Source: Sphingobacteriales bacterium (GTDB lineage: Bacteria > Bacteroidota > Bacteroidia > Sphingobacteriales > Sphingobacteriaceae). Taken from it: a DNA stretch of 34,145 nt. Below, piece after piece: positions 1 to 34,145 of this stretch; position 1 is the stretch's first letter; every line of letters starts with the position of its first letter. The notes under the pieces were generated by a model. It worked only from the letters and a program-made list of their open reading frames with translations, was not told where the DNA came from and did no database searches. A program made the position numbers and the translations under genes. Location of the stretch: the NCBI GenBank assembly GCA_013298995.1, contig JAAFJW010000017.1, forward strand, positions 1-34,145, read 5' to 3'.

Positions 1-55
1 AGAGAATTTATTTTCTTTCTCTTCTTTCTGAAAAATATTATTCTTTTATACTTGA

Positions 56-211
56 CTTCCCAAATTTGAAAAGTTGCATTTATTATTTGAATCTAAGATA
101 GCTAATATTAAAAGTATTTTAAAATTTGCCCATAGCAAAAATGCCGAAGTTGATTTACGCCCATTTGCCACAGAAGAATATGTAGTTAAAGTTCGAAAAA
201 GAATAGGATAA
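56..211 (+). pseudogene. C-terminal-like gene fragment without a start
   Basis: An open stretch runs from the stop at 53-55 to TAA at 209-211 and reads as a plausible protein tail ending DLRPFATEEYVVKVRKRIG. It has no ATG, GTG or TTG start, and the upstream 55 bases are AT-rich and stop-containing in this frame. I do not recognise the family. It may be the decayed 3' end of a gene lying to the left of the window, or chance. The opposite-strand 68-residue frame over the same bases has low-complexity composition and is taken as its shadow. Confidence 0.22.
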
Positions 212-281
212 AAGTTAATTTTTATGCAATCCGAAACTTTTTTTATAACCATCTATTTCAAATAAAAACCTTCCAAAATTA

Positions 282-313
282 TTTACGCTATTAAATCAAA
301 ATTTATAGTTTTG
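282..313 (+). promoter_or_regulatory. Bacteroidota-type promoter of yebC
   Basis: TAGTTTTG at 306-313 matches the TAnnTTTG -7 consensus and lies 22 bases before the yebC ATG. A weak TTTA at 282-285 could be the -33 element (20-base spacer). Confidence 0.4.
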
Positions 314-335
314 AAGAAATTTAAAACAGAAAACA

Positions 336-1061
336 ATGGGCAGAGCATACGAGTTTCGTAAAGAGAGAAAATTTAAACGTTGGGCTAAAATGGCAGTACA
401 GTTTACACGTATAGGTAAAGATATTGTAATGGCTGTAAAAGAAAGCGGGGCTAACCCCGATACCAACGCCCGCCTTCGTACCGCCATACAAAACGGTAAG
501 GCTGTAAACATGCCTAAAGAACGTATAGATGCCGCCATAAAACGGGCAAGCGATAAAAACATGGCTAATTACGAAGAAATTGTTTACGAAGGCTATGGCC
601 CCAATGGCGTGGCTGTGCTAATAGAAACGGCTACCGATAACATTAACCGTACAGTAGCTAATGTACGTAGCTACTTTAACAAAACCAATGGCACATTGGG
701 TAAAACTGGCTCGTTAGACTTTGTATTTAAACGGGTAGCTAGCTTTAGGTTCGACCCAGGAGAAATGGATTTAGAAGAACTAGAACTTGAGTTGATAGAT
801 GCTGGCTTAGAAGAAATTTTTGTAGAAGCCAACGAAGAAGGGCAAGATGAAGCGGTGGTACACGCTGGTTTCGAAGATTTTGGTACGATGCAAAAAACTT
901 TGGAAGAAAAAGGAATTGCACTAAAACAAGCAAAACTGGAACGTGTGGCACTTAGCCATACCCAAGTAAACGAAGAACAAGCGGCCGATATCGAAAAATT
1001 ATTGGATAAACTTGAAGACGACGACGATGTACAGGCGGTGTATCATAATATGGCCGATTAG
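336..1061 (+). CDS. yebC: YebC/PmpR (TACO1) family protein
   Basis: The 241-residue protein has the family's full length and features: the MGRAYEFRKERKFKRWAKMA opening, a helical N-terminal domain, the EEIVYEGYGPNGVAVLIE segment near residues 80-97, the DNINRTVANVRSYFNK segment near 101-116, and an acidic C-terminus. YebC proteins were long annotated as DNA-binding regulators. Later work on YebC/TACO1 points to a role in translation at difficult (for example proline-rich) stretches, so I would not call it a transcription factor on sequence alone. The ATG at 336 is the conserved start. It stands alone with its own promoter box. The 340-bp gap behind it holds no gene and no clear hairpin terminator, only AT-rich sequence and the promoter of the next gene. 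Confidence 0.95.
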   Translation: MGRAYEFRKERKFKRWAKMAVQFTRIGKDIVMAVKESGANPDTNARLRTAIQNGKAVNMPKERIDAAIKRASDKNMANYEEIVYEGYGPNGVAVLIETATDNINRTVANVRSYFNKTNGTLGKTGSLDFVFKRVASFRFDPGEMDLEELELELIDAGLEEIFVEANEEGQDEAVVHAGFEDFGTMQKTLEEKGIALKQAKLERVALSHTQVNEEQAADIEKLLDKLEDDDDVQAVYHNMAD

Positions 1062-1304
1062 ATTTTTGATTGAAACTGCAAGATTGTATCCTCAATAAAA
1101 AAGAAAAGAGGAACTAAAAAATCAATTAAAGTTTTTCAAAAAAAACTGGCTCTTTCACTTTTCCCTAATTAGAGCAGCACTTTTCTGTTTTTTTTTATTT
1201 TATGTAAATAAATTACGTTTACAAAAACACCATATCTTGGTAAAAGATAGGGTATTTTTATTAGTTATGATATATTACTGCAATATTTTAAAAATACTAA
1301 GGTA

Positions 1305-1338
1305 TTTGTTGATTATTTACTAATAAAAATTATATTTG
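1305..1338 (+). promoter_or_regulatory. Promoter of the TonB-receptor gene
   Basis: TATATTTG at 1331-1338 matches TAnnTTTG. A TTTG at 1305-1308 lies 22 bases upstream, slightly longer than the usual 19-base spacing. The leader to the ATG at 1402 is about 60 bases. The remainder of 1062-1401 shows nothing else recognisable. Confidence 0.4.
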
Positions 1339-1401
1339 TGTGATAAAGTTTATTTAACTCAATAATTTCTAATATCATTATTTATAACATAACCCTTTTT
1401 T

Positions 1402-4209
1402 ATGACACAACTCAAACGCTTTATTAATTTATTGGCTCTTTTGATAACCCTTGCTTTTTATGCCAACGCTCAAGAAATTAACGGAAATATCACAGATTTT
1501 GAAACGGGTAAACCTATAGAAAGCGCAAGCATAACCGTAAAATTTTCTAATACCGTATCAGTATCCGACAAACAAGGTAATTTTACTATTGCGGCTAAAA
1601 CCAACGATTTACTAACAATTAGTATCACAGGATATGCCACTAAACAAGTTTTTGTAAAAGCTACTACAATAAATATTCAATTAAAATCAAATGTAAATAA
1701 CCTCGACCAAGTAGTTGTTATTGGTAGCCGAAGCGGTGGGCGTGTAAAAACAGATTCGCCAGTACCTGTAGATGTAATAACTATGGGTAATGCCTTACAA
1801 ACTACCGCAAGGCCCGATTTAACTTCGATGTTAAACTATGCAGCACCATCATTTAACTTTAATAAACAAAGCGGAAGCGATGGTGCCGACCAAATAGATT
1901 TAGCCACTTTAAGAGGCTTAGGGCCCGACCAAACCTTGGTATTAGTAAACGGTAAAAGAAGACACCAAACCGCTTTTGTAGCTGTTTTTGGTACACGAGG
2001 TCGTGGAAATTCGGGTACAGATTTAAACGCAATACCTGAAGCAGCTATTGATAGGGTCGAGATTTTAAGAGATGGCGCATCAGCACAATATGGCTCTGAT
2101 GCTATTGCAGGTGTAATTAACATTATTCTTAAAAAAAACACTAATGCTTGGCAAATAAATACAGGAGTTTCGGGTTATTACGATAATAAATTTAACCCTG
2201 CATTTAGTAAAGATTTAAAAAACCAATACGAACATGGTAATAAAATTGATGGCCAAGCCTATGCCTTTGGTATAAATAAAGGCTTTAAATTAGGTAAAGA
2301 AGGATTCATCAACCTAAGCGGTAATTTCTTTTCGCAAGGAAAAACTTTCAGACAAGTATTAGATACCAACTTACTAAACAAAAACGGTTTACCCATAAAT
2401 CCTGGTCGTAGGGCTAACGGAGATGCATCAGTTATTAGTGGCGGCGGTATGTTTAACATGGAGCTACCCATAGCCACTACCAAAACAACCTTTTATGCTT
2501 TTGGTGGTTATAACCACAAAGCATCTGATGCTTTTGCCTATACCCGATCTTTCCACGGCTATAACCCATTGGCAACGGTTAGGCCAGCTCGTTTCCCAAC
2601 TGATGCCGCTGGAAATTTAATTTTTAACCCCTCGATAATGAAAAGTATATCCACTCCTAATGATTTAGCCGACACTGTTTATAACCCACACATTCAAACT
2701 AAAATAAGCGATTTGTCTTTTGCCGGAGGCTTAAAAGGTAGTTTTGGAAACGATTGGGAGTGGGATGCTAGCAATACTTTGGGGCGTAACGATTTTCATT
2801 ATTATGGCGATAAAACCTTTAACGCTTCGTTAGGTGCTGCAGGTATCAACAAAAACTTTTTTGATAACGGAGGTTTTAATTTTTTGCAAAATACCACCAA
2901 TGTTGATTTTTCGAAAAAACTTAAAAGCGTAGCACAAGGATTATCTTTATCGCTAGGTGTCGAATACCGCTACGAACAATATAAAATTTACGCAGGCGAA
3001 AAAGATTCGTATTTTAACTACGATCCATTACAAATAAAAGCACCTGGCTCACAAGGTTTCATGGGTTTCAGGCCTGCTGATGAAGTAAAAGCCAATAGAA
3101 ACAGCCAAGCAGTATATGTACAGGCAGATTTAGATATTACCAAAGAATGGCTCACCAGTGTAGCAGTTAGAGCCGAAAATTATAGCGATTTTGGATTTTT
3201 AAGTACCTATAAGTTAGCTACTAGATATAAAATATCGCCTGTATTTAATGTTCGTGGGTCGGTAAGTACTGGCTTTAGGGCACCATCTTTACAGCAAATT
3301 AATTTTAGTAATACATTTACAGATGTACAAGGCGGTAAACCTTTTGATGTAAAAATAGCTTCAAATTTTAGCCCCATTACCAAAGCGGCGGGTATTCCTA
3401 CTTTAAAACAAGAAAAATCGTTAAACGCTAGTGTAGGTTTTACGGCAAAAGCCTCGCCCGAGTTTAGCATCACTGTTGACGCTTATATGGTTAAAATTAA
3501 AGATAGGGTAGTACTTTCTGGCCAGTTTGATACTACAAATGTTGCTTTAAAACCTATTTTAAATCAAGTAAACGTATCTAAAGCTCAATTTTTTGCCAAT
3601 GCAGTAAATACTACCAATATAGGTGTAGATATTGTTTTAAATTATAGCAAACGCTGGCAAAATCAAAGTTTAAATTTGCTATTGGCCAGCAATTTTCAAA
3701 AAATGAATATTGATAAAATTAATGTTCCTGCGGCATTAAACAATACCTTTAATGAGCAACAAGCATTTTTTAGCCAACGCGAAGAAAAATTTATAAAAGC
3801 ATCGGCACCGCCTGCAAAAATTGGCTTTACCGCCGATTATGGTATTAACAAAACAATAAAAATTGGTACACACCTTACTTATTTTGGTAAAATTATACTG
3901 TTAGGCTATGGTTACAATACCACATATCCACCAACGGTTACTTTAGATAATGATGCCGACCAAGTAAGACCCGAGCAGTTTAACTATAACGGCAAAGTAG
4001 TTACCGATTTATACTCGTCGTATAAACTAAGTAAAATGGCTACTATTTTTGTTGGTGTTGATAATTTATTTAATGTACACCCAAATTTAGGTTTTGTACA
4101 AGGTGCTAAGTTATCAGCTTACGATGGCGAAGCAGGTGGCCCTTGGGATGCTGTACAAATGGGAACCAACGGTATGAGGCCGTTTGTAAAAGCACAACTA
4201 AATTTCTAA
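1402..4209 (+). CDS. TonB-dependent outer-membrane receptor with CarboxypepD-reg-like N-domain
   Basis: The protein has 935 residues. A signal peptide occupies residues 1-23 (hydrophobic core INLLALLITLAFY, cleavage after ANA). A carboxypeptidase-D regulatory-like beta-sandwich spans about 24-105 (EINGNITDFETGKPIESASI). A plug domain spans about 110-235 (LVLVNGKRRHQTA, AIDRVEILRDGASAQYGSDA, then IAGVINIILKK), and the rest is a 22-strand beta-barrel ending in Phe (FVKAQLNF), as expected for BAM-inserted porins. It imports a bulky ligand across the outer membrane using TonB/ExbBD energy. The ligand cannot be read from sequence. There is no SusD-like lipoprotein next to it, so a glycan SusCD pair is unlikely, and siderophore, cobalamin or another small ligand is more likely. 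It forms its own transcription unit, with a promoter box upstream and a strong terminator downstream. Confidence 0.93.
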   Translation: MTQLKRFINLLALLITLAFYANAQEINGNITDFETGKPIESASITVKFSNTVSVSDKQGNFTIAAKTNDLLTISITGYATKQVFVKATTINIQLKSNVNNLDQVVVIGSRSGGRVKTDSPVPVDVITMGNALQTTARPDLTSMLNYAAPSFNFNKQSGSDGADQIDLATLRGLGPDQTLVLVNGKRRHQTAFVAVFGTRGRGNSGTDLNAIPEAAIDRVEILRDGASAQYGSDAIAGVINIILKKNTNAWQINTGVSGYYDNKFNPAFSKDLKNQYEHGNKIDGQAYAFGINKGFKLGKEGFINLSGNFFSQGKTFRQVLDTNLLNKNGLPINPGRRANGDASVISGGGMFNMELPIATTKTTFYAFGGYNHKASDAFAYTRSFHGYNPLATVRPARFPTDAAGNLIFNPSIMKSISTPNDLADTVYNPHIQTKISDLSFAGGLKGSFGNDWEWDASNTLGRNDFHYYGDKTFNASLGAAGINKNFFDNGGFNFLQNTTNVDFSKKLKSVAQGLSLSLGVEYRYEQYKIYAGEKDSYFNYDPLQIKAPGSQGFMGFRPADEVKANRNSQAVYVQADLDITKEWLTSVAVRAENYSDFGFLSTYKLATRYKISPVFNVRGSVSTGFRAPSLQQINFSNTFTDVQGGKPFDVKIASNFSPITKAAGIPTLKQEKSLNASVGFTAKASPEFSITVDAYMVKIKDRVVLSGQFDTTNVALKPILNQVNVSKAQFFANAVNTTNIGVDIVLNYSKRWQNQSLNLLLASNFQKMNIDKINVPAALNNTFNEQQAFFSQREEKFIKASAPPAKIGFTADYGINKTIKIGTHLTYFGKIILLGYGYNTTYPPTVTLDNDADQVRPEQFNYNGKVVTDLYSSYKLSKMATIFVGVDNLFNVHPNLGFVQGAKLSAYDGEAGGPWDAVQMGTNGMRPFVKAQLNF

Positions 4210-4230
4210 ATAATCTTAAAAACTTATAAA

Positions 4231-4268
4231 AAAGCAGGCTAAAATTACATTTAGCCTGCTTTTTTATT
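4231..4268 (+). terminator. Rho-independent terminator after the TonB receptor
   Basis: A 13-bp perfect stem (AAAGCAGGCTAAA at 4231-4243, TTTAGCCTGCTTT at 4250-4262) with a 6-base loop is followed by a T-run. An A-run precedes it, so it could act in both directions. Confidence 0.9.
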
Positions 4269-4272
4269 AATC

Positions 4273-4347
4273 TAGGTGTAATAAACATTTGTGGGGTATT
4301 TGATAGACGTTGGTTTAATATAAACAAAAATGGTGGTGTATTTTTAA
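4273..4347 (+). repeat. Dispersed ~76-bp repeat, copy 1
   Basis: This stretch aligns over its whole length with 21668-21744, with a few substitutions and a 2-base length difference. Shared blocks include TAGGTGTAAT, ACATTTGTGG, TTGATAGACGTTGGTTT, and ACAAAAATGGTGGTGTA followed by TTTTTAA. Both copies start a few bases beyond a transcription terminator. No coding role is seen. Confidence 0.85.
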
Positions 4348-4355
4348 GATGCTTA

Positions 4356-4373
4356 GGGCATTTTAACACGCTC
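4356..4373 (+). repeat. Fragment of the GGGCGT intergenic repeat
   Basis: GGGCATTTTAACACGCTC is one base off the opening of the repeat at 7512 (GGGCGTTTTAACACGCTG). It follows copy 1 of the 76-bp repeat. The ~640-bp stretch from here to the aldolase holds repeats and palindromes but no gene I can support. Confidence 0.5.
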
Positions 4374-4530
4374 TTAAACACTTTATAATATTGATTATTA
4401 ACCTAATTTCGATTGTTTAAATTTATATAATTTATTAATAACCAATAACATGAATTATTTTATGGCGTTATTCTATGTTAGTGCCATTATTTTGGGGTCG
4501 GGGGGGGGATATAGACAAATAAAAAAAAAC

Positions 4531-4557
4531 ACAGCGGACGGCGTGTTAAAAACGCCC
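4531..4557 (-). repeat. GGGCGT intergenic repeat, minus-strand copy
   Basis: Read on the minus strand, it begins GGGCGTTTTTAACACGCCGT and continues CCGCTGT. This matches the element at 7512-7532 except for one extra T and a C/T change. GGCGT and ACGCC can pair as a small hairpin. A G9 tract (4500-4508) lies just beyond. Confidence 0.6.
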
Positions 4558-4613
4558 TAATTATTACAAAAACAGTATTTATTAATCGAAATCGGGTTAT
4601 TATGAAAAACCCA

Positions 4614-4760
4614 GGCTAGTGTTACACAACCACAGCTAGCCCCGCCATCCGCTTACCCGCCTGCTGGCCGGCAGGTACGCACAAGGCCTTAGCCACAAGG
4701 CAGGTATCCGCTACCTACCTGCGCAGGCAGGCTGTCGGGTTTAGGTACGCAGGGCGATGC
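4614..4760. repeat. GC-rich block of palindromes
   Basis: This is an island of GC-rich sequence in AT-rich surroundings. It contains the near-palindrome CCTGCTGGCCGGCAGG (4660-4675), the near-palindrome CCTACCTGCGCAGGCAGG (4714-4731), two ATCCGCT words, and a repeated ACAAGG element. The TGCGCAGGCA core recurs at 7602-7615. It probably belongs to the same mosaic intergenic repeat family as the GGGCGT elements. No open frame of interest is present. Confidence 0.55.
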
Positions 4761-4974
4761 TTTTTAATTCGGGTTTACCTTGCACCGTAATTTTAGATTC
4801 AAAAAAACAATACCATAATATTCGTGTATTCGTGGCTATAATTATTTGCCATGCAAAGGCTTGGTTTTTTTGTTATTTGCCACTATTTATTTGCCATTTC
4901 AAAAATTTCGCAACTCATAAAGTTTTGTAATTTTACACATATCAAAAAAATACCAAAAACAAACAGATTTTTTT

Positions 4975-4982
4975 TACCTTCG
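4975..4982 (+). promoter_or_regulatory. Possible -7 box of fbaA
   Basis: TACCTTCG matches TAnnTTTG with one change and ends 24 bases before the ATG. No convincing -33 TTTG is placed at the right spacing. Confidence 0.3.
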
Positions 4983-5006
4983 GTGCTATAATTAACATTA
5001 ATTTTT

Positions 5007-6086
5007 ATGAGTTTAAAAGATTTTAAAGGTGTTGTAACCGGAAACCAAGTTCAAGACTTATTTGCCATTGCTAAAAAGCATCAATTTGCCTTACCCGCAG
5101 TAAATGTAACGGGTACCAATACCATTAATGCAGTAATGGAAACTGCAAAGGCGGTTAACTCGCCTGTAATTATACAGTTATCAAACGGTGGAGCCCAGTT
5201 TTATGCCGGAAAATCTTTAGATAACAGCAAGCTACAAGCCTGTATATTGGGTGGCGTATCGGCCGCACAGCATGTACATTTACTAGCCGAAAGCTATGGC
5301 GTAGCCGTAATATTACATACCGACCATTGTGCTAAAAAATTATTGCCTTGGTTAGACGGTTTATTAGATGCTGGCGAAAAGTTTTTTGCGCAACATGGCA
5401 AACCCTTGTTTTCGTCGCACATGATTGACCTTTCGGAAGAGCCTTTGGAAGAAAATATAGAAATATGTAAAACTTACCTTGAGCGTATGAGTAAAATGGG
5501 CATGACTTTAGAAATAGAACTAGGTGTAACTGGTGGCGAAGAAGATGGGGTAGATAACTCGGATGTGGACTCATCAAAACTATATACCCAGCCCGAAGAA
5601 GTATCGTACGCTTACGAAGAGTTAAGCAAAATAAGCCCCCGTTTTACCATTGCCGCCGCTTTTGGCAACGTACATGGGGTGTATAAACCTGGTAATGTAA
5701 AGCTACAACCTGTAATTTTGCACAATTCACAGGAGTTTGTAAAAGCTAAATTTGGCTTAACAGATGATAAACCTATCGATTTTGTTTTCCATGGTGGCTC
5801 GGGCTCATCGCAAGAAGAAATACGTGAGGCTATATCGTACGGAGCAATAAAAATGAATATTGATACCGATATGCAATGGGCATTTTGGGAAGGTATTTTA
5901 GATTATTACACCAGTAAAGAAGCCTACTTGCAGGCGCAAATAGGTAACCCTGATGGTGATGACTCGCCCAATAAAAAATATTACGACCCTCGTGTATGGT
6001 TACGCAAAGGCGAAGAGCAGTTTGTAAAACGCTTAACCGCTGCATTTGACGATTTGAACTGTATAAATGCCAGTGAGTTACTATAA
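5007..6086 (+). CDS. fbaA: Class II fructose-bisphosphate aldolase
   Basis: The 359-residue protein has the same length as the E. coli-type class IIA enzyme. It cleaves fructose-1,6-bisphosphate to DHAP and glyceraldehyde-3-phosphate in glycolysis and runs in reverse for gluconeogenesis. Visible motifs are the zinc/catalytic segment ILHTDHCAKK (about residues 102-111), the Glu-containing LEIELGVTGGEEDGVDN segment (about 172-188), the FGNVHGVYKPGNVKL zinc-His segment (about 225-240), the phosphate-binding HGGSGSS near 262, and NIDTDMQWAFW near 287. These together distinguish it from tagatose-bisphosphate aldolases. It is monocistronic, with a terminator 24 bases after the stop. Confidence 0.96.
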   Translation: MSLKDFKGVVTGNQVQDLFAIAKKHQFALPAVNVTGTNTINAVMETAKAVNSPVIIQLSNGGAQFYAGKSLDNSKLQACILGGVSAAQHVHLLAESYGVAVILHTDHCAKKLLPWLDGLLDAGEKFFAQHGKPLFSSHMIDLSEEPLEENIEICKTYLERMSKMGMTLEIELGVTGGEEDGVDNSDVDSSKLYTQPEEVSYAYEELSKISPRFTIAAAFGNVHGVYKPGNVKLQPVILHNSQEFVKAKFGLTDDKPIDFVFHGGSGSSQEEIREAISYGAIKMNIDTDMQWAFWEGILDYYTSKEAYLQAQIGNPDGDDSPNKKYYDPRVWLRKGEEQFVKRLTAAFDDLNCINASELL

Positions 6087-6109
6087 TTTTCTAACTTTTT
6101 TTTGACTAT

Positions 6110-6149
6110 AAGGCTGGCTATGTAACATTAGCTGGCCTTTGTTTTTTAA
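6110..6149 (+). terminator. Terminator after fbaA
   Basis: AAGGCTGGCTA (6110-6120) pairs with TAGCTGGCCTT (6129-6139) through an 11-bp RNA stem containing two G-U pairs, and T-rich sequence follows. Confidence 0.8.
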
Positions 6150-6193
6150 TCTATTAGTAGCACTTAATTCCGACCTAATATAAAACCCAAACC

Positions 6194-6640
6194 ATGAAAA
6201 AGCCCCAAAATAAAAACCGTTTCGAAAAATTTGCCAATAAAATTACCCACATTACAGGCTCATCGGCAGCATTTTTAACCGCTTTTGGTATTATTTTGGT
6301 ATGGATAATTACAGGGCCTATTTTCGATTTTTCGGATACTTGGCAATTGGTAATTAACACAGGAACTACCGTTATTACTTTTTTGATGGTTTTTTTGATA
6401 CAAAAATCACAAAATAAAGAATCTAAATCAATACAATTAAAGCTAAACGAGTTGATAGCATCGAGCGAAAAGGCCAGCAACCGCATGGTGGCTATCGAAG
6501 ATTTAACCGAAGCCGAGCTCGACCATTTGCACCAGTTTTACGAACACTTGGCCGAGAAAGCCCGTAGAGAGAAAAATATTCGTCAATCGCATTCGATACA
6601 AAACATCAATACAGGTAATAGCCTACATCCCAACAAATAA
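6194..6640 (+). CDS. Low-affinity iron permease family small membrane protein
   Basis: A 148-residue protein resembling the iron-permease (PF04120-like) family. A basic N-terminus (KPQNKNRFEKFANKITHITG) precedes TM1 at about 24-41 (SAAFLTAFGIILVWIITG) and TM2 at about 50-68 (VINTGTTVITFLMVFLIQ). The conserved QKSQNKESKSIQLKLNELI stretch follows and then a charged, helical cytoplasmic tail. The family name comes from yeast Fet4, but bacterial members are far shorter and their transport role is unproven, so the name records homology only. It converges on rlmB, with 18 bases between the stops. Confidence 0.8.
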   Translation: MKKPQNKNRFEKFANKITHITGSSAAFLTAFGIILVWIITGPIFDFSDTWQLVINTGTTVITFLMVFLIQKSQNKESKSIQLKLNELIASSEKASNRMVAIEDLTEAELDHLHQFYEHLAEKARREKNIRQSHSIQNINTGNSLHPNK

Positions 6641-6658
6641 AAAAGCCAAAACTTGCAT

Positions 6659-7420
6659 TTACAAGCGTTGTCTTACGGCTTCGTACAGTATAATACCTGC
6701 CGAAACCGATACATTTAACGAGGCTATTTCGCCATTCATAGGTATTTTGGTAAGATAATCGGCGTTTCTAATCAGTTCAAAACTAATGCCTTCATCTTCG
6801 GCACCCATAATAATGGCCGATGGGGCGGTATAATCGGGGCGGTAAATGAGGTCGTCGGTTTTTTCGGTACAAGCTATAATTTGCAAGCCACTATCTTTTA
6901 AAAACCTAAGGATGCTTAATAAATTATCATGCCTACAAATAGGTACTTTGTACAATGCGCCAGCCGAGGTTTTTACGGCATCGGGGTTTATTTGTGCTGA
7001 GTTTTTTTTAGGTACTACAATGGCATGTACGCCACTACACTCGGCAGTACGCACAATGGCACCAAAATTGCGTACATCAGTAATACCATCCAACATCAAA
7101 ATTAATGGAACTTCCCCTTTTTCAAATATTTGAGGAATAATATCTTCAATTTTTTGATACGTAATGGGCGATATAAAAGCAATTACCCCTTGATGGTTTT
7201 TTAATGTAATGCGGTTTAGTTTTTCTACTGGTACTTGCTGCGATGGTATATCAAACGAACGCAACACACCTTTAAGTTCGCCGTAAAGCTCGCCCGTTAA
7301 ACCCCGCTGTATAAACAACGATTCGATATCTTTACCATCTTTTATGGCTTCAATTACGGCTCTCAAACCAAAAATCATTTGGTTTACTTCTTTAGGTATT
7401 TTATAGTTGCGGTTATCCAT
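6659..7420 (-). CDS. rlmB: 23S rRNA 2'-O-ribose methyltransferase, TrmH/SpoU family (RlmB-like)
   Basis: The 253-residue protein has an N-terminal substrate-binding domain (about 10-85, including the IFGLRAVIEAIKDGKDIESL opening typical of RlmB) and a C-terminal SPOUT domain. SPOUT motif 1 is LDGITDVRNFGAIVRTAE with the catalytic N and R, motif 2 is IIMGAEDEGI, and motif 3 is IASLNVSVSAGIILYEAVRQ. It transfers a methyl group from SAM to a guanosine ribose of 23S rRNA (G2251 in E. coli numbering). RlmB is the best fit within the TrmH family, but exact site specificity is an inference. Confidence 0.92.
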   Translation of the reverse strand: MDNRNYKIPKEVNQMIFGLRAVIEAIKDGKDIESLFIQRGLTGELYGELKGVLRSFDIPSQQVPVEKLNRITLKNHQGVIAFISPITYQKIEDIIPQIFEKGEVPLILMLDGITDVRNFGAIVRTAECSGVHAIVVPKKNSAQINPDAVKTSAGALYKVPICRHDNLLSILRFLKDSGLQIIACTEKTDDLIYRPDYTAPSAIIMGAEDEGISFELIRNADYLTKIPMNGEIASLNVSVSAGIILYEAVRQRL

Positions 7421-7432
7421 TAAAATTTTTCA

Positions 7433-7440
7433 CGAAAATA
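7433..7440 (-). promoter_or_regulatory. Possible -7 box of rlmB
   Basis: On the minus strand it reads TATTTTCG (TAnnTTTG with one change), 12 bases upstream of the start codon. Confidence 0.3.
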
Positions 7441-7511
7441 GATAAAATTGTTTTTATTAGCCTGAGTTAAATCAATAAAAAAAGTGTTTTTAATATCTAA
7501 AATCACGATTT

Positions 7512-7634
7512 GGGCGTTTTAACACGCTGTCCACCATATCTTTTTTCCCATTACCCCCCATTTTCCACAAGCACAGAGGGGGTAACGAAAAAAAGGATGC
7601 CTGCCTGCGCAGGCAAGCCACTACCGTTGTTAAT
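7512..7634 (+). repeat. GGGCGT intergenic repeat, full copy
   Basis: It opens GGGCGTTTTAACACGCTGTCC (hairpin-forming GCGT/ACGC), continues through ATATCTTTTTTCCC, and carries paired C-rich (TACCCCCC) and G-rich (GAGGGGGTA) segments around a short spacer. GAAAAAAAGGATGCC comes next and pairs back to the ATCTTTTTTC segment, followed by the palindrome TGCCTGCGCAGGCA at 7602-7615. It is therefore a nested, foldable element. The 457-bp gap 7421-7877 holds this repeat and AT-rich accD upstream sequence, with no gene. Confidence 0.7.
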
Positions 7635-7877
7635 GCATTAAAAACGTAAATAGCATTTATTTACAGAAAATTATACCATAATTTAATAATTGAACTTAGG
7701 CTAATAAAAAAAAATGTGCACATGTATTGGAATTTAAGATAAAAATTATTTGATTTATACACAACTGATTGTGAAGTTTGTATTTTTGATTTATGCCAGC
7801 AATACTGCATTTTAAATTAAGGCAAATACTATTCAGCAATTTTTTGTTTATTTGCACACACACATTTTAATTGTAGA

Positions 7878-8720
7878 ATGGCTTGGTTTAAAAGAAACAC
7901 AAAAGGAATAGTTACTTCAACTGAAGATAAAAAAGAAGCACCCGATGGCGTTTGGAATAAATGCCCTAGTTGTAAAAAAGCATTGCATTATGCCGATCAG
8001 GTCGAAAATAAATACGTTTGCCAATACTGCAACTACCATTTACGCATAGGCTCTAAAGAATATTTTGAGGTATTGTTTGATAACAATGCCTTTGTTGAAT
8101 TATTTGGCAATTTAACATCGGCCGACCCTATAAATTTTACCGATAGCAAAAGTTACCCCGACCGCTTAGACGAGAGTTATAAAAAAACGGGTTTAAAAGA
8201 TGCCATTAGAGCGGCCACAGGCAAAATAGATGACCAAAATGTGGTAATAGCTTGTATGGATTTTAAGTTTATAGGTGGTTCTATGGGTTCGGTAGTGGGC
8301 GAAAAAATTGCCCGCTCTATCGATTACAGCCTAAAGCATAAAATACCTTTTATAATGATATCCAAATCGGGGGGTGCCCGCATGATGGAAGCCGCATTTT
8401 CGCTGATGCAAATGGCCAAAACATCGGCCAAGTTGGCTTTGTTATCGCAAGCCAAAATACCTTATATATCCTTACTTACCGACCCTACCACAGGTGGCGT
8501 TACTGCTTCGTACGCCATGCTAGGCGATATTAATATTGCCGAACCTGGCGCATTAATAGGTTTTGCTGGGCCAAGGGTGATTAAAGAAACGATTAAAAAA
8601 GATTTGCCAAAGGGGTTTCAAACTTCGGAGTTTGTGCTGGAACACGGCTTTTTAGATTTTATTGTAGATAGGCGAGAAATGAAAGCCAAATTGGCTTCGT
8701 TTATTAGAATGGTAAGTTAA
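7878..8720 (+). CDS. accD: Acetyl-CoA carboxylase carboxyltransferase subunit beta
   Basis: The 280-residue protein carries a four-cysteine zinc ribbon ([13 protein letters not shown] through [12 protein letters not shown], about residues 29-58) and the crotonase-fold carboxyltransferase domain. The domain shows [15 protein letters not shown] near 135-149, [20 protein letters not shown] near 162-181, and a [16 protein letters not shown] to [14 protein letters not shown] stretch near 205-240. With AccA it transfers the carboxyl group from carboxybiotin to acetyl-CoA to give malonyl-CoA, the first step of fatty-acid synthesis. accA is not in the window, as is common in Bacteroidota. Confidence 0.96.
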
Positions 8721-8731
8721 ATTATTATTTT

Positions 8732-8852
8732 GGGCGTTCCCTAAGGGGGCGGGCTTGGAGTTTATCTTGCATATAGGAAAGACTATTAGTCCTCAAAAAG
8801 CTACATTGCACTTCGCTTTTTTGCGGGCTAGCCGCTTTTAATCCCTAACGCA
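8732..8852 (+). repeat. GGGCGT intergenic repeat, diverged copy
   Basis: It opens GGGCGTTCCCTAAGGGGGCG (CCCTAAGGG hairpin) and closes CCGCTTTTAATCCCTAACGC. It fills almost the whole gap between accD and the next gene. GCGGGCTAGCCGC near 8823-8835 is a further palindromic core. The copy shares layout more than exact sequence with 7512-7634. Confidence 0.55.
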
Positions 8853-8870
8853 AAAATGCTATTGGTAAAT

Positions 8871-9152
8871 ATGAAACACGTATTAATTATACACGAAGTA
8901 GAAGAATACCAGGCTTGGAAAAAAGTATTTGACGCCGCTGCCCATATACGTAAACAAGCAGGCGAAATATCGTACCAAGTATTAAAATACGAAAACCAGC
9001 CCAATAAAATTGTGCATTTTTCGGTTTGGGTATCACACGAAAAAGCGAAAACTTTTTTCGAATCGCCGGCATTGGTACAAATACGTGAGCAAGCAGGCGT
9101 TAAAGCACCCAGCTTTATTTATTTAAACGAGTTGGAAACGGGTATTCTTTAA
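8871..9152 (+). CDS. Antibiotic-biosynthesis-monooxygenase-like (dimeric alpha/beta barrel) protein
   Basis: A 93-residue protein (MKHVLIIHEVEEYQAWKKVF...). A beta strand is followed by a YxxWKKVFDAA helix, a QVLKYENQPNKIVHFSVW strand pair, and an AKTFFESPALVQIREQAGVKAP helix. This is the ferredoxin-like ABM/stress-response barrel pattern. Members are small monooxygenases or cofactor-free dimers; no catalytic residues can be assigned here and the substrate is unknown. An in-frame ATG at 8856 would add five residues (MLLVN). I prefer 8871 because the fold begins at the VLII strand right after it and because the upstream bases belong to the intergenic repeat. Confidence 0.7.
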   Translation: MKHVLIIHEVEEYQAWKKVFDAAAHIRKQAGEISYQVLKYENQPNKIVHFSVWVSHEKAKTFFESPALVQIREQAGVKAPSFIYLNELETGIL

Positions 9153-9203
9153 GCTATCAAAACCCGAATAAAAAACACAAGTACGCATTAAATCTAAAAT
9201 AAC

Positions 9204-10295
9204 ATGGCAAACGATTATTTGGAAAGTGTAAAAAAACAATTTGAGTATTATAAAATGCTGGGCGAAAAAACAATGGCGCAACTGGATGATGCGCAATTAT
9301 TTTGGCAATACGATAACGAAAGCAACAGCCTTGCTACCATAATACAACACCTTGCGGGTAATATGCTTTCCAGGTGGACAAACTTTTTAACCTCCGATGG
9401 CGAAAAAACTTGGAGAAACCGTGAGGTCGAATTTGAAAACAATAATAGCACCCGCCAGCAACTTTTAGCCACTTGGCAGCAAGGCTGGGATTGTTTATTT
9501 AATACTTTAAACTCGTTATCGGATAACGAGTTACAAAAAGAAATTTATATCCGTAACCAAGCACACTCGGTAACCGAAGCCATCAACAGGCAATTGGCAC
9601 ATTATCCTTACCATATTGGGCAAATGGTGTATATAGGCAAAATGTTATGTAAACAAAATTGGGTATCGTTATCAATACCCAAGGGAAACTCGAATACCTA
9701 TAATGCCGAAAAATTTTCGATAGAAAAACACAAAGAACATTTTACCGACGAAGTTTTAAAAAACAATGAGATGGATAAAACAGAAATTATAAAAAATTTA
9801 CAAGCTGCACATACACAGCTGTGGTTACTAGCTAGCCAGTTACCCGAAGATGTGCAGGTAAAAAATATTGCTGGCAAATGGTCGGCATTGGAAAATGTAC
9901 AGCACATTAATAAAAGTGTAAGCCCTTTGCTAAAATACTTTCTGTTACCAAAGCCAAGTATCGAAAAACTATTTGGCTTATCGCAAAGAGAATCCTTATC
10001 GTACACCGCATTTCACGAAACCTATTTACAAAAAATAAATAAGGGAGTTGTTGCCCCAGCAGCGTTTGTGCCCGATATTTTTGTAGAAAATAACTTAAAA
10101 GCCGAAATAGAAAATGGCGAGAATGTTTTAAAAGCGATAATTACCGCCATCGAAACATGGCCCGAAACTGATTTAGATACCTACAATTCACCTCACCCGT
10201 TATTTGGTAAAGTAACAGCAAGGGAAATACTTTATTTTACGGTTTTGCATGCGCAACACCATGCCCAAGCTATCAAAAAAATAAAATTGGGTTAG
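9204..10295 (+). CDS. Fused tandem DinB-fold protein (DUF1572-like + DinB_2-like)
   Basis: A 363-residue protein with two four-helix DinB/YfiT-type bundles in one chain. Residues 1-165 resemble DUF1572 (FEYYKMLGEKTMAQLDD, SLATIIQHLAGNMLSRW with a candidate metal His near 49, HYPYHIGQMVYIGK with two His near 131 and 135, closing in SLSIPKGNS). Residues about 195-363 form a second bundle (MDKTEIIKNLQAAHTQLW, GKWSALENVQHINKS, EILYFTVLHAQHHAQAIKKI) with its own His triad. DinB-fold proteins bind a divalent metal and include thiol transferases and putative hydrolases; the reaction here is unknown. The join carries an internal ATG at 9772, so the fusion is either genuine or a run-on of two ancestral genes. 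It is uninterrupted as read. Confidence 0.75.
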   Translation: MANDYLESVKKQFEYYKMLGEKTMAQLDDAQLFWQYDNESNSLATIIQHLAGNMLSRWTNFLTSDGEKTWRNREVEFENNNSTRQQLLATWQQGWDCLFNTLNSLSDNELQKEIYIRNQAHSVTEAINRQLAHYPYHIGQMVYIGKMLCKQNWVSLSIPKGNSNTYNAEKFSIEKHKEHFTDEVLKNNEMDKTEIIKNLQAAHTQLWLLASQLPEDVQVKNIAGKWSALENVQHINKSVSPLLKYFLLPKPSIEKLFGLSQRESLSYTAFHETYLQKINKGVVAPAAFVPDIFVENNLKAEIENGENVLKAIITAIETWPETDLDTYNSPHPLFGKVTAREILYFTVLHAQHHAQAIKKIKLG

Positions 10296-10328
10296 TGTCA
10301 CTATTGATAACGCTGTTGTTATAAGCAT

Positions 10329-10619
10329 CTACCTTTCAATAACTTTAGCTACTTTAAAATAAGTTCCATCGCTTAATGGCGCATTGGCTAATGCCTCGGC
10401 GGTGGTAATTTCTTGGCGCACTTCATCGGGGCGTAATACGTTTACGGCATCGTTCATGTAAACCAAAGGTTGTACGCCTGTGGTATCTAGTTCGTCTAGC
10501 TTGGCCATAAAACTTAGTATTTCGCTTAGCTCAACAATGGCTTTATCTTTTTCGGCTTCGTTAAGCTCAAGCCGGGCTAGGTGGGCAATTTTATCTACGG
10601 TGTCTTTATCTATTTTCAT
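10329..10619 (-). CDS. gatC: Asp-tRNA(Asn)/Glu-tRNA(Gln) amidotransferase subunit C
   Basis: A 96-residue protein starting MKIDKDTVDKIAHLARLELN, with the LxEILxFMAKLDELDTTGVQPL motif and the conserved VLRPDEV segment. GatC stabilises GatA and links GatA to GatB in the GatCAB amidotransferase, which converts mischarged Asp-tRNA(Asn) or Glu-tRNA(Gln). gatA and gatB are not in the window. The frame is open 13 codons further upstream, but the family start is the ATG at 10617-10619. It lies 35 bases after plsC on the same strand and is probably co-transcribed. Confidence 0.93.
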   Translation of the reverse strand: MKIDKDTVDKIAHLARLELNEAEKDKAIVELSEILSFMAKLDELDTTGVQPLVYMNDAVNVLRPDEVRQEITTAEALANAPLSDGTYFKVAKVIER

Positions 10620-10654
10620 GTTTTTTTGGGATTTTAATAAAGGTTTAAATCTTT

Positions 10655-11383
10655 TCAATACCTTAACCTACTACCAATTACTTTATAAACTTCATCTTTC
10701 AACTCCTCTTCGTTTGCAGGCAGCAAGTTAGCAGTTTCAATTGGTTTATGCACATAAATTTGGCAAATACCTGGCTGGCTGCCTCGGGTTTTGCCATCGT
10801 CGTGTTGTAATTGCCAACTGTTTATAATGCTTACAGGCAAAATGGCTATTTTGTTTTCGATAGCCATTTTAAATGCGCCGTTTTTAAATGAATGTAATAC
10901 AGGCGGGTAGCTTTCGCCAATAATACCTTCGGGAAAAAGTGCCAAACTAAAGCCTTGTTTTAACTGCTCGGTAGCTTTTTTATATGCCCTAAAAGCGGCC
11001 ATTTTGCTTTCTCGGTTTACGGGTACATCAATGGTTTTAAACCAAATTTTGGTAACAGGGTTGCGTAGTAAATCATCTTTACCCATAAAAAAAACATTGC
11101 TTTTACCTAGCAAAGTAATTGCGGTACTATCAAGGTTTGAGCTATGGTTGGCACAAATAATATAGTTTTTATCCCAGTTTATGGAGCTTTGGTAGGTGTA
11201 TTTATAAAACAATCCCGCCATAGCGGATGATGAAAAAGCAAAAATACGGCGATAGAAATTAAGTTTTTTATACCTATTGGGCTTCCTACTAAAATAAAAA
11301 ACAAAAGGGAACAAGAAGAAAAACGATAACGCAATGCTAAACATTAGCCAATACGTGTGCGCTTGTTTTAAAAATGTTTTCAT
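10655..11383 (-). CDS. 1-acyl-sn-glycerol-3-phosphate acyltransferase (PlsC-like)
   Basis: From the preferred start (MKTFLKQAHTYWL) the protein has 242 residues. An N-terminal TM helix (about 10-32, WLMFSIALSFFFLFPFVFYF) is followed by the PlsC acyltransferase domain. NHSSNLD is the HX4D catalytic block I (here H-S-S-N-L-D), VPVNRES is block II, LFPEGIIGE is block III, and AILPVSI is block IV. It acylates lysophosphatidate at the inner membrane during phospholipid synthesis. The frame is open to an ATG at 11420-11422, but that would overlap the trpS promoter; the start at 11381-11383 leaves a 41-bp divergent promoter region. Confidence 0.88.
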   Translation of the reverse strand: MKTFLKQAHTYWLMFSIALSFFFLFPFVFYFSRKPNRYKKLNFYRRIFAFSSSAMAGLFYKYTYQSSINWDKNYIICANHSSNLDSTAITLLGKSNVFFMGKDDLLRNPVTKIWFKTIDVPVNRESKMAAFRAYKKATEQLKQGFSLALFPEGIIGESYPPVLHSFKNGAFKMAIENKIAILPVSIINSWQLQHDDGKTRGSQPGICQIYVHKPIETANLLPANEEELKDEVYKVIGSRLRY

Positions 11384-11408
11384 CGGCTTCAAAAATAGAA
11401 AATTTCTG

Positions 11409-11416
11409 TACTTTCG
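11409..11416 (+). promoter_or_regulatory. Possible -7 box of trpS
   Basis: TACTTTCG fits TAnnTTTG with one change and ends 8 bases before the trpS ATG, which would give a very short leader. Confidence 0.35.
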
Positions 11417-11424
11417 TTTCATAT

Positions 11425-12420
11425 ATGGAAACTGTTGTAAGCGGAATACGATCGACCGGGAAATTGCATTTAGGAAACTACTATGGTGCAGTACAAAACT
11501 TTGTAAAAATGCAAAACGAGTATAATTGCTATTTTTTTATAGCCGATTATCACTCATTAACCACGCACCCTACGCCAGCCAATCTTCACGGTAACGTAAA
11601 ACAGGTTTTGGTTGAGTATTTGGCTTGTGGCATAAATCCCGAGAAGGCAACTATTTATGTACAATCAGACGTTCCCGAAATTACCGAATTATACCTTTAC
11701 CTAAATATGAATGCCTATTTGGGCGAGCTAGAGCGCAGCACATCGTTTAAAGATAAAATACGCAATAACCCCGAAAACGTGAATGCTGGCCTATTAACTT
11801 ACCCTGTTTTAATGGCTGCCGATATTTTAATACACCACGCTACCAAAGTACCTGTAGGTAAAGATCAAGAGCAGCACCTAGAAATGAGCCGCACTTTTGG
11901 CAACCGCTTTAATAATTTGTATAAAACCGAGTATTTTAAAGAGCCTTTTGCGTTTAATTTTACTCAAAATTTGGTAAAAATTCCAGGTTTAGATGGTAAC
12001 GGGAAAATGGGAAAATCGGAGGGCGAAAACAATGCCATTTATTTAAGCGATAGTCCCGAAATTATACGCAAAAAGGTAATGAAAGCCCTTACCGATGCTG
12101 GACCAACCGAGCAAAATCAAACTAAACCATCCGAAATACAAAACCTGTTTGATTTAATGAAAGTAGTATCGCAACCCGATACTTTACAACATTTCGAAAA
12201 CTTGTACCAAACTTGCCAAATACGCTACGGCGATTTTAAAAAACAACTGGCCGAAGATATGGTGCTGGCCACCGCCCCAATCCGTGAAAAAATTATAGCT
12301 ATTGCTGCCGATACCGCTTACCTGCAAAAAGTAGCCCAACTAGGTGCTGCCAAAGCCCGCGAAAGTGCCAGCAAAACCATTAAAGAAGTAAGAGAAATTA
12401 TAGGCTTTAAGGCTTTTTAA
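11425..12420 (+). CDS. trpS: Tryptophanyl-tRNA synthetase
   Basis: The 331-residue class I synthetase charges tRNA-Trp. From METVVSGIRSTGKLHLGNYYGAVQ it shows the HIGH-equivalent HLGN at about residues 14-17, the YVQSDVPE segment, the LMAADILIHHATKVPVGKDQEQHLEMSR segment (tryptophan and adenylate pocket), and the KMSKS-equivalent KMGKSE at about 194-199. The frame is open 17 codons upstream, but that extension is not family-like, so the ATG at 11425 is chosen. It heads a tight plus-strand run with the kinase gene 24 bases downstream. No tryptophan leader peptide or T-box-like structure fits in the 41-bp upstream region. Confidence 0.96.
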   Translation: METVVSGIRSTGKLHLGNYYGAVQNFVKMQNEYNCYFFIADYHSLTTHPTPANLHGNVKQVLVEYLACGINPEKATIYVQSDVPEITELYLYLNMNAYLGELERSTSFKDKIRNNPENVNAGLLTYPVLMAADILIHHATKVPVGKDQEQHLEMSRTFGNRFNNLYKTEYFKEPFAFNFTQNLVKIPGLDGNGKMGKSEGENNAIYLSDSPEIIRKKVMKALTDAGPTEQNQTKPSEIQNLFDLMKVVSQPDTLQHFENLYQTCQIRYGDFKKQLAEDMVLATAPIREKIIAIAADTAYLQKVAQLGAAKARESASKTIKEVREIIGFKAF

Positions 12421-12444
12421 ATAACGTTTTAAATATTTTATTTT

Positions 12445-13059
12445 ATGCACATTGCAGTAGTAGGAAACATTGGCGCAGGCAAAACAACCCTCACCGAGTT
12501 ATTGGCCAAAAATTACAAATGGGAACCTCTTTACGAAGCCGTTGATAATAACCCATACCTCGAAGACTTTTACAACGATATGAAACGTTGGAGTTTTAAC
12601 CTACAAGTGTATTTTTTAAATAGTCGCTTTCAGCAGATTTTAGAGATACAAAAAGGCGATAAAAACATTATACAGGATAGAACAATTTACGAAGATGCCT
12701 ATATTTTTGCCGAAAACTTACACGAAATGGGCTTAATGCCCACCCGCGATTACGAAAACTATAAAGCTATATTTGAGAATGTTACAGCATTTATTCGTCC
12801 GCCCGATTTATTAATTTACCTAAAAGCCAGTGTACCTACTTTGGTAGAAAACATACAACGCCGAGGTCGCGAGTACGAAGCCAGCATACGGCTTGATTAC
12901 CTGCAAAAACTAAACGCTAAATACGAAAAATGGATAAACGGTTATAACAAAGGCAAATTATTGATTTTAGATAAAGACCAATTAGATTTTGCCAACAATA
13001 CCGAGCATTTTGCTGGCATTATACAACAGGTAGAAAGAGAAATAAATGGTTTATTTTAG
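12445..13059 (+). CDS. Deoxynucleoside kinase (dCK/dGK family)
   Basis: A 204-residue protein with the P-loop GNIGAGKTT (residues 7-15), a YEAVDNNPYLEDFYNDMKRWSF segment (substrate pocket, E and W/F stacking residues), the QDRTIYEDAYIF motif (DRS/ERS-equivalent, about 74-85), and a LYLK-like LIYLKASVPTLVENIQRRGREYE lid with several Arg. It phosphorylates deoxynucleosides for salvage; base specificity (dA/dG/dC) cannot be fixed by eye. The spacing of 24 bases from trpS and 9 to kdsB indicates one operon. Confidence 0.9.
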   Translation: MHIAVVGNIGAGKTTLTELLAKNYKWEPLYEAVDNNPYLEDFYNDMKRWSFNLQVYFLNSRFQQILEIQKGDKNIIQDRTIYEDAYIFAENLHEMGLMPTRDYENYKAIFENVTAFIRPPDLLIYLKASVPTLVENIQRRGREYEASIRLDYLQKLNAKYEKWINGYNKGKLLILDKDQLDFANNTEHFAGIIQQVEREINGLF

Positions 13060-13068
13060 CTTGCGCCG

Positions 13069-13806
13069 ATGAAAATTTTAGGCATTATACCCGCTCGCTT
13101 TGCCAGTACCCGCTTGCCTGGCAAACCATTGGTAAACCTAGCTGGCAAAACTATGATTAGGCGGGTGTACGAGCAAGCCTTACAAGCCCATTTAATAAAC
13201 CATTTGGTGGTTGCCACCGATGACGAACGAATTGTAAAAGAAGTAGAAAACTTTGGTGGGAACGTTATTTTAACTTTAACCCAGCACCAAAGCGGCACCG
13301 ATAGGTGCGCCGAAGTAGCCGAAAAAATACCCGGTTACGATGTGGTAATTAACATACAAGGCGACGAACCCCTAATTAACCCAGCTCAAATAAACCTATT
13401 GGCCAGCTGTTTTAATAACCCCAGCACCAGCATTGCCACCTTGGTAAAAAAAATTGAAACGCTTGATGAACTCCATAATTTTGGCACACCCAAAGTAGTG
13501 CTAAACAAGCAGCTAGAAGCCATATATTTTAGCCGCCAAGCCTTACCACATTTGCGAGATATACCTCAAATCGATTGGCTAGCCCAACATACATTTTATA
13601 AGCATATTGGCATTTACGGTTTTTTAACTCCCACATTATTAAGTATTAGCAAACTAGCCACCAGTACGCTCGAAAAAATGGAAATGCTAGAACAATTACG
13701 CTGGATAGAAAACGGACATAAAATTAAAGTAGCCATAACGGATGTGGAAAGTATATCGGTAGATTCGGTGGAGGATGTGGAAAAAGTATTAAAGGCACTT
13801 GGTTAA
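13069..13806 (+). CDS. kdsB: 3-deoxy-manno-octulosonate cytidylyltransferase (CMP-KDO synthetase)
   Basis: The 245-residue protein has the nucleotidyltransferase signature IIPARFASTRLPGKPL (about 6-21), the ATDDERI segment, TLTQHQSGTDRCAEVA (about 73-88), NIQGDEPLI (about 103-111), and the HIGIYGF segment near 178. It activates KDO as CMP-KDO for the inner core of lipopolysaccharide, consistent with a Gram-negative envelope. The stop is 40 bases before the glycosyltransferase gene. Confidence 0.95.
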   Translation: MKILGIIPARFASTRLPGKPLVNLAGKTMIRRVYEQALQAHLINHLVVATDDERIVKEVENFGGNVILTLTQHQSGTDRCAEVAEKIPGYDVVINIQGDEPLINPAQINLLASCFNNPSTSIATLVKKIETLDELHNFGTPKVVLNKQLEAIYFSRQALPHLRDIPQIDWLAQHTFYKHIGIYGFLTPTLLSISKLATSTLEKMEMLEQLRWIENGHKIKVAITDVESISVDSVEDVEKVLKALG

Positions 13807-13846
13807 AAGCTAACGCAATACAAAAAATATAAATACAATTACAACA

Positions 13847-14824
13847 ATGTTTTTCTCTGTAATTATCCCATTGTACAATCGCCCAGCAGAAATTAAAGAG
13901 CTTTTACACACTTTAACGCAGCAAACTTATACCAACTTCGAGGTTTTGGTGATTGAGGATGGCTCGCAAAATGCAGCCAAAGAAATTGTAGAAAGTTTTG
14001 CGCCACAGTTAAATATCCATTATTTTTTTAAACCCAATACAGGCCAAGGCTTTACCCGTAATTATGGTTTCGAGCGGGCCAAAGGCGATTATTTTATCAT
14101 TTTTGATTCCGATTGTTTAATCCCTGCTATTTATTTAGAAACGGTAAACCAGCAAATTGCCTTACATAGCTTAGATGCCTACGGCGGCCCCGATGCTGCA
14201 CACCACAGTTTTACACCTATACAAAAAGCCATTAGCTACGCCATGACATCCGTTTTTACCACTGGTGGCATACGGGGCAAAAATAAAAATGCTGGTGGAA
14301 CCTTTCATCCTCGCAGTTTTAATATGGGCTTATCACGCAGGGTATGGGAAACCGTAGGCGGCTTCAGCATTACCCGCATGGGCGAGGATATTTTGTACAG
14401 CATTGCCATACAGCAAGCTGGCTTTAAAACCGCATTAATTAGCGAAGCAATAGTTTACCATAAACGCCGTACTAGTTTTGCACAGTTTTGGAAACAATTA
14501 CATTTTTTTGGCCGTGGCCGTATAAACATTTATACCTATTATCCAGCACAATTAAAAGCGGTACATTTTTTCCCAGCTTTGTTTACTTTTTTTGTAGGAT
14601 TTACTTTTATTGCCAATATTTTTAATTTTGCTATAGCTGGCGATTGTAATTTTTTACTATCAATTTATACATTGTTAATATTTTTTGATGCTTTGGGTAA
14701 AAATAAATCACTTAAAGTAGCTTTTTTAAGCATATTTGCATCGTATATTCAACTGCTTGCTTATGGCTTTGGGTTTACGCAAAATTTTGTCCACACTATT
14801 ATATTAAAAAATAAAAATCATTAA
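13847..14824 (+). CDS. Family 2 glycosyltransferase with C-terminal membrane segments
   Basis: A 325-residue protein. A GT-A domain (FFSVIIPLYNRPAEIKELL, VLVIEDGSQ, PNTGQGFTRNYGFERAKGD and the metal-binding FDSDC at about 86-90) is followed by GGPDAAHHSF, a MGEDILYSI segment (ED catalytic-loop equivalent) and a KRRTSFAQFWKQLHFFGRGR amphipathic QXXRW-like region. Two or three TM helices follow at about 245-315. It transfers sugar from a nucleotide sugar to an envelope acceptor at the inner membrane. Neighbouring kdsB hints at LPS or another surface glycan, but the acceptor is not known. Its TAA overlaps the ATG of the next gene by one base. Confidence 0.85.
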   Translation: MFFSVIIPLYNRPAEIKELLHTLTQQTYTNFEVLVIEDGSQNAAKEIVESFAPQLNIHYFFKPNTGQGFTRNYGFERAKGDYFIIFDSDCLIPAIYLETVNQQIALHSLDAYGGPDAAHHSFTPIQKAISYAMTSVFTTGGIRGKNKNAGGTFHPRSFNMGLSRRVWETVGGFSITRMGEDILYSIAIQQAGFKTALISEAIVYHKRRTSFAQFWKQLHFFGRGRINIYTYYPAQLKAVHFFPALFTFFVGFTFIANIFNFAIAGDCNFLLSIYTLLIFFDALGKNKSLKVAFLSIFASYIQLLAYGFGFTQNFVHTIILKNKNH

Positions 14825-15576
14825 TGGAAAACACCTTTTCGGTAAAAGAAGTTTTACAAACCGCTTGGCATATTACCCGTAATAATTTATTGGTGCTAAT
14901 GGGCTACTCGGCAGTGGCGTTTGTAAGTTTAGCCATATTACAATTTGCTTCTGCTTACATCATGTCAACCAATAATGCAGTCCTAAATTTTGTAGGATTG
15001 GCCATTGTATTGGTGGGTAATAGCATTGCAACATTGGGCTTTTACAAACTCACCTTTAAACTTATTGACGATAACGAAAATGACGATTTCGATTTTAAAA
15101 CCATTTTTCCCAGTTGGAAAAACATTTCGAGTTTTATAAGCATAACCATTTTTTTAGGTTTTATTGTATCCACAATTACATTAATATACAAACAATTACA
15201 ACCTTTAAGTGCCTTTCAATCTTTTGTTCATACAGCAAAATCAACTCCTTTTTTGATGGGCGCATTGGGTTTACTGGCTTTTTTAATTTTGGTTTTAGCC
15301 ATTATGCGTTTTATGTTTTTCCCTTGTTTTATTGTGGATGATAACTCAAGCTCAATAGAATCGTTGAGGCAAAGCAGAGAGCTTACCTACAATAACATTA
15401 GCCGTATTTTAACCGTTTTATTATTGGTAATAGGCTTTATAGCAGCTGGTTTTTTGTGCTTGGGTGTAGGTATTATTGTAACCTATCCGTTTACAAACGT
15501 AATTTTAGTGGTTACTTACCGCAAGCTGGTGTATAGCTACGGTATAGAGCATTCTGGCGAACAGATAATTAAATAA
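14824..15576 (+). CDS. Polytopic membrane protein of unknown function
   Basis: A 250-residue protein with about six hydrophobic segments (about 20-45, 50-75, 100-120, 138-165, 195-220, 222-240). A soluble N-terminal MENTFSVKEVLQTAWHITRNN precedes them, and the conserved-looking SSIESLRQSRELTYNNISRIL loop lies near 175-195. The layout resembles DUF975/glycerophosphodiester-phosphodiesterase-type membrane domains, but I cannot assign the family. It is translationally coupled (TAATG) to the glycosyltransferase, suggesting a shared envelope role. Confidence 0.7.
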   Translation: MENTFSVKEVLQTAWHITRNNLLVLMGYSAVAFVSLAILQFASAYIMSTNNAVLNFVGLAIVLVGNSIATLGFYKLTFKLIDDNENDDFDFKTIFPSWKNISSFISITIFLGFIVSTITLIYKQLQPLSAFQSFVHTAKSTPFLMGALGLLAFLILVLAIMRFMFFPCFIVDDNSSSIESLRQSRELTYNNISRILTVLLLVIGFIAAGFLCLGVGIIVTYPFTNVILVVTYRKLVYSYGIEHSGEQIIK

Positions 15577-15633
15577 TGCCTCTTGGCTTAAAATCTGTTT
15601 TAAAACGGTAAGTGTGTTTAAAATAATTGAGCA

Positions 15634-15641
15634 TAATTTTG
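15634..15641 (+). promoter_or_regulatory. -7 box of the zeta-like module
   Basis: TAATTTTG matches TAnnTTTG and ends 11 bases before the ATG at 15653, so the two following genes appear to have their own promoter. No good -33 TTTG is visible. Confidence 0.4.
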
Positions 15642-15652
15642 TATAATTTTTT

Positions 15653-15886
15653 ATGGAAAGTTTAATAGATAGGTTACTAAGCAATCTTAATAATTTTGCC
15701 GATTTGGGCAGGCAAAGGGCTTTTGAGTTAGGAAACCCTTATTATTACACCGAGGCTGGTGATGGTGATTATTGGAGAAAAGAGATGCCTAATGGCGATA
15801 TTTATTTGGTTTTGTTTGATATTGAATATGATGATAAAGGGCATGCATTAAAAATTATTGATACTTTTAAAAAGAAAATTAATTGA
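15653..15886 (+). CDS. Small hypothetical protein, possible antitoxin partner
   Basis: A 77-residue acidic protein with an N-terminal helix (MESLIDRLLSNLNNFADLGRQRAFELGN) and a beta-rich C-terminal half (DGDYWRKEMPNGDIYLVLFDIEYDDKGHALKII). I recognise no family. It ends 3 bases before the zeta-like kinase gene and shares its promoter, the arrangement of an antitoxin or immunity protein preceding a toxin. It is not similar to the three-helix epsilon antitoxin. The AT-rich codon use differs from the flanking housekeeping genes. Confidence 0.6.
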   Translation: MESLIDRLLSNLNNFADLGRQRAFELGNPYYYTEAGDGDYWRKEMPNGDIYLVLFDIEYDDKGHALKIIDTFKKKIN

Positions 15887-15889
15887 TAA

Positions 15890-16486
15890 ATGAAACAGCC
15901 TGAATTTTATGTAATTACAGGCCCAAATGGGGCAGGAAAATCTAGCTTTATTAGGAGTAGATTGAACGATTTTTCTGATTTTGAAATTATAATGACCGAT
16001 GTTTTTAAAAGTAGAACGCAGGTTGTGCTTAAAGAGGCTATTCGATTAAGAAAAAACATTGTTTTTGAAACCGTTTTTAATAATAATTCGTTTAAAAACA
16101 TTGTTGACGAAGCAAGGGAAGCAGGATACAAAACTTATTTAATTGTTTTGTTTTTAAATAGCATCGAAGAATCTGTAAAAAGAGTAACAATTAGACGTTT
16201 AGAACAAAGTGGCTTAGATATTTCTAAAGGAAATATTGAAATTAATTTTAATGAAAATTTTAAAAATGTTTCATTTTATCATCTTTATTTTACCAAAGTA
16301 TATTTTATTTATACAGGAAACAAAAATCAAAACGTAATGACTTTGAGTGGTTTAGATGTTGTTGACTATGTTAGCAATAGCAACAAGTATATTCAAGCTT
16401 TCGCAAATTATGCTTTTAAAAATGATAGATTATCCGAAAAATCTTTCCAAATAATAACCCAAAACAAAAATTTCCCAATAAATTAA
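15890..16486 (+). CDS. Zeta-toxin-like P-loop kinase
   Basis: A 198-residue protein with Walker A GPNGAGKSS at residues 11-19, a strand-helix region ending NIVFETVF (compare the FETT-type segment of zeta proteins) near 58-65, and a YKTYLIVLFLNSIEESVKRV segment (compare the YxxxLxFLxLxSPExAxxRV segment) near 83-102. A helical lid containing RRLEQSGLDIS is followed by IEINFNENFKNV, where classic zeta proteins have Arg-containing PxExIxxRY. Family members phosphorylate UDP-GlcNAc or related metabolites and are often toxins with an adjacent antitoxin. Loss of the expected Arg in the lid suggests altered activity. Toxicity and substrate are inference. The module is inserted between unrelated housekeeping genes. 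Confidence 0.7.
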   Translation: MKQPEFYVITGPNGAGKSSFIRSRLNDFSDFEIIMTDVFKSRTQVVLKEAIRLRKNIVFETVFNNNSFKNIVDEAREAGYKTYLIVLFLNSIEESVKRVTIRRLEQSGLDISKGNIEINFNENFKNVSFYHLYFTKVYFIYTGNKNQNVMTLSGLDVVDYVSNSNKYIQAFANYAFKNDRLSEKSFQIITQNKNFPIN

Positions 16487-16498
16487 ACAATAAAAAAC

Positions 16499-17995
16499 GT
16501 GGGATTAAAAGCAGCATTAAGCAAACCTTACGCAAGATTTGCAGTTTGGAAAATTAATAAGTGGAAAAAAAATCCATTAAAAGCACAAGAAAAAACTTTT
16601 GATAAGCTTATTAGCTTCGCCAACAAAACCCATTTTGGTGTACAACATTATTTTGGAGAAATAAAATCGTACCAAGATTATAAACGCTTAGTACCTGTTC
16701 GTGATTACGAAGATTTAAAACCTTATATTGATAAAAACGTGGCAGGCCAAGCCAATGTTTTGTGGCCAGGCAAGCCCTTGTATTTTGCCAAAACATCGGG
16801 CACTACATCGGGCGTAAAGTATATCCCCATTAGCAAACAATCTATGCCTTACCACATTAAGGCGGCAAAAAATGCTTTGTTGTGTTATATTAACCAAACT
16901 GGCAAGGCCGATTTTGTAAATGGTAAAATGATATTTTTGCAAGGCAGCCCCGTTTTAGAACAAAAAAACGGAATTGCATTTGGCAGGCTTTCGGGAATAG
17001 TGGCGCACCACGTACCGCAATATTTGCAAAAAAACCGTTTGCCCTGTTACCAAACTAATTGTATCGACGATTGGGAAGCAAAAGTAGATGCCATCGTAAC
17101 CGAAACCATTAACGAGGATATGACGCTAATATCGGGCATCCCGCCCTGGTGCCAAATGTATTTTGATAAGCTATCGGCGCAAGCCAACAAAAAAATAAAA
17201 GATATTTTCCCAAATTTTAAACTATTTGTACACGGCGGTGTAAATTACGAACCTTACAAAGCTAAAATGCTACAAAGTATTGGTTTTGATATAGATACTA
17301 TAGAAACTTACCCAGCCAGCGAAGGCTTTATTGCTTTCCAAGATAACCAAAACGATGCCAGCTTATTACTTTTAGTTGATGGAGGAATATTTTACGAATT
17401 TATACCTGTTGATGAGTTTTTTACCGAAAACCCAACCCGTTTATGCCTTGCCGAAGTTGAATTAAATAAAAACTACGTTTTAATTTTAAGCACCAATGCT
17501 GGTTTGTGGGCGTATAACATTGGCGATACCGTAAAATTTGTATCTAAAAATCCCTACAAAATTTTGGTTACAGGTCGCATTAAGCATTTTATAAGTGCCT
17601 TTGGCGAACATGTAATTGCCGAAGAGGTGGAACACGCCTTACTTTCGGTAGCTAATGCCGAAGGCGTAGAAATTACCGAATTTACCCTTGCACCGCAAAT
17701 AAACCCGCCAAAAGGCAGTTTACCTTACCACGAGTGGTTTGTAGAATTTGCAAAAGCACCAGTTAATTTACAAGCCTTTGCGCTTAAAGTGGATAGTGCG
17801 CTGCAACAAAAAAATATTTACTACGCCGACCTTATTAAAGGAAACATTTTACAACCTTTGCTGTTGCATAGTTTAAAACCCAATACGTTTATAAATTATA
17901 TGCGTACACAAGGTAAACTAGGCGGACAAAACAAAGTGCCAAGGTTGGCAAATAACCGCTTAATTGCCAATGAACTAACAACATACATCATATAA
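16499..17995 (+). CDS. GH3 auxin-responsive-promoter family acyl-adenylating enzyme
   Basis: A 498-residue protein of the ANL-related GH3 family. The P-loop-like FAKTSGTTSGVKYIPISK lies near 97-114, the acceptor-pocket ETYPASEGFIAFQ near 262-274, the LWAYNIGDTVKFV motif near 337-349, and the ITGRIKHFISAFGEHVIAEEVE-type hinge (here LVTGRIKHF...) near 355-376. Plant GH3 enzymes adenylate carboxylates such as jasmonate or IAA and conjugate them to amino acids. Bacterial members are widespread in Bacteroidota with unknown substrates. It starts at GTG (16499) with the usual MGLKAALSKPYA-like opening, and dxr follows 43 bases later. Confidence 0.88.
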   Translation: MGLKAALSKPYARFAVWKINKWKKNPLKAQEKTFDKLISFANKTHFGVQHYFGEIKSYQDYKRLVPVRDYEDLKPYIDKNVAGQANVLWPGKPLYFAKTSGTTSGVKYIPISKQSMPYHIKAAKNALLCYINQTGKADFVNGKMIFLQGSPVLEQKNGIAFGRLSGIVAHHVPQYLQKNRLPCYQTNCIDDWEAKVDAIVTETINEDMTLISGIPPWCQMYFDKLSAQANKKIKDIFPNFKLFVHGGVNYEPYKAKMLQSIGFDIDTIETYPASEGFIAFQDNQNDASLLLLVDGGIFYEFIPVDEFFTENPTRLCLAEVELNKNYVLILSTNAGLWAYNIGDTVKFVSKNPYKILVTGRIKHFISAFGEHVIAEEVEHALLSVANAEGVEITEFTLAPQINPPKGSLPYHEWFVEFAKAPVNLQAFALKVDSALQQKNIYYADLIKGNILQPLLLHSLKPNTFINYMRTQGKLGGQNKVPRLANNRLIANELTTYII

Positions 17996-18038
17996 TTTTG
18001 GGTTGGCTTTGCGCCGATGAATATAAAACGTTAAAAAA

Positions 18039-19199
18039 TTGATTAAAAAACAAATAGCCATTTTAGGCAGCACAGGCAGCATTGGCACACAGGCATTAGC
18101 CGTTATTGGCGCAAACCCCGATAGGTTTGCCGTAGCAGTTTTAACCGCACAATCCAATGTAGATTTATTAATTACACAAGCCTTACAATTTAACCCAGCT
18201 TGCGTTGTTATAGCCGACGATAGCAAATACGCCCAGCTAAAATCCGCCTTAGCGCATACCCAAATAGAAGTTAAAGCAGGTTTAAATGCATTGTGCGAGT
18301 GTGTGCTTTTGCCGCAAATTAATATTGTACTTACTGCATTGGTAGGTTTTGCAGGTTTGCAGCCCACCATTGCCGCCATAAAAGCAGGCAAACACATTGC
18401 CCTAGCCAATAAAGAAACTTTGGTAGTTGCTGGCCAGTTAATTACCCAATTGGCAACACAATATGGCGTAAAAATATTGCCCGTAGATTCCGAACATTCG
18501 GCAATATACCAATGCCTACAAGGCGAAGAACATAACCCGATAGAAAAAATATATTTAACCGCATCGGGCGGCCCCTTTCGGGGGAGGAATATCGAATTTT
18601 TATCTGAGGTAACTCCACAGCAAGCCTTAAAACACCCCAATTGGGCTATGGGGGCAAAAATAACCATCGATTCGGCTAGTTTAATGAACAAAGGTTTAGA
18701 GGTTATTGAAGCCAAATGGTTGTTTAATTTAGAAGCCTCGCAAATAGATGTAATTGTGCATCCGCAATCGATTATCCACTCTATTGTGCAGTTTAACGAT
18801 GGTTCTATGAAAGCCCAAATGGGCCTGCCCGATATGAAACTGCCCATACAATATGCTTTGGCTTATCCCGAAAGGATAAAAAATGATTTTAAAAGGTTTA
18901 ACTTTTTAGATTACCCTGCCTTAACTTTCGAGCAAGCCGATACCCAAACTTTTAGAAACCTAGACTTGGCTTTTACCGCCCTAAAACAAGGTGGAAATAT
19001 GCCCTGCATTTTAAACGCTGCAAACGAGGTAGTTGTAGCCAATTTTTTAGAAGAAAAAATTGGTTTTTTACAAATGAGCGAAGTGATAGAAACCTGTATG
19101 GCAAAAATAACATTTATTAACAACCCTGTTTTACAAGATTATTATAAAACCGATGCAGAAACTCGCATATTTGCCCAGCAATTGGTAACAAATGTTTAA
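18039..19199 (+). CDS. dxr: 1-deoxy-D-xylulose 5-phosphate reductoisomerase
   Basis: The 386-residue protein converts DXP to MEP with NADPH, the committed step of the non-mevalonate isoprenoid pathway. Motifs are the Rossmann ILGSTGSIGTQAL (8-20), ALANKETLVVAG (about 121-132), VDSEHSAIYQCLQGE (about 149-163, metal and substrate residues), ASGGPFRGR (about 177-185), WAMGAKITIDSASLMNKGLEVIEA (about 205-228) and HPQSIIHSIVQFNDGS (about 243-258). The start is TTG at 18039: no in-frame ATG exists nearby and the family's KKxIAILGSTG opening begins here. A five-codon ATG frame (18017-18034) ends just before it. Confidence 0.95.
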   Translation: MIKKQIAILGSTGSIGTQALAVIGANPDRFAVAVLTAQSNVDLLITQALQFNPACVVIADDSKYAQLKSALAHTQIEVKAGLNALCECVLLPQINIVLTALVGFAGLQPTIAAIKAGKHIALANKETLVVAGQLITQLATQYGVKILPVDSEHSAIYQCLQGEEHNPIEKIYLTASGGPFRGRNIEFLSEVTPQQALKHPNWAMGAKITIDSASLMNKGLEVIEAKWLFNLEASQIDVIVHPQSIIHSIVQFNDGSMKAQMGLPDMKLPIQYALAYPERIKNDFKRFNFLDYPALTFEQADTQTFRNLDLAFTALKQGGNMPCILNAANEVVVANFLEEKIGFLQMSEVIETCMAKITFINNPVLQDYYKTDAETRIFAQQLVTNV

Positions 19200-19239
19200 A
19201 TAATTTATCAAACAAAAAACAAACACATAAAAAACATAC

Positions 19240-20562
19240 ATGGAAGTATTAGTAATGATTGGGCAGCTATTGTTAGGCCTATCAATTTTAATTGTTTTAC
19301 ACGAAGGCGGGCACTTTTTAGCTGCTAGGGCTTTTGGAATTAAAGTAGAAAAATTTTATTTATTTTTTGATGCTTACGGTTTCAAACTGTTTAGTTTTAC
19401 CTATAAAGAAGTAGAATACGGCATTGGTTGGTTGCCACTAGGCGGTTATGTAAAAATTGCTGGGATGATAGACGAAAGTATGGATACCGAAGCAATGGCC
19501 TTGCCACCACAACCTTGGGAGTTTAGAAGCAAACCAGCTTGGCAACGTTTAATTGTAATGTTGGGCGGTGTTACGGTAAATATTATAGTAGGTATTTTTA
19601 TTTTTTGGATGCTAACTTACAAATACGGCGAAACCTATATACCCAACAGCGAGTTAAAATACGGCATAGCACCAGGCATAGTAGGCGAGCAAATGGGCTT
19701 GCAAGGTGGCGATAAAATTATAGCTATTAACGGCAAAAAACTAGAACGTTTTGATGATTTACGTAGCTCTAAAGTATTGATTGATAAAGCAAATATTACC
19801 ATTGAAAGAAACGGACAGACCAAAACACTTGAAGTACCCAATAATATTTTAAATAGCATTGCTGATGCTTCGCCAGAAGATTTTATTAGCCCACGTATGA
19901 AAGCCGAAATCGACTCGGTAGTTGTGGGTGGTTATGCCGCCAAAGCTGGATTGTTAAAAGGCGATTTAATATTAAGTGTAAACGGTGCATCGGCCATGTT
20001 TTTTGATCAATTAAAAACTGTTTTAGCAGGCCAAAAAAACCAAACCGTACAAGTAACCGCCTTACGTAACGGTGGTGTGTTTACTTTGCCTGTAATGGTA
20101 AGTGGCGAGGGAACTATTGGTTTTGTAATTAAACCAAGCGATATAAAATTAAAAACACAAGCGTATGGTTTTTTAGCGGCATTGCCAGCAGGTACAGCTA
20201 AGGCTTGGGGTTCGTTTATTGATGGAGCCAAAGGATTTGGCAAAATATTTAGAGGCGAAGTAAGGGCCGATAAAGCATTATCGGGCCCTATAACCATTGC
20301 TCGCAAATTGTACGGTGGTGTGTTTGATTGGGCTAGGTTTTGGAGTATAACAGGCCTACTATCAATGGCATTAGCATTAATGAACATATTGCCCATACCT
20401 GCTTTAGATGGCGGGCACTCGGTATTTTTATTAGTAGAAATGATAAAAGGAAAACCCCTAAGCGATAAATTTATGGAACGAGCCCAAATGGTAGGCTTTG
20501 TAATATTGGCAGCACTAATGGTTTTTGCTTTGGGTAACGATATTTTTAAGGCGGTATTTTAG
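19240..20562 (+). CDS. rseP: RIP metalloprotease (site-2 protease)
   Basis: A 440-residue inner-membrane zinc protease with HEGGH at residues 21-25 inside the first TM helix and the third zinc ligand in NILPIPALDGGHSVF near the C-terminal TM pair (about 385-400). Two PDZ domains lie between (about 130-205, GIAPGIVGEQMGLQGGDKIIAINGK; about 215-300, AAKAGLLKGDLILSVNG). It performs intramembrane cleavage of anti-sigma factors or signal-peptide remnants. Placement after dxr matches the common dxr-rseP pairing; the 40-base gap suggests co-transcription. Confidence 0.94.
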   Translation: MEVLVMIGQLLLGLSILIVLHEGGHFLAARAFGIKVEKFYLFFDAYGFKLFSFTYKEVEYGIGWLPLGGYVKIAGMIDESMDTEAMALPPQPWEFRSKPAWQRLIVMLGGVTVNIIVGIFIFWMLTYKYGETYIPNSELKYGIAPGIVGEQMGLQGGDKIIAINGKKLERFDDLRSSKVLIDKANITIERNGQTKTLEVPNNILNSIADASPEDFISPRMKAEIDSVVVGGYAAKAGLLKGDLILSVNGASAMFFDQLKTVLAGQKNQTVQVTALRNGGVFTLPVMVSGEGTIGFVIKPSDIKLKTQAYGFLAALPAGTAKAWGSFIDGAKGFGKIFRGEVRADKALSGPITIARKLYGGVFDWARFWSITGLLSMALALMNILPIPALDGGHSVFLLVEMIKGKPLSDKFMERAQMVGFVILAALMVFALGNDIFKAVF

Positions 20563-20748
20563 TGAGATTTTTTGGTTGGTGATGTAGGATTTTTGATTGT
20601 TTAGAAATTTAAGTCATCGTTTCTTAGTTTTTATTATGGTTTAAGTAAACAATATCAAAAAAATAATCATTTATAATTTTATTCCTAAATGTTTAAGAAC
20701 TTAATTTTTCAAGTTTTTTTACCAAAAACTATTTAATTTCTCAAAACC

Positions 20749-20976
20749 ATGACAGCTCAAGAACTCATTATTGAACTTCAAAAAATACCTTCAAATACTA
20801 AAATAGTGGTTAGAGGTTACGAAAACGGGTATAACGATATTTTAAATCTAAAACCTGTAAAAATAAAACTAAACACAAGTACCAACTGGTACGATGGCGA
20901 ATATGATACTAGTAGTGATAATGATGCCCAAGAAGCCATCGACTTATTTGGCCAAAACACCCACACCCCCCAATGA
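20749..20976 (+). CDS. Small hypothetical protein coupled to hscB
   Basis: A 75-residue acidic protein (MTAQELIIELQKIPSNTKIVVRGYENGYNDIL...), with a short N-terminal helix, then a beta strand and a polar C-terminal tail. The LQKIPSNTKIVVRGYENGYNDI segment resembles small orphan proteins that describe a 'region' of a bigger module, but I cannot name a family. Its TGA overlaps the hscB ATG (ATGA at 20973-20976), so the two are translated together. The 186-base upstream gap has no gene. Confidence 0.6.
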   Translation: MTAQELIIELQKIPSNTKIVVRGYENGYNDILNLKPVKIKLNTSTNWYDGEYDTSSDNDAQEAIDLFGQNTHTPQ

Positions 20977-21497
20977 ATTACTTTGAGTTTTACAACCTAA
21001 CACCCACTTTTACGCCTAACCAACAATTGGTTAAGCAAAAGTTTTATGAACTTAGCCGTACTTACCACCCCGATTTTTTTGTGAACGAAAGCGACGAAAA
21101 ACAGCAAGAAATTTTAGAACTATCCACCTATAACAACAAAGCGTATCAAACCTTAACTAACCCCAATAAACTAACCGAATATTTGTTGGGTCTTAACGGC
21201 GAAATCAGCGAAAGCGAAAAATATACCCTGCCACAAAGTTTTTTGTTAGAGATGATGGATGTTAACGAAGCCTTAATGGAGCTAGAGTTTAGCCCCAATA
21301 CCGAAGCCATTTTAGCCATAAATACACAAGTTAACCAAATAGAAGAAAATTTATTTTCGCAACAAAAAGTGCTTTTTAATACCTATGAAGCCACAAAAGA
21401 GCCAGCAGTTTTAAAAGAAATTAAAGATATTTATTATAGAAAAAAATATTTGTTGCGAATACGAGAATCAATTAATAAGTTTGCAACCCGCATATAA
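20973..21497 (+). CDS. hscB: Fe-S cluster co-chaperone HscB (J-domain)
   Basis: The 174-residue protein has the usual HscB length. An N-terminal J-domain (MNYFEFYNLTPTFTPNQQLVKQKFYELSRTYHPDFF) has the HPD triad at residues 32-34. A C-terminal three-helix bundle for IscU binding follows (about 80-174, LLEMMDVNEALMEL). It delivers the scaffold IscU to the Hsp70 HscA and stimulates its ATPase. No hscA or iscU is in the window. Confidence 0.9.
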   Translation: MNYFEFYNLTPTFTPNQQLVKQKFYELSRTYHPDFFVNESDEKQQEILELSTYNNKAYQTLTNPNKLTEYLLGLNGEISESEKYTLPQSFLLEMMDVNEALMELEFSPNTEAILAINTQVNQIEENLFSQQKVLFNTYEATKEPAVLKEIKDIYYRKKYLLRIRESINKFATRI

Positions 21498-21577
21498 GCC
21501 CAGCTGGCGGAACTGGTAGACGCGTCGGTCTCAAACACCGATAGGAAACTGTGCCGGTTCGATTCCGGCGCTGGGTA
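21498..21577 (+). tRNA. tRNA-Leu (anticodon CAA)
   Basis: The acceptor arm GCCCAGC pairs with GCTGGGT (terminal G-U) before discriminator A21577. The D-arm GCGGAACTGGTAGACGC is leucine-type. The anticodon stem TCGGT/ACCGA encloses CTCAAAC, giving CAA (reads UUG). A type II variable arm and the T-arm GCCGG-TTCGATT-CCGGC follow. CCA is not encoded. Confidence 0.95.
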
Positions 21578-21579
21578 CA

Positions 21580-21612
21580 AAAAACCTTCAAAGCAATTTG
21601 AGGGTTTTTTTG
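21580..21612 (+). terminator. Terminator after tRNA-Leu
   Basis: An ACCTTCAAA stem pairs with TTTGAGGGT around GCAA, flanked by an A-run and followed by a T-run, directly behind the tRNA. Confidence 0.85.
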
Positions 21613-21667
21613 TGTAAAATATTTTTATGATAAAGCGATAAATTATCCATTTTTAAAACCATAAATT

Positions 21668-21744
21668 TAGGTGTAATGTACATTTGTGGTGTTTTTTTGA
21701 TAGACGTTGGTTTGATGTGTACAAAAATGGTGGTGTATTTTTAA
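21668..21744 (+). repeat. Dispersed ~76-bp repeat, copy 2
   Basis: It aligns end to end with 4273-4347. Its last bases (TTA at 21741-21743) are, on the other strand, the TAA stop of cobT, so the element abuts or has replaced the original cobT 3' end. It contains two internal TGTACA words (21677-21682 region and 21718-21723). Confidence 0.85.
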
Positions 21745-22745
21745 CTTTTTTCTGAAACTTCGGCACTATCGAAACTCGCCATATCGTTTAAAAAATTTAC
21801 AGCCGCTTGTACCAAGGGCAAAGCCAATGCTGCACCTGTACCTTCGCCCAAGCGCATATTTAGCTGTAATAAAGGTGTTACGTTTAAATAATTTAGCATG
21901 GCTTTATGGCCGTTTTCGTCCGACTGATGGGCAAATATACAGCAATCTAATACCTCGGGATTGGTGCAATGTGCTACCAATAAGGCTGCAGTTACAATAA
22001 AGCCATCAATAATAATCAGCATTTTGTTTTCGGCGGCTTTAAGGATGGCGGCAGTTATCATGGCTATTTCAAAACCGCCAAAGGTTTGTAAGGTAGTTTT
22101 AGCCGAATGGCTTTGGTGCTTTTGCATCGCATTTTGTAAAATAGCTATTTTATGTGCAAGTCCATCATCGTTTAATCCAGTTCCTTTGCCTGCACATTTA
22201 TGGATGGGTAAACCTGTAATTTTGCTCATTATTACGGCTGCAGCCGAGGTGTTGCCTATGCCCATCTCACCAAAAGCAATACAGTTGCAACCACTCATAA
22301 ATATTTCGTTCACTAGTGCCTCGGCTTTATCAAAAGTACGATGCAATTCGGCTTCGCTCATGGCGGGCTCGTATAAAAAATTGCGAGTTCCGTTAGCAAT
22401 TTTTAGATTTCGGATAGGTAAATTTTCATCGAAATGATGGTTAACACCTGCATCCACAATTTCGATATTCCAGCCATTTTGCTTTGTAAATACATTGATG
22501 GCCGCACCTCCCGCAATAAAATTCATTACCATTTGCCAGGTAACATCTTGCGGGTAGGGGCTTACACCTTCGGCCACAATACCATGGTCGGCAGCAAAAA
22601 CTACTAGGGTAGGTGCGGTAATTTTGGGGCTTAAAGTATTTTGAAGCAAGGCAACTTTTAGGGCTATTTCTTCGAGTTTTCCTAATGCACCCAAAGGCTT
22701 TGTTTTGCTGTTAATTTTATCTGAGATAGCTTGTTTTAAGTTCAT
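21741..22745 (-). CDS. cobT: Nicotinate-nucleotide-dimethylbenzimidazole phosphoribosyltransferase
   Basis: The 334-residue protein makes alpha-ribazole phosphate from nicotinate mononucleotide and dimethylbenzimidazole for the lower ligand of cobalamin. Motifs: KPLGALGKLEEIA near 17, FAADHGIVAEGVSPYPQDVTWQM near 50, FGEMGIGNTSAAA near 158-170 and the catalytic-Glu segment LGEGTGAALAL near 300. The C-terminal MASFDSAEVSEKS tail ends inside the dispersed repeat. No other cob gene and no cobalamin riboswitch-like sequence is seen upstream. The 248 bases 22746-22993 are extremely AT-rich and empty of genes. Confidence 0.94.
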   Translation of the reverse strand: MNLKQAISDKINSKTKPLGALGKLEEIALKVALLQNTLSPKITAPTLVVFAADHGIVAEGVSPYPQDVTWQMVMNFIAGGAAINVFTKQNGWNIEIVDAGVNHHFDENLPIRNLKIANGTRNFLYEPAMSEAELHRTFDKAEALVNEIFMSGCNCIAFGEMGIGNTSAAAVIMSKITGLPIHKCAGKGTGLNDDGLAHKIAILQNAMQKHQSHSAKTTLQTFGGFEIAMITAAILKAAENKMLIIIDGFIVTAALLVAHCTNPEVLDCCIFAHQSDENGHKAMLNYLNVTPLLQLNMRLGEGTGAALALPLVQAAVNFLNDMASFDSAEVSEKS

Positions 22746-22993
22746 CTTTTTTATGCTGTTTTTAAGGTTTAATTGGCAATAATTTGGCAGTAATTATGCA
22801 CAATATTATATTTTGTTTTAAATTTATTATACTGTATATAAGTGTTTTATTTATTTTATTTAAAGTAAAACTTAATATAAAATTAAACAATGAGTTATAA
22901 AAAAATTTTAACCTCAAAATATAATTTTGTTTACCATAGTATATTTTTTTAATAATTTACAATACAGTTGTTTATACATCTTATATAATGTGT

Positions 22994-23239
22994 TTATTGA
23001 TACCTTTTATAAGTAGATAAAAAATCGCTACGCATGCTGGTAAAACGTTCGATAATGGATTGCATAAAGGCTTCATCTAGCATTTCGAACACGCCATTTA
23101 CACCACCCAAAATATCCATTTCGGCAATTTTGTACGTTTGCTCAAGCGCACCTTGTTCTATTTTTATAATGTATTTACTGTTCATACTAAACAGCGTAAT
23201 TTTACAATCGGGGTGGGGCAGTTCGGCAATAACTCTCAT
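22994..23239 (-). CDS. Small conserved-looking hypothetical protein
   Basis: An 81-residue protein (MRVIAELPHPDCKITLFSMNSKYIIKIEQGALEQTYKIAEMDILGG...), mostly beta N-terminal half and helical C-terminal half (VFEMLDEAFMQSIIERFTSMRSDFLSTYKRY). I cannot name a family. Its ATG overlaps the TGA of the CrtA-like gene by one base (TGATG), so it is coupled to it and probably works with, or is simply co-expressed with, that enzyme. A TTG one codon upstream could also serve as start. Confidence 0.7.
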   Translation of the reverse strand: MRVIAELPHPDCKITLFSMNSKYIIKIEQGALEQTYKIAEMDILGGVNGVFEMLDEAFMQSIIERFTSMRSDFLSTYKRYQ

Positions 23240-23931
23240 CAAATAATTTTTATAGGATTTATACCATCCATGGTTCCGGAGGTTTTTAAAATTTTAAATC
23301 GGGCAAATAATTCTTCTGAATACCAGTTTTGGCTTCTGGTTAATTTAATTACCTCGGCATGTTCTTTGGATTTATAGGCAAAGTTTTTTACATCTTCTAC
23401 ACTTTGCCAAACAGATAAAGTTGCTTGCATAAAAAACGGTGCTTCGCCAATTCCGACAGAGGTTACAAAGCCTTTGGCATGGGCCATTATACTGGCTACG
23501 GCAGGTACATTAGCCCAAAAATATTTTAGTTTATTTAGCCTTATAGTGGCTCGGGTAAGTACAGCCACCAAGCCATCGTGGTCTTTTATTTTGGGATTGC
23601 CAAATGGCTCTTTACCGCTCCATTTGCCATGCGCTTCTATAGGTTGGGCAAGTATATGGTATTGTTCGGTACAAAAAAACGCCCACCATTGGGCAATAAA
23701 CGAATGGGCTTTAAAATATTCAAAATCAATTTCATTATCCCATACAGCCAATAAACCCCATTTTTGATAATCGGGGTGAATATCAAAAGTGCCATTTTTA
23801 CCACAGCCTAGCAGTTTCCAAAAACTACATTTTTTATTAAACAATAAGGGTAGCCTGTGTAATGCCATGGCAAAAAATGCGAATAGGATGTATTTAGGCG
23901 GATATTTAACTATGGTGATAGATACAATCAT
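23239..23931 (-). CDS. Spheroidene-monooxygenase-like (CrtA-like) protein
   Basis: A 230-residue protein with the CrtA-like pattern: an N-terminal FxxFAMALHRLPLLF strand, WKLLGCGKNGTFDIHPDYQKWGLLAVWDN, HGKWSGKEPF, the VAVLTRATIRLNKLKYFWANVPAVASIM core (about 123-150), VGIGEAPFFMQATLSVWQS and the conserved KEHAEVIKLTRSQNWYSEELFARF segment (about 190-215). CrtA is a heme enzyme that oxidises carotenoids in phototrophs; many Bacteroidota without spheroidene carry these relatives, and the substrate here is unknown. ATG at 23929-23931 is chosen over an upstream TTG. No other carotenoid gene is nearby. Confidence 0.75.
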   Translation of the reverse strand: MIVSITIVKYPPKYILFAFFAMALHRLPLLFNKKCSFWKLLGCGKNGTFDIHPDYQKWGLLAVWDNEIDFEYFKAHSFIAQWWAFFCTEQYHILAQPIEAHGKWSGKEPFGNPKIKDHDGLVAVLTRATIRLNKLKYFWANVPAVASIMAHAKGFVTSVGIGEAPFFMQATLSVWQSVEDVKNFAYKSKEHAEVIKLTRSQNWYSEELFARFKILKTSGTMDGINPIKII

Positions 23932-23987
23932 ACGAATGGGCAATGTCTGTATTTTAAACCTATTTAGCTTTAATCGTTGATAAATTA

Positions 23988-24139
23988 GTGGGATGTTGAT
24001 AATTTATTGGCAGGTTCTTATGATTCATAGTAGTTGTAAAATAGGAGAGGGCATATATTAAAACGCCCAGTTTATTGGCAAGCAGAATCTTCACCTAAAA
24101 CAAAAAAATCTTGTACAAACAAGTTAAGTAACATCCCAC
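23988..24139. repeat. Long-range inverted repeat upstream of the helicase gene
   Basis: GTGGGATGTT (23988-23997) and AACATCCCAC (24130-24139) are perfect 10-bp inverted copies enclosing about 130 bases. TTTATTGGCA also occurs twice inside (about 24004 and 24072). The interval has no open frame and ends right before the helicase promoter box. Confidence 0.45.
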
Positions 24140-24148
24140 CAAAAAAAT

Positions 24149-24156
24149 TACCTTTG
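24149..24156 (+). promoter_or_regulatory. -7 box of the DEAD-box helicase gene
   Basis: TACCTTTG is a perfect TAnnTTTG match. The ATG begins only 5 bases after its G, so a transcript from it would be leaderless or nearly so. No -33 TTTG is seen at 19 bases. Confidence 0.45.
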
Positions 24157-24160
24157 CGCT

Positions 24161-25507
24161 ATGCCCAATAGTTTCGAGAGTTTTAGTTTTAACAAACAAA
24201 TATTAAACGCCATACAGGATGCAGGTTATACCCAACCTACGCCCATACAACAAAAAGCCATTCCGTTAATTATGAACGGGCAAGATATACTGGGCATAGC
24301 GCAAACGGGTACAGGCAAAACAGCTGCTTATATTTTGCCTATGCTTATGAAACTAAAATATGCACAAGGCTGCGATGTGCGTGGTTTAATCATTGCGCCC
24401 ACCCGCGAACTGGCCATGCAAATACACCAAAACGCAGTTGATTATGCCAAATATACCGACCTTAGAATACAAGTTATTTTTGGTGGCTTGGGGCCAAAGC
24501 GGCAAATTGAAGCACTAAGTACAGGTCTGGATATTTTAATTGCTACACCTGGCAGGTTTATGGATTTGTATTTGGAGGGTTATTTAGTAACTAAAAAAAT
24601 ACAAGTTTTGGTACTGGATGAAGCCGATAAAATGATGGACATGGGCTTTATGCCCCAAATAAATAAGATTTTAGAAATTATACCAAAAAAGCGGCAAAAT
24701 ATGCTTTTTTCGGCTACCATGAGCCAGCGTATAGAAAAACTAGCCGAAAACTTTTTGCTGTGGCCAACCAAAATTGAGGTTACACCACAAGCCACCCCAG
24801 CCGATACTGTAACGCAAGCTTTATATTTTGTACCCAACTTTAAAACCAAAATTAACCTGCTTAAACATTTTGTAGAAAACGATGCAGAAGTAGCAAAGCT
24901 GATAGTTTTTTGCCGCTCGCGTAGCAATGCCGAAAACGTGTATAAATTTTTATTGCGCCGTTTTAACGATAAACACGTAAAAGTATTACATGCCAACAAA
25001 GGGCAAAATACCCGCATAAACGCTATAAACGCTTTTAAAAACGATGAAGTTAGGATTTTGGTTGCCACCGATGTTGCCGCCCGAGGCATTGATGTAAGCA
25101 ACGTAAGCCATGTAATAAATTTTGATGTACCCATAATTTACGAAGATTATGTACACCGCATAGGCCGTACAGGTAGGGCATTAAACACTGGCATAGCCAT
25201 TACATTTTGCAACCCTGCCGAAAACTATTTTATCAATAAAATAGAAAAACTGATTAAACAAACCATCCCTATAAGCCCAATACCCAAAACGGTTTTTATT
25301 GAAGAAACGCCTTACGAAGAAAAACAAACCATTGACCGTGAAATAGATAACCAAAAAAAGAAAGAAAACCCCGATTTTAAAGGTGCATTTCACGAAAAAA
25401 AACTAAGCAACCAAAAAGGCGATGTAAAGAAAAGTAACAAACCCAAAGCCTTTAGCGGTAAAGGTAAAACGGTTGGTAATTATAAAAAAAATGCTAAAAA
25501 ATATTAA
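24161..25507 (+). CDS. DEAD-box RNA helicase, RhlE type
   Basis: A 448-residue SF2 helicase. Q motif (SFESFSF...GYTQPTPIQ), motif I AQTGTGKT (47-54), Ia PTRELAMQ, Ib TPGRF, II DEAD (about 152-155), III SAT, then domain 2 with VFCRSR (IV), ATDVAARGIDV (V) and HRIGRTGRA (VI). A basic, low-complexity C-tail (KKENPDFKGAFHEKK...GKGKTVGNYKKNAKKY) probably binds RNA. It unwinds short RNA duplexes in ribosome assembly or mRNA turnover. The next gene starts 17 bases inside its 3' end. Confidence 0.93.
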   Translation: MPNSFESFSFNKQILNAIQDAGYTQPTPIQQKAIPLIMNGQDILGIAQTGTGKTAAYILPMLMKLKYAQGCDVRGLIIAPTRELAMQIHQNAVDYAKYTDLRIQVIFGGLGPKRQIEALSTGLDILIATPGRFMDLYLEGYLVTKKIQVLVLDEADKMMDMGFMPQINKILEIIPKKRQNMLFSATMSQRIEKLAENFLLWPTKIEVTPQATPADTVTQALYFVPNFKTKINLLKHFVENDAEVAKLIVFCRSRSNAENVYKFLLRRFNDKHVKVLHANKGQNTRINAINAFKNDEVRILVATDVAARGIDVSNVSHVINFDVPIIYEDYVHRIGRTGRALNTGIAITFCNPAENYFINKIEKLIKQTIPISPIPKTVFIEETPYEEKQTIDREIDNQKKKENPDFKGAFHEKKLSNQKGDVKKSNKPKAFSGKGKTVGNYKKNAKKY

Positions 25508-25754
25508 ACTAACGCCACTTTCAGTGGTAATTGCGGGCTGCATTACCTACAGCTTTTTCTGTTTATTAGGTTACCAAAAAAACCAAGTTATTAGCAATTT
25601 TGCTGGCTTTGGTTATTCGCTAGCCTTGGCATTTGTACTTTTTATAACCGATTTGCTGTTTCGTAAATTTATAGCCAACAAAAAACAACTTTGGATAACC
25701 GAGGCATCGTTTATTCTACTAATTTTTACCCTAATTATTATTTTTAACAAATGA
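25491..25754 (+). CDS. Small membrane protein between helicase gene and gldC
   Basis: An 87-residue protein from the ATG at 25491 (MLKNIKLTPLSVVIAGCITYSFF...) with three hydrophobic segments (about 9-27, 36-57, 66-84). No family is recognised. It overlaps the helicase 3' end by 17 bases and its TGA overlaps the gldC ATG (ATGA), so it belongs to the helicase-gldC transcript. A TTG at 25473 would extend it six residues. Confidence 0.6.
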   Translation: MLKNIKLTPLSVVIAGCITYSFFCLLGYQKNQVISNFAGFGYSLALAFVLFITDLLFRKFIANKKQLWITEASFILLIFTLIIIFNK

Positions 25755-26092
25755 AAAAAGCCGAAATTAAACTAACCATTGAGTTAGATGATAGCAATGT
25801 ACCCGAAAACATCACTTGGGAATCTACCGACCACGAGGGCGAGGAAGCCCTAGCCGTAAAATCAATGATGCTTGCCCTGTGGGACCATAATTTTAAAAAC
25901 AGCTTACGTATAGATTTATGGACAAAAGATATGCCTGTAGATGAAATGAAACGCTTTTTTTACGAAACCCTACAAACCATGGGCGATAGTTTTTTAAGAG
26001 CCACGGGCGAAGAAGCCATTGTTGGCGATTTAAGAGATTATTGCGCACATTTTGCGGAGAAGATGGGGATTACGGAGAAGGGAGCGGGGTAG
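25751..26092 (+). CDS. gldC: Gliding motility protein GldC
   Basis: The 113-residue protein matches GldC in length and sequence (MKKAEIKLTIELDDSNVPENITWES, ALAVKSMMLALWDH, LRIDLWTKDMPVDEMKRFFYETLQTMGDSFLRATGEEAI, DLRDYCAHFAEKMGI). GldC is found in gliding and many non-gliding Bacteroidota and is accessory to gliding/T9SS in Flavobacterium; on its own it does not prove motility. It is the last recognisable core gene before the accessory island. Confidence 0.92.
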   Translation: MKKAEIKLTIELDDSNVPENITWESTDHEGEEALAVKSMMLALWDHNFKNSLRIDLWTKDMPVDEMKRFFYETLQTMGDSFLRATGEEAIVGDLRDYCAHFAEKMGITEKGAG

Positions 26093-26212
26093 GAATGTGT
26101 GTGTATTTGAGGGTTACAAGCAAGTGTAGGACGACCGCAAACCGACCAACAAACTGACAAGAAGCAGAATTTAAAATCGTAACTTTACGACCCAAACGAA
26201 TAGGAATATAAA

Positions 26213-28234
26213 ATGAAAAACTGGACACTAGAAGACAACGTGAATGATTGGGTAAAAGCCGAATTTGCAAGAATAAAACAAACCAATTATACTGTTGAAT
26301 CATCAATGTCTGCCTTTCTTAAAGAAGCAATTCAAAAAGGAGTTGTATTAAAAAGACTTTCATTAGAAGAATCTGGAGAAAAAGGCAAATCGTGGAAACC
26401 CGATTTTGAATTAGAAACTTTTGATATTCCTGTATTAATAGAAAATAAATTAGGTATCAATAAATTATCGGCAACCAATGGCGACAAGCTTAAAAACGAT
26501 ATTAAATCCGTTCAAAACTTTGCTGTAAACGGTGCCATTCATTACGCACAATGTGCCATAATGAGTAAAAAATATACAGAGGCAATTGCAATAGGTATAT
26601 CAGGCGATAATACAACCAATGTAACCATACGAGTTTATTACGTTTTTGGTGCAACAGACGAAACATATAAATTAGTAGAATCTTACACTACGTTAGATTT
26701 TTTGGAATCCAAAAAATCATTTGAAGAATTTTACAAAGTAGCAACGCTAACAGAAGACGAAAAACATAAAATCTTAATTGATTCGCAAGCCAAATTACAA
26801 GAATATGCGAAAAAATTAAATAAATTAATGCACAATCACGCCATAACAGCACCACAAAGAGTGTTGTATGTTTCAGGTATGCTTTTGGCAATGCAAGACC
26901 TTGCAGATATTAAAAAAGGTTTAGTTCCAGATGATTTAAAAGGTATAAATCTTGATAATCAACGTGATGGCGACACAATTGTTAACCAAATTGAAAATTA
27001 CCTTACTTTAAAGGAGATACCACAAGACAAAAAAAATCTTATGATGGCATCTTTTAAGGAAATAAACAAAGATACCGACCGTGATAAAAAAATAGAATTA
27101 GACACCATTATTGGTAAATTATTACCCGATTTGGCAAGTGTAAACAAACAAATTTTTACTTACATCTACGAAAACATTTTTTTATCTATCGACTCCATGA
27201 GTGGGCATTTAGATATTATGGGAGAGATGTATTCGGAGTTTTTAAAATATGCACTGGGCGATGGCAAAGAAATTGGAATAGTTTTAACACCGCCTTACAT
27301 TACCAAAATGATGACCCAAATTTTAGAAGTTGATGAAAACTCTAAAGTGATGGATTTGGCAACTGGTTCGGCAGGTTTCTTAATCTCTTCTATGCAATTA
27401 ATGATAGAATATGCGGAAGAGAAGTTTGGAAAAAAAACAGAAAAAGCATTAGAAAAAATTGAACACATAAAAAAGCATCAATTATTAGGAGTTGAGTTAG
27501 ACGCACAAATGTTTACACTGGCATCAACAAATATGATTTTGCGAGGAGATGGTTCGAGCAATATCCGTAAAGGTTCATCTTTTAAAGAACCTGCCAACCT
27601 TTACAAAACATTTAACGCCGATAAATTATTACTAAACCCTCCTTTTAGCTTTAAAGAAAACGGAATGCCGTTTATTTTATTCGGTCTTAAAAATATGCAA
27701 ATTGGCGGCAAAGCCGCCATTATCATTCAAGATTCGGCAGGTAATGGTCGTGGTGTTGAAAGTTGCACAGCTATTTTAGCTCAAAATCAATTAATAGCTA
27801 GTATAAAAATGCCAATAGATTTGTTTCAACCTATGGCAGGTGTGCAAACCTCTATTTATGTGGTAGAACGTACCGGTAAAGCACACGATTACAAAAAACA
27901 AGTTAAGTTTATAGATTTTAGAAACGATGGGTACAAACGCACAAAACGTGGTATTATTGAAATTGACAATCCCGTACAACGCTACACCGACATTATAGAA
28001 ATTTATAAAAATGGAGCAACTGCAAATGTTTCAAGTACTTTATGGAACTTGAAACAAATTGTTGCAATGAGTGTAATAACCAATAAAGGAAACGATTGGA
28101 ACTATGACCAGTATCAAAAAACAGATACTAAACCCACTTTACAAGATTTCAAAAAAACAGTTGGCGACTATCTCGCTTGGGAAGTTTCAAACATTCTTAA
28201 ACAACAAACCCAGGACGATAGCTTGGGAAAGTAG
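26213..28234 (+). CDS. Fused nuclease - N6-adenine methyltransferase (BcgI-A-like type IIB/IIG restriction-modification subunit)
   Basis: A 673-residue protein. An N-terminal domain (about 1-180) has a PD-(D/E)xK-like pattern: P63-D64 in WKPDFELE and E77-N78-K79 in PVLIENKLG, followed by NFAVNGAIHYAQCAI and EAIAIGISG, as in HSDR_N-type nuclease folds. The HsdM-like part follows, with a helical domain (about 185-350), GIVLTPPYITKMM (355-367), SAM motif I DLATGSAGFL (381-390), the LLGVELD acidic motif (424-430), and catalytic motif IV NPPF (475-478), typical of gamma-class m6A methyltransferases. One polypeptide would methylate and cut, and the next gene supplies specificity. No separate hsdR is present. 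Size and domain order resemble the A subunit of BcgI, which cuts on both sides of its site. Whether the nuclease is active is inference. Confidence 0.85.
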   Translation: MKNWTLEDNVNDWVKAEFARIKQTNYTVESSMSAFLKEAIQKGVVLKRLSLEESGEKGKSWKPDFELETFDIPVLIENKLGINKLSATNGDKLKNDIKSVQNFAVNGAIHYAQCAIMSKKYTEAIAIGISGDNTTNVTIRVYYVFGATDETYKLVESYTTLDFLESKKSFEEFYKVATLTEDEKHKILIDSQAKLQEYAKKLNKLMHNHAITAPQRVLYVSGMLLAMQDLADIKKGLVPDDLKGINLDNQRDGDTIVNQIENYLTLKEIPQDKKNLMMASFKEINKDTDRDKKIELDTIIGKLLPDLASVNKQIFTYIYENIFLSIDSMSGHLDIMGEMYSEFLKYALGDGKEIGIVLTPPYITKMMTQILEVDENSKVMDLATGSAGFLISSMQLMIEYAEEKFGKKTEKALEKIEHIKKHQLLGVELDAQMFTLASTNMILRGDGSSNIRKGSSFKEPANLYKTFNADKLLLNPPFSFKENGMPFILFGLKNMQIGGKAAIIIQDSAGNGRGVESCTAILAQNQLIASIKMPIDLFQPMAGVQTSIYVVERTGKAHDYKKQVKFIDFRNDGYKRTKRGIIEIDNPVQRYTDIIEIYKNGATANVSSTLWNLKQIVAMSVITNKGNDWNYDQYQKTDTKPTLQDFKKTVGDYLAWEVSNILKQQTQDDSLGK

Positions 28235-28254
28235 ATTCCCTACTCAACGAAAAA

Positions 28255-29376
28255 TTGAAAAAAGTTGAGTGGGGAGAATTTAAAGTTGGCGAATTATTTA
28301 CAATAAGTACATCCGAAAAAAGATTCGATGCAAACAAAGTGAAAGTTTTAGAAAATGGAAATTTTCCTTATGTTGTGAGAACAGGCTTAAATAATGGTAT
28401 AAAAGGATTTATAAATGAAGATGAACAATTCTTGAATGAAGGAAATACAATTTCTTTTGGTCAAGATACTGCAACAATGTTTTACCAAGAACAACCTTAT
28501 TTCACTGGCGATAAGATTAAAATAGTAAAATCAAAAGATAAAAGATTTAATAAGGGTAATGCTCAATTCTTTATTTTGTCAATGAATAAATCTTTTAGTT
28601 CATTTTCTTGGGGAAGTTCAAGTTTTAATGTAAAAATAATTGAAAATCAAAAAATCCAACTTCCAACAAAAAAAGGAAAAATAGATTATGAATTTATGGA
28701 AAGCTTTATAGCTGAGCTGGAAGCTCAGCGTATAGCTGAGCTGGAAGCTCAGCGTATAGCTGAGCTGGAAGCTTTTTTATTAACTACTGGCTTAAAGGAC
28801 TATATTTTAACTGATGAAGAGAAAGAAGTTTTAGAGGATTTTGAGAACGGAAAAATTGTATTTACAGAATTTACTTTTACAAATATTTTTAATAAAATTC
28901 TTCAAGGTAGAAGACTAAAAAAAGAAGACCAAATTACAGGAGAAATTCCATTTGTGATGGCTGGGACAACAAATACTGGAGTAGCAAAATATATTTCAAA
29001 TCCAGTAGCAAAATTTCCTAAAAATTCAATTACAATAGACATTTTTGGTAATACTTTCTATCGCAACTATGATTTTGGTGCAGGCGATGACACAGGTGTA
29101 TATTGGGATAATGAAAAAAACTATTCTGAAAAAACAATGCTGTATCTAACTTCGTCAATGAGTAAATTAGTTCAAGGAAAGTTTGATTTTGGAAATAAAT
29201 TAAGAAGTTCTCAAAGTATAGATTTCAAAATTCAACTTCCTATCCACAACAACCAACCCAATTACGCCTTAATGGAAACTTTTATAACCGCCATTCAAAA
29301 AATGGTAATAAAGGACGTAGTACTATATGCCGATAGAAAAATAGAAACGACCAAAAGCGTGGCAAAAAAGAGCTAA
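28255..29376 (+). CDS. Two-TRD specificity subunit (HsdS / BcgI-B-like)
   Basis: A 373-residue protein starting at TTG 28255 (no in-frame ATG upstream before a stop at 28219). TRD1 covers about 3-148 (EFKVGELFTISTSE...IQLPTKKGKIDYEFMESFI). A central coiled region (152-185) is built from the repeat IAELEAQR x2 plus IAELEAF. TRD2 covers about 200-345 (EFTFTNIFNKILQGRRLKKED...IQLPIHNNQPNYALMETFI), and the C-terminal helix is ITAIQKMVIKDVVLYADRK. The two halves share the IQLP...NYALMETFI layout, so the subunit can bind a bipartite asymmetric site with a fixed spacer. It begins 20 bases after the methylase stop and is co-transcribed. Confidence 0.87.
   Translation: MKKVEWGEFKVGELFTISTSEKRFDANKVKVLENGNFPYVVRTGLNNGIKGFINEDEQFLNEGNTISFGQDTATMFYQEQPYFTGDKIKIVKSKDKRFNKGNAQFFILSMNKSFSSFSWGSSSFNVKIIENQKIQLPTKKGKIDYEFMESFIAELEAQRIAELEAQRIAELEAFLLTTGLKDYILTDEEKEVLEDFENGKIVFTEFTFTNIFNKILQGRRLKKEDQITGEIPFVMAGTTNTGVAKYISNPVAKFPKNSITIDIFGNTFYRNYDFGAGDDTGVYWDNEKNYSEKTMLYLTSSMSKLVQGKFDFGNKLRSSQSIDFKIQLPIHNNQPNYALMETFITAIQKMVIKDVVLYADRKIETTKSVAKKS
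28708..28773 (+). repeat. 24-nt in-frame tandem repeat with internal hairpin in hsdS
   Basis: There are 2.75 copies (28708-28731, 28732-28755, 28756-28773) of a 24-base unit encoding IAELEAQR. The complete copies are identical. Each unit contains GCTGAGCT-GGA-AGCTCAGC, an 8-bp perfect stem with a 3-base loop. It lies exactly between TRD1 and TRD2. Confidence 0.95.
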
Positions 29377-29398
29377 ATTTGTGAATTAATTATTAAAA

Positions 29399-30031
29399 AT
29401 GATAAAAGATGAACTTAAAAATATCATTCAAGGAAAGAGCCAAGTTGGCTACGGAGAACTTATCCAAACAATTGCCCTATACCTTAGAAGAAGCAAAGAA
29501 ACAGGTACTTTGGCTCAAGCAAAACAGCACAGCAAAAAACAAGAAACAGAGGAACTCATAAAATATATTAATACACACCAGCTTTGGGTGTGTGATATTA
29601 ATTTTGATGCCTTTATTTCTGAAGGAGCAGAGCAAAAAGTATTCGTAAAAGATACACAAAAAGTGCTAAAACTAAACGATAGCATCTATTATGAATTTTG
29701 GGAAGATTATTTTCATAATTTACTGCTAAACAATTACTTTTTTCCTGAAACCGTCTATAATTTAATAGGCTTTTATAAATCTCCCGATAATATTTTATAC
29801 GCCTTGGTAGAGCAAAAATATATAAAGGCAGACGAGCCTACAAATCTACAAGATGTAAAATATTTTTTAGAAAATAATGGTTTTGAATGCACCAAAAATA
29901 ACGATTATTATCACCCAGAATTAGGTATTATACTAGAGGATTTACACGATGAAAATGTATTAATCGCAAAAGGTATCTTATATTTTATTGATACTGTTTT
30001 TTATATTAAATCAGCTGTTTTTTGGCTATAA
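29399..30031 (+). CDS. Kinase-like protein of the polyvalent-protein kinase family
   Basis: A 210-residue protein. The N-terminal part (GELIQTIALYLRRSKETG...) leads into a kinase-like fold: AEQKVFVKDTQKVLKLND (ATP-lysine-like KVLK region near 80-95), LNNYFFPETVYNLIGFYKSPDNILYALVEQKYI, the catalytic-loop-like GIILEDLHDENVLIAKG (about 177-194, D and N spaced like HxDxxxxN) and the metal-loop-like LYFIDTVFYIK. Such domains occur in polyvalent proteins of phage and conjugative elements and as solo genes in accessory regions. Substrate and role are unknown. It follows hsdS by 22 bases, suggesting the same transcript, and it is followed by a duplicate of the hsdS tail. Confidence 0.7.
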   Translation: MIKDELKNIIQGKSQVGYGELIQTIALYLRRSKETGTLAQAKQHSKKQETEELIKYINTHQLWVCDINFDAFISEGAEQKVFVKDTQKVLKLNDSIYYEFWEDYFHNLLLNNYFFPETVYNLIGFYKSPDNILYALVEQKYIKADEPTNLQDVKYFLENNGFECTKNNDYYHPELGIILEDLHDENVLIAKGILYFIDTVFYIKSAVFWL

Positions 30032-30044
30032 TTAAAAAAAACAA

Positions 30045-30162
30045 TTAAATGAATTTTTATTACTGCCATATACAAATTTGTAATAAAAAAATGGTAATAA
30101 AAGAGGTCGTTTTATATGCCGATAAAAAGATAGAAGCAACCAAAAATGTAATCCAGAATTAA
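30045..30162 (+). pseudogene. Remnant copy of the hsdS 3' end
   Basis: From about 30049 to TAA at 30160-30162, the sequence aligns with the last ~100 bases of hsdS (29270-29376). MVIKEVVLYADKKIEATKNV (30091 on) matches the hsdS tail MVIKDVVLYADRKIETTKSV. Upstream, ITAI and a short indel-containing stretch also correspond. It has no TRD and no independent start of note, so it is the 3' end of an older or alternative hsdS allele left downstream of the kinase gene. Confidence 0.8.
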
Positions 30163-30195
30163 AAAGCGGTAAATGACGACAGAAAGAACACCAGC

Positions 30196-30330
30196 TTGTA
30201 ACAGCGGTTTGGCAAAAAAGCGGGTTCAGTGGTTAATTGAACATTCTACTTCGTATCAACATTTATGGTATGTTTACAGTTTAGTGCTCCGAAATCCGCT
30301 TCTTCGCAAAGCCCCAAACCGTTAGCAGTA
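30196..30330 (+). repeat. attC-like imperfect inverted repeat, element 1
   Basis: Left arm TAACAGCGGTTTGGC then AAAAAAGCGGG (30199-30224), right arm CCGCTTCTTCGC then AAAGCCCCAAACCGTTAGCAG (30296-30328). The arms pair imperfectly over about 20 bases. The 3' end is nearly identical to element 2. A promoter for the next gene lies just downstream. Confidence 0.75.
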
Positions 30331-30362
30331 AAGCAAGCAGACCTCAACAAAACAGCGTTTCA

Positions 30363-30393
30363 TTTGCAGACAGACAGAAAATGTGTAGCTTTG
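30363..30393 (+). promoter_or_regulatory. Consensus Bacteroidota promoter of the first PIN toxin gene
   Basis: TTTG (30363-30366), a 19-base spacer, then TAGCTTTG (30386-30393) is a full match to the TTTG-N19-TAnnTTTG consensus. The TTG start follows 23 bases after it. Confidence 0.75.
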
Positions 30394-30415
30394 AAAGCCA
30401 ATAATTCTATACAAT

Positions 30416-30883
30416 TTGAAACAAAGAATTTACATAGATACATCAGTAGTTGGAGGTAATTTTGACGAAGAATTTTCGGCAAATACAGCTCCTTTTTTTG
30501 ACAGAGTCAAGAATGGAGAAGTTATTATTTTAGTTTCTGAACTTTTAGAAGCCGAATTGTTGAGGGCACCAAATTTTGTTAGAGAATTACTTGCCGAAAT
30601 AGACGACAAAAATATTGAGAAAGTAAAACTTACAGAAGAAGCAAAAGAGCTTGCTGACAGATATATTGAAGCGAAAGTTGTTGGAAAGACAAGTAAAGCC
30701 GACTGCCAACATATTGCAATGGCAACACTAAACAAAGCAGATGTATTAGTAAGTTGGAATTTTAAACATATCGTAAATCTTGACAGAATAAGAGGTTATA
30801 ACGGAATAAACTATCAGTTTGGACATAATATGATAGAAATTAGAACACCAAAAGAAATAGAAAAGTATGGAACAGAAGAATAA
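30416..30883 (+). CDS. PIN-domain toxin (VapC-like ribonuclease)
   Basis: A 155-residue protein starting at TTG 30416 (MKQRIYIDTSVVGG). PIN-domain acidic residues are D8 in YIDTS, E42/E45/E47 in SELLEAELL, D96 in KTSKADCQHIAMA and D109 near NKADVLVSWNFKHI. Such proteins cut RNA (often tRNA) and are held in check by a cognate antitoxin. Here the usual upstream antitoxin is missing; instead a 52-residue gene overlaps its 3' end. It stands between two attC-like elements with its own consensus promoter. Confidence 0.85.
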   Translation: MKQRIYIDTSVVGGNFDEEFSANTAPFFDRVKNGEVIILVSELLEAELLRAPNFVRELLAEIDDKNIEKVKLTEEAKELADRYIEAKVVGKTSKADCQHIAMATLNKADVLVSWNFKHIVNLDRIRGYNGINYQFGHNMIEIRTPKEIEKYGTEE

Positions 30884-31025
30884 AAAAGCAGAAAAAAAAT
30901 TTGATGCAATAAAAGTGATGAGAGAAATTCGGGACAAAATAAGTGCTGAAATTATGAATATGACTTATGAGCAAGAAAGAGCATATTTAGACAAACTTTT
31001 AGCACAAGGACAGAAGACAAAATAA
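30867..31025 (+). CDS. Small 52-residue partner of the PIN toxin
   Basis: ATG at 30867 overlaps the PIN gene by 17 bases and the frame runs to TAA at 31023-31025. The product has a Lys-rich start (MEQKNKKAEKKFDAIKVMRE) and then a long amphipathic helix (IRDKISAEIMNMTYEQERAYLDKLLAQG). The helical, charged composition and coupling suggest the antitoxin of a toxin-first module. I do not recognise a named family with certainty. Confidence 0.7.
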   Translation: MEQKNKKAEKKFDAIKVMREIRDKISAEIMNMTYEQERAYLDKLLAQGQKTK

Positions 31026-31040
31026 AAGCACTACTGCACA

Positions 31041-31171
31041 CAAGGGTTTGGCAAAAGTGGAGCTTTTGTACTATCCTCATCAGTTGTGCTTTCTAAAATC
31101 TTTTGTACTAAATTTGAACTTTAGTACTTTTCCCCCCCCACCACCTTCGCCAAGCCCGAAACCGTTGGCAG
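31041..31171 (+). repeat. attC-like imperfect inverted repeat, element 2
   Basis: Left arm CAAGGGTTTGGCAAAAGTGG (31041-31060), right arm CCACCTTCGCCAAGCCCG (31141-31158) followed by AAACCGTTGGCAG. Its final 24 bases (31148-31171) match element 1 (30305-30328) at 21 positions. A C8 tract (31132-31139) lies just before the right arm. The central TTTGTACTA...TTTAGTACTTT is itself partly palindromic. Confidence 0.75.
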
Positions 31172-31439
31172 CAATTGTTCGACAGGTCAGTGCTGTAATT
31201 TGGGGGGTAACTTTTAGACATTGAATGACTGCCCATTTTTTGTTTATCTTAATAGGTTTTGTAGTTAATTTAAAACTTCGGTTCTTCGTTTTCTGATTTG
31301 TGTGGGTGGACAGTAATCCAATATCTTAACGGTTGACAGCGAACTAACGATAAAATCAAATCTAATAACAAGCTGGTAACGTATTGACATAAGGACCTTT
31401 TAAATTGACGTAAAATATCTAGTAAAAAACAATTGACAT
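31172..31439 (+). other. Gene-free stretch of the island
   Basis: No frame with a credible product was found here. The bases around 31338-31350 (AACGGTTGACAGCGAACTAAC) and 31370-31385 (AAGCTGGTAACGTATTG) echo the word pattern at other cassette borders (AGCTGGTAACAG, AGCTTGTAACAG), so it may be a decayed border. The gene at 31440 begins directly after it. Confidence 0.3.
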
Positions 31440-31988
31440 ATGAAAGATACGTTAAAAAAAATATATAGATTTTTATTTAAATATAATGAAGATGCAACAC
31501 CTAAACTCACGAAATTTCTAACTTATACATTTATGCCGTTGTTCTGCTTCTGTTGTTTTTATTTAACCTTTTTTTACCAAAAGCTATCTAATAGACAATT
31601 GCAAGAATTTAATCATGTTAGTGGAATAGTGACTTCAACCGAAAAAATATATAATGCTCCACATAAAAACGAACGACCTTCATACAATATTAAAATTGGC
31701 GTTGACAATTTTGAAGAGTTAATTTGCTTATATAGTGAATATCCACAATCAAAGGAGGACGAAAATAGAATTGTTGTTGGGGAAAAGATTGAAGCATACT
31801 ACGAAACCGAAAAGGGCGTAAACAATATTGTTCAAATTTCTATTCCTCAAAAAAAAATTTTGACTATGGAACAGACTAACGAACACTTTAAATTTTTAAG
31901 AAATTTTCTTTTCGGTGTAGGACTTATATTTACGACATGGTTCATATCAAGGGTATATAGATATAGAAAATATGGTGGACTATATTAA
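31440..31988 (+). CDS. Orphan two-TM membrane protein
   Basis: A 182-residue protein. TM1 at about 28-47 (TYTFMPLFCFCCFYLTFFYQ), a soluble beta-rich middle (HVSGIVTSTEKIYNAPHK...VVGEKIEAYYETEKG...) and TM2 at about 150-170 (FLRNFLFGVGLIFTTWFISRV). The middle resembles DUF3592-type domains in outline only. AT-rich, single-gene unit between repeat elements; function unknown. Confidence 0.65.
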   Translation: MKDTLKKIYRFLFKYNEDATPKLTKFLTYTFMPLFCFCCFYLTFFYQKLSNRQLQEFNHVSGIVTSTEKIYNAPHKNERPSYNIKIGVDNFEELICLYSEYPQSKEDENRIVVGEKIEAYYETEKGVNNIVQISIPQKKILTMEQTNEHFKFLRNFLFGVGLIFTTWFISRVYRYRKYGGLY

Positions 31989-32040
31989 TTGACAACGACT
32001 GACGATTATTTAATAATTTAAAAATGGGTAATACAGCAGC

Positions 32041-32153
32041 TGGTAACAGTACATTTGCAATAAACGGGGCTTCATGCCTAGCAGTCCCCCCGCTGTCGCA
32101 ACTTCAGCGTAGCGTAACTTGTAATGCCGTATAAGCAAAGTTTTCAACTTTGC
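32041..32153 (+). repeat. Cassette-border element 3 with hairpin
   Basis: AGCTGGTAACAG (32037-32048 region) precedes an imperfect inverted pair, TTGCAATAAACGGGG (32055-32069) and CCCCCGCTGTCGCAA (32087-32101). CTTCAGCGTAGCGTAACTTG follows, then the perfect hairpin GCAAAGTT-TTC-AACTTTGC (32135-32153). No T-run follows, so it is unlikely to be a simple terminator. Confidence 0.55.
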
Positions 32154-32216
32154 ATTATGACAATTATTAATGGCTAAACTTTTTTATAAGCGGATTAAAA
32201 ATCCTACGATATTGGC

Positions 32217-32237
32217 TTCAGGATTGCAAATCCTGAA
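32217..32237 (+). repeat. Perfect 9-bp hairpin
   Basis: TTCAGGATT-GCA-AATCCTGAA is a perfect stem with a 3-base loop, about 110 bases upstream of the antitoxin gene and downstream of element 3. A related GGATTAAAAATCC lies at 32191-32203. Confidence 0.6.
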
Positions 32238-32303
32238 AAGCGATGATTTATTTTACAACCTCAACAAAACTTTAACACACAACTTATATACGTTTAAAAA
32301 TTA

Positions 32304-32322
32304 TATATTTGTACGTACAAAT
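32304..32322 (+). promoter_or_regulatory. Promoter with overlapping 16-bp palindromic operator of the DUF6364-PIN module
   Basis: TATATTTG (32304-32311) is a -7 box match. ATTTGTACGTACAAAT (32307-32322) is a perfect 16-bp palindrome that covers its 3' half and the expected transcription start. The ATG is at 32330. The arrangement fits autorepression by the ribbon-helix-helix-type antitoxin. Confidence 0.65.
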
Positions 32323-32329
32323 TTTTATC

Positions 32330-32581
32330 ATGGATACCAAGCTAACTTTAAAACTTAATCAACAAATAATTGAGAAAGCAAAACAATATGCAGTTGATAA
32401 AAAACTAAGTTTATCACGCATAATTGAGAACTATCTCAATTCCCTTACGTCCGCAAATTCATTGGGTAATGAAATTGAAATTTCACCTTTTGTAAAAAGT
32501 CTTTCTTCGAAAATCGATATACCGAATGATTATGATTATAAACAAGAGCATAACAATTATTTAGACGAAAAACATAGGTGA
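32330..32581 (+). CDS. DUF6364-like ribbon-helix-helix antitoxin
   Basis: An 83-residue protein (MDTKLTLKLNQQIIEKAKQYAVDKKLSLSRIIENYLNSLT...). The beta strand TKLTLKL, helix IIEKAKQYAVDKK and helix SLSRIIENYLNSL are the ribbon-helix-helix pattern. The C-terminal tail (about 50-83, ISPFVKSLSSKIDIPNDYDYKQEHNNYLDEKHR) probably wraps the toxin. ATG 32330 is preferred over an upstream TTG that lies inside the operator. The TGA overlaps the PIN GTG by four bases. Confidence 0.85.
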   Translation: MDTKLTLKLNQQIIEKAKQYAVDKKLSLSRIIENYLNSLTSANSLGNEIEISPFVKSLSSKIDIPNDYDYKQEHNNYLDEKHR

Positions 32582-32988
32582 GTAGAATATTTTTAGACAC
32601 TAATGTTATATTAGATTTGTTAGCCCAACGCATTCCATTTTATGATTCGATTGCTAAGTTAGCCACCCTTGCCGACCAAAAACGACTAGTATTAGTTGCT
32701 TCTCCAATTTCGTTCACAACGGTTGATTTTGTATTAAATAAATTCGAATCATCAGAAGCAGTTTTATCCAAACTTAGAAAATTAAAGATTTTATGTGAGG
32801 TTTGTGTTGTAAATGAAGAAATTATTGAAAAGAGTTTAAATTCGGATTTTAAAGATTTTGAAGATGCTGTACAATATTTTAGTGCAATACAATCAGGGTG
32901 TACGGCTATCATAACTAGAAATGGGAAAGATTTTAAAAAATCTACCATTCCAATTATGACAGCTTACGAATACCTAAATAACATTTAA
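32578..32988 (+). CDS. PIN-domain toxin of the DUF6364 module
   Basis: A 136-residue protein from GTG 32578 (MSRIFLDTNVILDLLAQR). PIN acidic residues are D7 in FLDTNV, a D/E pair in KDFEDAVQYFSA and the ITRNGKDF motif near 113-120. It probably acts as a ribonuclease toxin neutralised by the preceding gene, with GTGA start/stop overlap ensuring coupled translation. It belongs to the PIN_3-like group common in Bacteroidota rather than the classical VapC clade (inference from motif spacing). Confidence 0.85.
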   Translation: MSRIFLDTNVILDLLAQRIPFYDSIAKLATLADQKRLVLVASPISFTTVDFVLNKFESSEAVLSKLRKLKILCEVCVVNEEIIEKSLNSDFKDFEDAVQYFSAIQSGCTAIITRNGKDFKKSTIPIMTAYEYLNNI

Positions 32989-32989
32989 G

Positions 32990-33008
32990 CCCCACACACT
33001 GTCGCAAG
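32990..33008 (+). repeat. Fragment of the element-3 type border
   Basis: CCCCACACACTGTCGCAAG directly after the PIN stop resembles the right arm of element 3 (CCCCCCGCTGTCGCAAC at 32086-32102). No left arm is present. It marks the right end of the island before the core gene at 33051. Confidence 0.4.
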
Positions 33009-33050
33009 TTTTTAGCGCACCATAAATGTGATGGGTTTTGTGAAAAGTGT

Positions 33051-33677
33051 TTAACTTTCTTTTACCCCCGAAAGGTGTTCTAAACTATTAAATACCTCAA
33101 TTTCAAATGTATTACCATCATAATTCAAAACATATAATGAGGTGTTTTGGTGCGGAAAATCATCCATACTGGACAAAGGTTTTTGTAACAACAAACACAA
33201 TAACAAGCGCATAGCCCTGCCATGCATGCATATTAAAACAGTTTCTTCATTAGCTTGCGCCAATATATGTTTTACCGCTATTTGTTGCCTTGCAAATACC
33301 TCATTGGGGCTTTCGCCGCCTTCGGTTTTTATATCAAAGTTACCCGCATTCCAATTTTCGATTAATAGCTCGAAATCGTGGCGTAATTGCGGGGTGCTTT
33401 TTTGGCCTTCGTATATACCCCAAGCAAGCTCATCTAGCCCTTCTAGCTGCTCCCAAGCTATGCCTTGGGCAATAAATTGTGCCACAGTTTGGTGGGTACG
33501 TTTTAGCTTCGAGGTGTATATTTTATCAAAAGCTACGTTGTGGAACATGGCAAAAAAAGCGTTGCTTTGCGCAATACCTGTTTGGTTTAAATCTGAGTTT
33601 ATTCCTCGGCCTTGCACAATGCCGTTTTTGTTTAAATCTGTTTCGCCGTGGCGTATAATGTAAAATATTTTTTTCAA
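33051..33677 (-). CDS. Histidine phosphatase family protein (phosphoglycerate-mutase-like)
   Basis: A 208-residue protein with the RHGET motif (YIIRHGETDLNKNGIVQGRG, catalytic His at about residue 10), the second core Arg in TSKLKRTHQT (about 56-65), the acid donor in DELAWGIYEG (about 82-91) and the second core His in CMHGRAMRLLL (about 151-160). Family members include phosphoglycerate mutases and alpha-ribazole phosphatase (CobC). The substrate cannot be fixed by eye. It starts 9 bases after the mqnE stop, so it is probably in the same transcript. Confidence 0.85.
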   Translation of the reverse strand: MKKIFYIIRHGETDLNKNGIVQGRGINSDLNQTGIAQSNAFFAMFHNVAFDKIYTSKLKRTHQTVAQFIAQGIAWEQLEGLDELAWGIYEGQKSTPQLRHDFELLIENWNAGNFDIKTEGGESPNEVFARQQIAVKHILAQANEETVLICMHGRAMRLLLCLLLQKPLSSMDDFPHQNTSLYVLNYDGNTFEIEVFNSLEHLSGVKES

Positions 33678-33686
33678 TGTTGTTAA

Positions 33687-34145
33687 TTAATTGTTTAAAA
33701 CTGGCAGGGCGTAGTATTGCGGTTTGGTATCATCCTCACTAAATTCAACATGCTCGTAATCAGTAATTATATTGTAAAGTGTATCTCGTTCCAAAGGTTT
33801 TTTACCTACATTTTTTATCAAATCAACCAATTGCTTGGTGCTTAATGCGGGCTGTTGTTCCTCGGCCCCAGCCATACTATAAATTTTTGTAGTATCATCA
33901 AGCGTACCGTCAATATCATCTACACCAAAATTAAGCGAAAGTTGCGCTGTGTTGCGACCTATCATGGCCCAATAGCTTTTTATATGGTCAAAATTATCTA
34001 AATAAATACGCGAAATGGCATAATTTCGTAAATCTTCTACCACGGTCGATTCCTTAATATGCGACATTTGGTTATCTTGGTTTCTGAATTTTAGTGGGAT
34101 AAAAGCCTGAAAACCTTGTGTTTCATCTTGTAAATTTCGTAATTG
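33687..34145 (-). CDS. mqnE: Aminofutalosine synthase MqnE, C-terminal part (5' end outside window)
   Basis: The frame is open to the window edge and gives 152 residues: LRNLQDETQGFQAFIPLKFR, NQMSHIKESTVVEDLRNYAISRIYL and NFDHIKSYWAMIGRNTAQLSLNFGVDDIDGT, ending in GKKPLERDTLYNIITDYEHVEF. This is the C-terminal domain of the radical-SAM aminofutalosine synthase; the DDIDGT segment favours MqnE over MqnC (cyclic dehypoxanthine futalosine synthase). The radical-SAM CxxxCxxC part lies beyond 34145. It implies menaquinone synthesis by the futalosine route. The ATG at 34065-34067 is internal. Confidence 0.85.
   Translation of the reverse strand, partial: QLRNLQDETQGFQAFIPLKFRNQDNQMSHIKESTVVEDLRNYAISRIYLDNFDHIKSYWAMIGRNTAQLSLNFGVDDIDGTLDDTTKIYSMAGAEEQQPALSTKQLVDLIKNVGKKPLERDTLYNIITDYEHVEFSEDDTKPQYYALPVLNN

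Follow-up and report, generated by a model that had tools for sequence, protein, structure and literature searches.

The window, by which we mean the whole 34,145 bp stretch of DNA analysed here, probably encodes a BcgI-like Type IIB system in which a tandem repeat acts as a length dial of the specificity subunit (S), and in which S is made by a −1 frameshift as an extension of the restriction-methylase subunit (RM~S). At slightly lower confidence, it is likely that throughout this Type IIB family the −1 frameshift gives RM and RM~S, setting a 2RM:1S composition, and that the S repeat sets site spacing. If this is true, the family uses slippage of the ribosome for composition and slippage of DNA for specificity. 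It would also stand between the split BcgI-type and the single-chain AloI-type enzymes. The RM and S genes, the junction signal, the repeat with its hairpins and the decayed S fragment of the window lie on the forward (+) strand.

The repeat occupies positions 28707–28773. Tandem Repeats Finder reported a period of 24 and 2.8 copies with 100% match (score 134); the runner-up array in the 34 kb window, other readings of 28707–28773 excluded, scored 57. The longest exact run at period 24 was 43 bases. At period 48, its own harmonic, the longest was 19 bases, and the remaining periods from 4 to 100 gave 12 bases or fewer. The 2.75 identical copies are in frame (I-A-E-L-E-A-Q-R) within the open reading frame 28255–29376 and encode IAELEAQR-IAELEAQR-IAELEA in the central helix of S. 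Each full unit has the form GCTGAGCT-GGA-AGCTCAGC, a perfect 8 bp stem with a 3 nt GGA loop. DNA folding and a motif scan placed these hairpins at 28711–28729 (unit 1) and 28735–28753 (unit 2). The unit folded at −8.7 kcal/mol (z −5.35), and none of 200 shuffles went as low. Among synonymous units, a stem of at least 8 bp would arise in 0.06% with the codon usage of the window and in 0.5% with uniform codons. Allowing up to three mismatches, the hairpin motif was found on both strands of the window at the two array sites alone (0.00 expected); allowing up to two, it occurred only in the array throughout the draft genome (G000; 2.78 Mb, 211 contigs). Thus the repeat, which a preliminary description had given as 2.75 identical in-frame copies with an 8 bp stem and 3-base loop, is confirmed, with Tandem Repeats Finder, folding and the reading frame in agreement.

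The same description took the gene to be a type I specificity gene. The gene upstream argues against this assignment. It runs from 26213 to 28234 and encodes a 673 aa RM subunit, identified by PADLOC, Pfam and motif positions. The protein matches the PADLOC model REase_MTase_IIG (PDLC03616; E 1.8e-210, 699 bits) over residues 1–666, as a fused Type IIB/IIG subunit with predicted nuclease activity. It matches Pfam N6_Mtase (2.6e-30) and has NPPF, a signature of N6-adenine methylases, at residue 475. The N-terminus contains a PD-(D/E)xK-like stretch, with PD at 63–64 and ENK at 77–79, which from motif knowledge we take to be a putative nuclease site. The S frame (28225–29376) is −1 relative to RM. 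It is recognised as Specificity_II by PADLOC and contains two stretches of Methylase_S (Pfam, E 2.2e-34). Pfam gives bounds for the first stretch alone, and the limits of the second target-recognition domain (TRD2), approximately 28855–29240, were read by eye from alignment A1. Judged by these signatures, the gene pair is a BcgI-like Type IIB/IIG RM+S system and not Type I, because nuclease and methylase are fused in the gene upstream. An EcoR124-type HsdS was rejected, the adjoining gene being a fused REase-MTase and not a separate HsdM. Moreover, EcoR124I and EcoR124II, of Type IC, have separate HsdR and HsdM and a 4-residue, 12 bp TAEL unit, whereas the unit here is 8 residues. Within 24161–34145 there was no candidate HsdR, that is, no open reading frame above 448 aa besides RM. 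BcgI and BsaXI, by comparison, also pair a fused RM with an S that has two TRDs, in the ratio 2RM:1S (PMC3874165, PMC4081073, PMC11997821). They differ in being described, in the parts of these sources available, with a separate S and with no mention of a frameshift.

Structural models of S agree with this assignment. The best Foldseek match was a Type I S subunit (1ydx, E 2.6e-13), and the 13 matches at E ≤ 0.001 included the S subunits of EcoR124I (7bst, 6.0e-6) and BsaXI (8w0p, 5.1e-5). Hence the Methylase_S pair, Specificity_II, the models and the fold search all describe a BcgI-like S with two TRDs and a central helix. In the window model the central helix spans residues 151–184 (34 residues), with the repeat at about 158–179. 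In the model of the S protein from Epilithonimonas tenax (locus L014), which has one unit fewer, the helix spans 149–174 (26 residues) and is therefore shorter by 8. At the level of these models, each IAELEAQR unit is shown to lengthen the central helix by 8 residues. The AlphaFold2 models are of middling quality (mean pLDDT 70.5 and 71.7) with TRD2 poorly modelled, and superposition on whole S structures was loose (rmsd 9–18 Å).

The expected consequence is a change in the DNA site. Each 24 bp unit would add 8 helix residues to S, so that the TRDs are moved apart and rotated. Gain or loss of a unit, by slipped mispairing or by recombination between the direct repeats, would then alter the spacer length in the bipartite site and keep the reading frame. 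Repeat number probably sets spacer length, and there are several published parallels. EcoR124 also has a repeat of variable number in its central helix, and a change in the number of TAEL repeats shifts the spacer from N6 to N7 (PMC3874165). A repeat change in NgoAV has the same effect, N6 to N7. In H. pylori Type I systems, going from 3 to 4 repeats changes the distance between methylated bases from 7 to 8 bp. The EcoR124-type dial of the preliminary description therefore stands as far as the array is a counterpart of TAEL whose whole-unit differences keep frame; the unit is of 8 residues and not 4. By the EcoR124 rule for 4-residue units the spacer should therefore change by about +2 bp per unit; this effect, like the rate of unit gain and loss, is inferred. 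For 8-residue Type IIB units, no spacer measurement was found in the portion of the literature searched.

H. pylori belongs to a different phylum from the source of the window. The closest parallel comes from its Type IIG RM+S systems, in which S carries 0–4 copies of a 24 bp unit between the TRDs (Furuta 2011, PMC3077401). That unit translates as LAELEQCR, near IAELEAQR, but its DNA differs from the unit in the window. Since a range of 0–4 copies is published there, our repeat belongs to an already known kind of dial. According to Furuta 2014, as far as the available text goes, motifs could not be assigned to the H. pylori Type IIG S subunits. Natural S genes that differ by one unit would make the proposition that one 8-residue unit equals a fixed Type IIB spacer change directly testable.

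Such genes exist: on the evidence of alleles from relatives, copy number varies between natural relatives by whole units. Genome surveys yielded few relatives. Hits to the S protein at E 1e-10, partial ones counted, occurred in 7 of 301 genomes of the family, and hits to the S alignment at E 1e-30 in 5 of 400 genomes of the order and 3 of 395 of the phylum; each of these three figures includes the own genome. The RM protein was present in 2 of 18 genomes of the genus and in 4 of 378 in the genus sample of G805. A pattern scan of viral contigs found no doubled unit. For array scoring, 21 duplicate or partial loci were skipped. The genome scan with RM gave ten loci, and the adjoining S genes of seven (L014–L017, L020–L022) have about 1.6–2.0 copies. 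Flavobacterium croceum (L013) has 2.8 copies and array DNA identical to that of the window. L018, with degenerate copies, and L019, with half an S, fell below the array score. There are three IAELEA motifs in the window and L013, and two in L014, which has nearly the window's unit.

It is improbable, in our estimate, that the array is a structural helix segment whose identical copies stem from one recent duplication, with a count fixed per lineage and no switch. That most of the ten S genes next to RM (seven) cluster at about 1.6–2.0 copies would suit such an origin. So would the match of window and L013, by which a count can be inherited instead of switching freely. Against a fixed count stand S genes from E. 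coli that are otherwise identical. Thus, the S genes of L039 and L059, both situated among phage genes, are equal at 1086 of 1086 aligned bases and are separated by a single 24 bp gap, in the array. The RM-S stretch of this allele was matched in 29 of 5426 genomes, 20 of them at ≥80% coverage. Two of the 20 had the three-unit length and 18, which share one count, were shorter by 24 bases (one of these 18 by one further base). For five of the 20 the bases themselves were inspected (two motifs in L039, L040 and L061; three in L058 and L059), and for the others the count comes from aligned length and alignment start. A second set of E. coli prophages shows three counts behind a single TRD1: one full unit in L064 and L065, two in L062 and three in L063, each plus a partial copy.

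One-unit differences were also found in phage and L. salivarius plasmid alleles. The proviral contigs L031 and L032 are 97.4% identical and differ at 30 of 1170 bases plus one unit. On the L. salivarius plasmids, the array of L042 is one unit longer than those of L041, L066 and L067, and L042 has another TRD1; the L. salivarius repeat motif was not found in L068 and L069. Finally, the first and last copies are more alike within a locus (mean identity 0.913) than between loci (0.765), with 12 of 5040 permutations of 7 loci as high. Eight loci were entered, L013 then being dropped as identical to the window, and the test was done without L017, L019, L022, L075, L009, L002, L007, L008 and the E. 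coli, plasmid and phage loci. Copies that are alike inside a locus and divergent between loci fit unit turnover. The count across relatives, a check proposed in the preliminary description for related strains, came out in favour of variation, all of it between genomes and in species other than the window's.

The four prophages L062–L065 have a second array, of an 8 bp unit (GGACTCGC), after the 24 bp array. The 8 bp unit is present in 6, 18, 16 and 16 copies in L062, L063, L064 and L065, alongside 2, 3, 1 and 1 full copies of the 24 bp unit. S is open across the 8 bp array in L062 and L063, and the frame is lost in L064 and L065. Another E. coli prophage (OkiPb01695; L037) has a G11 run at 5108–5118, after the central helix of S and before its TRD2, and the halves of S are in different frames. 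This is like HpyUM032XIII, a BcgI-like Type IIG enzyme in which a G12 tract in mid-S splits S and changes the motif (PMC4450513). The tract of HpyUM032XIII is a homopolymer switch, in contrast to the in-frame length dial described here.

The preliminary description had also proposed that slippage or stalling of the replication fork at the hairpins could add or drop units. That the hairpins themselves are the driving force, by stalling the fork, we regard as unlikely. Stems of at least 8 bp (8 or 9 bp) are found in 5 of 24 arrays, namely the window, L013, L014, L015 and L018, the last four all from Flavobacteriia. L015 has a different loop. In L018 both arms are changed with respect to the window, and 8 bp remain paired, which speaks for the hairpin. 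So does the restriction of the motif to the S gene, in the window's own genome and in the relatives that have it (four out of six). The synonymous chance of a stem of at least 8 bp is P 0.0008 for the window type; for the residues of L018 it is not rare (P 0.03), and L018 has degenerate copies despite its hairpin. The hairpins of the window, L013 and L014 can be explained by shared descent. Furthermore, L075 (6 bp) and L016 (3 bp) lack the hairpin, and one-unit differences also occur among the arrays of E. coli, L. salivarius and phages, whose stems, where measured, have 3–7 bp. Since arrays without the hairpin also vary, it is not necessary; it may aid slippage in the flavobacterial clade. 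We rejected an in-frame insertion of a genome-wide palindromic element, because the motif is confined to the array in its own genome and to S in the relatives that have it.

The second and less expected part of our reading concerns the start of S. Comparison of loci reveals a candidate signal at the RM/S junction, from which we infer that S is most likely made by −1 programmed ribosomal frameshifting. At the junction RM reads TTG GGA AAG TAG and S reads CTT GGG AAA GTA GAT. The candidate slippery heptamer G GGA AAG (28225–28231) conforms to X XXY YYZ, with GGA AAG in the RM frame and GGG AAA in the S frame, and both frames read L-G-K here. The RM stop codon TAG (28232–28234) follows directly. 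Five nt after the heptamer is a 12 bp stem-loop (28237–28275; arms 28237–28248 and 28264–28275). Its RNA fold was −19.9 kcal/mol (z −6.26), with 0 of 200 shuffles as low. The stem also exceeds coding constraint: 0 of 1000 synonymous recodings of the window fold as low, and across 15 loci between 0 and 9 of 1000 synonymous S-frame draws per locus fold as well. Rfam gave no match within 28100–28900 up to E 1.

The candidate signal recurs in the window (28225–28275) and at 19 other loci (L002, L007–L009, L013–L016, L018, L020, L021, L037–L039, L046, L050, L052, L055 and L075). GGGAAAG is present in 14 of 14 rows of alignment A3 and 14 of 15 rows of A4, with GGGAAAA in L052. The named rows of A4, from which L014 was left out as the same as L013, belong to Bacteroidota and Pseudomonadota. 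RM stops one codon later in L020 and L021 than in other rows. The stem always lies at the same distance; 97.9% of its cells are paired in A4 and 97.5% in A3, and slid controls drop to 34–52% paired. The A4 covariation score was reached by 1 of 500 shuffles. Pair 21–43 appears as C-G, U-A, U-G and G-C, and it is the only pair changed on both sides, a count reached by 300 of 500 shuffles on A4; hence covariation alone is modest. Controls on A3 were weaker (score reached by 14 of 500 shuffles, the both-sides-changed count by 134 of 500). Codon-position bias (7/13, 6/13 and 8/12 variable columns) gave no information on whether the S frame is coding at the junction and was set aside.

Of 100 related genomes, two (G000 and G040) contain the heptamer plus stem pattern, each time at the RM/S junction. 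The pattern misses L002, a second such system in the window's own genome, which has the heptamer and the stem minus one outer pair. The E. coli-type loci L037, L038, L046 and L050, which are outside A3 and A4, have A AAA AAG with another stem. Junction folds of L037 and L038 had z −3.26 and −3.41, and for either locus 2 of 200 shuffles went as low; the folds of L046 and L050 were computed without shuffled controls. Exceptions with their own S ATG are L017, L022, L041/L042 and L031/L032. In L031/L032 the heptamer is present, but with the ATG and no matching stem.

A slippery heptamer with a downstream hairpin is also the layout of a known E. coli frameshift, in the gene that we take to be dnaX. 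A AAA AAG is used efficiently for frameshifting in E. coli, and this is the form in L037, L038, L046 and L050. The case here differs from dnaX in that a restriction-methylase would be joined to a specificity subunit. Programmed −1 frameshifting by a slippery sequence plus downstream hairpin is reviewed for bacteria in PMC3711429, and the relevant parts of that survey name no RM/S pair. Among the titles listed in our literature searches none was on programmed frameshifting of RM/S, which does not prove novelty.

We propose that most ribosomes would stop at TAG and yield RM, and that a fraction would slip at G GGA AAG and yield the RM~S fusion. One RM with one RM~S would contain two RM parts and one S part, that is 2RM:1S, the composition reported for BcgI (PMC3874165, PMC4081073). 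An artificial M~S fusion of EcoKI is functional in vivo and requires extra M in vitro (PMC3510504). Free RM would supply the role of that extra M. A natural chain of related kind is found in Epilithonimonas xixisoli (L019, 5995–8676), where RM is in frame with the central helix and TRD2 only. This single-TRD chain of 893 aa suggests that RM~S-type fusions are tolerated.

A real frameshift would explain how RM and S are expressed when no start codon for S is conserved across loci, and possibly how 2:1 is set. In the window the S frame is open from one codon upstream of the heptamer, and the sole ATG, GTG or TTG of its first 37 codons is TTG 28255. Least probable of the alternatives, and quite unlikely, is an independent start of S at TTG 28255 or another codon, regulated by the stem-loop and translationally coupled to the RM stop as in EcoKI, whose coupled hsdM and hsdS genes share 1 nt (PMC3510504): an S-frame TTG does lie 14–17 codons upstream of the heptamer in L075, L009, L021 and L002, but the first ATG, GTG or TTG past the heptamer is at codon 20–47 in seven loci (L018, L075, L009, L020, L021, L039 and L052), L055 opens at the heptamer with no open codon upstream and none of the three codons in 70, and the heptamer is kept with the stem at constant distance. 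If instead S is made by frameshifting, annotation can mis-start or split such genes. In existing E. coli records the S start is placed inside TRD1 in L038 and L039; those of L040 and L059 break the gene up and label one part as partial.

Two further observations concern the exchange of parts around S. L013 and L020 differ from the window and L014 in carrying the TRD1 family of the window where TRD2 would be. This shift is like the domain movement described by Furuta 2011 (PMC3077401). Downstream of S, a conserved small gene follows in L013–L015, L018 and L019; it begins MASTSETGHAKN... in L013–L015 and has related starts in L018 and L019. In the window a Kinase-PolyVal gene (PF18762) takes its place, and the interval 29399–30156 holds this gene and then a decayed copy of an S C-terminus. 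The latter, at 30040–30156, is 54% identical to residues 338–377 and contains one stop. The arrangement resembles what the insertion of a cassette into an older S gene, or a swap with one, would leave.
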